This document shows, in pieces, positions 1 to 59,676 of a stretch of 59,676 nucleotides of DNA (its first letter is position 1; each line of letters opens with the position of its first letter). Position numbers and translations under genes: made by a program. Where the stretch lies: contig JAUYAK010000025.1 of assembly GCA_030693515.1 (NCBI GenBank), positions 1 to 59,676 of the forward strand, given 5' to 3'. The stretch comes from Opitutaceae bacterium (lineage in GTDB: Bacteria; Verrucomicrobiota; Verrucomicrobiia; Opitutales; Opitutaceae). The notes under the pieces were generated by a model. The model saw nothing but the letters and a program-made list of their open reading frames with translations, had not been told where the DNA came from and did no database searches.

Positions 1-1
1 T

Positions 2-493
2 GCGTCAACGAAAGCAGCTCAAGGCTGTTCCTCGAAGCCGTCCGATAATCCCGATATCGCAGACACCCCGAGTGCCGTGGTCTACTCGAAAGCTCTTTCG
101 CGCCTCTCGATCATGTCGGAGTTATCGGCATGTCGGGATAAGGGGCTCCTCCCGATTCTGTGGGAGCTGTTTCCCGGCCATCCGAATTTGCTGCCCGCCT
201 TCGAGACCGCCGCCCCGCTCGGCCCGCGCTACGTGCGCAAGCCCAGGCTCAGCCGCGAGGGCGCCAACGTCGCGCTGTTCGACGGTGGTGTCGCGATCGA
301 GGAGACCGACGGCGCGTATGGCGGCGGAGCACCGATTTTCCAAGCGATGGCCAACCTGCCGGAGTTCGACGGCCACCGTCCCGTCTGCGGCGTCTGGGTC
401 GTCGATCATGAACCGGCGGGACTTGGCCTCCGCGAGGACACGCGGCGCATTACGGGCAACCTGAGCCGGTTCGTGCCGCACTTTTTTCGATGA
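2..493 (+). CDS. Glutathionylspermidine synthase-like protein, C-terminal fragment
   Basis: The reading frame is open from the window edge to the stop at 493, so the gene is 5' partial here. From about base 137 the protein matches the C-terminal end of the GspS synthetase (ATP-grasp) family: DKGLLPILWELFPGHPNLL, then YVRKP.LSREGANV, YGGGAPIFQ, and the terminal ITGNLSRFVPHFF. This family ligates glutathione to spermidine or carries out related amide-bond chemistry in the cytoplasm. The first ~45 residues (bases 2-136) do not resemble the family, which suggests a disrupted gene, a local sequence problem at the contig edge, or an unusual divergence. A GTG at 77 could serve as a start but would give a protein lacking most of the ATP-grasp domain. 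The stop overlaps the start of the next gene (ATGA at 490-493), so the two are probably translationally coupled. Confidence 0.7.
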   Translation, partial: ASTKAAQGCSSKPSDNPDIADTPSAVVYSKALSRLSIMSELSACRDKGLLPILWELFPGHPNLLPAFETAAPLGPRYVRKPRLSREGANVALFDGGVAIEETDGAYGGGAPIFQAMANLPEFDGHRPVCGVWVVDHEPAGLGLREDTRRITGNLSRFVPHFFR

Positions 494-1689
494 GCGCAGC
501 ACACGAGAATCCCTCCGCCCTGCGGATCGGCGCGACCGGCACGCTCAACGGCTGGCGCGTGCGTGTCGCCGGCCGCGTCGTCCTGGCCGTCGAAATCGAC
601 GGCGAGGATTATTTCTGGAACGAATTTCACCTCGTGGATAGCTCCGGCAACTCGGCCACGCTGGTCTTCGAGGCGGGCGAGGCCGGCCCCGAGTGGAAGC
701 TCTTTCGGCCCTTCACCCCGCTACGGGCGCTCACCGCCGCCGAAGCGGCGTCCAAGCGTATCGGCGACAAGGTCAACCTCGACGGCACGCCCGTGGCCAT
801 CACGCTCGCGGACGAGTCCCGCGTCGTCCGCCTCGAGGGCCAGGGCCCCGAGGGCGTGGAGGTCGGCGACATCGCGCACTATTTCAACGCCGACACCGGC
901 GACCGCATGCTCGTCGCGAGCTGGACCGGCGACGATATCGAGTTCTACGAGGGGCTGGATGTGCCCGGGCCAGTCGTGGAGCAGTCCTTCAACCTGCCAA
1001 AGAGCCGGCCCGGCGTGGTTTCAAATTTCTCGGGCGACTCCGGCCTGCGCGAACCCGTGCCCGCGAAAGCGGGCATCGGCTGGGTTCCCAAGCTCGTGCT
1101 CGTGGCGCTCGGTGTGATTGTCGCCTTCTCCGGCTACTCGTGCTTTGCGCGCAAGGCGGCGGCGCCGGCCGGCGCAGTGCGGCCGTTTGCTCCGACGCTC
1201 CAGCCCGTCAACGGCGCCGAAGGCGCGCTCAGCGCGCAGCCCTTCACCGTCACCGCGCAATCCGCCGTCGAAATCGCCACCCCTGCCGGGCGCCACCCAC
1301 GCCGCGAATATGCGCTCCGCAGCGCCACGGGCGAACCCGCCCTGCTGATCAACGGCCTCAGCGGCGGCTCCAAGGAGTGGCACCTCCTGCGGCTCATCCC
1401 GCCGCTCGCCCACTTGCCGCCGGTCGAGGCGGCGCGAAGAAAGAAAGGCCAGCCCGTCTCGGTCGAGGGCCGCGCCTTCAAAATCCTCGACGTATTCCAG
1501 TCGAAGACCCTCCTCACTGAACCCGCCAAATCCGGTCCCGCCGCGAATGCCTTGGAATACGGCTTCCTCGCGACCGAGGGCGCGGAGGTGCTGCTCGCGC
1601 GTTGGAACGAGACGGCGATTCAATTCTGGCGCGGCACGACGGTCAGCGAGCCCGATGTGCGGGCGGCTTTCGGAAAATCAAAGCCATGA
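490..1689 (+). CDS. DUF4178 domain membrane protein with two related modules
   Basis: A 399-residue protein that begins with a DUF4178-like domain (residues ~10-160; EIDGEDYFWNEFHLVD, EWKLFRPF, HYFNADTGDRMLVASW). One transmembrane segment follows at about 198-216 (VPKLVLVALGVIVAFSGYS), then a second module from ~265 to 395 that repeats the pattern of the first: both contain a KGQPVSVEG / IGDKVNLDG strand and a closing segment LLARWNETAIQFWRG / LVASWTGDDIEFYEG. DUF4178 proteins commonly sit next to GspS-like synthetases and DUF350 membrane proteins, which fits the coupled upstream gene. The biochemical role of DUF4178 is not known. The start at 490 is supported by the 4-bp overlap with the upstream stop. 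Confidence 0.8.
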   Translation: MSAAHENPSALRIGATGTLNGWRVRVAGRVVLAVEIDGEDYFWNEFHLVDSSGNSATLVFEAGEAGPEWKLFRPFTPLRALTAAEAASKRIGDKVNLDGTPVAITLADESRVVRLEGQGPEGVEVGDIAHYFNADTGDRMLVASWTGDDIEFYEGLDVPGPVVEQSFNLPKSRPGVVSNFSGDSGLREPVPAKAGIGWVPKLVLVALGVIVAFSGYSCFARKAAAPAGAVRPFAPTLQPVNGAEGALSAQPFTVTAQSAVEIATPAGRHPRREYALRSATGEPALLINGLSGGSKEWHLLRLIPPLAHLPPVEAARRKKGQPVSVEGRAFKILDVFQSKTLLTEPAKSGPAANALEYGFLATEGAEVLLARWNETAIQFWRGTTVSEPDVRAAFGKSKP

Positions 1690-1976
1690 GTTTGGAATTC
1701 CACCACGACGTGCAACACCGCTGGTTAGCATCGCTCATATGCGGCGCGCTAGCGATAGGTGCCATGGTCATGATTCCTATCATCGGCATGACGTTCGGTG
1801 GCCCTCTTCTGCTGATGGCGGCGTTCTCCGGACTCGGGATTCTGACCGGATTGCTCTCATTGGCGGCCAACGAAAAACGGAAAAATTTCGCGTATGCAGG
1901 GTTCGCACTGTGCGCACTGCCTTGGGTTATTTTCGGCACCAAGATCGTCACCCACGCGATGCGCCAGCTCACGTGA
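1686..1976 (+). CDS. Small membrane protein
   Basis: A 96-residue protein whose ATG at 1686 overlaps the stop of the DUF4178 gene (ATGA), so the open frame that extends further upstream is not needed. Three hydrophobic stretches are visible: SLICGALAIGAMVMIPIIGM, FGGPLLLMAAFSGLGILTGL and FAYAGFALCALPWVIFGTKI, indicating an inner-membrane protein with about three helices. A basic loop (ANEKRKN) separates the last two. No family is recognised. Its position as the last gene of a tightly coupled three-gene unit suggests that it works with the GspS/DUF4178 proteins, but this is context only. Confidence 0.65.
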   Translation: MSLEFHHDVQHRWLASLICGALAIGAMVMIPIIGMTFGGPLLLMAAFSGLGILTGLLSLAANEKRKNFAYAGFALCALPWVIFGTKIVTHAMRQLT

Positions 1977-2035
1977 ATTTTCGCGGCAGCGTTTACCCTC
2001 ACCGCACTGGCCGAACTGGAAACGCACGAGTGCTG

Positions 2036-2437
2036 CTAACTCTCACGTTCATATCGGAGCAATCTCCACGAGTAGAACGGCACTTGAACGATGACACCGA
2101 GACCGACCGCAAGTCGGAATGCCTCCAGTCGCGGCACGAGCGGTGAATTGATCAGCCGCAGCACAAGAAAAATTCCGATAAAGTAGCCCAAAAGCAGCAC
2201 CGCCCAAAGCGCTCTTCGCGCAAGCAAGGGAAACGACTCTCTTTCCTCTCTACGCACAACCGCCGCCAAGACTACACCGAGGAGCACCGCGGCCGAAAAC
2301 CACAGGAGTCCATAGTTCCATCGCTCAAAAGCGGTGTCGGCGAAAACAAATGTCGCAATCAAGCCCCCAACGACAGCCGCTGCGAAAGCGAGCACGAATA
2401 CTGCGGTGAAAGGCCGGAGGCGAAAGCCTTCCTCCAT
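2036..2437 (-). CDS. Hypothetical four-helix membrane protein
   Basis: A 133-residue protein starting at the ATG at 2437 (MEEGFRLRPFTAVFVL); an in-frame ATG 36 bases further upstream is possible but adds a polar stretch of no clear merit. Four hydrophobic segments are evident (AVFVLAFAAAVVGGLIATFV, YGLLWFSAAVLLGVVLAAVV, LWAVLLLGYFIGIFLVLRLI, FRLAVGLGVIVQVPFYSWRL). It is an inner-membrane protein of unknown function, convergent with the preceding small membrane gene and 48 bp beyond the end of the DUF1552 gene on the same strand. No conserved catalytic residues can be pointed to. Confidence 0.6.
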   Translation of the reverse strand: MEEGFRLRPFTAVFVLAFAAAVVGGLIATFVFADTAFERWNYGLLWFSAAVLLGVVLAAVVRREERESFPLLARRALWAVLLLGYFIGIFLVLRLINSPLVPRLEAFRLAVGLGVIVQVPFYSWRLLRYERES

Positions 2438-2485
2438 GCGGGACTCACCGACCCTCCGTCCGGTTCTTAGCATTGCAAAGCAAGA

Positions 2486-3847
2486 CTACCCCTTCGCCAT
2501 CTCCAGGCCCCGCATCGTGCCTGTCGAGGTCGCGAATTTGTCGGACTCGATGCCCATGCGCTGGAGCATCGAGACGAAGAGATTCGGCAGCGGATAATTG
2601 TGCGTCGTGTCGTAGGCGAGGTGCTGGCCGTGGCGGAAGCCGCCGCCGGCGAAGAGCACCGGCAGGTTCGTCGTAACGTGGGTGTTGGCGTTGCCGAGAT
2701 TGGAGCCGTAGAGGACCATCGTGCGCTCGAAGAGCGTGTCGCCGCCCTCGTTCACGGCCTTCAGATCGTTGAACAGATCCGCGAGCAGCTTCATGTGCCA
2801 TTGGTCGATGGTCTTGAGCTGGCTGATTTTCGCCTCGGAGCGGCCGTGGTGGGAAAGGTTGTGGTAGGCGTCGGTGAGCTTGTGCTCCTCGTCGAGTTCG
2901 AGGGTCGGCGAGTTCACGCTGTCGAGCAGGAGCGAAATCGAGCGCGTCGAGTCGGTCTGGAAGGCGAGGCGCGCCATGTCATACATCAGGCGGACCTTTT
3001 CCATGTAGGCCTTGGGGCTCGCGGGATCGAGCGGCAGGGAGGCGGTGACCTTGGGCTTGGGGCGCTGCTCCCATTCCTTCGACATCTCCATGCGCTGCTC
3101 CAGCTCCCGCACACTGGTGAAATACTGGTCGAGCCGGTCCCGGTCGCGCGCGCCGACTCCGCGTTGCAGATCCTTCGCCTGGCTGCCGACGGCGTCGAGG
3201 ATGCTCTGGCCCTGCGCGAGCTTGCGCATCTGCGCCTCGACCTCGGCCGGCGTGCCCTGCACGAAGAGTTTCCGGAACACGTCCGACGGTTTCTCCTCGC
3301 ACGGGATGAGCACGCCGGAGCCGGTCCACGAGAGGCTGCGCTGGCCCTGGAGGACATTCACGCCGAGGGTGAGCGACGGGAAACGCGTCTCGTGGCCGAT
3401 GCGCTCGGCGATGTATTGGTCGAGTGAGATGGTGTTGCGGAAACCACCGCTGCCGGGGTGCGGCGCCGCGGTGAGGAAACAGATATCCGCGGGATGGCCG
3501 CCATCGACATCCGGGTGCCACACGCCGCTGAACACCGTGAAGTCGTCGCGGTGCGCCTTGAGCGTCTCGAGATACGGCGAGAGTTCGTAACCGCGGCCGG
3601 CGTTTTTCGGGAAAAACTGATCGGGCAGCAGGCCGAGATTGTTGCAGATGCCGAGCATCCGGCGCGGCTTGGCCGTGGCCGCCTTGGCGGTCTCGCCCCG
3701 CGCAAAAGCCGGCAGCATCGAATCGAGCCAGGGCAGCGACATCACCACGCCCGCGCTGCGCAGAAACTGCCGCCGCGAGAGCGCCCGCTGCGCGGACACG
3801 AAGGAACCGGACACGGGGCGGGACGGACGGGCGGCGGGCGTTTTCAT
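2486..3847 (-). CDS. DUF1552 domain protein with Tat signal
   Basis: A 453-residue exported protein. A twin-arginine motif [10 protein letters not shown] lies at residues ~24-33, followed by a hydrophobic stretch ([18 protein letters not shown]), so export through the Tat pathway is expected. The body carries the DUF1552 pattern ([85 protein letters not shown]). DUF1552 proteins resemble DUF1501 (sulfatase-fold) proteins and are found with DUF1592-type cytochromes in Planctomycetes and Verrucomicrobia, as here, with the partner gene ending 24 bp upstream. The substrate is unknown; roles in polymer or polysaccharide oxidation have been suggested only by context. Confidence 0.9.
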
Positions 3848-3871
3848 GGGGAACTTTAGGAGCGGGGCGGA

Positions 3872-6517
3872 CTACTTGTTCAGAAACAAATCACTCTGCA
3901 CGATCGCGTGGACCAGCGAGCGCACACCGTAGCCCCCGGGCGCGGCGCGATCGAGAATCTTTTCCACGGCGGGGCGATCGATGAAGCGCACCGGGGCGCC
4001 GGTGGCGTAAACGACGAGCTGCTTCACGAGGTTGCGGGCGATGGCGCGTTCATCCGTCAGCAGGAGGCGCTTCAATTCGCGCACATCGGCAAACGTCCGG
4101 CCATCCGGCAGCTCGCCGCTGGCATCGACGGGCAGCGCGTAGTGGAAGGCGAACTTCTGCCCGCCGAAACCGATGCCCGGAGCGGGGGCCTTGCCCTCGA
4201 CACCCATCGCGCGGTAGTGCGTGCGGAAGCCACCCATCACATCGAAGCTCTCCAGCGCGAAGCCCGCCGGATCGATGCGGGTGTGGCACGAGGCGCACAT
4301 CTCCTGCGTGCGGTGCTTGGCCAGCTGATCCCGGATCGTGACGGCACCGCGGATATCGGGCTCCACCGCAGGCACGCCCGCCGGCGGCGGCGTGGGCGTC
4401 TCGCCGAGGATGCGCTCCATGATCCACACGCCGCGCAGCACCGGCGAGGTCGTCGTGCCGTTGGCGCTGACCTTCAGCACGCTCGCCTGCGTCATCAACC
4501 CGCCGCGCACGCTGTCCGCGGGCAGCGCGACCTTGCGGATCGCCACGCCCTCGACGGGCGGCAGACCGTAGTGGGCGGCGAGCTTCTCGTTCAGCATCGC
4601 AAAGTCCGAAGCGATGAGGTTCCGCGCCGGCAAATCGCCGCGGAGCAGCTCGGCGAAAAACGCCTGTGTCTCAAACAAGGCCGACTCCGCCAGCAGGTCG
4701 TCGAGGTAGTAGTCGTTGTAGAGCGCCTCGTCGGGGGCCGTCACGCCGATGCGCCGCAGGTCGAGCCAGTAGTCGAGAAACGCATCGGAGAACCGCCGCG
4801 CCCGCGGATCGTTGAGCCAGCGCTCGGTCTGCGCCCGCAGCGCAGCGGGCTGACGCAGCGTGCCCTTGTCCGCCAGCGCGCGCAGCGCGGGATCCGGCGC
4901 GGTGTTGCCGAGGAAGAATGCCAACCGCGTTGCGATCGCGTGATCGTCGAGCCGGCCGGGCTTTTCCTCGATCGAGACGAACTCGGGCGAGCACAGCACC
5001 GCAGTATAGCCCGCGATCATCGCCTCGGCGAAACTCGCCTGGTTGCCCAAGGCGTGCTCGACCACAGGGAGGAAGCGCCGCACCTCGTCGTCCGGGACGG
5101 GCCGGCGGTAGGCGTGGTTGATAAAATTCCGCAGCAAGCGGGGCGCATCCAGCGCGGGATGGGCCGACACCACCTCCGCCTGCGCGCCGGGCTTGTCCGA
5201 TTTGTTCAAGGGCAGGTCGCCAAAGAGCAGCGCATGCCCCGCCGTGGGCCAGCGCTCGTGGATCGGGCCCTCGACATCCATCCAGCGGAAGACGACGCCG
5301 GGCGAACCATCCTTCTCCGCGAGCGGATTCTGCCAGCGCGCCGCGCCAGGGCGGGAGCGAAAAAGCCGCGCCGCATCGACGCGGATCGTCTCGCCGGCAA
5401 GCAGCCAGACATCGAACTCCACCACCTCGGGCTTAATCTGCGCGTCAAAGGTCCCGAGCCAGCGCAATTGCCGCGGCGGCGTCTCGGAATAGACCGTGAT
5501 CGGCTCGGAGCGCCGGCCGCGCGCCACCTTGTCGAGGTCAGGAATCCACCAGCGATCCGGTTTCTTCGGATCGGTCTGCACGGTCGGGCCAACCCAGACG
5601 GTGTGCGTCTGGAAACGCAGACGGTAGCGGCCCGCGGCCGGCGCCTTGAAGTTCGTGAACTTGGGCTCGAGCGGCTCGTAGTTGCCCGCTACGACGCCCA
5701 CGCCCTCCAGATCGCGCGTCGCGGGATCGGCGGCACCGGCGGTCACGGGGGCCTTGCCCGCGCGCACCTCGGTCTGCGCCTCAAATCCGAGGACGGGAAA
5801 CGTCGCGCGCTCCGGGCTCGTGTTGAACACCGAGAATTTCATCGGCCCCGTGAAGCTCCGCGCCTCGCGCGCGTAATAGCGCGTCGTCGCAGCAGTGGGC
5901 TGCTCGGACGTCTTCGCCATCACCTGCCGCAACGCGTAGTCGGCCACACCGAGGTAGCGCGCCATCTGCACGTGCGAGACATCGAGGGCCTCGCCGACCT
6001 TGTTGAAGCGATGCGCCTCCCCGTCCTCTGGCAGCGCGTCCTTCACCTGCAGCCACGGCGCATGCAGCAGGTCGCGCAGGGCGTTCTCGTATTCGTAGCG
6101 GTTGAGGCGGCGGCGCGTGGCCCGGCCTTCGTCGCCGGCGCGCGCCTGCTCGGCCGCCGCGAGCGCCTGCGCCAGCGGCGCAACAAACTCGCGCACTTCG
6201 CCCGCGGCCGGCCGCGTCTTTTTCTTCGGCGGCATCTCGCCCAATTCCACGCGATCGTGAACCTTGAGCCACCGGGCAAAATTTTTCGGGTCACCCGGGT
6301 TTAGCGCGAGCGAAGTCAGATCGAGGTCACCTTTCTTTTCCACCGCGTCGTGGCACGCAGCGCAGTGCTTTTCGATGAACGCGGCGGCGGCCGCTGGTTG
6401 GGCTTCACCGATCGACGCCAAAAGCAGCGCCAGCGCACCCATCGTGAGTGATTTCAAAGGCGGGGTTGGAAAATGGACGTGGGGGCTCACGGGCATCGAT
6501 CGGATCGTATCGGCCAT
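3872..6517 (-). CDS. DUF1587/1595/1592/1588/1585 cytochrome-type secreted protein
   Basis: A large exported protein (881 residues from the ATG at 6517, which is preceded by GGAG; the frame stays open to 6610, and another ATG lies at 6496). A hydrophobic leader ([17 protein letters not shown]) precedes a haem-binding HCAACHD site. The typical series follows: DUF1587 ([16 protein letters not shown]), a carbohydrate-binding-like middle section ([15 protein letters not shown]), DUF1595 ([19 protein letters not shown]), DUF1592 ([18 protein letters not shown]), DUF1588 ([19 protein letters not shown] and [16 protein letters not shown]) and DUF1585 ([20 protein letters not shown]). It probably acts in the periplasm or at the surface in an oxidative degradation step with the DUF1552 partner downstream, an inference from the recurrent pairing. 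Confidence 0.9.
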
Positions 6518-6633
6518 TTTCTCCGGAACGTCAATTGACCGCTCGCCGGTTCTCCCGCCCGGACGACGGTGGCCCCGGCGCGGTGCAGCGTCCCAGCCTC
6601 GAACCAACACCAGGATCGGATGTCTAGGGCATC

Positions 6634-7182
6634 ATGAAATTCAAGCTGCTCCTGCTCCCCTTATTTCTCACCGCCGGCCCGCTGGTTCAAGCGGCGGTCG
6701 ACGCAGCCCTTTCCGTCGAAATCCGCCTCGGAAAGACGTTGCCGCCGCCGCCGCCGGCAGTGGTTGTGATCAAGGAATCCGCCCCGAAGGGCCCGCCGCC
6801 GTGGGCTCCGGCACACGGCGTCCGCCGCCACCACGTCTACTATTATTATCCCGGCGCGAATATATATTTCCGGCCCGAGGATCGGATTTGGTTCTACCTC
6901 GACGGTCGCGAATGGCGTTTCGCCGCCTGCCTGCCCACGAACCTCCGCGTGGACTTCGAGCGCAGTGTCTCGCTCACCATGGCAGCCGACAAACCCCACC
7001 AGTTTCACGACAAGGTGCAGGCCTACTATCCCGCTGACTATTTTGGGTCGGTGGTTCGGGTGAAGGAAAAGGACCCCAAGCCCGACAAAGACAAAACGGA
7101 TCGTGCTGACGACAGCTCGCCGGGCAGGAGCGATGCATCCCCCGGCAAGGGCCAAGGCAAGGGCAAAGGCAAAAGCAAGTGA
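6634..7182 (+). CDS. Exported protein with Tyr/Pro-rich core and Lys/Gly tail
   Basis: A 182-residue protein with a clear signal peptide (MKFKLLLLPLFLTAGPLVQA). The mature part has a proline run (LPPPPPA), then HHVYYYYPGANIYFRPEDR-type sequence and WFYLDGREWRFAACLPTNL, a pattern seen in small proteobacterial and verrucomicrobial exported proteins of unknown function (aromatic 'YYYYP' proteins). After a conserved-looking FHDKVQAYYPADYFG, the last ~40 residues are charged and low-complexity (KEKDPKPDKDK, GKGQGKGKGKSK). It is probably periplasmic or envelope-associated. It is divergent from the DUF1592 gene and convergent with the aldehyde dehydrogenase gene 15 bp away. Confidence 0.7.
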   Translation: MKFKLLLLPLFLTAGPLVQAAVDAALSVEIRLGKTLPPPPPAVVVIKESAPKGPPPWAPAHGVRRHHVYYYYPGANIYFRPEDRIWFYLDGREWRFAACLPTNLRVDFERSVSLTMAADKPHQFHDKVQAYYPADYFGSVVRVKEKDPKPDKDKTDRADDSSPGRSDASPGKGQGKGKGKSK

Positions 7183-7197
7183 CCCCCGCCCGCGCGC

Positions 7198-8760
7198 CTA
7201 CTTTCCGAATACGATCCCCTGCGCGAGCGGCAATTCCTTCGAGTAGTTGATCGTGGCCGTCTGCCGGCGCATGTAGGATTTCCAGGCGTCGCTGCCACTC
7301 TCGCGGCCGCCGCCGGTCTCCTTCTCACCGCCGAAGGCTCCACCAATCTCCGCACCGCTGGTGCCCAGGTTCACGTTGGCGATGCCGCAGTCGCTGCCGC
7401 ACGCACTGACAAAAAGCTCCGCCTCGCGCTGGTCGCCCGTGAAGATCGCCGAACTCAGCCCCTGTGGCACGGCGTTGTTGAGCGCGATGGCCTCGTCGAG
7501 TGTGCGATAGGACATCACGTAGAGAATCGGGGCAAACGTCTCGTGCTGCACGATAGCCCATGCGTTTTCCGCCTCGATGAGGCACGGCGAAACGTAGAAC
7601 CCGCCCGCCCGCGCCGCACCGGTCAGCCGCTGGCCGCCGGCGAGCACACGCCCGCCGTGCTGTTTCGCCGTCGCGATCGCCTGCACCCATGCTTCCGCCG
7701 CACCGAGGTCGATCAAGGGTCCCATCAGCGTCTCCGGGTCGAGGGGGTTGCCCACGCGCACCTGCCGGTAGGCCTCGATCAGCTTCTTCGTCAGTTTAGT
7801 CACGATTGACGCGTGGACGATCAGCCGGCGCGTCGAGGTGCAGCGCTGGCCGGCGGTGCCGACCGCGCCAAAGAGGATCGCGCGCAGCGCGAGCTTCAGA
7901 TCGGCCGAGGGTGCCACGATGATCGCGTTGTTGCCGCCGAGTTCGAGCAACGAGCGGCCGAAACGGCGCGCCACGGCCTCGCCCACCCTGCGCCCCATCC
8001 GCGTCGAACCCGTCGCCGACACGAGCGCCACGCGCTGGTCCGCCACCAGCGGCTCGCCGATGGCCGCATCGCCGCACACGAGCGAAAAGATCGCCGGATC
8101 GACGCCGCACTCACGGCACACGCGCTCGGCCATTTTCACGCACGCGACGGCGGTGAGCGGGGTTTTCTCGGAGGGTTTCCACACGGTGCTGTCGCCGCAC
8201 ACGGCGGCGAGCGCGCTGTTCCAGGCCCACACCGCCACGGGAAAATTAAACGCCGAGATGATGCCCACGACGCCGAGCGGATGCCACTGCTCCATCATGC
8301 GATGCCCGGGCCGCTCGCTCGCGATCGTGAGGCCGTGGAGCTGCCGCGAGAGTCCGGTCGCGAAGTCGCAGATGTCGATCATCTCCTGCACCTCGCCCTC
8401 GCCTTCGGCGATGATCTTGCCGGTCTCCAGCGTCACGAGCCGGCCGAGGTCCGCCTTGCGCGCGCGCAGCGCCTCGCCGTAGCGGCGCACGATTTCGCCG
8501 CGCCGCGGCGCCGGCACCTCGCGCCACGCGAGAAAGGCCCGCTGGGCCGCGCCGAGGGCGCGCCCGAGCTCCGCAGGCGTCGCGGTCGTCACGCGCCCGA
8601 TCACCGTGCCGTCGATGGGCGAACATTTCTCGATCACCGGGCCGGAGCCGAACCATTCGCCGGCAAACACGCCGGCGTTGTTCGCCTTGAGCCCCAGGCG
8701 AGGGAAGATTTCCGCCGCGACCTGCTTCACTGTCTTGGCCCGCGAGCCTTTCGTTTTCAT
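7198..8760 (-). CDS. ALDH7-type (antiquitin-like) aldehyde dehydrogenase, probable 2-aminoadipate semialdehyde dehydrogenase
   Basis: A 520-residue NAD(P)-dependent aldehyde dehydrogenase. The signature SERPGHRMMEQWHPLGVVGI followed by SAFNFPVAVWAWNSALA is close to antiquitin (ALDH7A1), the enzyme that oxidises 2-aminoadipate 6-semialdehyde to 2-aminoadipate in lysine degradation. The general base motif LELGGNNAI and the catalytic cysteine segment GQRCTSTRRL are intact, as are WKPSEKTPLT (cofactor binding) and the C-terminal NLGTSGAEIGGAFGGEKETG. The start at 8760 (MKTKGSRAK) lies 7 bp after the stop of the saccharopine dehydrogenase gene; an upstream in-frame GTG at 8793 would overlap that gene. 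Together with that gene and the DUF1338 gene it forms a likely lysine catabolic operon. The assignment to the ALDH7 subfamily is by motif, not by measured activity. Confidence 0.88.
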   Translation of the reverse strand: MKTKGSRAKTVKQVAAEIFPRLGLKANNAGVFAGEWFGSGPVIEKCSPIDGTVIGRVTTATPAELGRALGAAQRAFLAWREVPAPRRGEIVRRYGEALRARKADLGRLVTLETGKIIAEGEGEVQEMIDICDFATGLSRQLHGLTIASERPGHRMMEQWHPLGVVGIISAFNFPVAVWAWNSALAAVCGDSTVWKPSEKTPLTAVACVKMAERVCRECGVDPAIFSLVCGDAAIGEPLVADQRVALVSATGSTRMGRRVGEAVARRFGRSLLELGGNNAIIVAPSADLKLALRAILFGAVGTAGQRCTSTRRLIVHASIVTKLTKKLIEAYRQVRVGNPLDPETLMGPLIDLGAAEAWVQAIATAKQHGGRVLAGGQRLTGAARAGGFYVSPCLIEAENAWAIVQHETFAPILYVMSYRTLDEAIALNNAVPQGLSSAIFTGDQREAELFVSACGSDCGIANVNLGTSGAEIGGAFGGEKETGGGRESGSDAWKSYMRRQTATINYSKELPLAQGIVFGK

Positions 8761-8767
8761 GGTCGGC

Positions 8768-9856
8768 TCAATTCGTCGCCTTGGCGTCACCATACACCCG
8801 CCCGCCCCACTGCGTGCCGAGGAACTGCGGGAGTGTGATCGACTCCTGCTTCACGAAGCCCCGCGGCAGCGCTCCGCGCGCAAAGAGTTCGAGCACCGCC
8901 ACCACGCCGGCCGCCGTCGTGAGCTGGATGGCCGAGAGCCGCCGGCCGCCCACCGTCGCGCCGTGCATTTTTTTCACGAAGCTCCGCTGCACGAGATCCC
9001 CGTCCGTCTCGCCCACGGCGCTCACATAGAAGACCACGACATCGTGATCTGTGAGCGGCACCTCCTGATCGAAGATCTGCGTGAGCAGCTTCTGCTGCGC
9101 GCCGAGGTTCAGGTCCTGCAGAAGAAACTTCATCAGGTCGCGGTGGCCGGGGTAGCGCATCGTCTTGTAGTTCAGCTCGCCCACTTTTCCCGCGAAAGTC
9201 TCGCACATGGTCGCGACGCCGCCGCTGGTGTTGAAGGCCTCGTATTCCACCCCGTCGATCGTGAGGCGCTCCACGCCGTCGAGCGGCAGCGTCTCGATGC
9301 GCCGGCCGTCGTGCAGCGCCTCGCCGAGCTGGCAGTATTCGTTGATCAGCCCGGCGGTGCTCCAGCTCAGGTAATACTTCATCTGGTTGCCGGCGAACTG
9401 CGGGAGCGCGCCCACGCGCATCTCGACCGAGCGCACCCGATCAAGCGAGGCCGCCAGCGATCCGCCCACGATGTTGATGGCGCCGGGGGCGAGGCCGCAC
9501 TGCGGCATGAAGGTCGCGCCCTTGGTCTTGCGCGCGAGCGTGCGGATGAAGTTCGTCGTCGCCACGTCCTCCGTGAGGTCGAAGTAGGACACGCGCGCGG
9601 CCGCGCACGCCGCGGCGATGGCGCGGTTGAGAAAATAGGGCGCGGCACTCACGACGGCGTCGCATGATTTCACGAAGGTCGCGAGGGCCGCGGAGCGCGT
9701 CACGTCCACGCGCGTGGCCGCGGCCTTCTTCAGCCCGCGCAGCTTCAGGTTGGGCCGCACGTCGCCGAGCCGCACCGCCGAGCAGAAATCGCACGACTCC
9801 AAGAGCGTCGCGATCGTGCCGCCCACTTTGCCGCCGCCGATGATGCCGATTTTCAT
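8768..9856 (-). CDS. Saccharopine dehydrogenase family protein
   Basis: A 362-residue cytoplasmic oxidoreductase with an N-terminal Rossmann fold (MKIGIIGGGKVGGTIATLLE), then VVSAAPYFLNRAIAAACAA, YFDLTED and the subfamily motif MPQCGLAPGAINIVGG. The C-terminal domain shows KTMRYPGHRDLMKFLLQDL and VGETDGDLVQRSF. The family interconverts saccharopine with glutamate plus 2-aminoadipate 6-semialdehyde (the Lys9/SDH type). With an ALDH7 directly downstream the natural reading is the degradative direction: saccharopine is split and the semialdehyde passed on. A 22-bp GTAG-type repetitive palindrome lies just before its start (9859-9880). A partner lysine-ketoglutarate reductase is not in the window. 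Family is certain, exact substrate is inferred. Confidence 0.88.
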   Translation of the reverse strand: MKIGIIGGGKVGGTIATLLESCDFCSAVRLGDVRPNLKLRGLKKAAATRVDVTRSAALATFVKSCDAVVSAAPYFLNRAIAAACAAARVSYFDLTEDVATTNFIRTLARKTKGATFMPQCGLAPGAINIVGGSLAASLDRVRSVEMRVGALPQFAGNQMKYYLSWSTAGLINEYCQLGEALHDGRRIETLPLDGVERLTIDGVEYEAFNTSGGVATMCETFAGKVGELNYKTMRYPGHRDLMKFLLQDLNLGAQQKLLTQIFDQEVPLTDHDVVVFYVSAVGETDGDLVQRSFVKKMHGATVGGRRLSAIQLTTAAGVVAVLELFARGALPRGFVKQESITLPQFLGTQWGGRVYGDAKATN

Positions 9857-9858
9857 AG

Positions 9859-9880
9859 GTAGGAGCCCGCTTGCGGGCGA
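9859..9880 (+). repeat. GTAG-type REP palindrome
   Basis: GTAG followed by a small hairpin: stem GCCCGC, loop TT, stem GCGGGC (bases 9865-9878). It lies between the saccharopine dehydrogenase start and the DUF1338 gene. The GTAG head plus GC-rich hairpin is the form of REP sequences mobilised by RAYT (REP-associated tyrosine) transposases. A second copy with the same design is at 50375-50393. Confidence 0.6.
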
Positions 9881-9901
9881 TGATTGGAATGATGCTCAGC
9901 T

Positions 9902-11272
9902 TCAGGCGTGTCTCGCCTGCACGTTGCGCGGGTCCGTCGCGGCGATGATCACGCTCACGGACTTCTGGTTAAAGCCCTTGAAGCCGCCCTTGCGCTGGAG
10001 GTTCTCCAGATGGCTGCCGATCGCGCCGTCCCGAAGGAAGTTCTCGGCCTGCTCCGCGGTGATGAGGCCGCGCCCGAGCAGCACCTGCACGCGCGCCGGC
10101 CGCACGCGCCAGCGCTCGCCCTCGGTGAACGCCTGGCGCAGGAACTCGAAATCCGAGAACGGCCGCATGGTGTTCACGCCTTCGCGCGCAAGCTGATCGC
10201 GCAGACGGGCGAAGTCGAAGCGCGCCTCCAGGTGGTGCATCCCGGCCTGCAGAAAACTGTCGCCGTGCAACCCGCACCACAGCCCCACCGTGCGCAGGGC
10301 CGGCGCGGCGGGCAGCCGCTGCGAGGAAAAATCGATCTGCGTCTCCTCCGGCATCAGGTCCACATCGGCAAACACCACGATGCCCGCCACCGGCTGCTCG
10401 AGGATCTGAGCGCCCCAGCCCGCCTCGGCCCCGGCGTAGTAACGCTCGCGCTTGTGAAAACCCAGCTTCGCCAGAAACGCCATCAGATCCGCGAAGTGCT
10501 CGCGGGAGGAGCGGAAGGTATGGTGGTCGTGGTTGCCCCAGCCGAGCCCGAGCCGATCCTGGCGCCGCTTTTGAATCTGGCCCGCGCGGTTGCGCGCCTC
10601 CCAGAAGACCCGCTCCTCGGCGAAGAACAGCTCGGTCGCGACATCGCGGTTCACGAGGGCGAGCACGGCATCAAGCCGCTCGAACGCGTGCTTCACGCCA
10701 TCCGCATCGTCAGTGAAATCCCGCCGGCGCGTCCGCCACAGCTCGCGGGCGTGCAGCGCCGCACGCACAAACTCCGCGGTCGGCTCGCGCACCACAAAGC
10801 CGCGGTGCCCGAGCCGCTCGACCGCGGTGAGTCGCGCGCCGTTTTCTTCGCGCACAAGCGCGCGCCGCAGCCGCGAGCCCCATGCACCCTCGATCACGGC
10901 ACCATGATCGTGCGCCGCGATGAAATCCGCGACCGACTCCACGCGCAGCGCCAGCTCCGGCGCCGTGCCCTGGCGCACGACCACGCGCGGCAGCATCGCG
11001 CGCGGGTGCCACAGCACGGTCGTGCCAGCCGGCACCTCGACGCTCTCCTCCACAAAACCCACCGCGCGCAGCGCCTCGGCTTGCGCCGGCGTCGCCGCCA
11101 CATGGTCCACCCACTCGAAGAAATCGTTGCACGTTTCGTCGCGCATCCGCGCCGCCAAGCCCGCGGCCCACGGGTGTTTTTCCAAAAACGCCGTGATGAG
11201 CGTGCCGATGGCACGCTCGGCGTCGTGGCACAACGGCCAGTCAAACGCGGGAGTCGAAACGGAAGCGTTCAT
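9902..11272 (-). CDS. DUF1338 / HglS-like 2-oxoadipate dioxygenase/decarboxylase
   Basis: A 456-residue protein of the DUF1338 family. The segments EARNRAGQIQKRRQDRLGLG and WGNHDHHTFRSSR resemble the plant FLO7-type members more than the proteobacterial YdcJ form. DUF1338 enzymes (HglS) are Fe(II)-dependent and convert 2-oxoadipate to 2-hydroxyglutarate in lysine catabolism. Candidate metal ligands are the histidine in FFEWVDHVA (residue ~57), the NHDHH cluster (~247-251) and a later acidic residue near MHHLEARFDF. It is the first gene of a three-gene minus-strand unit with saccharopine dehydrogenase and ALDH7, which supports this role. Starts at 11272 (MNASVSTPAF) or 11290 (MAAPATM) are both possible; the frame continues further upstream without support. 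Confidence 0.82.
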   Translation of the reverse strand: MNASVSTPAFDWPLCHDAERAIGTLITAFLEKHPWAAGLAARMRDETCNDFFEWVDHVAATPAQAEALRAVGFVEESVEVPAGTTVLWHPRAMLPRVVVRQGTAPELALRVESVADFIAAHDHGAVIEGAWGSRLRRALVREENGARLTAVERLGHRGFVVREPTAEFVRAALHARELWRTRRRDFTDDADGVKHAFERLDAVLALVNRDVATELFFAEERVFWEARNRAGQIQKRRQDRLGLGWGNHDHHTFRSSREHFADLMAFLAKLGFHKRERYYAGAEAGWGAQILEQPVAGIVVFADVDLMPEETQIDFSSQRLPAAPALRTVGLWCGLHGDSFLQAGMHHLEARFDFARLRDQLAREGVNTMRPFSDFEFLRQAFTEGERWRVRPARVQVLLGRGLITAEQAENFLRDGAIGSHLENLQRKGGFKGFNQKSVSVIIAATDPRNVQARHA

Positions 11273-11390
11273 CGTGGCGGGGGCTGCCATGCGGAGACTC
11301 TGCCGCGCCGAGCCCGCAGTTAGAAGCGAAAAGGCCGGTCCGTGTCGGAGCTTTACCCCTTCGCCCGTGCCGCTAGTCCTCACCCACGCC

Positions 11391-11762
11391 ATGGCCGACG
11401 ACTCCGATCCCCCGCGCAAGCACTACGGGCTCAAGCCACGCGAATTCGAGCGAGTGAACGAACGCGCCGATGAGACCCTGCCCGGCGAAGAATCGCCGGC
11501 CGTGGACGTGCATGCCCTGCTGCGAGCCAACCACGAGCGCCGTCGCGCCGCCGGACTGGAGGAAGCCCCGCCGCCCGCCCCGCGCCGCTCGCGCCGCAAG
11601 CGCGACTACTGGCTCGTGCTCATCCCCCTTGATCTGTTTTTCGCCGGTGTGCTGATCGCGCCTAACGCCGGTTCCTCGCTGAAGCTTTACGCGCTCGCCG
11701 GCCTCGTGATGTTCACCCTCGGGTTCACGTGGGTGATGTGGTTCGTGGTCGACGACTACTGA
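11391..11762 (+). CDS. Hypothetical membrane protein with polar N-terminus
   Basis: A 123-residue protein starting at the ATG at 11391 (MADDSDPPRKHYGLKPREFE). The first ~70 residues are charged and proline/arginine-rich (NHERRRAAGLEEAPPPAPRR); the C-terminal part has two hydrophobic helices (YWLVLIPLDLFFAGVLIAP and LYALAGLVMFTLGFTWVMWF). This is probably an inner-membrane protein with a cytoplasmic N-terminal tail. No family is recognised. It is divergent from the DUF1338 gene and its last 7 bases overlap the SpoU-methyltransferase remnant on the opposite strand. Confidence 0.65.
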   Translation: MADDSDPPRKHYGLKPREFERVNERADETLPGEESPAVDVHALLRANHERRRAAGLEEAPPPAPRRSRRKRDYWLVLIPLDLFFAGVLIAPNAGSSLKLYALAGLVMFTLGFTWVMWFVVDDY

Positions 11763-11908
11763 CCCCGCCGCATCACGAGTTCCCACAGCAGCACGCCCGC
11801 CGCGACCGAAACATTGAGCGACTCGATCTTGCCGGTGCCGGGGATGGTCACGAGGCGCGAACACGCCGCCGCCAGCTCCCGCGCGAGCGCGGTCAAATCC
11901 TTGGCCAT
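11756..11908 (-). pseudogene. Remnant of a SpoU-family RNA methyltransferase gene
   Basis: This short frame encodes MAKDLTALARELAAACSRLV and then IPGTGKIESLNVSVAAGVLL, ending WELVMRRGQ. The C-terminal ~33 residues are almost identical to the end (motif 3) of the intact methyltransferase at 18957-19892, and more than 70 bases are identical at the DNA level. The preceding AKDLTALARELAAA matches a segment that lies about 60 residues earlier in the intact protein. The remnant therefore looks like a copy that lost the sequence between two similar ...ARELAAA / ...APELAAA stretches and everything upstream of AKDL. It lacks the methyltransferase core (motifs 1 and 2), so it cannot be an active enzyme. 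Confidence 0.75.
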
Positions 11909-12039
11909 GCCCCACTCTGCCCCGGTCCTCGCTGGCGTTGCAGCGAAAAGGCTCAGGCCCGGCAGGGCTCCACGCCAGGTTGGATGTAGCCCATCGTTTC
12001 CCGGGCGTCGTCCGACACCCTTCAAACGCGAACCACGGC

Positions 12040-14025
12040 TCACGGCACCTCGTAAACCTCGATCAGCGCGATGCCCGCCGCGCTGTTCACACCGGAAACT
12101 TGCGCGGTGTAAGCGGCGGGCGGCAGCGTCACAAGCAGAGCGGAATCGAGGCTTCCCGCCGGCAACGCAAAACCCCCGACCCGTTGTGCCGCCGCCGCGA
12201 GCACCGCCGTATCGCTTGCCACACTCCAGTCGTTGTTTTCAGCCAAAAGTTGCGTGCCCTGAAAAATGCGCAGCCGGGGGTTTGAGAGTGCGCCGGCGAC
12301 CCCAAACGCCGCCAGCGCCGGCCCCACGCCGCGCACCAACACCGACCGGGCGTGCTCACTGACGACAAAACCCGCGATCAGCACGCCCGCACCGGTGGTC
12401 ACCGCGCTACGCGCCGACATGTTGATCAGTCGCGCCCCGGACCCGCCGCCAGCATCGTAGGCCTCCATGAGCGCCACGCCGGTCGTTCCGCCCGCCCCGG
12501 TCACCTGCACTGTATAGCCGCCCGCGGCGAAATCGGCGAGCAGCGCCGCGTCGAGGCTCCCGCTTGGCAGCGGAAATGCGCCGACCGCCGTCGTCGTGGC
12601 GACCATCGCGGAAGCATTGCCCGCCGTGCCCCAGTCGTCGTTGGCCACGAGCGGCGTCGCGCCGGCATAGGCCGCGATGCGCGGATTCGGCAGCACACCG
12701 CTCACCCCGAAACCGGCGAGGGTCGGCCCGACACCGCGAAGCAGCAGCGAACGCGAGCCAGTCCCGCCCACCACGAATCCGACGATCAGCGTGCTGGCAT
12801 CAGCCCCGGCAAACGTGCGGACCGAAAGATTCACCATCCGCCCAGTCGTGCCGGCCACGGTGCCGAGCGGCTGCCATGCCGTCCGGCGCTGATCCCGGCG
12901 AAACTGCGGCCAGTCCGTCGCCAACGGTTCGATCGTGCCAGTGAACGAATAAATTTTTTTGTCCGAACAGCCGAGGTAGACGGCCCCATCGGTCGCAATC
13001 AGCGGCGAAGAGTCGGTCGCGTCGCCCAGCGTCGTCCGCCAGAGCAGAGCCCCATCGGCCCCAACCGCGTAGATCGCGTTGTTGCTCGATCCAAAAACAA
13101 CCGAGCCGTTGGCTCGCACCGCCGGGCTCGAAGCGATCGGCTTCAACGCTGGTTGATTGGCGCGCGGGTAGCGCCAGCGCTCGGTGCCATCGGCATTGAG
13201 CGCCACGAGCCGGCCGCCAAAGGACGTGAAGTAAACCGAGCCATCGGCACCGAGCGCCGGCGCCGCCTCGATCGTCTCGCGCGCATCGTGGCTCCACCGC
13301 AGCGTGCCATCGGGACGCAACGCGTAGAGCTTGGCGTCGCGTGAACCGACATAAATCGTGCCGTCCGCGGCAATCGCAGGCGAGCTGGTGACGTTGTCGT
13401 CGGCCGCAAAGCGCCACTTCTCCTCGCCCGCGGGCGTGATGGCGTAAAGACCGTTGTCCCAGGATCCGACATAGATCGTGCCGTCAACGCCGATGGCGGG
13501 CGAGGAGTCGATCCAATCGTTGGCCGGAAAAGACCATTTCAGTGTCCCGTCGGCACGCACCGCCACCAGGTTGCTGCCCGCGCCCACATAGATCGTTCCG
13601 TCCGCGGCGAGAGCTGGCGAGGAGGCGATGAAGGTCCCGGCCTTGAATTCCCATCGCTTGGTGCCATCGGGCCGCAAGGCATAGAGCACGCCGTCCCAGC
13701 CGCCGAAATAGATCGTGCCGTCCCCGCCGATGGCCGGGGTCGAATCGATCCAGTCCGGCGCGGTGAACACCCATTTCTGCGTGCCGTTGGCATTGAGCGC
13801 AAAGAGCCGGCCGGAAGGCGTGGCGCTCGTCGATGCGCCGACTTGGACGCCGATATAGATCGTGCCATCCGGTCCGACCGCGGGTGAGGACTGAATCGCC
13901 CCTGTCGTCGCGGTGGAGAGGGTCGTGAATGCCCAGCGCTGGGCGCCGTCGGTCTGCGATCGCAGGACTCCAGCCAAGGCCAGTGCCGCGATGAGCGTCG
14001 CAATTTTTTTCCAAAGCAAAGGCAT
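12040..14025 (-). CDS. Secreted PQQ-type beta-propeller protein with two C-terminal NDDW modules
   Basis: A 661-residue exported protein. A signal peptide is visible (MPLLWKKIATLIAALALAG; ATGs at 14025 and 14034 are both possible). Eight consecutive repeats of the form DGTIYVGSWDNGLYAITPAG with a following W are present (~residues 35-385), consistent with an eight-bladed PQQ/BamB-like propeller. Two copies of a ~125-residue module follow, each with NLSVR/NMSAR, GFVV, LLRGVGP.L, NP, NDDW/NNDW, GAF/GGF.LP.GSLD.ALL and a closing EAYD/EVYE. The second copy ends at the protein's C-terminus. The same module closes the Ig-repeat protein at 51122-53632. The propeller probably serves for recognition at the cell surface; no catalytic residues are evident. 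It follows the histidine kinase gene by 45 bp on the same strand. Confidence 0.82.
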   Translation of the reverse strand: MPLLWKKIATLIAALALAGVLRSQTDGAQRWAFTTLSTATTGAIQSSPAVGPDGTIYIGVQVGASTSATPSGRLFALNANGTQKWVFTAPDWIDSTPAIGGDGTIYFGGWDGVLYALRPDGTKRWEFKAGTFIASSPALAADGTIYVGAGSNLVAVRADGTLKWSFPANDWIDSSPAIGVDGTIYVGSWDNGLYAITPAGEEKWRFAADDNVTSSPAIAADGTIYVGSRDAKLYALRPDGTLRWSHDARETIEAAPALGADGSVYFTSFGGRLVALNADGTERWRYPRANQPALKPIASSPAVRANGSVVFGSSNNAIYAVGADGALLWRTTLGDATDSSPLIATDGAVYLGCSDKKIYSFTGTIEPLATDWPQFRRDQRRTAWQPLGTVAGTTGRMVNLSVRTFAGADASTLIVGFVVGGTGSRSLLLRGVGPTLAGFGVSGVLPNPRIAAYAGATPLVANDDWGTAGNASAMVATTTAVGAFPLPSGSLDAALLADFAAGGYTVQVTGAGGTTGVALMEAYDAGGGSGARLINMSARSAVTTGAGVLIAGFVVSEHARSVLVRGVGPALAAFGVAGALSNPRLRIFQGTQLLAENNDWSVASDTAVLAAAAQRVGGFALPAGSLDSALLVTLPPAAYTAQVSGVNSAAGIALIEVYEVP

Positions 14026-14070
14026 TACGTCCATGCGGGTATTATTCGGCCAAATTAAAAATCCCACGGA

Positions 14071-15525
14071 TTATGGCGCAAGACCCGGCTCGGCCTTACC
14101 GGCCGCACCCGCCAGTTGACGGTCGCTTTGCGCTCCGGTGAACACGGACACTGTGAGGAGAAATTCGGTTCCATGCGCATCGCTGCGCACGAGTTCAAGC
14201 GTTCCGCCCGCGTGCCGGGCCAACCGGTGGCTGATTGCGAGGCCGACCCCGCCGCCGCCCCGCTTGGCACTGCGCACGGGGCGGAACAATCCGGCGCGCA
14301 CCGCCGCCGGCAGCCCAGGACCCGTGTCGCGCACGCAAAAGGCCACGCCCGCCTCCGCCCGCCGCACCTCGATGGTCACGCTCGCGCCGGGCGGCGCAGC
14401 CTCGATGGCGTTGGCCACTAGATTGGCCAACACGAGGCCCGCCAGATTCGCAGTGCGCGCATCAATCCGAACCGCGGGCTCCGCGATCACCTGCAAGGCA
14501 ATCCCTGCGGCCTCGGCATCCGAGGCCGCACGCTGCCGCGTAGCCTCCACCAGTTCCGCGGCGGGCACGGCATGGTCGGCGCGGCCATCGGCTTCGTCTC
14601 GCAACACCGTGGCGATCTCGTTGACCAGTGCGCGCAACCGGCGCGTGGTCTCGACGGCTGCACGGCACGCCTCGCCGCTCACGGCTTCCGCGGGGCCGAC
14701 GGCCGTCTCCGCGACAAAGCCCTCGAGGCCGGCCAGCGGATTATTCAGGCCATGGATCAGGTGCGCACTGATGGCGCCCAACGCGCCGGTCTTCGCGGCG
14801 AAATCAAGCTCCTCGTTGGCCCGCGCCAAATCCGCGCGCTGCGCCTCAAGGCGGCGGCTGGCCTCGGCCAGCCGCGCAAAGGCCCAGACAAGCACGAGCG
14901 TCAGCAGCGCCGCGCCACCCGCAAAGGCCGCGCCCGCCTGCACGGCGAGCCCTCGATCCATCCGGGCGAATTCGCCTGCGACGGGTTCGCCATCGATCCA
15001 ATACCGGGCCACACCGAGCCCGGTCGCCGCGCCCGGCTGGCGAAGCGGCACCACGACCTCAAGCAGCGGCAGCCGGCCGAAGCCGCGCGTCTCCAAGGCG
15101 AGGATCGGCGATACCGCCTCCAACGACCCATCCGCGACAAACCGCGCCTCGGCGTCAGGCAGCTTCGCGCCCCACCAGCGGGTGGCGGCCGCGTCGTCCG
15201 GCGCGATCGGTTTCGCCTCGCGCAACTGGCCGGCGGCGTCGAAGAGCTGCACGGCAAGCACGCCGCGGAGCGCCGCCGACTCGAGCACCGCGGCAAACAT
15301 GTCGTCGATCGCAAACTCCGCCCCGAACTCCGCCAGCGGCGACTCGCGCCCCAGCTGCATGAGCGCCACGGCGTGAATCGCCTCCGCCTCGCGTCGCAGC
15401 ACCTCGGCGCGCAGCTGTTCGCGCAGAAGCCAGGTGAGCCCCGCGATCAGCCCGCCTAAAATCGCGAGCGTCGAGAGCATCACCGCGAGCCGCATCCGGC
15501 CCAGGCGGACGCCAGTGGAATCCAT
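14071..15525 (-). CDS. Membrane sensor histidine kinase
   Basis: A 484-residue two-component kinase. One helix near the N-terminus (~residues 12-33) and another at ~196-217 bracket a ~160-residue extracytoplasmic sensor region with no recognised fold. The cytoplasmic part has an H-box with the candidate phospho-histidine in AHLIHGLNNPLAG (His ~258), an N-box (LANLVANAIEAAPPGAS), a G1 box (DTGPGLP) and a G2 box (GGGGVGLAISHRLARHAGG). The ATG at 15525 (MDSTGVRLG) is preferred over upstream in-frame codons that would overlap the outer-membrane gene. Its likely partner is the NtrC-family regulator at 17569-18954, which is the closest response regulator lacking a kinase; this pairing is inferred from proximity. 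Confidence 0.88.
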   Translation of the reverse strand: MDSTGVRLGRMRLAVMLSTLAILGGLIAGLTWLLREQLRAEVLRREAEAIHAVALMQLGRESPLAEFGAEFAIDDMFAAVLESAALRGVLAVQLFDAAGQLREAKPIAPDDAAATRWWGAKLPDAEARFVADGSLEAVSPILALETRGFGRLPLLEVVVPLRQPGAATGLGVARYWIDGEPVAGEFARMDRGLAVQAGAAFAGGAALLTLVLVWAFARLAEASRRLEAQRADLARANEELDFAAKTGALGAISAHLIHGLNNPLAGLEGFVAETAVGPAEAVSGEACRAAVETTRRLRALVNEIATVLRDEADGRADHAVPAAELVEATRQRAASDAEAAGIALQVIAEPAVRIDARTANLAGLVLANLVANAIEAAPPGASVTIEVRRAEAGVAFCVRDTGPGLPAAVRAGLFRPVRSAKRGGGGVGLAISHRLARHAGGTLELVRSDAHGTEFLLTVSVFTGAQSDRQLAGAAGKAEPGLAP

Positions 15526-15535
15526 GGGGCGCACG

Positions 15536-16711
15536 TTAAAAATTACGCTGCACCCCGGCGAGCCAAGTGTTCGCGCGGTAGCTGAACTCGATCTCATTCG
15601 AACGGCTCCGTTCCCAACGGTGCTCCGCAAACAGCGTCCATCGCTCGCTCACCTCGCGCTCCACCCGCACCAAGGTCTCGAAGTCCTCGGCGATCCGCGG
15701 CGGGGGCGCGAGGCCGGCGCCCACGGTCTGGTTCCGGTAATCCAGCCGTTTGCCTTCGCCCTCGGCACTGATCCGCCATCCCGCCCGCTGCCACGCCAGC
15801 TCCAGCCGGCCGCGCTTCTGTTGGAAATCGAAATAGCCCGAGGCGCCGTCGCGATTCTCCAACCGGCCCACAGCCGCGGCCAGCGACCACTCGCCCCCCG
15901 CCTGCCAGGCGGTGCGCGCCTTGGCCTCGCCGTCGCGTTGCTCAAAGCGCAGGTCCGTGCCGGGCAGCGCGCGGCCGCCGATCGTGTATTGCGTGCGCTG
16001 GGCATAGCGCCGGCGGATTTCAGACCAAGCCGCCGAAAGGATCAGGGCCGACGAACGCCGCCATTCCAGCCGGGCCCCCTGGCGCACCTCATCATAATCG
16101 CCCGCATAGTCGCGATAGTCGGTGCGCTTGATCTGCACCATGGGCTCCAAGCGAAACCCGGCCGGCAGTTTCACCCGGGGCGTGGCGGCCAGATAGCCGC
16201 CGCGCACGCGCGTAGGGGCGACGATGCGGCGCGCCTCCGTTTCGGACAAGTCGACCACCATGTCGCGCAGGTAGCCCACCGCCTTGAGCGAAAGCCTCAC
16301 GGGCTCGGCCGGCTGCCAGCGGCCCTCGGTGTGAAAAACCCATTGCTGCTCGCCGCCCGTCTCCGGCGGCGCGGAAAAATACCGGATCACGTCTCCATTC
16401 AGGAATGACACGAGTTCCCAGCGGTCCCGCATCGGCCGCAGCATAATGGCCTCCACTTCCCCGCGGACGAAGCCACGCGCGAGCGGCGCAAACGGCGAGA
16501 GGAGGACGTTGTCGCGCCAGCCAAACGACGTGCGCACCGCAGCCGACGGGAGCCACGCACGGTCGCGCAACGCGTCAATTTCCGCTTGGAGCGCAGCCAT
16601 CGCCTCTCCGGCCTCAGGCCCAACCGGGGCCGGCGGATTTTGCGCTGTGGCAGCGCTGGCCAGCAGGGCGGCGAAGACACCAAGGCTGGCGTTTCGGAGG
16701 GTGGGCAGCAT
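15536..16711 (-). CDS. Probable outer-membrane beta-barrel protein
   Basis: A 391-residue protein with a signal peptide (MLPTLRNASLGVFAALLASA ending ATAQ), a short helical segment (GEAMAALQAEIDALRDRAW) and then a long run of alternating polar/aromatic strands such as WELVSFLNGDVIRYF, WVFHTEGRWQ and YRDYAGDYDEVRQGARLEW. It ends in WLAGVQRNF, and a terminal phenylalanine is typical of proteins inserted by the BAM machinery. No specific family is recognised. It sits 10 bp upstream of the histidine kinase start on the same strand and downstream of the sigma-54-controlled small gene and its terminator, so it may be sensed or regulated together with the kinase. Confidence 0.75.
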   Translation of the reverse strand: MLPTLRNASLGVFAALLASAATAQNPPAPVGPEAGEAMAALQAEIDALRDRAWLPSAAVRTSFGWRDNVLLSPFAPLARGFVRGEVEAIMLRPMRDRWELVSFLNGDVIRYFSAPPETGGEQQWVFHTEGRWQPAEPVRLSLKAVGYLRDMVVDLSETEARRIVAPTRVRGGYLAATPRVKLPAGFRLEPMVQIKRTDYRDYAGDYDEVRQGARLEWRRSSALILSAAWSEIRRRYAQRTQYTIGGRALPGTDLRFEQRDGEAKARTAWQAGGEWSLAAAVGRLENRDGASGYFDFQQKRGRLELAWQRAGWRISAEGEGKRLDYRNQTVGAGLAPPPRIAEDFETLVRVEREVSERWTLFAEHRWERSRSNEIEFSYRANTWLAGVQRNF

Positions 16712-16748
16712 GGGTGGTGGAATCGACTCGAACGGGTCTAGGCCAAGG

Positions 16749-16789
16749 AAAAAAGAGGCAGGGCAAGGTTTCCGAGGCCTCGCCCTGCC
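16749..16789 (-). terminator. Intrinsic terminator after the small exported gene
   Basis: On the minus strand a 12-bp stem (bases 16757-16768 pairing with 16778-16789, one G-T wobble) is followed directly by a run of six T (AAAAAA at 16749-16754 on the plus strand). It lies 39 bp after the stop of the gene at 16828-17367. Confidence 0.75.
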
Positions 16790-16827
16790 CGATTCCTGAT
16801 CTTCCGCGTTCCCCGGCGGAAAGTCAT

Positions 16828-17367
16828 TTAACTGCCAGCCGGCTTGCTCTCGTCGCGCAGTTTCTTGAGTTCCTCGCGGACCTGCTTGCCGAGACTGCGC
16901 TCGTCGGATTCGCGCTCCTGCTTGTCCAAGCGCAGTTGCTCAAGGATCGCCTTGCGCTCGGTTTCCGTGGCGGTTTTGAGCTTCTCAATGAGCGTTTTGC
17001 GCTCGGCGAGATAAGTGGTGCGGTTGGCTTGGAAGGTGGCGATGACAGTATGGACAGCCTTCGCCGTGTCCGACGCATGCTCATTCGGGCCCTTGCCGCT
17101 GCCGGGGGTCGTGGGGGTGTTGCCGGTCGTGGTCGCGGGACCACCGATGGTCGGGCTGGGAGGCGTCGTGCCGCTGCCCGTGCCACCAGTCGTCGGACCG
17201 GTCGGCGTGGTGTCAGGCTTGCCTGCCGCCGGAGCCACCCCGCCTGAATTGGTCGTGCCGGTGCCAGCATTGCCAGCGGGCGTGCCGGCCGATTGGGCGG
17301 ACAGGCCTGCCGAGGTAAGCGCTGCAAGAGCGGCGTAGAGGACGAAGGCTGAATCGAGTTTTTTCAT
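16828..17367 (-). CDS. Small exported protein with PTG-rich linker and charged helix, sigma-54 controlled
   Basis: A 179-residue protein with a signal peptide (MKKLDSAFVLYAALAALTSA ... LSAQS). Residues ~27-95 are a low-complexity linker of P, T, G, S and A. The C-terminal ~80 residues form a highly charged helix likely to be a coiled coil (TYLAERKTLIEKLKTATETE, then RKAILEQLRLDKQERESDER). No family is recognised. The ATG at 17367 is used because the frame upstream of it runs into the promoter. A near-consensus sigma-54 promoter at 17421-17436 and a strong terminator at 16749-16789 make it a single-gene transcript. It follows the NtrC-family regulator gene, which is the obvious candidate activator. 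The architecture suggests a periplasmic or surface structural or stress-related protein; the function is unknown. Confidence 0.75.
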   Translation of the reverse strand: MKKLDSAFVLYAALAALTSAGLSAQSAGTPAGNAGTGTTNSGGVAPAAGKPDTTPTGPTTGGTGSGTTPPSPTIGGPATTTGNTPTTPGSGKGPNEHASDTAKAVHTVIATFQANRTTYLAERKTLIEKLKTATETERKAILEQLRLDKQERESDERSLGKQVREELKKLRDESKPAGS

Positions 17368-17420
17368 GGTATATGTATTGGTTGATGTTTTTAGGACTAT
17401 GTTTGTTGCCAGCATCTCTT

Positions 17421-17436
17421 TGCACTCAACGTGCCA
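17421..17436 (-). promoter_or_regulatory. Sigma-54 (-24/-12) promoter
   Basis: On the minus strand the site reads TGGCACGTTGAGTGCA. It matches the sigma-54 consensus TGGCACGNNNNTTGCW at every specified base except one, with the required ten bases between the GG and GC pairs. Transcription would start near 17410, giving a leader of about 43 bases before the ATG at 17367. A dyad (CATATGAAGAT at 17435-17445 and ATCTTCTATATG at 17451-17462) overlaps and lies upstream of the -24 element and could be a binding site. No similar site was seen elsewhere in the intergenic regions. Confidence 0.75.
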
Positions 17437-17525
17437 TATGAAGATCCATCATCTTCTATATGATTAAAAACACTTTGCGAATTAATCGAGCAGTGATGTG
17501 GTGCGCATTTCGGGACCATTCACCC

Positions 17526-17550
17526 AAAAAGCGATGGGCGTAAGCGCCCA
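17526..17550 (-). terminator. Intrinsic terminator after the NtrC-family regulator gene
   Basis: Stem TGGGCG (17535-17540), loop TAAG, stem CGCCCA (17545-17550). On the minus strand it is followed within a few bases by TTTTT (17526-17530). It lies just after the stop of the regulator gene, so transcription of the next gene depends on its own promoter. Confidence 0.65.
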
Positions 17551-17568
17551 AACATCACCCGCGCCGCC

Positions 17569-18954
17569 TCACTCGGGCCGGGCGTCCTTGATACGATAAC
17601 GGATGTAGTCCCGTGTAACTCCCAGCACCCGCGCCGCCGCCGAAACGTTGCCCTCAGTCTGGGCCAGCGCGCGGCGGATCAGCGCATCGATCGCGGTTTC
17701 GAGGGAAAATCCCTTGTCGGGCAATTGGAAATCCGGACTCACCCACGCCTCGGACCGAGCGCCCGGCGCGGCCCCGGTCGCGCTGGCCAGCGAGGAAAAC
17801 GTCAGCTGATCGTCGTCAAACACCAGCGAGCGTTCAATCTCGTGGGCCAGTTCACGGACGTTGCCTGGCCAGCGGTGCGCGCGCAGCCGCCGCTGGCCAA
17901 TCTCGGGAATCTGGCGGGGCGGCAGGCCGTAATTTTTACCGATCCGCGCCGTCAGGGCTTCGGCCAGCGGCACGATGTCGCCCCCGCGCTCGCGCAACGG
18001 GGGGATGCGGACCCGGAACAAGTCCAGCCGGTGCAGCAAATCCTCGCGGAACCGGCCCTCCGCCACGAGCGCGCGCAGATCGGTGTTGGTCGCCGCGATG
18101 ATGCGTGCGTCGATCGTCAGCATGCGATTGCCGCCCACCCGGCGAATCGCCCGATCTTCGATTGCCTTCAGCAACTTTGCCTGCACCGCAGCCGACAGAC
18201 TCGGGAGTTCGTCGAGAAAAACCGTGCCACCTTCCGCCGCCTCAAGCAGGCCGATGCGCGCCTCCTTCGCATCCGTAAACGCGCCCCGCTCATGACCGAA
18301 CAATTCCGACTCTGCCAGCGCCTCCGGCAGCGCTGAGCAGTTCACCTCGACGAGCGGGCCTGCAGCCCGCGGCCCGCGGCGGTGCAGCCAGCGCGCGAGC
18401 GTTGTCTTGCCTGTGCCCGTCTCACCTTCGATCAACACGGGCGGCAACGCGCCCGTCACGCGCCGATCCGCCCCTAAAATTTTTTCCAGCTGCAGCGCGA
18501 CCGGCGCAAGGGCGGAACCAAAGAAAAACCCCGCGTCGTCCGTGCCCTCGGCGGCCTGGCGATGCTGCTCGCCACGTCGCACCCCCCGCTCCCGCCGCGC
18601 CCTCGCCAGCCGCACCGCCAGCTCGTCGAGATCGAACGGTTTGACGAGATAGTCCGCCGCTCCCCGTCTCATCGCCTCAACCGCCCCGGATACCCCACCC
18701 TCCGCCGTCATCACGACCACCACGACGCTCGCCGGCACCGCCTGCTCCGTGAGCAACGCCAGGCTCCGGCCATCCGGCAGGTTCACATCGAACAGCGCAA
18801 AATCGAAACTGAGGTTGCGCAACGCCGCTCGCGCCTCGGCGAGCGTCGTGACTTGGGTCACCTCGATGTTTTCCTTCTCAAGATGCGAGGCGATGCGCCG
18901 CCGCAACAGCGGTTCGTCCTCGAGCAAAAGCAAGCTCGCCCGTGCCCGTTCCAT
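17569..18954 (-). CDS. NtrC-family sigma-54-dependent response regulator
   Basis: A 461-residue activator with three domains. The receiver domain (residues ~6-120) has the acidic pair LEDEP and a phospho-acceptor Asp56 in ALFDVNLPDG. The AAA+ domain (~145-380) has Walker A GETGTGKT at 177-184, FLDEL (Walker B) and the sigma-54 contact loop, which reads GAFTDA (224-229) rather than the standard GAFTGA. The C-terminal Fis-type HTH reads NVSAAARVLGVTRDYIRYRI. The start at 18954 (MERARASLL) is 2 bp from the SpoU stop. It should activate sigma-54 promoters when phosphorylated; the sigma-54 promoter of the downstream gene (17421-17436) is the nearest target and the kinase at 14071-15525 the nearest partner. 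Confidence 0.9.
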   Translation of the reverse strand: MERARASLLLLEDEPLLRRRIASHLEKENIEVTQVTTLAEARAALRNLSFDFALFDVNLPDGRSLALLTEQAVPASVVVVVMTAEGGVSGAVEAMRRGAADYLVKPFDLDELAVRLARARRERGVRRGEQHRQAAEGTDDAGFFFGSALAPVALQLEKILGADRRVTGALPPVLIEGETGTGKTTLARWLHRRGPRAAGPLVEVNCSALPEALAESELFGHERGAFTDAKEARIGLLEAAEGGTVFLDELPSLSAAVQAKLLKAIEDRAIRRVGGNRMLTIDARIIAATNTDLRALVAEGRFREDLLHRLDLFRVRIPPLRERGGDIVPLAEALTARIGKNYGLPPRQIPEIGQRRLRAHRWPGNVRELAHEIERSLVFDDDQLTFSSLASATGAAPGARSEAWVSPDFQLPDKGFSLETAIDALIRRALAQTEGNVSAAARVLGVTRDYIRYRIKDARPE

Positions 18955-18956
18955 GG

Positions 18957-19892
18957 TCACTTCCGCTTGATCAGCTCCCAAATCAAGACCCCCGCCGCGA
19001 CCGAAACATTGAGCGACTCGATCTTGCCGGTGCCGGGGATGGTCACGAGGCGCGAACACGCCGCGGCCAGCTCCGGCGCGAGGCCCTGCTCCTCGTTGCC
19101 CAGCACGATGGCGACCGGCTTGCGCGGGGCATCGGGGTCGCGTTTCGGCCGCGTGCGCAACGACGTCGCGCCGCGTGTCGCCGCGCCCACGACCTCGAAG
19201 CCCGCTGCGGCCAGTTCCCGCGCGAGTGCGGCCAGATCCTTGGCCAGCCACACTTCCACCTGCTCGAGGCCGCCCTCAGCCACGCGGTGCGCGGAGTCGC
19301 TCGGTCGCGCCGCGGTCGCCACGTCGGGAATCACGATGCGCGACACGCCGAAAAACGCCGTCGTGCGCGCGATGGCGCCGAGGTTGTGCGCGTTGCCGAT
19401 GCGGTCGAGCAGCAGCACCGGCTCGCCGGCCGCCGCCCACGCGGCGGGCTCCGCGGCCGAGACGCGCTGCAACACCGGCGCCCGCACCACGGCCACGATG
19501 CCGCCGTGATGGATCGAGCCCGCGACTTTCTCGAGTTCGGCCGGCTCGACCTGGCGGTAGATGCGCTTGGCCTGCGCGAGGGCCTTGCAGATGGCGCCGA
19601 CCCGCTGCCCGGTCGCCTCGTCAAAGAACAACCGCAGGATCGATTGCGGATCACGTGCGAAGCGGGCCCGCACGGCGGCGAGGCCGCAGAGCTTCAGCTC
19701 GTCAAAGGCCGGCCGGGTCCGCGGGCCATCGGACAGGCCTCCGGCGGGCTCCGCGGACACCACTGCGCGGCGCGGCGCCGGCGTCTCGCCGCGCGACCGC
19801 GGCGCGCCCGCTGGAGCTACGAATTCTTCGCGCGCAAACCCCGGCCGCGGGCGCGGACGATACCCCGAATCACGTTGGGAAAACTGAGCCAT
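18957..19892 (-). CDS. SpoU/TrmH-family RNA 2'-O-ribose methyltransferase (RlmB/YfiF-like)
   Basis: A 311-residue enzyme. A disordered N-terminus (residues 1-60) is followed by a SpoU substrate-binding domain (LKLCGLAAVRARFARDPQSI, IHHGGIVAVV) and the knotted SPOUT catalytic domain with motif 1 LLDRIGNAHNLGAIARTTAF, motif 2 IVLGNEEQGL and motif 3 IPGTGKIESLNVSVAAGVLI. It should methylate a ribose in tRNA or rRNA using S-adenosylmethionine; the target nucleotide cannot be told from sequence. The combination with this N-terminal domain resembles E. coli YfiF. The ATG at 19892 (MAQFSQRD) is preferred over an earlier start. A truncated copy lies 7.2 kb away at 11756-11908. Confidence 0.88.
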   Translation of the reverse strand: MAQFSQRDSGYRPRPRPGFAREEFVAPAGAPRSRGETPAPRRAVVSAEPAGGLSDGPRTRPAFDELKLCGLAAVRARFARDPQSILRLFFDEATGQRVGAICKALAQAKRIYRQVEPAELEKVAGSIHHGGIVAVVRAPVLQRVSAAEPAAWAAAGEPVLLLDRIGNAHNLGAIARTTAFFGVSRIVIPDVATAARPSDSAHRVAEGGLEQVEVWLAKDLAALARELAAAGFEVVGAATRGATSLRTRPKRDPDAPRKPVAIVLGNEEQGLAPELAAACSRLVTIPGTGKIESLNVSVAAGVLIWELIKRK

Positions 19893-19974
19893 GCGCCACG
19901 CTGACCGCCGCCACGCGGGAAAACCAAACAATTCTGCGCCCGGTTCCTCCGCCCCGGCCCCACGCCACTCGCGG

Positions 19975-21378
19975 CTAGCGCAGCGGTTCCCCGTAGGCGT
20001 TGACCTCAACTAGCGCGGCCGGAGAAATCGGGGGCCGCATCATCCGGTCGATTGTGGCTTGCAGCTTGATCCGCGCTGCGGCCGCCCCAGCGGGCAACCG
20101 GGCCAGGTCCAAGGCCTCCTCACGCAAACCGGTGCCCGCGATGTCGAACATCCGCCCATCCGCGAAAAGTTTGTAGCGATGATCCAGGGCGAAGATCGCC
20201 CGGGCAAACTTGGCCTTATCCCAGCCCGGCCGCGGGTCATACCAGAAGAAGGCCGATTCGCGGGGCGTCCCCTTGGCCCCCAGCAGTTGCGGCGCGAAGC
20301 TCACGCCATCCGTCTGCCAGCCGCCTGGGATCGCGCGGCCCGCCAGTTCCGCCAGCGTGGGCAGAAAATCGGAGGGGTCGATCAAGTCGGCGTTGATGCC
20401 GGGCTGGATCCGGCCCGGCCAGCTGGCGATGAGCGGGACGCGGATGCCGGTCTGCAGCGGCAGCCCTTTGCCGCCGCGGATCATCTGCCCATTCATCCGC
20501 GAGGTCACGCGCTGGTCCGTGCCGTTGTCGGAATAGAAGAGCACCAGCGCGTCGTCGCGCAGCCCGAGTTTCTCGATTTCGCCCACAAGCCGGCCGACCA
20601 CGACATCCAGGTAGGCGACCATGTCCGGGAAATATTTTTGATCCTCCTCCAGCCGGCGCTTCGGATCGGTGTGCCAGACCTCCGAGAGCGGAGTCGGCAT
20701 CACCGGCCAGTGCGGCAAGGCCATCGGATAGTAGATGAACATTTTTTCGTCGCGATGCCGGCGCATGAAATCCGCGATGAACTCCACGGAAAGATCCTCG
20801 CCGTATTTGCCCTCCACGGCGCGATGCAGGGTGCCGTTGCGCAGAAACGTCGGGTTGCCGTAGCGCGAGCCTTTGTCCTCGGTCTCCAGCGCGTGGTGCA
20901 GGGAGTATTCCTCAAAGCCGGCATCCTTCGGGTGCATGCCTAGGCCGCGGCGTCGCGCGGCGTGGGGAAAGTCCGGAGGATCGTAGGAGTGCAACTGCCA
21001 CTTGCCCGCGATGCAGGTCCGGTAGCCAAAATCGCGCATCATGTGCCCAAACGTCTTCTCACCCGGCGGCAGCAGGCCAAAGGCGAGCCAGTTCCGGTGA
21101 TTGTCGCGGCCGGTCATGAGTTCGAGGCGCGTCGGCGTGCAGAGCGGCTGGGCATACGCATGCGTGAATCGCAAGCCGCCGGCCGCGAGTCGATCGAGCT
21201 GCGGCGTCGGGTAGTCGGTGCCGCCGTAGCTGCCAAAGGCCTCGATGCCGATATCGTCGGCCATGATCAGAACGATGTTACGAGGCAGGGCCGAAACTGC
21301 CGCCCACGCCGGGGCGCAGAAGAAACCGGCGGCGAGCAAGCCGAGCCCCAGGCGGGTCGTTGCAGAATTACATTTCAT
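19975..21378 (-). CDS. Sulfatase (type I, formylglycine-dependent)
   Basis: A 467-residue exported sulfatase. The signal peptide runs to about APAWA (residue 26). The N-terminal metal site is IMADDIGIEAFGSYGG (Asp41, Asp42). The sulfatase signature CTPTRLELMTGR has Cys80 as the residue converted to formylglycine, and IAGKWQLH holds the conserved lysine/histidine. Further down, YSDNGTDQRVTS is the second metal-binding segment. It hydrolyses sulfate esters, probably on sulfated polysaccharides or glycosides, in the periplasm or outside the cell. A formylglycine-generating enzyme is not in the window. Start at 21378 (MKCNSATT). The substrate cannot be inferred from the neighbours. Confidence 0.92.
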   Translation of the reverse strand: MKCNSATTRLGLGLLAAGFFCAPAWAAVSALPRNIVLIMADDIGIEAFGSYGGTDYPTPQLDRLAAGGLRFTHAYAQPLCTPTRLELMTGRDNHRNWLAFGLLPPGEKTFGHMMRDFGYRTCIAGKWQLHSYDPPDFPHAARRRGLGMHPKDAGFEEYSLHHALETEDKGSRYGNPTFLRNGTLHRAVEGKYGEDLSVEFIADFMRRHRDEKMFIYYPMALPHWPVMPTPLSEVWHTDPKRRLEEDQKYFPDMVAYLDVVVGRLVGEIEKLGLRDDALVLFYSDNGTDQRVTSRMNGQMIRGGKGLPLQTGIRVPLIASWPGRIQPGINADLIDPSDFLPTLAELAGRAIPGGWQTDGVSFAPQLLGAKGTPRESAFFWYDPRPGWDKAKFARAIFALDHRYKLFADGRMFDIAGTGLREEALDLARLPAGAAAARIKLQATIDRMMRPPISPAALVEVNAYGEPLR

Positions 21379-21437
21379 AAAATCGGCCACCGCGCGAACG
21401 ACACAGGAGCATCACGAAAAGCACGGCGCCCGGGAGT

Positions 21438-22541
21438 TTACCCCAGTTCCCCCACCACTGTGAACTCCTCGCGGTCGTGGTAAAGATGCACGATGCGTGC
21501 GCCCGGGCCGGCCAGAGGCGAGCCCGTCGCGCGGAGCTCGCGCAGAAACGCCACGGGATCGACGCGGCCGAACTTCAGGTTGATCACGAAGCGCCGGCAC
21601 CAGCCGCGCGCCAGCCAGGGTGCCACCAGATGCTGGAGCACGTGGTGCGGATCCTCCACGAGGTCGCAGAACAGCCAGTCGAACACCTCGCCTTCGCGGG
21701 GCGCGAAGCGAAAGGCATCCTCGCGCAAATGCGCGATGGCCGGATGGTCGAGCGCACCGCCTTTCAACGGGCCGTTGTCGATCGCGGTGACACGGGCCCC
21801 GCGCTTGGCCGCGCTGTAGCTCCAGCCGCCGGGCGCCGCGCCGAGGTCGCACACCGTCTCCCCGGGCTGCGGCTCGCGGCCGAGGACGACGTAGGCTTCC
21901 TCGATTTTCAGGTAGCTGCGCGACGGGGCGAGATCGTCGTCAGCCATGCGGCGCTGGCCATGCACCCACGCCTCGCGCGCCACGAACAGGCGGCCGAAAT
22001 CCGCAAAGAATACGAAAAGCCCGCGCACCGGCGCCGCACTCGTGCCCCGCGGCAGGTCGGCGATCGCGAGCTTTGCCACGCGCGAGAGTTTTTTCTTCAG
22101 CAACTCGCCAAACGCCGACTCGACGCCCCCCATGCGACGACCGAGGCCCACGAGTTCCGCCGGCCCCAGCCACACGCTCGGCCACGCCGCCTCGATGCGC
22201 TCGCCGCGGATCGCGCCGAGGAAAAACTCCGCGACGCGCGACGCGAGGGCGTTGACCGAATCGCCGCGGATCTCGATGGGCGCGAGCAGCGTGAGATGGG
22301 CGAAGACGAGATCCGGGGTAGCGCGGAGCTTCAGCCCGCGCTCGGGAGTTTCCGGCGCGGGCTGAAGCACCGCGCTACTTTCAAGCCGCACCCAGCCCGG
22401 GCCGCGCTCCGCGGCTTCGGTGCCGTGCAGCTCCGCCAGCTCGCGCGCGAGCAACATTTCGAAACCGGCCTGGCAGGTGATCAGCACGAGGGCCGAAGCT
22501 GCGGGCGCAGTCTCGTGTCGCGAGCGCAAAAAAGCCCGCAT
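21438..22541 (-). CDS. RlmM-like (FtsJ-fold) 23S rRNA 2'-O-methyltransferase
   Basis: A 367-residue protein with a THUMP-like N-terminal region (LVLITCQAGFEMLLARELAE, GPGWVRLE) and a C-terminal FtsJ/RrmJ Rossmann fold: SAM-binding CDLGAAPGGWSYSA, then AIDNGPL, DWLFCDLVEDP, RFVINLKFGR and HDREEFTVVG. These supply the K-D-K-E catalytic set typical of 2'-O-ribose methyltransferases; RlmM methylates C2498 of 23S rRNA in E. coli. A 61-bp inverted GTAG/CTAC palindrome (22318-22378) sits in frame within the gene and encodes about 20 residues (SSAVLQPAPETPERGLKL) between the conserved VRLE and DLVFAHLTL. The start at 22541 (MRAFLRSRHE) is preferred; the frame is open further upstream into terminator-like palindromes. 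Confidence 0.85.
   Translation of the reverse strand: MRAFLRSRHETAPAASALVLITCQAGFEMLLARELAELHGTEAAERGPGWVRLESSAVLQPAPETPERGLKLRATPDLVFAHLTLLAPIEIRGDSVNALASRVAEFFLGAIRGERIEAAWPSVWLGPAELVGLGRRMGGVESAFGELLKKKLSRVAKLAIADLPRGTSAAPVRGLFVFFADFGRLFVAREAWVHGQRRMADDDLAPSRSYLKIEEAYVVLGREPQPGETVCDLGAAPGGWSYSAAKRGARVTAIDNGPLKGGALDHPAIAHLREDAFRFAPREGEVFDWLFCDLVEDPHHVLQHLVAPWLARGWCRRFVINLKFGRVDPVAFLRELRATGSPLAGPGARIVHLYHDREEFTVVGELG
22318..22378. repeat. REPIN-like inverted REP pair inside the rlmM-like gene
   Basis: Two 24-bp arms (22318-22341 and 22355-22378) are inverted copies with one mismatch, separated by 13 bp. Each arm begins (or ends, inverted) with GTAG and contains its own hairpin with GCGCGG/CCGCGC stems. 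Two inverted GTAG-headed REPs form the structure called a REPIN. It is inside coding sequence and keeps the frame open. Confidence 0.75.
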
Positions 22542-22573
22542 CTTCCGCTGTCGGCTATGCGGGCTGGGGCGGA

Positions 22574-22629
22574 GCGGCGGTTTCCCACCGCCGCCGCGCA
22601 CAATCAAACCGGGCGCTTGGAAAGCGCCC
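22574..22629 (-). terminator. Two hairpins after the rhodanese gene
   Basis: One hairpin is GGGCGCTT (22611-22618), loop GGA, AAGCGCCC (22622-22629). The other is GCGGCGG (22574-22580), loop of seven, CCGCCGC (22588-22594). They follow the stop of the rhodanese gene on the minus strand and precede the RlmM start. There is no clear T-run, so termination is only probable; they could also be repeat elements. Confidence 0.45.
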
Positions 22630-22643
22630 CGTCTTCAGCGGCG

Positions 22644-23033
22644 TCAGCTTTTCTCGACCTTGGCACCGGACTTTTTCCAGCCGTCGATGCCGGGGGAGTA
22701 GTGCTTCACGTTCTTATAGCCGAGCGCGAGGGCCGCGCTGGCGGCCGACTGGTAGGCGTTGCAATACTGGTTGCCGCAGTAGGCGACGATGAGCGCATTT
22801 TTATCCTTGGGCAGCAGCGCGGCGAGCTTCGCCTCGTGGGCGGTAAAGTCGATCGCGCCGGGGATGCGGCCTTCCTTGAAGGAGTCGGTGCCGTTCACGT
22901 CGATCACCGTCACGGCCTTGGCCGCGATCGCCTTTTGGAGATCGGCGTGGGAGATGTCGGCGACCTTGCCGGAGCCGGCGAAGGCGGTGGCGGCGACACA
23001 CAGGGAAACGAAGAGGGAGATGAGTTTTTTCAT
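22644..23033 (-). CDS. Exported rhodanese-domain protein
   Basis: A 129-residue single-domain rhodanese with a signal peptide (MKKLISLFVSLCVAATAFAG). Conserved features are the VTVIDVNGTDSFKEGRIPGA region and the active-site loop VAYCGNQYCNAYQSA, in which the first cysteine is the candidate persulfide carrier, followed by the closing SPGIDGWKKSG. Periplasmic single-domain rhodaneses are linked with sulfur transfer or redox handling, but no specific partner is visible here. The SDR gene (23086-23868) ends 52 bp upstream on the same strand. Confidence 0.85.
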   Translation of the reverse strand: MKKLISLFVSLCVAATAFAGSGKVADISHADLQKAIAAKAVTVIDVNGTDSFKEGRIPGAIDFTAHEAKLAALLPKDKNALIVAYCGNQYCNAYQSAASAALALGYKNVKHYSPGIDGWKKSGAKVEKS

Positions 23034-23085
23034 GCGGGGGGAGGCTAGCCGCCGGACGCCGCGGTGCAAGCGGCCGGCGCGGTTT

Positions 23086-23868
23086 TCAGAGCCGGTGCAG
23101 GTGGAAGCCGCCGTCCACGTCGAAGCACGCACCGGTGGAGAACGGGAAGCGGTCCTCGGCGATGGCGCGCACGGCGCGGCCGATGTCCTCGGGTTTCCCC
23201 CAGCGGCGGATGGGCGTGATGCCGCGCTCGTCGGTGATGATGAGCTTGTCGTATTTCTCCTTCACGCCGCCCGTCATATCGGTCGCGATCACGCCGGGGC
23301 GGATTTCGTAAACGTTGATGCCGTCGTTGGCCAGCCGGTCGGCGAAGAGCTTGGTCATCATCGCGAGCCCGGCCTTCACCATGCAGTAGTCGCCGCGGTT
23401 GATCGAGGCGGTGTAAACCGAGATCGAGGTGATGTTGACCATCCGGCCGCGGAAGCCCTCGGCGTCGGGGGCCTGCTTGAGCATCTGCTTCGCCACGAGC
23501 TGCGAAAGGAAGAACGGCCCCTTGAGGTTGATCGCATACAGGCGATCGAAGCTCTCCTCGCCCGCGTCGAGCAGATCGGCGCGGACCTTGGGCGCGACGC
23601 CGGCGTTGTTCACCAGCAGATCGATGCGGCCGAACTTCGCGACCGTCTCCGCCACCAAGCGCTCGCGATCCGCGGCCACGGCGACGTCGCCCTGCACGAT
23701 GAAGCCGTCGCCGCCAGCCGCCTGGACGAGCGCAAGGGCCTCGGCGGCGGCCTCGGCATTGCCGGCGTAGTTGATGGCGACGCGCGCGCCGGTGCGGGCG
23801 AGTTCGATCGCGATCCCGCGGCCGATGCCGCGCGATGCGCCGGTGATGAGGGCGGTTTTCGAAGTCAT
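23086..23868 (-). CDS. Short-chain dehydrogenase/reductase
   Basis: A 260-residue classical SDR. The cofactor motif is TGASRGIG at residues 9-16, followed by NNAGVAP, the catalytic serine region [11 protein letters not shown] and YCMVK as the Tyr-x-x-x-Lys pair. The C-terminal [12 protein letters not shown] and the closing [16 protein letters not shown] are typical of FabG-like 3-oxoacyl reductases and sugar/alcohol dehydrogenases, using NAD(P)H. The substrate is not determinable from sequence. The ATG at 23868 ([10 protein letters not shown]) is well placed. Confidence 0.88.
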
Positions 23869-24003
23869 GCGCGGGCACAGGAAAGAAAGTCGTGCCCGCG
23901 GGCAACGCCGTTTCCATCGCGCGACCCGAAAGGGCCTCGGAGCTATTTTCGGGTTACCACCGAACCACCGGCCCATTTGGCGGTCAGTGTTAGCCAACAC
24001 ACC

Positions 24004-24513
24004 ATGCCCATGAAAAAAATAATCTTCATCCTCCCTCTGCTCGGCCTCGTCTTCGCCGGCTGCGCCAAAAAAGACACCACCACGGCCTACTCCGAGCCTA
24101 CGATGGCCCAGAAGGCCGAAATGGCGGTCAAGGACGCCGCGGGTAAAACCAAGGACATGGCGATCGACGCCAAGGACGCCGTGTCGGACAAGCTCACTGA
24201 ATGGAAACTCACTCCCGCCGACATCAAGGCCGACCTCGATAAAGGCGCCCGCGTGGTCCGCTCGAAAGCCTCCACCACCGGCGCCAAGGCCGGCGTGATG
24301 TTCGACAACGCCAAGGTCGTCACGGTCATCAACGCCAAGCTCGTGGGGGACTATAAGCTCTCGGCGCTCAAGATTAATGTCGATGCCGACAACGGTGTCG
24401 TGACCCTCAAGGGCACGGTGAAATCACCCGAACTGATCGGCCGCGCCATCGCGCTGGCGCTCGATACCGATGATGTCTCGCAAGTCGTCTCGCTCCTGAA
24501 AGTCGAAGCCTGA
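24004..24513 (+). CDS. BON-domain lipoprotein
   Basis: A 169-residue protein with a lipoprotein signal ([18 protein letters not shown]; lipobox FAGC), so it is probably anchored in the outer membrane facing the periplasm. An amphipathic alanine/lysine helix ([20 protein letters not shown], then [12 protein letters not shown]) precedes a BON domain at ~residues 100-168 ([42 protein letters not shown]). BON domains bind phospholipids or surfaces and are common in osmotic- or stress-induced envelope proteins. ATG codons at 24004 and 24010 are both possible. Confidence 0.85.
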
Positions 24514-24520
24514 GGCTGAA

Positions 24521-24538
24521 AGCGCGGCGTGCCGCGCT
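24521..24538 (+). terminator. Tight hairpin after the BON lipoprotein gene
   Basis: AGCGCGGC and GCCGCGCT form an 8-bp stem with a 2-bp loop 8 bp after the stop at 24513. No T-run follows. It may help to end transcription together with the larger hairpin at 24574-24603. Confidence 0.4.
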
Positions 24539-24573
24539 CAATTCCGCCGGTGCATGCCCGGCACGGTAACACA

Positions 24574-24603
24574 AGGCGGCGCGGGGCTCGTCCCGCGCCG
24601 CCT
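24574..24603. terminator. Bidirectional terminator between convergent genes
   Basis: A perfect 12-bp stem (24574-24585 with 24592-24603) with loop GCTCGT lies between the BON lipoprotein gene (plus) and the epimerase gene (minus). CCTTGTTT follows on the plus strand and TTGTGTTACC on the minus strand, giving weak U-tracts on both sides. Confidence 0.65.
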
Positions 24604-24615
24604 CCTTGTTTCGTG

Positions 24616-25701
24616 CTATTTCGGCGTCACCCCGTGGCCCGCCGCAATGTGCGCGACCGAGATGCGGCCACCCGAAATTGCGTAGCCACCCTCGAAGGGA
24701 TTGCTCGCGAGGAAAAAAGGCGTGTCGAGATCCGCGAACTGAAAGCCGCCCTGGCCTGCGGCAAAGCAGGCGGAGACCGTCATCGTCAGGATGCTCTCAA
24801 CGTTGCCGCCGATCATGAGGCCGAGACCGCGCGCGCGCGCGACGGCGGCGATATCGAAGGCGGCGGCGACGCCGGCCTTCATGAGCTTGATATTAATCAC
24901 GTCAGCGGCCTGTGCGTCGGCCACACGCACAGCATCGGCCGCACTGGTCACGGCCTCGTCGGCGGCGACCAGCCAGCCGGATTCGGCGCGCAGCGCCCGC
25001 AGGCCGTCGAGATCATCCTTGGGCAGCCACTGCTCGAGCAGCGCGGGCGCGATGCCGAGCGCGCGGAGGCCGCGAACCAGCTCGCTGGCGGCGGCGCGCG
25101 AGACGCCGGCGTTGCCATCGAGAATGAGCGGCGCATCCGGCGCGGCCTCGTGGATCGCGGCGAGGCGGGCGAGATCGTGCGCCGGGCCAAGTTTGCCGCC
25201 AACCTTGACCTTGATCTGACGGATGCCGCGGGCGCGGATATCGCGCGCGGCGGCGGCGGCCTCGGCGGCGGTGCCGGTGGTCACCGTCATGTCGGTTTCG
25301 AGTTCGGTGCCAGCGCCGCCGAAGAATTTCACGAGCGGCAAGCCCATGTGCCGCGTGAGCGCGTCGAGCAGCGCGACCTCCAGCGCACAGCGCGCGGAGC
25401 CGGAGCGGACCGGCGCACACTGCTCAAACTCGGCGCCGAGGGCGCGCCAGTCGCGTGCATCGCGGCCGATGATCCAGTCCGCGGCGCTCCGGAGCGCGGC
25501 GAGGGCATCGTCTTGCGTCTCGCCGTTATAGGGCGGGAGCGGCGCGGCCTCGCCGTAACCCAGCGCGCCGTCGACGAGCTCAAGGGTGACGAGCGCGTTG
25601 CTGGCCATCGCCTGCGCACCGCCGGCGATGCCGAAGGGCGCGTGCAGCGGGATATCGAGCGACGCGACTTGGAGGGACTTTACGGCGATGGAAGCGGACA
25701 C
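24616..25701 (-). CDS. Dipeptide epimerase (L-Ala-D/L-Glu epimerase type, enolase superfamily)
   Basis: A 361-residue enolase-superfamily enzyme. The N-terminal capping domain includes VASLDIPLHAPFGIAGG and GYGEAAPLPPYNGET. The barrel domain carries the KxK base motif IKVKVGG, metal ligands in LILDGNAGVS, LLEQWLPKDDLDG and LVAADEAVTS, the second base in INIKLMKAG, and GGNVESILTMTVSACFAAG near the end. This pattern is that of the mandelate racemase/muconate lactonizing family and, specifically, dipeptide epimerases that process murein peptides. It is the last gene of a minus-strand run with DUF1232, TerC and HPF-like genes. A role in cell-wall peptide salvage is likely but specificity is not proven. 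Confidence 0.85.
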   Translation of the reverse strand: MSASIAVKSLQVASLDIPLHAPFGIAGGAQAMASNALVTLELVDGALGYGEAAPLPPYNGETQDDALAALRSAADWIIGRDARDWRALGAEFEQCAPVRSGSARCALEVALLDALTRHMGLPLVKFFGGAGTELETDMTVTTGTAAEAAAAARDIRARGIRQIKVKVGGKLGPAHDLARLAAIHEAAPDAPLILDGNAGVSRAAASELVRGLRALGIAPALLEQWLPKDDLDGLRALRAESGWLVAADEAVTSAADAVRVADAQAADVINIKLMKAGVAAAFDIAAVARARGLGLMIGGNVESILTMTVSACFAAGQGGFQFADLDTPFFLASNPFEGGYAISGGRISVAHIAAGHGVTPK

Positions 25702-25762
25702 TTGGCGAGCACAGACACCGGCCCGGCGCGAGGCAACGCGCGCTTTTTGAAGGAGGCCGGGC

Positions 25763-26209
25763 TCAGTTGTCCATCAGCCGCCGCCGCCGCTGCCAGTGCG
25801 CCCGCAGCGCGGCGGCGTGGCGATCGAGCACGACCTGCACCACCAACGCATCGTCGAGCAGGCCAATCTCAGGCACAGAGTCTGGGATGCGATCGAAACC
25901 CTTGAGGAAATAGAGGAGGGCAAAAGCCGCCTCGCGGATGGCGGGGGACAGGGTGGCGCGCTCCGCCGCGCACTCGTCGAGATAGAGGGCCAGTATCTCC
26001 AGTCGCTCGCGCAGGACTGCGCCCTGCTTGAGCGCGGAAATCTTGGCCTGCAGCGGCTGACGAAGCTTGCGGAGCCCGGTGAGCGAATGCGGCGTCACCA
26101 GGGCTCCGCCGCGCTCGACGTAGGACGCCGTGCTCGTGATGTCGGCGGCCGAGTTGGTGGCAAGGTAGCGGTCGAGATCGGTTGGGATGGTGGTTTCGGT
26201 GATTTTCAT
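25763..26209 (-). CDS. DUF1232 (YkvA-like) protein
   Basis: A 148-residue protein. The C-terminal half holds the DUF1232 pattern ALLYFLKGFDRIPDSVPEIG followed by LLDDALVVQVVLDRH. The N-terminal half is helical and polar. Starts at 26209 (MKITETTIPTD) or 26218 (MNPMKITE) are both plausible; the frame is open upstream but that part is arginine/proline-rich shadow sequence. DUF1232 proteins are small, often membrane-associated and of unknown function. The gene follows terC by 23 bp. Confidence 0.8.
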   Translation of the reverse strand: MKITETTIPTDLDRYLATNSAADITSTASYVERGGALVTPHSLTGLRKLRQPLQAKISALKQGAVLRERLEILALYLDECAAERATLSPAIREAAFALLYFLKGFDRIPDSVPEIGLLDDALVVQVVLDRHAAALRAHWQRRRRLMDN

Positions 26210-26232
26210 GGGATTCATGGGGACAAATGGGA

Positions 26233-27318
26233 TCAAGCGGGGGGCGTCGCCGGGAGGGCCGGGAGGGCCGGGAGGGCCGGGCGGGCGGAGGGAGGCAGGG
26301 GCGCGGGCGGCGGCGCGCCGCGCGAGAAGAGGAGCGAGATCACGACCGAGGCGCCGAGCACGCCGGCGATGATGCCGAGCGACCAAGTGATCGGGAATTT
26401 GCCGCCGAAGAGATCGTTGAGCCACGCCATCTTCAGGCCGACGAAGATGAGCACGACGCCGAGGCCGTATTTCAGGAAGCGGAACTTGTGCACCACACCG
26501 GAGAGCAGGAAGAACATCGAGCGCAGCCCGAGGATCGCGAAGATGTTCGAGGTGAAGACGACGAGCGGCTCCTTGGTGATCGCGAAGATCGCGGGCACGG
26601 AATCGACCGCAAAGATGATGTCGCTAAACTCGATCGCGGCCAGCGCAACAAGGAGCGGCGTGCCGTGGCGGACGCCGTTTTCCATCACGAAGAACCTCTG
26701 CCCCTCGAACCGCGGCACGACCGGGATGAAGCGGCGGAGCAGGCGCAGCAGCGGATTCCTGTCAGGGTCCATCGGCTTTTCCGGCGCGAACAGAATCTTC
26801 AGGCCCGTGAGGATCAGGAAACCGCCGAAGACCCAGATGACCCAGTGGAACTGCATGAGCACCGAACCGAGCGCGATGAAGATGACGCGGAACACGAGTG
26901 CGCCCAGGATGCCGTAGAACAGCACGCGATGCTGGTATTGCGCCGGCACGCCGAAGAACGTGAAGACGACGATGAAGACAAAGACGTTGTCCACCGAGAG
27001 CGAGAGCTCGACCACGTAACCGGTCAGAAACTCCAGCGCAGTTCGGTCCGCGAGCTCGCTCGCCGCGGCGGCCGTGATCCCGGCGGCAATCAGCCGCGGG
27101 TCCTGCGGCAGCTTCCACTCGGCGTAGCGCCACAGCACGAAGCAAAACGCGAGCGACAGGATCGTCCATACGACGGTCCAACTCAGCGCCTCGCGAAAGC
27201 CCACGACGTGCGCGTCGCGGTGAAACACGCCGAGGTCCAGCGCAAGGAAAGCGAGCACGCCGAGCGTGAACAGCGCGTAGAACCACCAGTAGTCCGCAAA
27301 CGGGAACAGAGCGGGCAT
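26233..27318 (-). CDS. TerC-family integral membrane protein
   Basis: A 361-residue protein with about nine transmembrane helices. TerC hallmarks are present: YVVELSLSVDNVFVFIVVF, VLFYGILGALVFRVIFIALG, IEFSDIIFAVDSVPAIFAIT and FTSNIFAILGLRSMFFLLSG, with the membrane aspartates used for metal binding. Family members are linked to tellurite resistance or Mn2+ export and metalation of exported proteins. The C-terminus carries a low-complexity proline/alanine tail (PALPALPALPATPPA) produced by 9-bp DNA repeats at 26250-26285. It lies in a same-strand run with HPF-like, DUF1232 and epimerase genes. Confidence 0.9.
   Translation of the reverse strand: MPALFPFADYWWFYALFTLGVLAFLALDLGVFHRDAHVVGFREALSWTVVWTILSLAFCFVLWRYAEWKLPQDPRLIAAGITAAAASELADRTALEFLTGYVVELSLSVDNVFVFIVVFTFFGVPAQYQHRVLFYGILGALVFRVIFIALGSVLMQFHWVIWVFGGFLILTGLKILFAPEKPMDPDRNPLLRLLRRFIPVVPRFEGQRFFVMENGVRHGTPLLVALAAIEFSDIIFAVDSVPAIFAITKEPLVVFTSNIFAILGLRSMFFLLSGVVHKFRFLKYGLGVVLIFVGLKMAWLNDLFGGKFPITWSLGIIAGVLGASVVISLLFSRGAPPPAPLPPSARPALPALPALPATPPA
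26250..26285. repeat. 9-bp tandem repeat in the 3' end of terC
   Basis: The unit CCGGGAGGG occurs three times in a row and a fourth time with one change (CCGGGCGGG). The length is a multiple of three, so copy-number change would only lengthen or shorten the proline/alanine tail of the TerC protein. Confidence 0.8.
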
Positions 27319-27356
27319 AGTTGGTCGGATTGGATCTTCGAATCAGGAAAGGGCAG

Positions 27357-27692
27357 TCACCAGCCGAGACCGCCGGCGGCCATCAACGGTTCGCGGCGGC
27401 GCCGCGCCACACGGCGGCCTTGACGCGAGGCAACCTGCGTCTCGGCAGCGGCGAGGGCCTTTTCGACCGCCCCACGGAGCGTGTGGTCTGACCCGGTCGA
27501 GTGAATATCGGGGCCGGCGACGCGGAGATAGACACTGGCTTGGAATCGGGGGCTCGCTTCACGCTCGTCGTGCAGCCGCACCACCGCCTCCTCGAGGCGC
27601 TGGCGGGCGGCCAGGGCGAACAGGCGCTTCTCAATGAGGCGCTCGATGGAGGAGCGGGGGCGGACGCTGCCGTGCTGGAGAAGGAGTTTCAT
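27357..27692 (-). CDS. HPF/RaiA-like (ribosomal S30AE) small protein
   Basis: A 111-residue protein (MKLLLQHGSVRPRSSIERLI) with the beta-alpha-beta pattern of the ribosome hibernation factor family: an N-terminal strand, helix IEKRLFALAARQRLEEA, strand VVRLHDEREASPRFQASVYL, then AGPDIHSTGSDHTLRGAVEK and a basic C-terminal tail (GRRVARRRREP). Family members bind the 30S subunit and stabilise idle ribosomes. It lies 38 bp upstream of terC. It is divergent from the LysR gene. A second, better-matching member is at 57062-57430. Confidence 0.65.
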   Translation of the reverse strand: MKLLLQHGSVRPRSSIERLIEKRLFALAARQRLEEAVVRLHDEREASPRFQASVYLRVAGPDIHSTGSDHTLRGAVEKALAAAETQVASRQGRRVARRRREPLMAAGGLGW

Positions 27693-27738
27693 GCGCGGCC
27701 AAGGTAACAGCCGCGGCGTGTTTCGACTAATACGCAGT

Positions 27739-27767
27739 TTGACAGCGATTGTTAGCTTATCTCTAAC
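27739..27767 (+). promoter_or_regulatory. Sigma-70-type promoter for the LysR gene
   Basis: TTGACA at 27739-27744 matches the -35 consensus exactly; 17 bases later TCTAAC at 27762-27767 matches the -10 box at four of six positions. The site is 13 bp before the ATG at 27780, so the transcript would have a very short leader or be almost leaderless. Confidence 0.55.
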
Positions 27768-27779
27768 TATGCTCCCTTC

Positions 27780-28676
27780 ATGGACTGGCTCAATTTTCAC
27801 CACCTGCGCTATTTCTGGATGGTCGCGCGCGAGGGCGGGCTGCGCCAGGCCGCGGAGAAGCTGCACATCTCGCCCCCGTCGATCTCGGCGCAGATCCACG
27901 AGCTGGAGGCGGCGCTCGGCGAAAAACTTTTCCGGCGCAGCGGCCGGGCCAACGTCCTCACCGACGCCGGCCAGATCGCGCTGCGCTACGCCGACGAAAT
28001 CTTCGGCCTCGGCCGCGAGCTCGCCGGGGCGATCAAGCAGCGGCCAACGGCGAAGGCCCTGCGGCTGCACGTGGGCGTGGCGGACTCGTTCCCGAAGCTG
28101 ATGACGCAGCAGATCCTCCAGCCGGTGTTCGCGCTGCCGCAGGCCATGCATGTGATCTGCCGCGAGGGCAAGGTGTCCGACCTGCTCGGGCAGCTTACGG
28201 CGCACCGGCTCGACGTGGTGCTGTCGGACGAACCCGCCTCGGGCAGCCACAAGGCGCGGGTCTACAACCATTCGCTCGGCGAATGCGGCGTCACGTTCTG
28301 CGCGGGCCCGCGCCTCGCGAACGCGCTGCGCAAGGGCTTCCCGCGTTCGCTGCACCAGGCGCCCGCGCTGCTGCCGGCCGACGGCACCGGGCTGCGCCGC
28401 TCGGTCGAGAAGTGGTTCCAGTCGCTCGGCATCGCGCCCCGCGTGCTCGCGGAGTTCGAAGATGCGGCGCTGATGAAGGTGATGGCGTCCGACGGTCGCG
28501 GCTTCATCCCCGTGCCCACGCTGGTCGCGCAGGAGGCGATTGATCGGTTTTCGTTGCGCATCATCGGCGCGACGGAGAAATGCCGCGAGCAGTTCTTCGC
28601 CATCACAGCGGACCGCCGCATCCATCACCCCGCTGTCGCCGCCATCACGAACGCCGCCGGCGGCAAAGCCGGCTGA
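27780..28676 (+). CDS. LysR-type transcriptional regulator (NhaR-like)
   Basis: A 298-residue LysR regulator. The N-terminal winged HTH reads FHHLRYFWMVAREGGLRQAA, then EKLHISPPSISAQIHELEAA and LGEKLFRRSGRANVLTDAG, a form close to NhaR, the LysR activator linked to cation stress. The C-terminal half is the effector-binding domain (GVADSFPKLMTQQILQPVFA). The bicarbonate permease gene begins 9 bp downstream on the same strand, so the regulator probably controls it, perhaps in response to inorganic carbon, pH or sodium; that effector is an inference. A candidate promoter lies immediately upstream. Confidence 0.88.
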   Translation: MDWLNFHHLRYFWMVAREGGLRQAAEKLHISPPSISAQIHELEAALGEKLFRRSGRANVLTDAGQIALRYADEIFGLGRELAGAIKQRPTAKALRLHVGVADSFPKLMTQQILQPVFALPQAMHVICREGKVSDLLGQLTAHRLDVVLSDEPASGSHKARVYNHSLGECGVTFCAGPRLANALRKGFPRSLHQAPALLPADGTGLRRSVEKWFQSLGIAPRVLAEFEDAALMKVMASDGRGFIPVPTLVAQEAIDRFSLRIIGATEKCREQFFAITADRRIHHPAVAAITNAAGGKAG

Positions 28677-28685
28677 ACCTTCACC

Positions 28686-29642
28686 ATGCTCGAAACGCTC
28701 CTCGACCCGCTCTTCCTCTTCTTTCTCGTCGGCTTCGTCGGCGGTGTGCTGCGCTCGGAGCTGAAGCTCCCCGAGGCCATCTATCATTTGCTCAGCACCT
28801 ATCTGCTGCTCTCGATCGGGCTGAAGGGCGGCGTGCAGCTGGCCAAGGCCACGCCGGGCGAGGTGGCGCTGCCGGCGTTGGCGGCGCTTGCGCTCGGCGT
28901 CGTGATGGCGGTCGTCGTATTTTTCTTTGCCGGGAAGATCGGCCGGCTCGTGCGCGCAGACGCGGCGGCCTTGGCGGCGCACTACGGCTCCACGAGCGCC
29001 GTGACGTTTGCCGCCGTCATCGCGACCCTCGCGCGGACCGACACGGCGCACGAGGGCTTCCTGCCCGTGCTGCTTGTGATCATGGAAATTCCCGCGATTC
29101 TGATCGCGATTTTCCTGCACCGTGCGGGTGCCACGACGCGCGGGGCCGGTTACGGCAAGGTGGTGCATGAGGTGATGCTGAACCGCTCGGTTTTCCTCCT
29201 GCTCGCCGGGATGCTGATCGGGCTCGCGGCGGGGCCGGGGCGCTTCGAACCGTTCGAGGTCCTGTTCGTGACGGCGTTCAAGCCCATCCTCGCGTTCTTC
29301 GTGCTGGAGATGGGCCTGCTCGCCGCGCAACGCATCCCCGATCTGCGCAAGAGCGGCGTCTTCGTGGTCGTCGCAGCGATCGGCGTCCCGATTTTCGGCG
29401 GCGCGATCGGGGCGTGGGCCGGCCTCCTGGCGGGTCTCTCCCCGGGCGGCGCGACGGTGCTGGCGACGCTGACCGCGAGCGCCTCCTACATCGCCGCGCC
29501 CGCGGCCGTGCGGGTGGCAATTCCCGAGGCGAACACCGGCCTCTGCGTGGCGGCGGCGCTCGGGGTGACCTTTCCCTTCAACCTCGCGCTCGGCATCCCG
29601 CTTTACGGCTGGTGGGCAAATTGGCTCGCCGCACGCGGCTGA
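28686..29642 (+). CDS. SbtA-type sodium-dependent bicarbonate permease
   Basis: A 318-residue membrane protein with about ten helices in two inverted halves. Family features are [20 protein letters not shown], then [26 protein letters not shown] in the first half, and [20 protein letters not shown] with [10 protein letters not shown] in the second, matching the SbtA (DUF897) sodium-bicarbonate symporter family. It would import HCO3- with Na+ across the inner membrane. No SbtB (PII-like) partner is visible. The upstream LysR gene overlaps its regulatory region and the fucose-isomerase-like gene follows after 32 bp. Confidence 0.88.
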
Positions 29643-29674
29643 CCCCGGGTAACTCGGCGGCGACTTTATCCGCC

Positions 29675-31291
29675 ATGCCGAAAAAAATCCTCCTCGTCGC
29701 CAGCGGCGACCTCCGCCAATCCGCCAACGAAACCTGCTGGCCTGCCCAACACGCGATGGAACAGGCGCTGGGCGCAGCCGTCGCCAAGCTCGGCGGAAAA
29801 ATCGCCCGCGCGCATCCCTATGATGCGCAGCGCAAGCACGGCTTCATCGCCTCGCAAAAGGAAGGCATGGCCGTCTTTGCCAAAATTGATCCCGAGGCGC
29901 CGCTCATCGTGGCCGAGGCCGTGTGGCAATACTCGCACCACGTGCTCGCGGGGCTGATCTCGCACCGCGGACCGATTCTCACGGTCGCCAACTGGAGCGG
30001 CACGTGGCCGGGGCTCGTGGGCATGCTCAATCTCAACGGCTCGCTAACCAAGGCGGGCGTCAAATATTCCACGCTGTGGAGCGAGAATTTCACCGACGAG
30101 TTTTTCCTGCGGGGACTCGCGACCTGGCTGAAGACGGGCGCCGTCAAGCATCCGACCACGCACGTGAAGCCGCTCGCCCGCGCCGCCATGCCGCCAAAGG
30201 CGCAGGCCATCGCGAAAAAAATCGCCGCCGATCTCCGCCGCCGCAAATCGATCATGGGCGTGTTCGACGAGGGCTGCATGGGGATGTTCAACGCCATCAT
30301 CCCGGACGAGCTGTTGTTTCAGACCGGGGTTTACAAGGAGCGGCTCTCGCAGTCCGCGCTCTACGCGACCGCGCGCGAAGTGCCCGACGCCGAAGCGCGC
30401 GCGGTGTTCGACTGGCTCCGCGCCAAGGGCATGACGTTTCACCTCGGCACCGATGAGGCCACGGAACTCACCGAGGCGCAGGTGCTCTGGCAGTGCAAAA
30501 CCTACGTCGCCGCGCTGCGCATCGCCGACGAGTTCGGCTGCGAGACCATCGGCATCCAATATCAGCAGGGCCTCAAGGATCTCCTCCCCGCGAGTGATCT
30601 GGTCGAAGGCATCCTCAACAACTGCGATCGGCCGCCGGTGAAGAATGCCGCCGGCAAAATCATCCGCGCTGGCCAACCGCTCACGCATTTCAACGAAGTG
30701 GACGAGTGCGCCGGCCTCGACGGCCTCTTTACGCAGCGCGTCCACACCGCGCTCGGCCAACCCGTCGAAAACACGCTGCACGATCTGCGCTGGGGCGCGC
30801 CCGACGCGAGCGGCACGACGGACGACTACGTGTGGGTCTTTCTCATCTCCGGCAGCGCGCCGCCTGCGCACCACATCGGCGGCTACAAGGGCACCGACTC
30901 GCTGCGCCAGCCCCCGATGTATTTCCGCCTCGGCGGCGGCACCGTGCGCGGCATCGCCAAGCCCGGCGAGATCGTGTGGAGCCGCGTTTTTGTCGCCGAC
31001 GGGAAACTCAAGATGGACCTCGGCCGCGCGAAAGTAATTTCGCTGCCTCGTGAAGAAACCGAACGCCGCTGGAAGGAAACCACCGTCCAATGGCCGATCA
31101 TGCACGCCGTGACCTACGGCGTGACCCGCGACCAGATGATGGCGCGCCACAAGGCCAACCACATCCAAGTCGCCTACGCGAAGTCGGCAAAGGACGCCGA
31201 CCTCGCCATGTATGCGAAAGCCGCCCTCGCCCGCGAACTCGGACTCGAGGTCTGCGTGTGCGGGACCAAGGCAGACGGACGCGCGTTCTGA
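29675..31291 (+). CDS. L-fucose isomerase-like protein
   Basis: A 538-residue protein resembling the fucose/arabinose isomerase superfamily (COG2407). Segments supporting this are [80 protein letters not shown] and the histidine-containing [15 protein letters not shown]. The acidic residues in FDEG and near GLKD and the histidine late in the chain correspond in order to the Glu/Asp/His metal site of FucI. The reaction would be an aldose-ketose isomerisation, but the actual sugar is not clear. The ATG at 29675 ([10 protein letters not shown]) follows the permease stop by 32 bp. It is followed 8 bp later by an exported esterase. Confidence 0.7.
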
Positions 31292-31299
31292 TCCAAATC

Positions 31300-32385
31300 A
31301 TGAAAAACAAACTCGTCGCCACCCTCGCATTCGCCGTGGCGGCGATGCCCGCGGGGGAGCCGGGCCGCCTCCCCCGCGAGCCGCTCCTGCTCCGCCGCGA
31401 TGCGGCGGGCGCGGTCGTGCCGGTGACATCCGTCGCAGAATGGCAGCAACGGCGCACGGAGATCGTGCGTGGGATGGAGAAGGTCATGGGCCCGCTGCTC
31501 GCGCCGACCGCGCGCGCGCCGCTCGACGTGCGCGTGGAGGAGGAGACGGACGAGGGCACGTTTGTGCGGCGGCGTATCTCCTATCAAAGCGAACCGGGCA
31601 ATCGCGTGCCGGCCTACCTCTGCATCCCCAAGGCCGCGCTCGCGCCGGGCGCGACGGAAAAGTTTCCGGCGGTGCTGGCCCTCCACCCCACCGACAACAG
31701 CGTCGGCTGCGGCGTGGTCGTGGGACTGGGCACGCGGCCCAACCGCGCCTACGCGAGCGAGCTCGCGGCGCGGGGCTTCGTCACGATCGCGCCCAACTAT
31801 CCGCACCTCGCGGGCTACACGCCGGACCTGCGGGCGCTCGGCTACGCGAGCGGCACGATGAAGGCGATCTGGGACAATGTGCGCGCACTCGACCTGCTGG
31901 AGGCGCTGCCCTTTGTGCGGGGCGGAAAATTCGCCGCCATCGGTCATTCCCTGGGCGGGCACAACGCGATCTACACCGCCGTGCTGGAGCCGCGTATCGC
32001 GGCGGTGGTGTCGAGCTGCGGGTTCGATGCGTTTCCCGACTACTATGACGGCAATCCCGCGGTGTGGGTCGCCGGCAAGGGCTGGTGCCAGGAACGCTAC
32101 ATGCCCCGGCTGGCCGCCTACGCGGGCCGGCTGACGGAGATCCCGTTTGATTTCCACGAGCTGATCGGCGCGCTGGCGCCGCGCCCGATCTACATCAACG
32201 CACCGCGGCGCGACGCCAACTTCAGGTGGCAGTCCGTGGATCGCGTGGTCGAGGCGGCCCGCCCGGTGTATGCCCTGCATGGGGCGGCCGAGCGCGTGCA
32301 GGTGGAGCACCCGGACAGCGAGCACGATTTTCCCGACGCGCAGCGCGCGGCCGCTTACCGGCTGATCGAGTCGGTGCTGCGGTGA
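31300..32385 (+). CDS. Exported alpha/beta hydrolase (esterase-like)
   Basis: A 361-residue alpha/beta-hydrolase with a signal peptide (MKNKLVATLAFAVAAMPAG). The nucleophile elbow is AAIGHSLGGHNAIY. The C-terminal histidine region is EHPDSEHDFPDAQRAAAYRL, and RRISYQSEPGNRVPAYLCIP with PAVLALHPTDN is typical of the acetyl-xylan esterase/dienelactone hydrolase-like group found in polysaccharide-degrading Verrucomicrobia and Planctomycetes. The likely role is de-esterification of a plant or algal polysaccharide in the periplasm. It is 8 bp downstream of the isomerase-like gene. Confidence 0.82.
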   Translation: MKNKLVATLAFAVAAMPAGEPGRLPREPLLLRRDAAGAVVPVTSVAEWQQRRTEIVRGMEKVMGPLLAPTARAPLDVRVEEETDEGTFVRRRISYQSEPGNRVPAYLCIPKAALAPGATEKFPAVLALHPTDNSVGCGVVVGLGTRPNRAYASELAARGFVTIAPNYPHLAGYTPDLRALGYASGTMKAIWDNVRALDLLEALPFVRGGKFAAIGHSLGGHNAIYTAVLEPRIAAVVSSCGFDAFPDYYDGNPAVWVAGKGWCQERYMPRLAAYAGRLTEIPFDFHELIGALAPRPIYINAPRRDANFRWQSVDRVVEAARPVYALHGAAERVQVEHPDSEHDFPDAQRAAAYRLIESVLR

Positions 32386-32397
32386 CCCGCCGCGCGG

Positions 32398-33840
32398 CTA
32401 CTCGGACTTCGAGATGCCGAGCTTGTCCATCATCTCGTAGAGCGTCGGGCGGCTGATGCCGAGCTCGAGGGCGGCGCCGGTGATCTTGCCGCCGTGGCGT
32501 TGGAGCGCGGCGGTGATCATCTCGCCTTCCAGCTTGTCGCGCGCCTCCTTGAGGGTGGTGGCGCCCGAGGCGCCGGCGGCATCGAGTTCGAGGTCGGCCG
32601 GCACGATGCGCTTGGCCTCGCTCATGATGACGGCACGACGCACGCGGTTCTGGAGTTCGCGGACGTTGCCGGGCCAGGGATGCTGGCGGATCGCGCGCAT
32701 GGCGTCCGCCCCGAAGACGAGGCCAGACTTGCCGTTCTCGTCGGAGAAGCGCTTGAGGAACGCCTGGGCGAGGAGCATGGTGTCGTCGTTGCGCTCGCGC
32801 AGCGGCGGCAGGACGATTTGCACGACCGCGAGACGGTAGAAGAGGTCCTCGCGAAACCGACCGGACTGCATGCCCTTCTTCAGGTCGGCGTTGGTCGCTG
32901 CGAGCACGCGCGTCTCGACCACAATCTCGCCGCGGCCGCCGACGCGCTCGATGACGGATTCCTGGAGGAACCGCAGGAGCTTGACCTGAATCGGGAGGGG
33001 CACGTCGCCGATTTCATCAAGGAAGAGGGTGCCGCCTTGGGCGGTCTCGATGCGGCCCTTGCGCTGGGCGTGCGCGCCGGTGAAGGCGCCCTTTTCATGG
33101 CCGAAGAGTTCGCTCTCGATTAGGGTTTCAGGAATGGCGCTGCAATTGATGGCGACAAAGGGGCCGTCGCGCCGCGAGCTGCGCTGGTGGATGGCGCGCG
33201 CGGTCAGCTCCTTGCCGGTGCCGCTATCGCCGAGGATGAGCACAGGGGCATCGGAGGTAGCGACCTTGCGGATCGAGTCGAATACGACCTGCATGCGCGC
33301 TCCGCTGCCGACGATGCCCTCGAAGGAGCCGCCGCCGAGCGTGTCCTGGAGCTGGCGGTATTCCTTCTCGAGCTGGGCGACGTGGTAGCAGCGCTTCAGC
33401 AGCAGGCGCAGCTCATCCATGTCGGCCGGCTTGTTGAGAAAGTCGTAGGCGCCGAGGCCGATCGCGGTCATGGCCGGGCCCTTCTCGCCCTGGCCGCTCA
33501 CAATCACGACCTTGGTCGTGCGGTCGATGGACAGGAGCTCAGTCAGCGTGGCGAGGCCCTCCTCGGGCGTGCCGGCGTGGGGCGGGAGACCGAGGTCGAG
33601 CAGGACGACAGCGGGCCGGTGCAGCCGAAACTGCTCGAGGGCCGTGGCGCGATCGCTCGCCGTCGAGACGGCATAGTCGCTCGCGAGCGCCCAGCGCATC
33701 TGGGTGCGAATCTCGTCCTCGTCATCGACGATGAGGAGCCTGGGCTTGCCGACGGATTTGGACGGCACGATGGGCGCAGAGGAGTCGACCGTCTTGAGGA
33801 TGGGCGCGTTATCGTTATCGGAGGTATTTTTATCGTTCAT
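32398..33840 (-). CDS. prsR: PrsR-type PEP-CTERM-box response regulator
   Basis: A 480-residue sigma-54-dependent response regulator. The receiver (~residues 33-150) has [13 protein letters not shown] and phospho-acceptor region [20 protein letters not shown]; the AAA+ domain has Walker [17 protein letters not shown] and a canonical GAFTGA loop ([19 protein letters not shown]); a Fis-type HTH ends the protein ([20 protein letters not shown]). Length and partner match PrsR of the exosortase/PEP-CTERM regulatory system. Its start overlaps the stop of the kinase gene (ATGA at 33840), so the two are translationally coupled. It would activate sigma-54 promoters of exported sorting-signal proteins elsewhere in the genome. 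Confidence 0.88.
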
Positions 33841-35954
33841 CAGGCGACGGGGGCGACCCGCAGTTGGATTTTAAAAGTGGTGCCTTGCCCCGCTTCGCTC
33901 GTGACCGCGATGCGGCCAGCGTGGGCCTCGACGATCATCTTGCTCTGGAACATGCCGATGCCGAGTCCGCTCTTCTTGGTGGTCTGGAAGGGGCGAAAGA
34001 GCGAACGCGCGAGAAAATCCGCGCTCATGCCGCTGCCATTGTCGGCGACGGTGAGGACGGCCCAGCCGTTTTCGAGACTCGTGGCGATGCGCACCTGACC
34101 ATCAACCGACACCGCCTCGGTGGCGTTGAGGACGAGGTTGGTGATCACCTTGTGAATCTGGTCGCGGTCGAAGGCGAAGCGCGGCAGCGGGCCGAGTTCC
34201 TTGGTGATCGTGAACTTCGGGCTGCGTTCGATGCCGGTGACGGCGCTCTCGACGACCTCGTTGAGATCCGCCTCGGCGGGCTCGATCTTGAGCTGGTGGC
34301 GGAGCGAGCCGAGCCGGCCGATGAGGCGGTTGATGTGCGTGACGGTGGACCCGATGCCGCGGAGCGCATCCTGGCGGAACTCCGGGTCGTCAAAGTGGAC
34401 CGGGAGATTCTGCAGCATGATCGAGAGCGTGGAGGCGGCGTTCTTGAGATCGTGGACAAAGAACGCGGCCATCGCCTGGAAGGCCTCGAGCTGGGTGGAA
34501 CGCCGGAGCCGCTCGGCCAGCTGGACGTTCAGGAGACTCGCCGCCGCCTGATCGCCGATGCACTTGAACAAATCGAAGTCCTGCGTGGAAAACGGCACGC
34601 CCGCCACCCGATCGCCGAGCACCATCACGCCAAGCAATTCGCCGCGGCTCACGAACGGGATGCAGACGCGGCGGCCGCTGCGCTCGAACTCCAGCGGATT
34701 GCCCTGCCGCAGCGTCTCCGCCCACGGCTCGGCCACGGACTCGAAATCCGCCGGCTCGGCCGAGGCCAGAAACCGCGTCATGAACGGCGCGGCCTCAAGC
34801 CGGAGGGATTCCAGCGAACCGTCTGACCCCGCAAGGTGCGAACTGGAAGCCTTGAGGACCAGGCTCTCCTTTTTCTCATCCAACAGCCACACACTGACGG
34901 AGAGCAGCTGGAAAAGCTCGGCGGTGAGCGTCACAAGCGCCCGGCACAGATCAGTCTGCTCAACGCGCGAGGCCGTGCCCTCCGTGAACTTCTGCCAGAC
35001 CGTGCGGTAATCGTGCATCGGCCGCTGGAAGTGGCGGCTCACAAATTGGCGCAAGTGCAGCCGGAAACGATCGGATTGCAGCGCAGCCGCCAGCACGACC
35101 AGCGAGACGAGAATAAAGAAGGCTTTGGGCGCGAAGGCCGAATCGCCGCCGAAATACGTCACGACCTTGGCCAGCACGCCGACCACCAGCAAGTAGGCGC
35201 CGACGAGCGCCACCATGAGCGAACCCTGCAATGCGGCCTGCGAAGGATAGACCTCGGTATCAAAATGCCCGGCGCGGAAAAACGTGCGCAGCATCAGCAA
35301 ACTCGCGGCGAGCAGCGCGCCCGCATCAACCGTCGCGAGGGAAAGGTCGGACGCGCGATAGAGCAGCACCTGGCTGCTCGTGTAGATGCGGACCAGGAAA
35401 TAGAGGGCGAGCCCGATCAGCATGAACTTAATGCGCCACCGCATCGTGCCCACCGAACCGCGATACGTGCGCTCCAAGTTCCGCAGCACCCAAACCGCGC
35501 CGCCGAGCACCGCGAGATGCAGCGCCAACCCGGGCCAACCAAAGTGAATCACGCGGTTGGTGCCCCAGGACACATCCTCCACCTGCGCGATCAGATCGCC
35601 ACGCCACACGATCACGAGCGCGACCGGCACTACAAACGCGCCCAGCACCGCCATGCGCGCCCGCCGAAGCGGCCCATGCTCGCCGCTCCCTCGGGCATAA
35701 CTGAAGCTAAAGACCAACCACACCCCGGGCAGCAGCGCCATGCTCGCCAGGCGCAGCAGTTGCCAACGGTTGAACTGCTCCGGCAATTCGCTCGCCGAAG
35801 CCAAGGCCGAAAACGCACTCTCCGCCGCCAGCACCGCCATGCCCGCCGCAAACGCCCACCGCGATACTGCCGACCCGGCCCGAACGGCGGCCGCCACGGC
35901 AAAAGCCCCGCTACAGCACGCGCTGGCGATGGCAAAATAGGTGGCAGATTGCAT
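33840..35954 (-). CDS. prsK: PrsK-type PEP-CTERM system histidine kinase
   Basis: A 704-residue kinase. Eight or so transmembrane helices occupy the N-terminal ~300 residues (MQSATYFAIASACCSGAFAV onward), then a GAF-like domain (ALVTLTAELFQLLSVSVWLL, GRRVCIPFVSRGELLGVMVL), an H-box with phospho-histidine in FFVHDLKNAASTLSIMLQNL, the N-box ITNLVLNATEAV and the ATP lid DNGSGMSADFLARSLFRPFQ ... GLGIGMFQSKMIVEAHAG. Layout, length and partnership identify the PrsK family, which regulates exosortase-dependent exopolysaccharide and protein-sorting genes. It is the first gene of a two-gene operon with prsR, transcribed from the AT-rich region at 35955-36311. Confidence 0.9.
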   Translation of the reverse strand: MQSATYFAIASACCSGAFAVAAAVRAGSAVSRWAFAAGMAVLAAESAFSALASASELPEQFNRWQLLRLASMALLPGVWLVFSFSYARGSGEHGPLRRARMAVLGAFVVPVALVIVWRGDLIAQVEDVSWGTNRVIHFGWPGLALHLAVLGGAVWVLRNLERTYRGSVGTMRWRIKFMLIGLALYFLVRIYTSSQVLLYRASDLSLATVDAGALLAASLLMLRTFFRAGHFDTEVYPSQAALQGSLMVALVGAYLLVVGVLAKVVTYFGGDSAFAPKAFFILVSLVVLAAALQSDRFRLHLRQFVSRHFQRPMHDYRTVWQKFTEGTASRVEQTDLCRALVTLTAELFQLLSVSVWLLDEKKESLVLKASSSHLAGSDGSLESLRLEAAPFMTRFLASAEPADFESVAEPWAETLRQGNPLEFERSGRRVCIPFVSRGELLGVMVLGDRVAGVPFSTQDFDLFKCIGDQAAASLLNVQLAERLRRSTQLEAFQAMAAFFVHDLKNAASTLSIMLQNLPVHFDDPEFRQDALRGIGSTVTHINRLIGRLGSLRHQLKIEPAEADLNEVVESAVTGIERSPKFTITKELGPLPRFAFDRDQIHKVITNLVLNATEAVSVDGQVRIATSLENGWAVLTVADNGSGMSADFLARSLFRPFQTTKKSGLGIGMFQSKMIVEAHAGRIAVTSEAGQGTTFKIQLRVAPVA

Positions 35955-36311
35955 CGGAAGTCATTCGGCACGGTGCCCGAGCCGCCTCAGCGCTTTTCGT
36001 CCGCATGACGCGACGGCCACCGATCGAGTGTCAGAAAAGCTTACACCCCCTGATTTACGCAATACAATATCTTTCATAAGATTACGGAAAATCTGACAAT
36101 TTATAACCGAACAATCGTCTGGATATCGATACGTCTACCAATTGTCTGCGCTCAAGGTCCGCCGAGTGATAAAAACACATTACAATTAAAACCAAACACT
36201 TACGTATACAATCGAACAAATGGATCGGTCTTGGCTATAATTGCAGGATCTAGCCGAGGCAACCCATGCCGTGGCGCTCCCCTTATTGCTACACCCCCGC
36301 CCCGCTGCGTC
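35955..36311. other. AT-rich intergenic region between prsK and the receiver gene
   Basis: A 357-bp stretch with no convincing gene. From about 36040 to 36240 it is much richer in A and T than the rest of the window (runs such as TAAAAACACATTACAATTAA). It must hold the promoters of the divergent prsK and receiver genes. A candidate sigma-70 promoter for the plus strand is listed separately. No clear sigma-54 site, riboswitch or RNA gene could be recognised. Confidence 0.6.
36213..36241 (+). promoter_or_regulatory. Candidate promoter for the receiver-domain gene
   Basis: TATAAT at 36236-36241 is a perfect -10 box; 17 bases upstream CGAACA (36213-36218) matches the -35 box at three of six positions. 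Transcription would start near 36248, giving a leader of about 64 bases before the ATG at 36312. Confidence 0.45.
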
Positions 36312-36701
36312 ATGAAACAACTCTCAATCCTGCTGGTGGATGATTCACCCGAAATCTGCACGCTCGCCGCTCACTGGCTCCGGGAACACCACACCGCGTG
36401 CGTTCACACCGGCTCGGATGCGCTGGCGGCGGTTTCGCTGCTGCATTTCGACGTGGTGGTGACGGACATCGTCCTGCCCGACCTCGACGGTCTGGCTATC
36501 ATTCGCAAGCTCCGCCAGTCGCAGCCTTGGGTCCGCATTATCGCGATCACCGGCGGCGGCCGTCACTGCTCGGCTTTCGAATGCTCGCTCGCCGCGCGAG
36601 AACTCGGGGCCGACGAAGTCCTGCTCAAACCCTTCGACGAGGCGCAGCTTCGCGCAGCCGTGAAAAGCTCCCTCGCCCTGCGCGAGCTGCAATTGAACTA
36701 G
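36312..36701 (+). CDS. Single-domain response regulator (receiver protein)
   Basis: A 129-residue stand-alone receiver domain. Acidic residues Asp10 and Asp11 (LLVDDSPE), phospho-acceptor Asp52 (VVVTDIVLPDLDG), the switch threonine in IIAITGGG and the conserved lysine in VLLKPFDEAQ are all present. No output domain follows, so it acts through protein contacts, for example in a phosphorelay or chemotaxis-like pathway. The ATG at 36312 (MKQLSILLV) is preferred over an upstream TTG that would fall inside the promoter. It may receive phosphate from PrsK across the divergent region or from a kinase elsewhere; neither is shown. Confidence 0.88.
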   Translation: MKQLSILLVDDSPEICTLAAHWLREHHTACVHTGSDALAAVSLLHFDVVVTDIVLPDLDGLAIIRKLRQSQPWVRIIAITGGGRHCSAFECSLAARELGADEVLLKPFDEAQLRAAVKSSLALRELQLN

Positions 36702-36755
36702 ATTCATCGGCCCGCCCGTCGGCCCGCGCCAAACCCTTTCCAGCCCAAGCCGCCC

Positions 36756-37232
36756 ATGATCGCTCAAACCCTGCCCCTGCCCGCCGTGGCACTTCGCGCG
36801 CCCCGCATTGAAAACGAATCCACCGCCCGCCTGCGCAAGGCCGGCCTCCGCGTGACCGACCAGCGCATCGCTCTCATCGATCTCCTCTCCCAATGCGCGC
36901 AGCCCGTCACGATTGACCGGCTGTTCGATCTGACAGGCGACGACGGCTGCGATCTCGTCACGATTTACCGCACGATGTCGGCCTTTGAGCGCGCCGGGCT
37001 CGTTTACCGGAGCGGCTTCTCTGATCGCGGCGCGGCGCTTTACTCGATCGCGACGGGCAGCCAGCGCCGCTACCCGCTCGTGCGCAAAGGCTCCGCCGTC
37101 GTGGAACACCTCGACGACGCCTCGACGGACGAACTTCAGGCCGCGATCAACAACGTGGTGCAGCGCCTGAAGGCCCAGGGCTACGGCGAACTCGACTACA
37201 TCGTCGAGTTCTTCGTCCACGAATCACGCTAG
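36756..37232 (+). CDS. Fur-family-fold regulator lacking the metal site
   Basis: A 158-residue protein with a Fur-type winged helix: RLRKAGLRVTDQRIALIDLL, SQCAQPVTIDRLFDLTGDDG and CDLVTIYRTMSAFERAGLVY. In true Fur/Zur/PerR proteins the next segment carries the HHH/HxH and Cys-x-x-Cys metal ligands. Here it reads YPLVRKGSAVVEHLDDASTD and lacks nearly all of them, and the C-terminal cysteines are also absent. The DNA-binding part looks intact, so this is likely a regulator that no longer senses metal or senses something else. It starts 54 bp after the receiver gene on the same strand and may be co-transcribed with it. Confidence 0.78.
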   Translation: MIAQTLPLPAVALRAPRIENESTARLRKAGLRVTDQRIALIDLLSQCAQPVTIDRLFDLTGDDGCDLVTIYRTMSAFERAGLVYRSGFSDRGAALYSIATGSQRRYPLVRKGSAVVEHLDDASTDELQAAINNVVQRLKAQGYGELDYIVEFFVHESR

Positions 37233-37328
37233 GCGGCAGCGGCCCGCCATGGCAGGCGATCCTGGCTCGCCCGCTCAACTCTAGGTTTGCCGTCGGAGGG
37301 GCGCGCGCCGAACTTGCCGCCTTTCACG

Positions 37329-39248
37329 ATGCGCACCCCACCTCCCGCCCACCGCGCGTGGCGCCGCACACTGGCGGCGGCACTGCCGCTTCTCGCCGGC
37401 GCTCTCTGCGCCCAGTCGCTCCCGCCCGAGCCCGTGCCGCTCGACACGCTCGCGGCGTTTCGCCCCGTCGGCACCAACTGGAAGCTCGCCGGCGATCTCA
37501 CCGGCGATCCCCGGCGCGACAAGACTCTGGCCGCCACCGACGGCACCGGCGTCCTCGTCTGCAATCCCGGTAAGGAAAAGGAAACCCGCACCCACCTTGT
37601 CACGGCCTGGGAGCACGGCGATCTGCAGCTCGATCTCGAGTTTCTCCTCACCCCTGGCTCCAATTCCGGCGTTTACCTGCAAGGCCGCTACGAGGTGCAG
37701 CTCTTCGACAGCTGGGGCGTAAAAAATCCGCAGCCCGCCGATTGCGGCGGCATCTATCACCGCTGGGACGCCGCGCGTGGCGTCGGCAAGGAGGCCTTCG
37801 ACGGCATCGCGCCCCGTGCCAACGCCAGTCGCGCGCCCGGCCTCTGGCAAAAGCTCCACCTCGAGTTCCAGGCGCCGCGCTTCGACGCCGCGGGCAAGAA
37901 AACCCGCAACGCCCGCTTCACCAAAGTGGTCCTCAACGGCTTCACCATTCACGAGAACGTCGAGATCAGCGGCCCCACGCGCTCCTCGCTCGCGAATGAC
38001 GAGAGGCCGCTCGGTCCGCTGATGATCCAAGGTGATCATGGTTCGGTCGCGCTCCGTTCCATCGCGGTCAAGCGCTACACCAGCAGCGCGCCGCTCGCCG
38101 TCTCCGGCCTGCGCTACAAACTCTACTCGGGCACCTACAGCAGCATTGGCTCCTACGACGCCGAGAAACCCAAGGCCGAGGGCGCGTTGGATCGTTTCAC
38201 CCACGCCGCGGTCGAAAAGAGCGGCCGTTTTGCCCTCACCCTCTCCGGCTCGATCGAGGTGCCGCGCGCCGGCGCGTATCGCTTTTCGGCGGAGTCGAGC
38301 GGCGCCACGCGACTGCTCATCGATGGCGCTCCCGCGGTCATCCCGCTCGAGCGCGGCAGCCAGGCGGGCATCGTCTCCCTCACCGCCGGCAAGCACACCT
38401 TCAGGCTCGATCTCGTTCACAGCGTCAACAGCCGGCCCCTCCTCGATCTCACCGCGGAGGGCCCGGGCCTCGCACCCCACCTGCTGACCGTGCGCGAAGA
38501 AAACGCGCCGTCCACGCCTGTCTCCACAAAGAAAGGCGCCGCCGTCGCGCGCAAAGCCGCACCCACAAAAAAACTCCTCGTCGAGCCCTCCGACCGCGTG
38601 CTGCTGCAACGCGGCTTTGTGCCGTTCCATCCCCGCAAGCGCCTCTACGCGGCCTCGGTCGGCTCGCCCGCCGGTGTCCATTTCGCCTATGATTTCGAGA
38701 CCGGCACGGTGCTCCGCGCCTGGCGCGGATCGTTTGTGGACGCCTACACGATGTGGGACGGCCGCGGCAACGACCAGACCGCCATCGCCAGCGGCCCCGC
38801 CCTCACCTTCCACGACAAACCCACGATCGCGTTGATCGAAAATGCCGCGGCCGGCGACTGGCCTGATCAGCCCGAAGCCTTGTGGAGTTCGCGCGGCTAC
38901 ACGCTCGAGCCCGACGGCACGCCGGTTTTCCTCGGCCGGCTGGCCGAAATCGAGGTCCGCGATCGCATCACCGCCGGCGCGGAGGGCCACGGGCTCACGC
39001 GCACGCTGGAGCTCAAGGGCAAGCTCCCCTCGTGGTCCACTTGGGTGCTGCTCGCGGAATCCTCATCCATCACCCCGCAGCCGGGCGGCACCGGCTGGAT
39101 CGTCGGCGAGCGCGAGTGGTTCATCGACTGGCCGGCGGCGGCCGCCCACCGGCCCGTCGTCCGCCATGTGAACGGCAAGCAGCAACTCGCCGTCGCGCTC
39201 AACGCCGGCAATCTCGAGAAGCCCCTCACCTATTCCATCATCTGGTGA
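37329..39248 (+). CDS. Secreted DUF1080 + PA14 domain protein
   Basis: A 639-residue exported protein with a signal peptide (RTLAAALPLLAGALCAQS). Residues ~30-235 form a DUF1080 (3-keto-disaccharide hydrolase/LamG-like) domain: DLQLDLEFLLTPGSNSGVYL, QGRYEVQLFDSWGVKNPQPA, GGIYHR, PRANASRAPGLWQKLHLEFQ. Residues ~240-385 are a PA14-like sugar-binding domain (ALTLSGSIEVPRAGAYRFSA, LLIDGAPAVIP). After a linker, the last ~220 residues (RKRLYAASVGSPAGVHFAYD onward) form a further domain that I do not recognise. The dehydrogenase-cupredoxin gene starts 5 bp after its stop, so the two are probably made together and act on the same carbohydrate. The ATG at 37329 is chosen for its signal peptide. Confidence 0.82.
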   Translation: MRTPPPAHRAWRRTLAAALPLLAGALCAQSLPPEPVPLDTLAAFRPVGTNWKLAGDLTGDPRRDKTLAATDGTGVLVCNPGKEKETRTHLVTAWEHGDLQLDLEFLLTPGSNSGVYLQGRYEVQLFDSWGVKNPQPADCGGIYHRWDAARGVGKEAFDGIAPRANASRAPGLWQKLHLEFQAPRFDAAGKKTRNARFTKVVLNGFTIHENVEISGPTRSSLANDERPLGPLMIQGDHGSVALRSIAVKRYTSSAPLAVSGLRYKLYSGTYSSIGSYDAEKPKAEGALDRFTHAAVEKSGRFALTLSGSIEVPRAGAYRFSAESSGATRLLIDGAPAVIPLERGSQAGIVSLTAGKHTFRLDLVHSVNSRPLLDLTAEGPGLAPHLLTVREENAPSTPVSTKKGAAVARKAAPTKKLLVEPSDRVLLQRGFVPFHPRKRLYAASVGSPAGVHFAYDFETGTVLRAWRGSFVDAYTMWDGRGNDQTAIASGPALTFHDKPTIALIENAAAGDWPDQPEALWSSRGYTLEPDGTPVFLGRLAEIEVRDRITAGAEGHGLTRTLELKGKLPSWSTWVLLAESSSITPQPGGTGWIVGEREWFIDWPAAAAHRPVVRHVNGKQQLAVALNAGNLEKPLTYSIIW

Positions 39249-39253
39249 ACCCC

Positions 39254-41293
39254 ATGAAACGCCTCTGTTTTTTCCTGCCGGCCTTCGCCTGCGCCACCAC
39301 CGTCGCCCTCGCGGCTGATGCACCCGCGCGCGTCAACAACCCCTCCGCCGCCGAGCGCTTCGCCAAGCCTTCCGAGGCGCTCACCGCGCGCGAGGATCGT
39401 TATTGGAAACGCACGCCCCTGGCTGTGCCGGACGACATCGTCCTGGAAGTGAGCGGCATCGTCCCCGTCGCCGGCCAGCGCCGCCTGCTCGTCACCACCC
39501 GGCGCGGCGAAATCTGGTGGGTGGACGGCGCCTACGCCGCCGATCCCAAGCCGAAGTTCACGCGCTTTGCCTCCGGTCTGCACGAGCCCCTCGGCATCAT
39601 CGCCGCCCCTGCGCCGAAAAAAGGCTACTACGTCGCGCAGCGCCAGGAGCTGACACGCATCGAGGACACCGACGGCGACGGCCGCGCGGATGTGTTTGAG
39701 ACAGTCGCCAAGATTCCAATCTCTGGCAGCTACCACGAATACAACTTCGGGCCCGTGCTCGCGCCCAACGGCAACCTGCGCCTCACGCTCAACGTCGCCT
39801 TCGGCGGCGCCACGCAGGCCCCCGCCCCATGGCGCGGCTGGATGGTCGAGATCACGCCCGATGGCCAGATGATGCCCATCGCCGCGGGCCTGCGTTCGCC
39901 CTGCGGTCTCGTTGTCACCTCGCAAGGCGACTGGTTTTTCTCCGACAACCAAGGCGAATGGATCGGCTCCGGCCACCTCACGCATGTCGCGCCCGGCGAC
40001 TTCGTGGGCCATCCCGCCGGTCTCGCCTGGAGCCGCCAGCCCGGCTCCACCGTCAGCCTGCGGCCCGACGACATCAAAGATTTCGGCGAGCCCATGCACG
40101 CCGTCGCCAGACGCATGCCCGGACTGAAACCGCCCGCCGTGTGGCTGCCTCATACCATTCTCGGCATCTCCAACGCCGGCATCATCGAGGATCGCACGGG
40201 CGGGAAGTTCGGGCCGTTTGCCGGCCAGCTCTTCGTCGCCGACCAAGGCCAGAGCAAGATCGCCCGCGTCGCCCTCGAGCAGGTCGGCGGCGTGTGGCAG
40301 GGCATGGCGATCGCGTTTCGGGAGGGGTTCGAATGCGGCATCATCCGCCTCGTCCACGGCGAAGGCGGCGTGATGTTTGCCGGCGAGACGGCGCGCGGCT
40401 GGGGCGCTGTCGGCCCAAAACAACAGGGCCTGGAACGCCTCGAGTGGACGGGCCAAGTGCCCTTTGAAATTAAGGAAATGCGTGCGCAAGCGGACGGATT
40501 CACGCTCACGTTCACGTCGCCCGTCGACCGTGCATCGGCGGAGAACCCCGCGAACTGGTCCGCCGCGGGCTTCACCTACCTTTATCACCGCGCCTACGGC
40601 AGCGCGCCGGTCAACCGCCTCGCTTGCCCCGTGCGCAAGATCATCGTCGCGCCCGACGGGCTCAGCGTGCGCCTCGCGCTCGCCTGCGTGCGCGAAGGCT
40701 ATGTGCATGAAATCAAGGCCCACGGCCTGCGCGCCGCCGGCGGCGCGGAGCCGTTGCTGCATCCGGTGGCCTTCTACACACTGAACCGCATCCCCGTCGG
40801 CGACCGCATCGTGCCGCCCGATCCGAAGGAAGCGGAGCTTTGCGTCGCTCCGATCATCGAGGCTGCGCTCGGCAATACCGCCAAGCACCCCATCAAGGCA
40901 CCCGGCGACTGGCCCAACGACGAAGGCGACCAACAGATCCTCCTCGGCACGCAGCCCGGCCTGAAGTTCGACCAGACCCTCCTCACCGTGAAAGCCGGCG
41001 CGCGCGTGCGCCTGATCTTCAAGAACACCGACGACATGCTGCACAACTTCGTCCTCTGCGCCCCCGGCCGTGGCCAGGCCGTGGGCGAAGCGGCCATGGC
41101 GCTCGGTCTGGACGGTCCCACCAAGCACTACATCCCCGACACCGCCGATGTGCTCTACCACACCGCTGTCACGATGCCCGAGACGAGCGACACGATCTTT
41201 TTCACCGCACCGACCAAGCCCGGCGACTACGATTTCGTCTGCACCTTCCCCGGCCACGCCCAGCTCATGAAGGGCATCCTCCGCGTGGAGTAA
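39254..41293 (+). CDS. Secreted sugar dehydrogenase-like propeller fused to a cupredoxin
   Basis: A 679-residue exported protein (signal peptide MKRLCFFLPAFACATTVALA). The N-terminal ~430 residues resemble the PQQ-dependent glucose/sorbosone dehydrogenase-like propeller of Planctomycetes and Verrucomicrobia (LLVTTRRGEIWWVDG, ELTRIEDTDGDGRADVFETV, GLRSPCGLVVTSQGDWFFSD, LFVADQGQSKIARVAL). The C-terminal ~115 residues are a plastocyanin/azurin-type domain with a full type-1 copper ligand set: His597 (MLHNF), Cys663, His668 and Met672 (C-x4-H-x3-M in FVCTFPGHAQLM). The fusion would carry electrons from sugar oxidation straight to an in-built copper centre. It is coupled to the DUF1080/PA14 gene. 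The sugar substrate and PQQ binding are inferred. Confidence 0.85.
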   Translation: MKRLCFFLPAFACATTVALAADAPARVNNPSAAERFAKPSEALTAREDRYWKRTPLAVPDDIVLEVSGIVPVAGQRRLLVTTRRGEIWWVDGAYAADPKPKFTRFASGLHEPLGIIAAPAPKKGYYVAQRQELTRIEDTDGDGRADVFETVAKIPISGSYHEYNFGPVLAPNGNLRLTLNVAFGGATQAPAPWRGWMVEITPDGQMMPIAAGLRSPCGLVVTSQGDWFFSDNQGEWIGSGHLTHVAPGDFVGHPAGLAWSRQPGSTVSLRPDDIKDFGEPMHAVARRMPGLKPPAVWLPHTILGISNAGIIEDRTGGKFGPFAGQLFVADQGQSKIARVALEQVGGVWQGMAIAFREGFECGIIRLVHGEGGVMFAGETARGWGAVGPKQQGLERLEWTGQVPFEIKEMRAQADGFTLTFTSPVDRASAENPANWSAAGFTYLYHRAYGSAPVNRLACPVRKIIVAPDGLSVRLALACVREGYVHEIKAHGLRAAGGAEPLLHPVAFYTLNRIPVGDRIVPPDPKEAELCVAPIIEAALGNTAKHPIKAPGDWPNDEGDQQILLGTQPGLKFDQTLLTVKAGARVRLIFKNTDDMLHNFVLCAPGRGQAVGEAAMALGLDGPTKHYIPDTADVLYHTAVTMPETSDTIFFTAPTKPGDYDFVCTFPGHAQLMKGILRVE

Positions 41294-41304
41294 TCGGTCA
41301 CCAC

Positions 41305-41547
41305 ATGGCTTCGCCTCTCCCTCCCCTGCCCACCGAGCCGCGACCCGGTCTCTATCGGCATTACAAAGGGCAGGAGTATCGCGTGACGGGACTCGCGCGG
41401 CACTCGGAGACGTTGGAGCCGCTCGTGATCTACCAGGCGCTCTACGGCGCGCGCGGGATGTGGGTGCGGCCGGCCGCGATGTTTGGCGAGACTGTCGAGA
41501 TCGCAGGGCGGCGCGTGCCGCGATTCGCCTACGTCGCCGCTGAGTAA
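41305..41547 (+). CDS. DUF1653 protein
   Basis: An 80-residue cytoplasmic protein with the DUF1653 signature: GLYRHYKGQEYRVTGLARHS, ETLEPLVIYQALYGARGMWV and RPAAMFGETV. Family members are small and of unknown function. The gene sits 11 bp after the dehydrogenase-cupredoxin gene and 9 bp before the glycerate kinase gene, so it is probably co-transcribed with both. Confidence 0.88.
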   Translation: MASPLPPLPTEPRPGLYRHYKGQEYRVTGLARHSETLEPLVIYQALYGARGMWVRPAAMFGETVEIAGRRVPRFAYVAAE

Positions 41548-41556
41548 ACCTCCGCC

Positions 41557-42720
41557 ATGCGCGTCCTCCTCGCTTTCGACAAATTCAAGGATTCCCTGAC
41601 CGCGCCTGCCGCCTGCGCCGCCGCCGCGCATGCGCTACGCGAAACGCATCCCGACTGGACCCTCGATCTCTGCCCGCTCGCCGATGGCGGCGAAGGCTTT
41701 TGCGCGATCCTCACGCAGGCGGCGAGCGGCACCGTGGAAACCCACACCGTCACCGGACCGCGTGGCGCGCCCACGCTCGCGACGATCGGTTTCGTCTACC
41801 TCGACGACATCCCTGATGCCGCATCGGCTCTGCTCGAACTTCCGAAAGCCCTACTCCGTCGCGACGCTTCCGTCGCCGTCATTGAGATGGCCTCCGCCTC
41901 CGGCCTCGCGCTGCTAAAGCCCGACCATCGCGATCCATGGCAGACCCACACCGGCGGCACCGGCGAACTCATCCGTCTCGCGGCGACGCGCAGCGTCTCC
42001 GCGATTCTCCTCGGAGTCGGTGGCAGCGCCACCCACGACCTCGGCCTCGGCGCGCTCGCCGCGCTCGGGCTTGAGTTTCTCACAGCCAGCAACGGACGCA
42101 TCAGTCCGCCCCTCCCCGCGCGCTGGCCCGAAGTCGTGCGCATCGGCGGCGCGCTCGCGCCCAGCTTGCCGCCGATCCGCATCGCATGCGATGTCACCAA
42201 TCCGCTCACCGGCCCCCGCGGCGCCGCCGCGACCTACGGCCCGCAAAAAGGCCTGCGCCCCGCCGATCTCGCGCGGCTCGACGACGAGAGCAGCCGGCTC
42301 GCACGCCTGCTCTGCGCGCAATGCGACCGGCCGGCATCGACGATGGATACGCCCGGCGCCGGTGCGGCCGGCGGCATTTCGTTCGGCCTCATGACCGCCA
42401 CCGGCGCGCAGCTCCTCCCGGGTTTCGAGCTGGTCGATGCCTGGCTCGACATTGAGCGGCGCCTCGCCGCCGCCGATTTGGTCATCACAGGCGAGGGCCG
42501 GTTCGACGACAGCTCGCTGCAAGGCAAAGGCCCCGGCGCCGTCGCGGCCCGCGCCTTGGCGTTGGGAAAAAAGGTCCACGTCTTTGCGGGCCGCGCCACC
42601 GCCGCCCGCCCCCCGGCGCAGCTCTCGCTCCACTCGATCACGCCGGACGGCCTGCCACTTGACCAAGCGCTGCGTGAGTCGGCTCGCAACCTCACGGCAG
42701 CCGTGCGCGCCGCGCTGTAG
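41557..42720 (+). CDS. Glycerate kinase (GlxK/GckA type)
   Basis: A 387-residue enzyme. The N-terminus MRVLLAFDKFKDSLTAPAAC and PLADGGEGFCAILTQAASG, then GLALLKPDHRDPWQTHTGGT, GELIRLAATRSVSAILLGVG and GGSATHDLGLGALAALG, and the later ACDVTNPLTGPRGAAATYGP with PGAGAAGGISFGLMTATGA are diagnostic of the type-II glycerate kinase fold. It phosphorylates D-glycerate (to 2- or 3-phosphoglycerate depending on subtype) with ATP. The C-terminal ITGEGRFDDSSLQGKGPG is intact. It feeds glycerate into lower glycolysis; the source of glycerate is not evident from the neighbours. Confidence 0.92.
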   Translation: MRVLLAFDKFKDSLTAPAACAAAAHALRETHPDWTLDLCPLADGGEGFCAILTQAASGTVETHTVTGPRGAPTLATIGFVYLDDIPDAASALLELPKALLRRDASVAVIEMASASGLALLKPDHRDPWQTHTGGTGELIRLAATRSVSAILLGVGGSATHDLGLGALAALGLEFLTASNGRISPPLPARWPEVVRIGGALAPSLPPIRIACDVTNPLTGPRGAAATYGPQKGLRPADLARLDDESSRLARLLCAQCDRPASTMDTPGAGAAGGISFGLMTATGAQLLPGFELVDAWLDIERRLAAADLVITGEGRFDDSSLQGKGPGAVAARALALGKKVHVFAGRATAARPPAQLSLHSITPDGLPLDQALRESARNLTAAVRAAL

Positions 42721-42791
42721 AAGCCGCACAGACCCGCGGACCGGAAAACAGCTCGACCACTCCGCGAACGCCCGGCATCTCTCACCTTCTC

Positions 42792-44156
42792 ATGGCCGGT
42801 GTCCCCCCAGCTTTGCCGTTCGTGCGCTTTTTCCCCCTGCTCATACCGTTGCTCGGGCTGTTCGGCTGCAGTGCGAGCCAGCCACCGGCCAAGGCACCGT
42901 TCCAGCCGCCGATTGTCACCACCGCGCCGGAACCCGAAAAACCCGTGCCCGGCATGAAGTCCGTGATGCTCGGCATTGATGTGCTTGAGGCCGATGGCTT
43001 CGCCACCCTGAAAGGCAAGCGGCTCGGCCTCCTCACCCATCCCGCGGGCGTCAACCGCCACGGCGTCAGCACCATTGAGGTGCTGCGCCGCGCGCCGGGC
43101 GTGAAGCTCGTCGCCCTCTTCGGCGTCGAGCACGGCATCAACAACGAATTTCCCGCCGGCAAGAACTACAACAGCTACACCGATCCCAAGACCGGCCTGC
43201 CGGTGAATTCCCTCTACGACGGCAAATCCCGCAAACCCACCAAGGCCCAGCTCGCCGGCCTCGATGCCCTCGTCGTCGATCTGCAGGACATCGGCACCCG
43301 CAGCTACACCTTCATCAGCGCCATGAAGCTCGCGGCCGAGGCCGCCTTTGAGAATGGCAAGGAGCTCATCATCCTCGACCGTCCCAATCCGCTCGGCGGC
43401 CTCAAGGTCGACGGTCCGCTGCTCGATCCCCATCTCGCGCTCAACAACTACGTCGGCGCCTTTCGCGTGCCCTACGTCCACGGGCTCACCATGGGCGAAC
43501 TCGCGCGCCTCGCCCGCGAGACCCCGGGGGTGCTCTCCATCTCCGACACCGCGCGCGTCCAGGGCAAGCTCACCGTCGTGCCGATGCGCGGCTGGACGCG
43601 CGCCATGCGCTGGACGGAGACGGGCCTCACCTGGATGCCGACCTCGCCGCGCATCCGGGAATTTTCCGCCGTGATGGGCTACCCGATGACCGGCCTCGGC
43701 TGCGAGGCCCCGAGCGGCTTCCGCCACGGTGTTGGCGATCAATATCCTTTCCGCGGCCTCTCACACCTCTCGGCCAAGATCGACGTCTACGAACGCGAGC
43801 TGCGCGCGCTCAAGCTGCCCGGCCTGCAATTCCGCCGGGTCAGCGTGCCCAACGCCCGCACCGGCCAGCCCTCCATCGGGCTCTTCATCGAGGTCGCGGA
43901 CTGGGAGGAGTGGCGTCCCGCGGAGCTGAACTTCTGGCTGCTCAAGCTCACCTGCAAACTCGAGGGCAAGAATCCATTCACCAGCAGCAAAGTGAATGAC
44001 CGCGCCATCTTCGTGAAACTGCTGGGCTCGTCCGCCTTCGCCGCCGATCTCGTCGCCAAGGGCGAAAAGATCGACGTCGAGGCCTGGCTGCGCACCTGGC
44101 GCGCGCAGGCGAAGGCGTGGCAGGACCAGAACAAGCGCTTCTGGCTTTACCGCTAA
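42792..44156 (+). CDS. NamZ-like exo-beta-N-acetylmuramidase (DUF1343)
   Basis: A 454-residue exported protein with a lipoprotein-like N-terminus (LLIPLLGLFGCSAS). The DUF1343 core is well preserved: LGLLTHPAGVNRHGVSTIEV, LVALFGVEHGINNEFPAGKN, LDALVVDLQDIGTRSYTFIS, LIILDRPNPLGGLKVDGPLL and VPYVHGLTMGELARLA, with GLGCEAPSGFRHGVGDQYPF in the second half. NamZ proteins remove MurNAc from the non-reducing end of peptidoglycan fragments in cell-wall turnover. A LacI regulator starts 3 bp after its stop. The dipeptide epimerase at 24.6 kb may serve the same salvage process, but it is not linked here. Confidence 0.9.
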   Translation: MAGVPPALPFVRFFPLLIPLLGLFGCSASQPPAKAPFQPPIVTTAPEPEKPVPGMKSVMLGIDVLEADGFATLKGKRLGLLTHPAGVNRHGVSTIEVLRRAPGVKLVALFGVEHGINNEFPAGKNYNSYTDPKTGLPVNSLYDGKSRKPTKAQLAGLDALVVDLQDIGTRSYTFISAMKLAAEAAFENGKELIILDRPNPLGGLKVDGPLLDPHLALNNYVGAFRVPYVHGLTMGELARLARETPGVLSISDTARVQGKLTVVPMRGWTRAMRWTETGLTWMPTSPRIREFSAVMGYPMTGLGCEAPSGFRHGVGDQYPFRGLSHLSAKIDVYERELRALKLPGLQFRRVSVPNARTGQPSIGLFIEVADWEEWRPAELNFWLLKLTCKLEGKNPFTSSKVNDRAIFVKLLGSSAFAADLVAKGEKIDVEAWLRTWRAQAKAWQDQNKRFWLYR

Positions 44157-44159
44157 TCG

Positions 44160-45206
44160 ATGCCGCGGATTGCAAAGAAAATCTCCCAGACCCAGCTCGC
44201 CCGCGAGCTCGGCATCTCGCAGGCGCTCGTCTCGCTCGTCCTCAACGGTCGCAAGCAGGGCATCAACGCCGAGACCTACGACCGGATCTGGGCCCACGCC
44301 GTCAAGCGCGGCTACCACCCCAAGGGCATGCGCCTCGCCGCCTCGCCCGCCGCGCAGGGCCGGCAAGTCGGCATCATCCTGCGGGCCCCGCTGCGCCTCA
44401 ACACGCCGACGATGTATTTCGGCCACGTGCAGCACGGCCTGCACACCGCCATCGAGGCGCGCGAATACGCCACCGTCTTCCTCGGCGCCGAGGACCAGCT
44501 CGATGGGGAGAAACTGCGCCGCATCTTCGCGCCGGGCCACACGTTCCAGGGCATCGTGCTCGTCGGCGAAGTGGGGCGTGGATTCCTCGACGAGTTGCGG
44601 CGCTTCGGCCTGCGCATCGTCGCGGTCTCGGCCCGCTACCCCGGCCTCTGCCACTCCGTGCTCGGCAACGAGCCCCAGGCGCTCGAGTCGCTCGTCGAGC
44701 ACTTGCATGCGCTCGGTCACCGGCGCTTCGGCTGGCTGGGCGGCAACGTCGGCCTCGGCCGCCACGAGGCCCGCCTTCAGGCGCTCAACGCCGCGCTGGA
44801 TCGCGCCGGCCTGCGGCTGGAGGAGCGCTACACCGTGCGCCTTAAGGAAGGCGATCGCATTGATGGCGCAGACGCCGTGCGAATGATCCTACCCCATGCG
44901 CGCCGGCGGGACTTCCCCACCGCTTTCATCAGCTACAACACCTCGATGGCCTCCGGGGCCGTGCGCGAATTCGAACGCGCCGGCTGGCCCGTGCCCGCGC
45001 GCGTCAGCCTAGCCAGCGCGGACGTCTCGCCCCTCGCCACGGGCGGAGCGCCGCGCATCACCGCCGCCGGCTCCAATCCCGAGGCCCTGGGCGAGGCCGC
45101 CGCGCGCCTCGTGCTTGAACCTTCCGCCGCGCACGGCGACGGCTTCACTGATCTGATGCTGCCCGCGCAGCTCTTCATCGGCGACACCACCGGTCCCGCC
45201 AGCTGA
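44160..45206 (+). CDS. LacI-family transcriptional regulator
   Basis: A 348-residue regulator. The LacI HTH with hinge is KISQTQLARELGISQALVSL followed by VLNGRKQGINAETYDRIWAH; the ligand-binding domain has the periplasmic-binding-protein fold (AAQGRQVGIILRAPLRLNTP, LHALGHRRFGWLGGNVGLGR, FERAGWPVPARVSLASADVS). The start at 44160 is 3 bp after the NamZ gene, indicating an operon; it probably represses or activates this group in response to a sugar or amino sugar ligand that cannot be named. No operator was identified. Confidence 0.9.
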   Translation: MPRIAKKISQTQLARELGISQALVSLVLNGRKQGINAETYDRIWAHAVKRGYHPKGMRLAASPAAQGRQVGIILRAPLRLNTPTMYFGHVQHGLHTAIEAREYATVFLGAEDQLDGEKLRRIFAPGHTFQGIVLVGEVGRGFLDELRRFGLRIVAVSARYPGLCHSVLGNEPQALESLVEHLHALGHRRFGWLGGNVGLGRHEARLQALNAALDRAGLRLEERYTVRLKEGDRIDGADAVRMILPHARRRDFPTAFISYNTSMASGAVREFERAGWPVPARVSLASADVSPLATGGAPRITAAGSNPEALGEAAARLVLEPSAAHGDGFTDLMLPAQLFIGDTTGPAS

Positions 45207-45234
45207 CGGATCTTCCGGGCGTCACGCGCCGCAG

Positions 45235-45678
45235 CTAGGTGGGAAACCCGCCCGTGATGTAGTTCTTCAGATGCTCCGCCTCGGCGCGGCTCGCGTCGGC
45301 CATCCAGCGCGTGACGTCGCCAATCGAAATCGCACCCACGATCCGTCCTTGATCCATCACCGGGAGGTGGCGGCAGCGCTTCTCGGTGAACAGCACCATC
45401 GTCTCCTCAATCGTCGCATCGGGCGCGATCGTGATCACTCCGGACGTCATTACCTCCGCCACACGCGTCTGCATGGGATCGACCGCCGGGCCGACCACGC
45501 GACGCAGCACATCGCGCTCCGTGAAGATGCCGACCAGCCGGCCGCCATCGAGCACCAGCACGGAACCCACCCGATGGCGGTTCATCTCGGCCACGGCCTC
45601 GGTCACTGTCATGGCCGGCAAAACAGAAAAGACATTGCGTCCCTTCCGGTCCAAAATCGCGGAGATCGGAGTATTCAT
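45235..45678 (-). CDS. CBS-pair domain protein
   Basis: A 147-residue cytoplasmic protein made of two CBS motifs (MTVTEAVAEMNRHRVGSVLV, GIFTERDVLRRVVG; and ITIAPDATIEETMVLFTEKR, HLPVMDQGRIVGAISIGDV). Stand-alone CBS pairs sense adenosine nucleotides and regulate partner proteins. The ATG at 45678 (MNTPISAILD) is preferred over an upstream codon. It is convergent with the LacI gene, and hrpA (45754-49824) ends just upstream of it on the same strand. Confidence 0.9.
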   Translation of the reverse strand: MNTPISAILDRKGRNVFSVLPAMTVTEAVAEMNRHRVGSVLVLDGGRLVGIFTERDVLRRVVGPAVDPMQTRVAEVMTSGVITIAPDATIEETMVLFTEKRCRHLPVMDQGRIVGAISIGDVTRWMADASRAEAEHLKNYITGGFPT

Positions 45679-45717
45679 AGGGTATTGGGGTAAACGAAGT
45701 GTGAGAGCACACGCGTC

Positions 45718-45742
45718 GCCCGCAACCCGAAAGGCTGCGGGC
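45718..45742 (-). terminator. Possible hairpin after hrpA
   Basis: GCCCGCA (45718-45724) and TGCGGGC (45736-45742) form a 7-bp stem with an 11-bp loop 12 bp beyond the hrpA stop on the minus strand. No T-run follows, so it may end transcription only weakly or be a repeat remnant. Confidence 0.35.
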
Positions 45743-45753
45743 ATTACGCCTCC

Positions 45754-48700
45754 TCAGCGGCCGAACAGCTTGTCCAGCGCACCCAGGTTCTTCAGCGGCG
45801 CGCCCCGCTTCGGTGCCACCGCCGCCGCGACGATCGGCTTCGGGGCCGCGGGCGCCGCCGGCGCGGCAACCGCCACCCCGCCGCGCAGCGCCTCGATCGC
45901 CCGATCCAGCTTCACCACCGAGACGGGCTCCGCCGTGCCCAGCTCCTGCGCAAAGAGACTCACGCGAAACTCCTCCACCAGCCAGCGCAGCGTCTCGCCG
46001 CCGGCCTGGCCGCGCGCGCGCGCCGCCGCTGCGATGTAGGGCGCGATCTGCGCCGCGCGCTCCGCATCCTTGGCGGGATTTTTCCGCGCGCGCTCGGCGC
46101 GGATCTTCATCGCCTTCAGGTAGCGCGGGAAATGCGCCAGCCGTGCATAAGGCGTCGCGCGCAGGAAATCCGCCGGTAGCAGCGCCGCGAGATCGGCCGC
46201 CAGCGAGGCCGGCGCCTCGGCCAGCACCTGCAACTCAAGGCGCAGCGCGAGAATCTCGCGCAGGAGATCGACGAGGCGCGGCACGATCCCGCGCAGGTCG
46301 GACCTCGCGCGTTCGAGCACCGTGGCAAACACCGCGCCGCTTGGCGGCGCCACCGGCCGCTCAATCACCCAGCGCCGGATCGATTCGAAGGCCTGCTCCT
46401 GCAGCGCCTCGATCGGCGCGAGTGTGGCGGTGAGCGGACCCAGCTCGCGCATCGCCCGCAGATCACGCTGCGTCCACATGAGGTCGGGGCCCAGCTGGCG
46501 GTCAAAGAGCGCCGCGAGGCCGGCGCGCGTCGCCGCCGCCGCCTCCTCGGTCATCTTGAAAAGCCGCCGCGCCACGCCCTCGCGCCCGGCCTGCAATCCG
46601 GGAAAGGCATGCACCGGCGCGCCCGCCTGCTCCGTCACGAGCACGCGCTCAGGCAATTCATCCCACGCCCACGCCGTGTGCGCAGGCGTTTCCCATTTCG
46701 CCCGGATCGCGCGCCACGCCGCCGGCTCCTCGCGCGCGACCGCGACACTCGCCTGCCGCGCTTGCGCGCGCAGCGCCGTGTGGATCTCCGGGAGTTCGCG
46801 GCTCGCGGCGATCTCCTGGCCCTCCGGGCCCACGACCCGCACCCGCACCCGGAGGTGATCGGGCGGCGGCTTGCCCGCCCACACCGCCGGGTCGAGCGCG
46901 AGGCGGTGCCCCTCCGCAATCACCGCGATCAGCGCCTGCGGCAGCGATTCGCGCCGCGCCGTGAGCCGGTCGCGCGGGGCGAGCTGCGCCGCCAGCGTCC
47001 GCGCCGTCTCGGCGAGCGGCACAAAACCGCGGCGCAGTTCCTTGGGCAGGGCGCGCAGGTAGTGCTCCACCTTCGGCTCAAGGTGCCCGGGCACGGCCCA
47101 GTCGAGCGCCGCCTCGGTCAGCGCCTCCGCGTCGCGCACGCTCACGTCGAGCGTCACGCCGTCGTCGGCCTGGCCGGGCTTGTAGGCGTAGTTGAGCGGC
47201 AGCGCGTTATTTTGGAGCGGCAACGCCACCGGAAACGCCCCGGCATCCACCTCGATCGTCTCGGGATCGCGCAGGTGCTCCGGCTCCATCATTAAAAACT
47301 CAGGCTCCGCCCCGCGCCGCTCGCGCACGAGATCGATGAGCTCGGCAACGGAGCTGATGCCGAGGTAGGGCGCGGACTCCGCTCCGCGCCGGACCAATTC
47401 GGCGGGGAGCGGAGTCCCCGCCCTACCCGCCGGCAGCAGCCGTGCCGCGTAGAATCGATACGCCATCTCGTCCAGATTCAGATAGCCGCTGTCGCGCGCG
47501 CGAGTGAGCAGGTCCTCGATTTTTTCCCGCACCGCCCGGTTGTGCGCCAGGCAGTCGAGGGGAAACGTGATCGTGTCGTTCACGAGCCCTTCGCGGATGA
47601 AAATCTCCGTCGCGTGCGCGGGATCGATTTTCCCGTAGCTCACGCCGCGGCTCTCGAGTTCCAGGCCGTAGAGCCGCGTGCGTTGCTTCACCATCACGCG
47701 ACCAGCCTCGGCGTTCCAGAAGGGTTCGCTGTGCGCCACGCGCACCACATGCGCGCCCAGATCGAGCGCCCACAGCGGATCGAGCCGCGCGCACGTCCGC
47801 GCAAACAGCCGGGTCGTCTCCATCATCTCCGCCGCGATGATCCAGCGCGGGGGCTTCGCCCCTTTCTTCGGCGCGTCGCGTTGCGTCGCGTCGTCACTGC
47901 GTTTCCTCGGCTCCTCGCGCCGAAAAAGCGCCGAGCCGGGAAACAACGACACGCGCCGGTCGTGCGTCGCCTTGTAGCCGCCCTTTTCCTCGTCGAGGTG
48001 GGCGATGTTGCCGAGCAGGCCGGCGACGATGCTGCGGTGGATCGCGCGGTAGGACGGCGCGCCGAAGACCGACGTTTTTTCGTCAATCTCGCGCAGCCCG
48101 TGATAGGCGGATGTGAGCTTGAAGTCGTCGCGTTTTTCCAGCGTCTCGATCAGCTGAGAGTGGATGTCGCGCCACTCGCGCAGGCGCGTATAGCTGAGGA
48201 AGTGGTCGCGGCAGAAACGGCGCAGCTTGGCCTGCGTGAGGTGCTCGAACTCGTCGTGGAACGCCTCCCAGATGTTGAGCAGCGTGAGGAAATCCGAGTC
48301 CGGGTGGATGAACCGCCGGTGCGCTGCATCGGCCTGCTGCTGCTTGTCGAGTGGGCGCTCGCGCGGATCCTGGATGGAGAGGCCCGCCGCGATGATGGCG
48401 ACTTCGCGCACAGCCTTCTCCGTCCGCGCCTGCAGAATCATGCGGCCCACGGTGGGATCGACCGGCAGACGCGCGAGTTCGCGGCCGAGGGGAGTCAGCA
48501 CGCGCACCGCGTCCGCGATGTTGTCCGCGGCATCCAGCGCCCCCAGCTCCTCCAGCAGCGCATACCCCGCGCGGATGGATTTCGCCGCGGGCATGTTGAT
48601 GAAAGGAAACCGCTCGATGTCGCCGAGACCGAAGGCCTTCATGCGCAGGATCACGTCCGCGAGGTTCGCGCGCTGAATCTCGGGCTGGGTGAAACGCGGC

Positions 48701-49824
48701 CGCTCGAGGAAATCTTTTTCCGAATAAAGTCGGATGCACACGCCATCGGCCACGCGGCCGCTGCGGCCTTTGCGCTGGTCCGCGCTCGACTGCGACACCG
48801 GTTCAATCGGCAGGCGGCGCGTGCGCGCCTGCGGCGAGTAGCGGCTCAGGCGCGCGAGGCCCGTGTCGACGACGAACTTGATGCCGGGAATCGTCAGCGA
48901 GGTCTCGGCGATGTTGGTCGCGAGGATAATTTTCCTCCGCTGCGTCGGCGCAAAGACCCGCTGCTGCTCAGCGTTGGTGAGCCGGCCAAACATCGGGATG
49001 ACCTCGCACTGCCGCAGTCTCCGCCCTTCGAGCAGGTCGCCGAGCTCGCGGATGTCACGCTCGCTCGGGAGAAACACGAGGACGTCGCCCGCTTGGCTTT
49101 CGCGCACAATCCGCTCCACCGCCTCGGCGGCCCCGTCGATGTAGTGCAGCGCCTCCGCCCGCGCCGCGCGCTCGTCGCCCTCAGCCGCGTCGCTGCCCAG
49201 CGAGTCGAGCGGCGCGTAGATGACTTCGACGGGATAAGTGCGGCCTTCGACCAGCACGACCGGCGCATCGTCGAAGGCCGCGCTAAACGCCGCCGTGTCA
49301 ATCGTCGCCGAGGTGATGATGATCTTCAGCTCGGGACGCTTGTAGCGCAGCGTGCGGAGGTGGCCGAGGAGGAAGTCGATGTTGAGCGAGCGCTCGTGCG
49401 CTTCGTCGATGATGATCGTATCGTAGTCGCGCAGCAGCGGGTCGCCCTGCACCTCGGCGAGGAGCATGCCATCGGTCAGGAACTTGATCACGGTGTCGCG
49501 CGTGGTCTCGTCGTTGAAACGGATCTTGCAGCCGACCTCGCGGCCCCACGCCACGCCGAGCTCCTCGGCCACGCGCCGCGACACCGACAGCGCCGCCACG
49601 CGCCGCGGCTGCGTGCAGGCGATGCGGCCGCGCGCACCGCGGCCCGCCGCAAGGCACATCTTGGGAATCTGCGTGGTTTTGCCCGAACCCGTCTCGCCCG
49701 CCAAAATCACCACTTGGTGGGCTTGAATGGTCGCCGTGATCTCCTCAGCGCGCACGCTGATGGGCAGCTCGGGCGGGAACTCGAGGCGGAAGGGAAACGG
49801 TTTCTCAGGCTGCGACGTGGACAC
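45754..49824 (-). CDS. hrpA: ATP-dependent RNA helicase HrpA (DEAH box)
   Basis: A large helicase of about 1356 residues from a GTG at 49824 (VSTSQPEKPFPF); the frame is open further upstream but has no ATG. Walker A LAGETGSGKTTQIP (residues ~41-54), the DEAH box IIIDEAHERSLNIDF, motif III ITSATIDTAAFS and the HrpA-family C-terminal domains are present (VSQSSADQRKGRSGRVADG, LLEELGALDAADNIADAVRV, DUF3418-like PLNYAYKPGQADDGVTLDVS and YLKAMKIRAERARKNPAKDA). HrpA acts on structured mRNA and stalled ribosomes. A 62-bp in-frame GTAG/CTAC palindrome (47365-47426) adds a stretch around PAGRAGTPLPAELVRRGAES. It is divergent from the membrane protein gene at 49872. Confidence 0.92.
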   Translation of the reverse strand: MSTSQPEKPFPFRLEFPPELPISVRAEEITATIQAHQVVILAGETGSGKTTQIPKMCLAAGRGARGRIACTQPRRVAALSVSRRVAEELGVAWGREVGCKIRFNDETTRDTVIKFLTDGMLLAEVQGDPLLRDYDTIIIDEAHERSLNIDFLLGHLRTLRYKRPELKIIITSATIDTAAFSAAFDDAPVVLVEGRTYPVEVIYAPLDSLGSDAAEGDERAARAEALHYIDGAAEAVERIVRESQAGDVLVFLPSERDIRELGDLLEGRRLRQCEVIPMFGRLTNAEQQRVFAPTQRRKIILATNIAETSLTIPGIKFVVDTGLARLSRYSPQARTRRLPIEPVSQSSADQRKGRSGRVADGVCIRLYSEKDFLERPRFTQPEIQRANLADVILRMKAFGLGDIERFPFINMPAAKSIRAGYALLEELGALDAADNIADAVRVLTPLGRELARLPVDPTVGRMILQARTEKAVREVAIIAAGLSIQDPRERPLDKQQQADAAHRRFIHPDSDFLTLLNIWEAFHDEFEHLTQAKLRRFCRDHFLSYTRLREWRDIHSQLIETLEKRDDFKLTSAYHGLREIDEKTSVFGAPSYRAIHRSIVAGLLGNIAHLDEEKGGYKATHDRRVSLFPGSALFRREEPRKRSDDATQRDAPKKGAKPPRWIIAAEMMETTRLFARTCARLDPLWALDLGAHVVRVAHSEPFWNAEAGRVMVKQRTRLYGLELESRGVSYGKIDPAHATEIFIREGLVNDTITFPLDCLAHNRAVREKIEDLLTRARDSGYLNLDEMAYRFYAARLLPAGRAGTPLPAELVRRGAESAPYLGISSVAELIDLVRERRGAEPEFLMMEPEHLRDPETIEVDAGAFPVALPLQNNALPLNYAYKPGQADDGVTLDVSVRDAEALTEAALDWAVPGHLEPKVEHYLRALPKELRRGFVPLAETARTLAAQLAPRDRLTARRESLPQALIAVIAEGHRLALDPAVWAGKPPPDHLRVRVRVVGPEGQEIAASRELPEIHTALRAQARQASVAVAREEPAAWRAIRAKWETPAHTAWAWDELPERVLVTEQAGAPVHAFPGLQAGREGVARRLFKMTEEAAAATRAGLAALFDRQLGPDLMWTQRDLRAMRELGPLTATLAPIEALQEQAFESIRRWVIERPVAPPSGAVFATVLERARSDLRGIVPRLVDLLREILALRLELQVLAEAPASLAADLAALLPADFLRATPYARLAHFPRYLKAMKIRAERARKNPAKDAERAAQIAPYIAAAARARGQAGGETLRWLVEEFRVSLFAQELGTAEPVSVVKLDRAIEALRGGVAVAAPAAPAAPKPIVAAAVAPKRGAPLKNLGALDKLFGR
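47365..47426. repeat. REPIN-like inverted REP pair inside hrpA
   Basis: Two 26-bp arms (47365-47390 and 47401-47426) are inverted copies matching at 24 of 26 positions with a 10-bp spacer. The left arm begins GTAGGGC and contains its own 8-bp hairpin (GGCGCGGA/TCCGCGCC); the right arm ends CTAC. It stays in frame with hrpA. Confidence 0.75.
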
Positions 49825-49871
49825 GAAGAGGCTTGAGCTTCCAGGTCCGCCAGAGGAATGACAATCCTTCC

Positions 49872-50378
49872 ATGCCCACGCCACCGCCCCTGCCTGAAGT
49901 CGTCGTCGCCCGCGTGGCGCGTATCGCGCGCTTCGACGGCCTGGGCGTGCTGGCCCTCGCGGGGGCTTTTGCACTCGTTTCAGCGCTGGACCACAAGGTC
50001 GCGCTCGCACTGATCGGCCTGGCTGCGGCCGGCGCCGGCGCCGCCGAGCTGCACGGCGTCGCCCTGCTGGGGCGCCGGGATGCGGGCGGGATGCGCTGGC
50101 TGCTCGCGAGCCAGCCGATCCTGCTCGCGGCGGTGCTGGCCTATTGCGCGGCCCGCCTGTGGTTCGTGCCGCTGCCGCAGATTCCCGAGTCCTTCCGCAA
50201 CCTGATCGCGTTCAGCGCGGAGCAATGGGGGATGAGCGTGGAAGCCTATCTCGGCTTCATCAACCGCCTCACCCTGGGCGTCGTCGCCGTGGCCTCGGTG
50301 GCGTTGCAAGGCGGCATGTTCATCTACTACTGGCGCCGGCGCGCGCCAGTCCGGCAGGCGCTCGCCAGCGAGTTGTAG
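49872..50378 (+). CDS. Hypothetical membrane protein
   Basis: A 168-residue protein starting at 49872 (MPTPPPLPEVVVARVARIAR). Four hydrophobic segments are visible (DGLGVLALAGAFALVSAL, KVALALIGLAAAGAGAAEL, LLASQPILLAAVLAYCAARL, LTLGVVAVASVALQGGMFIY). No family is recognised. It ends with a TAG that is part of a GTAG repeat (50375-50393). The next gene, a molybdopterin oxidoreductase, starts 55 bp later. Confidence 0.65.
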   Translation: MPTPPPLPEVVVARVARIARFDGLGVLALAGAFALVSALDHKVALALIGLAAAGAGAAELHGVALLGRRDAGGMRWLLASQPILLAAVLAYCAARLWFVPLPQIPESFRNLIAFSAEQWGMSVEAYLGFINRLTLGVVAVASVALQGGMFIYYWRRRAPVRQALASEL

Positions 50379-50393
50379 GAGCCGGCTTGCCGG
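50375..50393 (+). repeat. GTAG-type REP palindrome
   Basis: GTAG followed by the hairpin GCCGGC-TT-GCCGG (50381-50393). Its TAG is the stop codon of the preceding membrane protein gene. The same design occurs at 9859-9880. Confidence 0.6.
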
Positions 50394-50433
50394 AAAACTT
50401 GCGCGCGCGGCGGCGGCACGTAGCGTCCGCGCC

Positions 50434-51075
50434 ATGTCGAAGGAACGCTACATCGAGGCGAAACAGAAGTGGGCCGAGAAACAGAAGGCCCGCGGGGTCG
50501 CGGCGCGCGCGGTCGCCTCCCAGGATCGCCTCCCGCCGGGCCAGAAGCTCACGACGGGTTTCCCGGTGCTCGACCTCGGCGTGCAACCGGAGGTGCCGCA
50601 CGACAAATGGACCCTCAAGCTCGACGGCCTCGTCGAAAAACCGGTCACACTCTCCTGGGCGCAGTTCAATGCTCTCCCGCAGGTCGACGATGTGAGCGAC
50701 TTCCACTGCGTGACGACGTGGAGCAAATACGACTGCCGCTGGGGCGGCGTCGCGTTCACCACGCTCTACGAACTGGTGCAGCCAAAGCCCGAGGCGAAGT
50801 TTGTGTATTTTACCGGCTACGACGGCTACTCGACCAACGTCGCCCTCAGCGCGTGCCTCGACGACGACGTGCTGGTGGCCACGAGCTTCGACGGCGCGCC
50901 AGTCTCCCGGGAGCACGGCGGACCCGCACGCGTGATTATCCCCAAGCTTTACGCGTGGAAGGGTTCGAAGTTCGTGAGCGGCATCACGTTTCTCGCCGAG
51001 GACAAACTCGGTTTCTGGGAAGTCCGCGGCTACTCCAACACCGCCGATCCCTGGACCGAGGATCGCTACGCGTGA
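50434..51075 (+). CDS. Sulfite oxidase-like molybdopterin oxidoreductase
   Basis: A 213-residue single-domain molybdopterin protein of the sulfite oxidase/YedY fold without a signal peptide. Conserved features are FPVLDLGVQPEVPHDKWTLK, the cofactor cysteine in DFHCVTTWSKYDCRWGGVAF, the GYDGYSTNVALSACLDDDVL segment and EHGGPARVIIPKLYAWKGSK. It is shorter than classical sulfite oxidase and lacks the dimerisation and haem domains. The substrate is unknown. The start at 50434 (MSKERYIEAK) is clear. Confidence 0.88.
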   Translation: MSKERYIEAKQKWAEKQKARGVAARAVASQDRLPPGQKLTTGFPVLDLGVQPEVPHDKWTLKLDGLVEKPVTLSWAQFNALPQVDDVSDFHCVTTWSKYDCRWGGVAFTTLYELVQPKPEAKFVYFTGYDGYSTNVALSACLDDDVLVATSFDGAPVSREHGGPARVIIPKLYAWKGSKFVSGITFLAEDKLGFWEVRGYSNTADPWTEDRYA

Positions 51076-51121
51076 CGGACCGCGCGGCGGAGCCCCGGCA
51101 AGGGAATCCAAGGCCGAGTTC

Positions 51122-53632
51122 TCACGGCGCGGCTTCGTAGATCTCCGCCAGCGCGAGTCCTGTCGTTCCGGCGGCCGGAGTGCCGGCGGGCACGCCCACC
51201 TGCAGCGTGTAGGCGCCGGGCTCGAGCCAGATCAGCATCGCGGCATCGGTGCTGCTCGCACCGAGCGCAAACGCCCCCGCGCTCGTAGCGGCAGCGCGAA
51301 TCAGAGCCGCATCGGGATCACGGAACCAGTCGTCGTTGGTTTTCACCACCGCGGCACCGCGATAGAGCGTCAGGTCCGGGTTGGGCAGCGTGCCCTGGAC
51401 GTTGAAGGGCGCGCCGCTGAGCGCCGGGCCGATGCCGCGCAGCAGGACGCGCTGCGGCGCATGGCCGCCGATCACGAAGCCGGCGATGAAAGGCGAGGTC
51501 GGCGCGACCAGCCCGCGCACCGAGAGGTTGGAAATCCGCCGCGCGCCCGGGATTTCCGTGGCATCGAGCACTTCGTAGATTTCCGTCAGCACCGTGCCGG
51601 TGCCGCCGCCGACCGCGACGGAGTAGGCGCCGGGTTGCAGCGTGGTCAGCAGCGCGGCATCGGCACTGCCCGCGCGAAAGGGAAACGCCCCCGAGCGCGC
51701 CGCCGCCGCCGTGATGGCCGCCGCGTTGGCGGCCGGCGTGCCCCAGTCGTTGTTGGTCGCGACATTCGTCGTGCCGCGCACCAGCTGCAGCGCCGGATCC
51801 GCGAGCGCACCGGGCAGGTTGAAAGGCGCGACCGCCAGCGCGGGCCCCGCCACGCGCACGAGCACCTGCCGCGAGCCCGTGCCGCTCACGACAAAGCCCG
51901 TCAGCAGCGACGCCGCGCCCGGCTGCGTGATGCTGCGCACGGAGAGGTTGATCAACCGCTCTGCGCCCGTGAGCGCCTCAATCGCACCCGCGATGGGACC
52001 GGTGGCGTTGCCCACGCGCAACGAGCCCGCGAGCAGACCGCCGTTGAAAGTGACATCGAGCGCGGCCTGCGCCGCGACGGTAGGGACGGCGAGGCGCCCC
52101 ACGGCGGTGAGGGTGCCGCGGGCCGAGTCGAGCGCGGTGTTGTTGAGCAGGAGCAGCATCGCCTGCCCGTCCGCGCCCACGATCGCCTGGCCGCGGCCCG
52201 CCGCGCTCCCGATGAGCGCGAGGGAGAACAGCCCCGCCGACGCGGCCGCCGGACCCGTGCGAGCGGCGCGCACGCCATCGAAGGCCACGTTCAATCCCGT
52301 GACATCGCCTGCAAGCATGCCCGCGGCCTCATCGATCGTGCCGCGGACGGTCACCGCCCGCGATGCGGTGCCGAGCGTGGTCGTCGCCGTCGAAAACCGG
52401 CCGGTGAAATCGACGCTGACATCCAGCACCGCGAGCCCCGAGGAAGTTGCCGGCAGATGGCCAAGGAAAACACCCGTGCGATCGGGCCGCACCAGGAGCG
52501 CGGCGTTGCCCGTGCCGCCCGCAAACCGCCCAAAATACACGCCGCTGAAATCCCGCACGGTGACCGTGAGCGTGGCCGCCTCGCTCGTCGCGGAGCCAAG
52601 GGCGTTGGTGACGACCACATCGTAGCGGCCGGCGTTCGCCGTCGTGGCGCTGGCGATGGCCAGCGTGTCGCGCGTCGCCCCCGCGATCGCGGTGCCGTTG
52701 CGACGCCACTGGTAGGTCGGCGCCGGCACGCCAGTGAGCGCCACAGTGAAGCTCACGCTGTCGCCCGCGTTGACGGTGCGGCTCGCCGGCGCATCGGTAA
52801 TCACGGGCGCGGCGCGCACGGTGACGGTCGCGCTCGCCGTGGCGGTGGCGCCGGGATTCGCCACGACCACCGTGTAGCTCCCCGCGTCGGCGAGCGTCGC
52901 GCTCGCGACGGTATAGGTGTTGCCCGTGGCGCCTGCGATCGCGACGCCGTCTTTCCCCCATTGAAACGTGGGCGCCGGCGTGCCGACGGCCGAGACGCGC
53001 AGCGCGACCGCGGTGCCGGCGTTGACGGTCGTATCAAGCGGCGGACTGGTGATGAAGGCCCCGAGGCCGCCGGCAACAAACGTGAAGGTCCGATCCACGG
53101 CGTCGGCGGCGGAGTAAAACGCGTTGCCCGCCTGCGTCGCCCGCACGACGACATTGCCGCCGTCACCGGTCAGCCGGCTGCCCGTCAGCGTGGCTGAGCC
53201 GGAGACGAGCGAAAGCGTGACCGGCAGGCCCGAACTCGCCGTCGCGGTGAGCGTGAGGCTTGAACCTGCGATCGCGCCCGTCACCGTCGGGGCAAACGCG
53301 ATCGTCTGCGCACGTTTGGTGACAAAGACGGTGGCCGATTGCGAAAGCGTGGGGCCGCCGGCATTGGTCGCGACGACGTAGTAGATTCCAATGTCCGTCA
53401 GTTCGAGCGTGGAAAAGCCCAGCGCGGTGCCGGTGGCGCCGGCGATGGCGAGCGTGTTCTTGTGCCACTGATAGGTGATGGGCGCATCGCCCTCGGCGAC
53501 CGCCGAGAGCGTGAGCGCATCGCCGACGAATCCGGCAAACGGGGCGGGCTGCGTCGTGAAGACCGGCGGCGGGGGAACTTGGGCCGAAAGCGTGGCCCCG
53601 AGGGCGAGGGGCGCGAGAAAGCGGAGGCGCAT
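51122..53632 (-). CDS. Secreted Ig-like repeat protein with two C-terminal NDDW modules
   Basis: An exported protein of ~836 residues from 53632 (signal MRLRFLAPLALGATLSAQ; an upstream ATG at 53668 is possible). It has three Ig-like repeats of the type PAPTFQWGKDGVAIAGATGN, then YTVASATLADAGSYTVVVAN, interrupted by an MBG-like repeat (RAQTIAFAPTVTGAIAGSSL). A middle domain (DFSGVYFGRFAGGTGNAALL) follows. Two copies of the ~125-residue module also found at the end of the propeller protein at 12040-14025 close the protein (RLINLSVRSITQPG..., NNDWGTPAANAAA; RRISNLSVRG..., NDDWFRDPDAAL). Such proteins are surface adhesins or matrix proteins; the role of the module is not known. Confidence 0.82.
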   Translation of the reverse strand: MRLRFLAPLALGATLSAQVPPPPVFTTQPAPFAGFVGDALTLSAVAEGDAPITYQWHKNTLAIAGATGTALGFSTLELTDIGIYYVVATNAGGPTLSQSATVFVTKRAQTIAFAPTVTGAIAGSSLTLTATASSGLPVTLSLVSGSATLTGSRLTGDGGNVVVRATQAGNAFYSAADAVDRTFTFVAGGLGAFITSPPLDTTVNAGTAVALRVSAVGTPAPTFQWGKDGVAIAGATGNTYTVASATLADAGSYTVVVANPGATATASATVTVRAAPVITDAPASRTVNAGDSVSFTVALTGVPAPTYQWRRNGTAIAGATRDTLAIASATTANAGRYDVVVTNALGSATSEAATLTVTVRDFSGVYFGRFAGGTGNAALLVRPDRTGVFLGHLPATSSGLAVLDVSVDFTGRFSTATTTLGTASRAVTVRGTIDEAAGMLAGDVTGLNVAFDGVRAARTGPAAASAGLFSLALIGSAAGRGQAIVGADGQAMLLLLNNTALDSARGTLTAVGRLAVPTVAAQAALDVTFNGGLLAGSLRVGNATGPIAGAIEALTGAERLINLSVRSITQPGAASLLTGFVVSGTGSRQVLVRVAGPALAVAPFNLPGALADPALQLVRGTTNVATNNDWGTPAANAAAITAAAARSGAFPFRAGSADAALLTTLQPGAYSVAVGGGTGTVLTEIYEVLDATEIPGARRISNLSVRGLVAPTSPFIAGFVIGGHAPQRVLLRGIGPALSGAPFNVQGTLPNPDLTLYRGAAVVKTNDDWFRDPDAALIRAAATSAGAFALGASSTDAAMLIWLEPGAYTLQVGVPAGTPAAGTTGLALAEIYEAAP

Positions 53633-53730
53633 CCGTCGGTTGAACCAAGCCAGTGCGGCGTTGTCCATGCCGCGCTTTGCGCCGTCGTTCCGGCCGCCCG
53701 AGTTTGCATGAAGTGAATCCCTCCCGTTCG

Positions 53731-53877
53731 CGGGGTGGCATGCCTGTGGCGCCGGCGCTTCCGCCCGGTCCGAACCGCGAGGTCGCTCTGGCCGTGACCT
53801 GCGCCATCGTGATCGTTTCGATTCTGTTCCAGGGTCTGACTTTGAAGCCCGTCGTGCGCCGGCTGGTGAACCGCTGA
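53731..53877 (+). pseudogene. Remnant of a CPA1 (NhaP-type) Na+/H+ antiporter
   Basis: This short frame reads RGGMPVAPALPPGPNREVAL, then AVTCAIVIVSILFQGLTLKP and VVRRLVNR before a stop. That is the last transmembrane segment of CPA1 antiporters (RGG...PPG..R...vtyaivifSIl.QGLTl.p). Nothing upstream on the plus strand belongs to the family, so the rest of the gene is gone. It lies between the Ig-repeat protein and PPK2 and marks an old rearrangement breakpoint. Confidence 0.65.
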
Positions 53878-53898
53878 GCCGCCGGGAATAGACCGCAC

Positions 53899-54765
53899 TC
53901 ACTTCATCAGTTTCGCGCGAATCGATTTCAGCTCCCTCCGGCGTTCGGACGTGGGCTTGGGGTAGGACATTTTCAGGCCCTTGAAGACGTCGAGGATGAT
54001 CTCGGAAATGATCAGCCGGGCGTTTTTCTTGTCGTCGGCGGGGACGATGTGCCAGGGCGCGTGCTTGGTGCTCGTCGCGCCCAGACAGGCCTCATACGCC
54101 TGCATGTAGTCGTCCCAGAATTTTCGCTCCTCGAGGTCGGCCAGGCTGAATTTCCAGTTCTTGTCCGGATCGTCGATGCGCGCGAGGAAGCGCTTTCGCT
54201 GCTCCTCCTTCGAGAGGTGGAGGAAAAACTTGATGATCCGTGTGCCGTTGCGGTGGAGATGTTCTTCCAGATCCACGATCGAGCGATAGCGGTCCCTCCA
54301 GATGGTTTTTTCATCGAGCAACGCATCGGGCAACCGCTCGCTTTTGAGAATCTCCGGGTGCACGCGGACGATCAGGACTTCCTCGTAATAGGAGCGGTTG
54401 AAAATCCCGATGCGCCCGCGTTCCGGCAGCGACCGGGTGGTGCGCCACAGAAAATCATGATCCAGCTCCGTCGCCGTGGGGTGTTTGAAGCTGAAGACCT
54501 GGCAGCCCTGCGGATTGACGCCCGACATCACGTGTCGGATGGCTCCGTCTTTGCCGGCGGCGTCCATCGCCTGAAAAATCAGGAGCACGGAATGGCGGTT
54601 GGAGGCGTAGTGGAGGCGCTGCAGCTTGCTCAGTTCTTTGACCTGCTGCTTAAGCCGCTTCTTGTAGGCTTTCTTCGAATGATAGACGGCTTTGACGGAC
54701 GTCGGCCACTTCGCGAGGTCGACTTTTTTCCCGGGGACACGGAAGGGTTCGGTGTGGATTTTCAT
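53899..54765 (-). CDS. Polyphosphate kinase 2 family protein (PPK2)
   Basis: A 288-residue PPK2. Walker A is [12 protein letters not shown] (residues ~64-75), the conserved [18 protein letters not shown] follows, then [20 protein letters not shown] and [18 protein letters not shown] (Walker B and lid), and [23 protein letters not shown]2 uses polyphosphate to phosphorylate nucleotides (NMP or NDP). Which class it belongs to cannot be told from sequence by eye. The DUF2254 gene lies 2 bp upstream, so it shares an operon with the ATPase-linked genes. Confidence 0.92.
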
Positions 54766-54767
54766 GA

Positions 54768-56117
54768 TTAAGCGATTGCGGGCTGGTCGGGTGTTGAGGC
54801 AGGAGCCGCGGCGAGCGCGGCGCGCACCTCCGCGTGGCGAGTTTCAAATTGGAGCCGGTCGCGGGGAGACTCCAGGGTGCGTTCGGCCGTTTCGGCGAGC
54901 CAGTGCGCGTGATCACGGAGCACCCGTCGCCGGCCCGGGCTGGCCGTGAGACTGGCGACCGTCTGCACCGCGTCCAGCATCCGGACCAAGATGGCGACAT
55001 TGCCGGAACCGCTGGCCCGGATTTGATCGAACGATTCGGCCACCAGACTGGCAAAGGTGGGCCCGCTGGCGATCACCCTCAGCTGGCCTTCCTCATAGCG
55101 GGGCGACGAGGGAATATTCCGCGCGACCAGCCGCGCCAGAATCGCCCTCAGATAATCCACGCAAACGATGCCGGTCGTGGTGTCGTTGGAGCCGGGGGAA
55201 AGGGCGCGCAACGCCATGTCCACAATCTGCCGGATGCCGAAAGCCGCGTCCTGTTCCACTGTGCGGTAACGGCTGAGGCCAAAAGCCGCCTGCAGGCCGG
55301 AGATGAGCTCCTTGGCCGGCGGGGATTCAAGGACGACTGACACCAGCGGGGTGCCAGCGACCGCAAACTCGCCGACGCCAAGTTCCATCCGCACAATGGT
55401 TTTGTGCTCCCGGGCCAGACGCAGGAGGGCCGTGTTATCCACGTTTTGGATGTAACCCATCCCCTTGACCGGAATGATGCACCATTTTCGTTCCGACAGT
55501 GCGGGCGCGGCCTGATCGTCATGGTCAGCATCCGGTCCCTGGCCAAGGGCCGTGGGGAACAGCCGGTCAATGGCCTCGAGCGTTTCGCGGGCCACCGAGG
55601 CGATGATGTGCGAGGCCTGGATCGAAGAGGCGATGTGATGGATGAAGAAGATGAGCACGCCGATGCCGCCGATCGCCAGCACGACGCCGCCTGTCACCGC
55701 CAGGCTCGGCACAAATGCGCTGTCGTCGCCGCCGCGGATCGTGCGCAGCACAACCAGGCAGTAGGTGAAAATCCCCGCGAAGATTCCGAGCACCACCTGC
55801 GTGACGCGGTCCCGCATGAAGTTCCGCAGGATGCGGGAAGTATACTGGCTCGAGGCGAGCGTCAGCGTGATCAAGGTCATTGAAAACGTCACGCCCACCA
55901 CCGTCATCATCGAGCCAGCGATGGTGGAAAGCATCCCGCGCGCACCCGCCGCGCCCGCGCCAAATAAGTGCGGCCAGCGGGCCATCCAAGTTTGACCGGC
56001 CCTGGAATCCGCATCGATCAAAGCCACCGCGAGCACAATGCTGTCGGCCACAATCAGCGCAGGGATAAACCAGAAGCTGCTCCGCAGATTGCCCCAGATG
56101 CTTTTCAGGCTGGTCAT
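54768..56117 (-). CDS. DUF2254 membrane protein
   Basis: A 449-residue inner-membrane protein of the DUF2254 family. Four helices occupy the N-terminal ~170 residues ([100 protein letters not shown]), followed by a cytoplasmic part with [24 protein letters not shown] sequence ([20 protein letters not shown]). The function is unknown; members often sit next to antiporters or polyphosphate enzymes. It is 2 bp upstream of ppk2 and 42 bp downstream of the gamma subunit gene. Confidence 0.88.
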
Positions 56118-56159
56118 GGTTTAACTTTCCGTGGAGCCGGCTGGTTCATCGCTGAATCG

Positions 56160-57065
56160 TTACGCCACCGTTCCGTGTTTGTCGCTGGAGAGCGCTTCAA
56201 AGCCCGAGATGACGTCGAACAGTTCCTCGTCGATGCCGCTTTGGCGCAACTGGTGGAACGTGCCGTGCAGGGTCTCCAGCAGGTCGTCGATATTCTTGTC
56301 GGCGCGCTGCATCGCGGCCAGCCGGCTCGCATTTTCACTGGCGAGGGATTCCGCGCAGGCACGGAAGAGCGAAATGAAAAGATATTCGCGGATGAGCGCG
56401 CGCAGGGTGGCGGTGCCCCCGCCGATAACTTCGGGCCGGGATTTATTGGGCCACGCGAACTTCGCGCGCTCCTGCTCCCAGGCCGCATCGAGGGGCAGCA
56501 GTCGCTGGCTGATGGGATCGTATTGGCCGCCCGCGCGGGGTTGGTTGTGGAAGAGGTAGAGCGGCGCGTCTTCGCCTCCGGCCCGGTGCGCTTCGCTCTC
56601 GATCTGAATCTGCCCGACCAGCGGCGTGATGGCCTCGACGGAACTGGGCACGGTGAAAAGCCCGAGCGGTGACAGCCCTGCATCGACGAGTCGCGCATGC
56701 ACGCGCTCTCCGACGGCCCACACGTGCACCTCGCCGGGCAACGCGGCCAGCGTCTCGATCGCATAGTCCGCGATGATATCGTTGAACTGGCCCACGAGGC
56801 CCTGATCCGAACCGAACACCACGGCCCGGATCGCGCCGGCTTTGGTGGGCTTTTCTGCATTCGCCGCCCGAGTCGACGGCTCGTTTTCCCGGAAATAGGC
56901 GCCGAGGCCGAGTTCCACGGTTCGATAGTAATCGCCCAACGCGCTGACCGATTTCTCGTATTGGCCGATGCTCGCCGCCGCCAGCGCCTTCATGGTGCGG
57001 ACCACGGACTGGAGGTCCCCCGCGCTCGTGATTTGCCGGCTCAGGCTCGCGGTGGTGTCACTCAT
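56160..57065 (-). CDS. N-type ATPase gamma subunit (F1-like)
   Basis: A 301-residue F1-ATPase gamma-like protein with the long N- and C-terminal helices of the central stalk (QITSAGDLQSVVRTMKALAA; EYLFISLFRACAESLASENA and SRLAAMQRADKNIDDLLETL). The central part (AVVFGSDQGLVGQFNDIIAD) is the Rossmann-like domain. Alignment to the alternate Na+/N-type ATPases is suggested by divergence from housekeeping gamma and by the nearby alpha subunit. In canonical N-ATPase operons gamma follows alpha directly; here two unrelated genes lie between them. Its ATG overlaps the stop of the HPF-like gene (57062-57065). Confidence 0.85.
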   Translation of the reverse strand: MSDTTASLSRQITSAGDLQSVVRTMKALAAASIGQYEKSVSALGDYYRTVELGLGAYFRENEPSTRAANAEKPTKAGAIRAVVFGSDQGLVGQFNDIIADYAIETLAALPGEVHVWAVGERVHARLVDAGLSPLGLFTVPSSVEAITPLVGQIQIESEAHRAGGEDAPLYLFHNQPRAGGQYDPISQRLLPLDAAWEQERAKFAWPNKSRPEVIGGGTATLRALIREYLFISLFRACAESLASENASRLAAMQRADKNIDDLLETLHGTFHQLRQSGIDEELFDVISGFEALSSDKHGTVA

Positions 57066-57430
57066 GGCTTCACGGGCGCCCCCGGCTCAACGAGCGGAGG
57101 GTCCGTCCGGCGTCTCCTTTCGTCACGCTCTCGCCCGAGCGTTTGCTCGACCAAGTGGCGCAGTTTGTCGGCCGCCCCCGCGATCGCCTGATGCATGGAC
57201 TCCGCATCGCACGTCACGTCGAGCGGCTGATGACGCTCCAACCTGGCCTGCATCCCGCAACGCATCGCGTTGGGTCCGCTCTTCGGACCGTTCTCGTCCT
57301 GCAGGTGAACTTGGACGCGGGTGATGTGTGCGGCCTCATGGGCCATGGCGTGCTCGACGACTTCGCGAATGTGCGCGGACAGGGCCTCGCGGCCATCGAT
57401 ATTATGGTCGGTGTTGATTTGGATCTGCAT
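57062..57430 (-). CDS. HPF/RaiA-family ribosome-associated protein
   Basis: A 122-residue protein (MQIQINTDHNIDGREALSAH) with the S30AE fold: EVVEHAMAHEAAHITRVQVH, LQDENGPKSGPNAMRCGMQA, RLERHQPLDVTCDAESMHQA and AADKLRHLVEQTLGR. Family members bind idle ribosomes in stationary phase or stress. Its stop overlaps the start of the gamma subunit gene (ATGA), so ribosome hibernation and ATPase assembly genes are translationally coupled here. A second, more distant member is at 27357-27692. Confidence 0.85.
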   Translation of the reverse strand: MQIQINTDHNIDGREALSAHIREVVEHAMAHEAAHITRVQVHLQDENGPKSGPNAMRCGMQARLERHQPLDVTCDAESMHQAIAGAADKLRHLVEQTLGRERDERRRRTDPPLVEPGAPVKP

Positions 57431-57559
57431 CGTGGGAATTTTCCGTCATCTGCGACCTTTCGTCTATGGGGCAATGACCCACTCCACCCTCAAGGAGCAG
57501 GCCAGCGGGCAGCAAGTGCTTCCCCTTCTTCGGCCCTTTGAGCCACGGAACGATCCGCC

Positions 57560-58984
57560 TCAACCGGGCGGGCGGATATTCTGGTTCATGCGGAAGAGAT
57601 TCTGCGGATCATATTTTTTCTTTGCCGCGACCAACCGGTCATAACCGGGGCCATAGGCCGCCCTGATCCGATCCGGTTCGTCATCCGTTAGGAAATTCAC
57701 ATAGACGCCGCCGGTGGCAAATGGCGCGATCGCCTTGAAGAAGTTCCGGGCCCAGGCGATGCCCGCCTTGTCCTCGGCCGCGGTTTCCCAACGGCCGTGC
57801 ACATTACAAACATAAATGGCGTTGCGGTGGGAATACGCCATGGCATCGGACGCCGGCTTCGTCGTCGCTCCCCCGATGAGACCGAAAAAGATCTCGCAAT
57901 GCGGTGAAGGAAGCTCGCCGATGGACTTGATCACCACATCGATCGCGCCGTCGCTCAGCTCGGTGAAATTGTGTGATTTCCAGTAATTACGCGAGCCCGG
58001 GGTCAAGAGGGGATCAAACGCCTGCTGCCAGGCACAGTAGGGCATGACGCCCACATGCTCACCGAGGACCGTGCCCAATTTGCGCAGCGGCTCGATCGCC
58101 TTCTGGCCTGCCGCCGCATCACCAAAATGGCAGAGCGCGAAGATCACGACCTCGGTGCCGTGGACGCTGGGCGGCAGGAAGGGCAGCGGTGGCGCCTTGC
58201 GGAGGACCACCCAGACGCTCGTGTCGGTGCCGAGATTCTGGCAAAACTTGCTGTAACTTCTGAGGGCCGCGGCGGCATCCTTGAGCGGGTAAACGATCAG
58301 GCCGGCGAGCACCTCGGGTCCGATCGGATGCAGCTTGAATTCAAACCTGGTCACGATGCCGAAATTGCCGCCGCCGCCTCGGATGGCCCAAAACAGGTCC
58401 GGGTTTTCCTTGCTGTCGGCCCGCAGCAATTTTCCGTCCGCCGTCACCACGTCGGCAGCCAGCAGATTATCAATGGTCATGCCGTGTTTCCGGGACAGCC
58501 AGCCAAAGCCGGCGCCCAGGGTGAGCCCGGCCAGTCCGGTGGTGGAGTTGATTCCAACCGGAGTCGCCAGTCCGAACGCCTGACACTCGTGATCAAAATC
58601 CGCCAACGTCACACCCGGTTCCGCGTGAGCCACGCGTGCGAGCGGGTCGCCCCGGACCGAGCGCAGCCGGGAAAGATCTATGAGTAGCCCGCCATCGCAA
58701 ACGCCGTTGCCGGCGATATTGTGGCCGCCGCCCTTGATCGCGGTCAACAGTCCGTGCTGGCGCGCAAAATTCACCGCCTGCTGAATATCCGCCACCCCGG
58801 CGCAACGAGCGACCATGGCCGGACGGCGATCGATCATCGCATTCCAAACCGTTCGCGCTTGGTCGTAGCCCTCATCGTCCGGCCCGAGCAACGCGCCGCG
58901 CAAGGCGGTTTTGAGTTTTGCAATCGCGGCGGCCCCAACCGTCACTGATTCACCGTTCCCGCGAACAAAACTTACATCGTTCAT
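57560..58984 (-). CDS. FAD-linked oxidase (berberine-bridge-like)
   Basis: A 474-residue flavoprotein. The FAD-binding PCMH domain has RPAMVARCAGVADIQQAVNF and TAIKGGGHNIAGNGVCDGGL, in which His88 is the likely covalent FAD attachment site, then GLAGLTLGAGFGWLSRKHGM and NPDLFWAIRGGGGNFGIVTR. The C-terminal BBE segment is RIRAAYGPGYDRLVAAKKKY followed by DPQNLFRMNQNI. The start at 58984 (MNDVSFVRG) is supported by GGAG eight bases upstream. It oxidises an unidentified alcohol, sugar or amine with O2. It sits between N-ATPase alpha and gamma, where no such gene is expected. Confidence 0.88.
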   Translation of the reverse strand: MNDVSFVRGNGESVTVGAAAIAKLKTALRGALLGPDDEGYDQARTVWNAMIDRRPAMVARCAGVADIQQAVNFARQHGLLTAIKGGGHNIAGNGVCDGGLLIDLSRLRSVRGDPLARVAHAEPGVTLADFDHECQAFGLATPVGINSTTGLAGLTLGAGFGWLSRKHGMTIDNLLAADVVTADGKLLRADSKENPDLFWAIRGGGGNFGIVTRFEFKLHPIGPEVLAGLIVYPLKDAAAALRSYSKFCQNLGTDTSVWVVLRKAPPLPFLPPSVHGTEVVIFALCHFGDAAAGQKAIEPLRKLGTVLGEHVGVMPYCAWQQAFDPLLTPGSRNYWKSHNFTELSDGAIDVVIKSIGELPSPHCEIFFGLIGGATTKPASDAMAYSHRNAIYVCNVHGRWETAAEDKAGIAWARNFFKAIAPFATGGVYVNFLTDDEPDRIRAAYGPGYDRLVAAKKKYDPQNLFRMNQNIRPPG

Positions 58985-59109
58985 AGACATTTCTCCAGAT
59001 TGGTTGGGGGTTGTGGGCATCATCAACTGAACCCTCCGGCAGTGTTGGGTTCCATCGTGCAAGCATTTGGTCGCACTATCCCCGCATTTGAACGAATACC
59101 GGGTCAGCC

Positions 59110-59676
59110 TTAGTGGTTTTGTGGTCTGCCGTCCTGCTGCGCCTCAACCTTTGGCTGGAAGGGTGCGAGGGCTACGGTGGCGATCGCGATAATGACCGCG
59201 CGATCTTCGTCGCTGAGTTTGTCGGCGGTTTCGAACGTGCGCAAATTTCGGGGGGAATTTTCGCGGTGGTCTCGTGCACGGCGTTTCCGGCTTCGGTCAT
59301 TTTTTCCAGCGGCACGGTGTCATAGAGGCCGGCGGTCAGCGCCAGTAGGATGGCGATCTGCCCAGGCACCGACACCGGGGAAAATTCCGGTTGCTTGAGG
59401 CAGGCGCGGATGCGGCGGCCGTGGTCGATGGTTTTGCGGGTGGCTTCATCCAGGCGGGCGCCGAAGCGGGCGAAGGCTTCGAGTTCCTCAAACTGCGCGT
59501 AGGCGAGTTTGAGCTCGCCGGCGACGGCGCGGTAAGCCGCCCGCTGCGCCTTGCCGCCGACGCGGGAGACGGACTTGCCGACATCGACGGCGGGCAGCAC
59601 GCCGAGTTCGAAGAGCGACGGCGAAAGATAAATCTGTCCATCGGTGATCGAGATGAGATTCGTCGGAATGTAGGCG
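59110..59676 (-). CDS. N-type ATPase alpha subunit, C-terminal part, probable frameshift
   Basis: The gene enters from the right edge. The C-terminal part of an F1 alpha subunit is clear: [60 protein letters not shown] and [20 protein letters not shown]. It continues to EICAR near 59237 and then the annotated frame drifts ([10 protein letters not shown], stop at 59172). One base back, the other frame reads [20 protein letters not shown], then [20 protein letters not shown], ending at a stop at 59110-59112. A single missing base at about 59235-59262 (a C6 run at 59260 is one candidate) would restore the normal end. It is either a sequencing indel or a real mutation. Confidence 0.82.

Follow-up and report, generated by a model that had tools for sequence, protein, structure and literature searches.

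Three neighbouring Opitutaceae genes that most likely break down lysine, with a putative HglS/FLO7-like oxygenase among them

The O2-dependent step at 2-oxoadipate is known from plants and from Pseudomonas, where its enzymes belong to the DUF1338/HGLS family (PF07063). The description of HglS comes from the D-lysine route, and FLO7 acts in lysine degradation, according to PMC7286885, which places the HglS metal at H70, H226 and E294 and assigns substrate binding to the arginine R74; by count, these residues stand in the PDB sequence as R-H70-G-A-I-R74, N-H226 and F-G-E294-I-E-Q-R. On the L-lysine side, the bacterial pairing of a lysine dehydrogenase with an aminoadipate-semialdehyde dehydrogenase is already known, as PMC4334477 reports. 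In the literature searched, PMC7286885 was the only paper found in which HglS, lysine catabolism and saccharopine occur together, and among the matches listed no paper joined lysine 6-dehydrogenase or Verrucomicrobiota with hydroxyglutarate synthase, subscription papers and preprints being mostly outside the scope of that search.

Here we describe three neighbouring genes of an Opitutaceae bacterium (contig JAUYAK010000025.1) that most likely break down lysine. The whole stretch of DNA analyzed, 59,676 nucleotides in length, is referred to as the window.

Organization of the locus and its conservation

The three adjacent same-strand genes of the preliminary description are present where it had placed them, in the order ORF3, SDH-fold gene and aldehyde dehydrogenase (ALDH) gene (Table 1). 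ORF3 and the SDH-fold gene are separated by 45 bp, and the SDH-fold and ALDH genes overlap by at most 26 bp or are in near-contact. The ALDH gene could also start further in, from an ATG at 8760.

Table 1. Features of the three-gene locus in the window
Feature	Coordinates	Strand	Properties
ORF3	9902..11272	-	456 aa from ATG at 11272; open frame extends to 11419
Lysine 6-dehydrogenase-like gene, SDH-fold	8768..9856	-	362 aa; PF03435 + PF16653; best PDB 3ABI
P6C (aminoadipate semialdehyde) dehydrogenase, ALDH7/antiquitin type	7198..8793	-	531 aa, longest start; NF050084, PF00171

The identification of the ALDH as antiquitin-like ALDH7 is borne out. The protein scores 811 bits against NCBIfam NF050084 (L-piperidine-6-carboxylate dehydrogenase), past the equivalog cut-off of 730, and its PDB neighbours include 6DBB, 6RTR (Pcd) and antiquitin, with 2JG7, 2J6L and 4X0T among the matches. 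At the level of sequence, these results establish it as a member of the P6C-dehydrogenase family.

To what extent this arrangement is shared can be read from 411 ORF3 relatives (one genome per species), of which the best 80, 50-87% identical, come mostly from Verrucomicrobiota and otherwise from some Planctomycetota and a single record that bears the label Ignavibacteriae. Within flanks of up to 8 kb, and with P6C dehydrogenase counted at 50% identity or above, these 80 loci contain 52 P6C dehydrogenases, 28 lysine dehydrogenases and 15 lysine 6-transaminases; one P6C-dehydrogenase match (L041) is partial, at 222 residues. All three genes occur together in 26 of the 80, and the arrangement is therefore conserved. 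At least one lysine gene is found in 54 of the 80 loci, an association that exceeds chance; where 4 kb or more is available on each side (42 loci), 31 contain a lysine gene and 11 contain none. Of 52 P6C-dehydrogenase matches that exceed 600 bp, 51 share the strand of ORF3; measured over 55 loci, ORF3 lies a median of 84 bp from the closest ALDH or lysine dehydrogenase match on its strand.

An opposite-strand FAD/Fe-S gene related to YdiJ, which in Escherichia coli is a D-2-hydroxyglutarate dehydrogenase according to PMC9504171, is present in 7 of the 80 loci, within 260 bp of ORF3 in five (L060, L063, L071, L073, L084) and in two others (L065, L066) at a distance of about 2.7-3.1 kb. The best NCBIfam model of the L060 protein is YdiJ, at 589 bits, well under the cut-off of 1350. 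YdiJ-like long genes also adjoin lysine dehydrogenase in five loci that lack ORF3 (L138, L139, L142, L144, L145), the L138 and L142 proteins scoring 583 and 588 bits against the same equivalog cut-off of 1350. The genome that contains the window has no close YdiJ relative (best 34%); two GlcD-like oxidases, below the GlcD cut-offs, are its candidates for 2-hydroxyglutarate oxidation.

Genomic distribution and substitution by HglS

In two genomes (G187 and G223), an HglS homologue, a lysine-dehydrogenase homologue (~40%) and a P6C dehydrogenase (60-61%) follow one another on the same strand. This order matches that of ORF3, lysine dehydrogenase and P6C dehydrogenase in the window, so that HglS stands where ORF3 stands. 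The two HglS homologues reach 376 and 370 bits on PF07063 (cut-off 25), the G223 protein lying below the NCBIfam HglS equivalog cut-off; the homologue at L133 reaches 369 bits on PF07063 and 370 of 550 on that equivalog. These placements rest on matches to the L129 query together with PF07063 profile matches.

Two overlapping genome sets were surveyed. In the family set (80 genomes), ORF3 is patchy, being present in 12 and absent from two further members of the genus to which the window belongs; PF07063 occurs in 3, P6C dehydrogenase (E<=1e-150) in 15 and glutaryl-CoA dehydrogenase (E<=1e-80) in 5. In the phylum set (288 genomes), where no more than 5-6 first-look candidates were scored for each genome in the protein searches, the corresponding counts are 8, 6, 16 and 4. 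A G118 match to ORF3 (E 5.7e-4) was rejected as lying within an ABC ATPase frame and is excluded from all counts, and a second G230 match of 32 residues was left out. The glutaryl-CoA dehydrogenase query was chosen post hoc from G091, where it adjoins lysine genes; of its ten best PDB matches, nine bear the name glutaryl-CoA dehydrogenase, but its NCBIfam scores, 243 of 600 for the best model (FadE) and 187 of 470 for glutaryl-CoA dehydrogenase, are both below cut-off.

Across both sets, 23 genomes carry P6C dehydrogenase, and among them ORF3 occurs in 12, HglS in 5 and glutaryl-CoA dehydrogenase in 6. None of the nine with HglS and/or glutaryl-CoA dehydrogenase has ORF3, and two genomes (G009, G317) have none of the three. 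The chance of such a complete lack of overlap is 6.7e-5 if genomes are independent, which they are not, shared ancestry being ignored; for ORF3 against HglS alone, with glutaryl-CoA dehydrogenase set aside and shared ancestry again ignored, it is 0.014. No genome examined holds ORF3 and HglS together. Outside the 23, ORF3 is found in G023, G031 and G043, in none of which a P6C dehydrogenase reaches E<=1e-150; G158 has HglS, and G068 has glutaryl-CoA dehydrogenase.

A P6C-dehydrogenase tree of 60 rows, from which G074 and several more of the 23 genomes are absent, mixes HglS with ORF3 types: no fewer than three changes are required for the four HglS rows, and G037 (HglS) is nested next to an ORF3 locus. 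The L132/L133 end of the tree is a meeting point of long branches, and the labels are only weakly clustered, with all groups together equally low in 50 of 200 shuffles.

Sequence, predicted fold and candidate active site of ORF3

The preliminary description had called ORF3 a DUF1338 protein, with a motif region like that of plant FLO7; the DUF1338 assignment fails by sequence and stands by predicted fold only. As a single sequence (9902-11275, one residue extra at the start), ORF3 matches nothing in Pfam (E<=10), NCBIfam (E<=0.01) or the PDB (E<=1). An alignment of 62 members, made of the window and 61 of the best 80 loci with partial matches and some near-copies excluded, contains no member that matches PF07063 (cut-off 25 bits) at E<=1, the window's included; a PDB search with its profile gave one chance match only (BfpB, E 0.4). 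The genome that contains the window likewise has no PF07063 match. The family is large, with 6808 proteins at E<=0.001 among 7997 candidates scored, and the named ones among 120 relatives listed all read 'hypothetical protein'.

Profile comparisons gave weak results. ORF3 against short DUF1338 proteins (41 of 120 proteins listed plus L134) gave a probability of 4%, with the N-terminus of ORF3 aligned and not its C-terminal half. The C-terminal half against these 42 proteins gave nothing in a global setting and 6.5% in a permissive alignment, a value that 1 of 60 column shuffles equals; that alignment pairs D249, H250, R254 and E423 and leaves the second histidine of the His-His-Glu triad unpaired. 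Against HglS, no sequence relation was detectable, the match being too weak alone. Two accepted HGLS subfamilies reach a probability of only 9.8% with each other, and the comparison therefore has little power.

An AF2 model was built from the 62-row alignment (a single-sequence model, pLDDT 36.8, was discarded). The central VOC fold of the DUF1338/HGLS family is present in this model. In VIA-align, the top three rows are FLO7 (6W1K, over residues 204-454), 3IUZ and 3LHO, and every HPPD and HMS row listed ranks below them. ORF3 is thus predicted to adopt a VOC fold closest to FLO7.

The NHDHHTF motif noted in the preliminary description lies at residues 247-253. Within it N247, D249, H250, H251 and T252 do not vary across the 62 aligned members, and neither does R254 just after it; H248 is kept in 61 and F253 in 57. 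H346, H347 and E423 are equally invariant. In the model, H250 and H347 start strands (250-255 and 347-351) and E423 lies within the last strand (417-427). R254 shows the HGLS-family feature of an arginine four residues past the first histidine (R74 in HglS, R64 in FLO7), and in the weak alignment above its counterpart is R59 in the profile of short DUF1338 proteins. The predicted metal ligands are H250, H346 or H347, and E423, with R254 as the predicted substrate arginine.

The most serious competitor to an HglS/FLO7-like role, although an unlikely one, is that ORF3 is an HPPD/HMS-type VOC oxygenase whose substrate is a different 2-oxo acid, or some intermediate that is not 2-oxoadipate, and which only travels with lysine genes. 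Such a reading draws on Foldseek, whose 50 rows listed are HPPD/HMS and not HglS (TM-score 0.22-0.31 by query, rmsd 17-21 A), on the VIA-align Z of Pseudomonas putida HglS, which is no higher than that of HMS, and on the 11 well-flanked loci free of lysine genes. It is countered by the placement of FLO7, 3IUZ and 3LHO above HPPD and HMS, by the invariant H-x3-R signature, and by the HglS homologue in ORF3's operon place with no examined genome holding both kinds.

Proposed route from lysine to 2-oxoglutarate and relation to known enzymes

The gene between ORF3 and the ALDH gene had been described as a saccharopine dehydrogenase, a label whose fold family is borne out (PF03435, PF16653) and whose specific function is not supported. 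Its closest solved relative in both sequence and length is 3ABI (E 7.9e-21 over residues 1-250; 362 aa against a chain of 365), which PMC10413350 gives as the L-lysine 6-dehydrogenase of Pyrococcus horikoshii. The saccharopine dehydrogenase domain of human AASS ranks after it (E 2.1e-07). NCBIfam supplies no name, the sole row being carboxynorspermidine synthase at 17 against a cut-off of 800. By homology, we infer lysine 6-dehydrogenase activity for this protein.

A saccharopine route, in which this gene would encode a glutamate-forming saccharopine dehydrogenase and lysine-ketoglutarate reductase would be encoded elsewhere, is improbable. The shared fold family, the weak AASS match and the lack of any NCBIfam model labelling the protein lysine 6-dehydrogenase speak for it. 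Against it, beyond the 3ABI match, stands the behavior of lysine 6-transaminase, which forms the same product: in other clades it replaces the dehydrogenase (15 of 80 loci), and the two never occur together (0 of 80). The transaminase was identified on L093 (569 bits, cut-off 521), the other 14 being at least 60% identical to it; the window's own genome has none above cut-off. Nor does that genome offer a candidate lysine-ketoglutarate reductase, its sole PF05222 protein being alanine dehydrogenase (484 bits, cut-off 392). The reductase, earlier listed as missing from the window, is not needed. Given the 3ABI match, the dehydrogenase pair of Ruegeria and the similar C-6 deamination that PMC9854754 ascribes to lysine 6-dehydrogenase and lysine 6-aminotransferase, the saccharopine reading is dispensable.

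In the lysine-dehydrogenase route that we favor, lysine 6-dehydrogenase would convert lysine to Delta1-piperideine-6-carboxylate (P6C) and P6C dehydrogenase would convert P6C to L-2-aminoadipate, both steps being assigned by homology; a transaminase encoded elsewhere would then yield 2-oxoadipate. ORF3, as an Fe(II)-dependent two-substrate alpha-keto-acid oxygenase of the VOC superfamily, would bind 2-oxoadipate through its metal and R254 and, with O2, decarboxylate and hydroxylate it to D-2-hydroxyglutarate, which a D-2-hydroxyglutarate oxidase would return to 2-oxoglutarate. An HglS/FLO7-like role at this step is suggested by the fold match, the HglS homologue in its place, the YdiJ-like gene nearby in some relatives and the exclusive distribution. 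We consider it likely that the putative operon breaks down L-lysine by this route and that ORF3, though unrecognizable as DUF1338 by sequence, works like HglS and FLO7. This upholds the broader idea of a lysine-degradation operon ending in such an enzyme, and ORF3, whose predicted shape is like that of a plant lysine-degrading oxygenase, seems to take that enzyme's role in some bacteria of soil and water. It is very improbable that ORF3 is instead a non-catalytic or regulatory VOC protein, with 2-oxoadipate consumed by an unseen 2-oxoadipate dehydrogenase and the glutaryl-CoA route: some P6C-dehydrogenase relatives do have glutaryl-CoA dehydrogenase, but a relative of it (E<=1e-80) occurs in 0 of 12 family-set and 0 of 8 phylum-set ORF3 genomes, the window's own included, and the candidate ligands are invariant.

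With somewhat less assurance, we favor the view that ORF3 represents a separate, previously unnamed branch of VOC two-substrate alpha-keto-acid oxygenases, composed of an FLO7/HglS-like catalytic half and an extra N-terminal part of about 200 residues, which in the L-lysine breakdown of Verrucomicrobiota and Planctomycetota replaces HglS and the glutaryl-CoA route where 2-oxoadipate is consumed. A family of thousands of members without a functional name would thereby gain a specific enzyme function open to testing, and a position in a pathway. If true, there is a further version, invisible to sequence searches, of the O2-dependent step that plants and Pseudomonas carry out at 2-oxoadipate, and at least three different solutions to it exist among related bacteria.

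Among known systems, Ruegeria pomeroyi provides the nearest parallel to the first half of the operon, its lysdh-aasadh pair (SPO0234-SPO0235) likewise setting a lysine dehydrogenase beside an aminoadipate semialdehyde dehydrogenase; in contrast to the window, the description of this pair in PMC4334477 mentions no third gene of the ORF3 type. For ORF3 itself, the rice hydroxyglutarate synthase FLO7 and the short bacterial DUF1338 proteins of the 3LHO type share its D-H-x3-R motif, and an E-x3-R near the end is common to ORF3 and the FLO7/DUF1338 group (3LHO, 3IUZ). ORF3 differs from these proteins in its identity of about 15%, in the lack of a PF07063 match and in its extra N-terminal stretch. 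P. putida HglS and E. coli YdcJ (PF07063; 6W1G/6W1H, 2RJB) resemble it in H-x3-R spacing and in the reaction expected, with a VIA-align Z (11.9, 11.8) lower than that of FLO7. HPPD and hydroxymandelate synthase are also VOC two-substrate alpha-keto-acid oxygenases, and here the H-x3-R arginine of ORF3, together with its lysine context, suggests a dicarboxylic 2-oxo acid rather than an aromatic one as its substrate.

Recurring neighbours of the operon and of ORF3

The operon in the window is flanked by a planctomycete-type cytochrome gene, whose gene group (cluster 12) is also present in the loci of six relatives of ORF3, the predicted 2-oxoadipate dioxygenase/decarboxylase (L034, L035, L038, L039, L046 and L056). 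A second recurring partner, cluster 19, is present in the window too and joins cluster 12 in four of these six loci (L034, L038, L039 and L056).

Among the loci of the best 80 of 411 relatives, a thiolase-like gene without obvious role in the proposed lysine route (cluster 18, called from a scan of the L090 copy) lies downstream of ORF3 in six: L080, L086, L090, L094, L099 and L101. Three ORF3 loci (L037, L040 and L041) contain conserved small genes that fall into clusters 30 and 31, with cluster 49 in L037 and L041 and cluster 53 in L040 and L041; none of these three loci holds a full-length P6C dehydrogenase match.

Other gene contexts

Two more distant ORF3 loci, L112 and L113, have among their neighbours a class III aminotransferase that belongs to a different subfamily, and the substrate there may not be the same.

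Features at the operon border and in compared loci
Feature	Location	Coordinates	Strand	Remarks
Planctomycete-type cytochrome gene	window	3872-6610	-	DUF1585/1587/1588/1592/1595 matches
Class III aminotransferase region	L112	1905-4745		with a different ALDH
Class III aminotransferase	L113	6577-7995		
Second-type P6C dehydrogenase region	L146 (genome G021)	6473-12689		59-60% identical
Second-type P6C dehydrogenase region	L143 (genome G009)	6078-12426		59-60% identical

The second type of P6C dehydrogenase is accompanied by genes that, judged by eye, are homoisocitrate dehydrogenase-like and homoaconitase-like, which suggests an aminoadipate cluster of a different kind.
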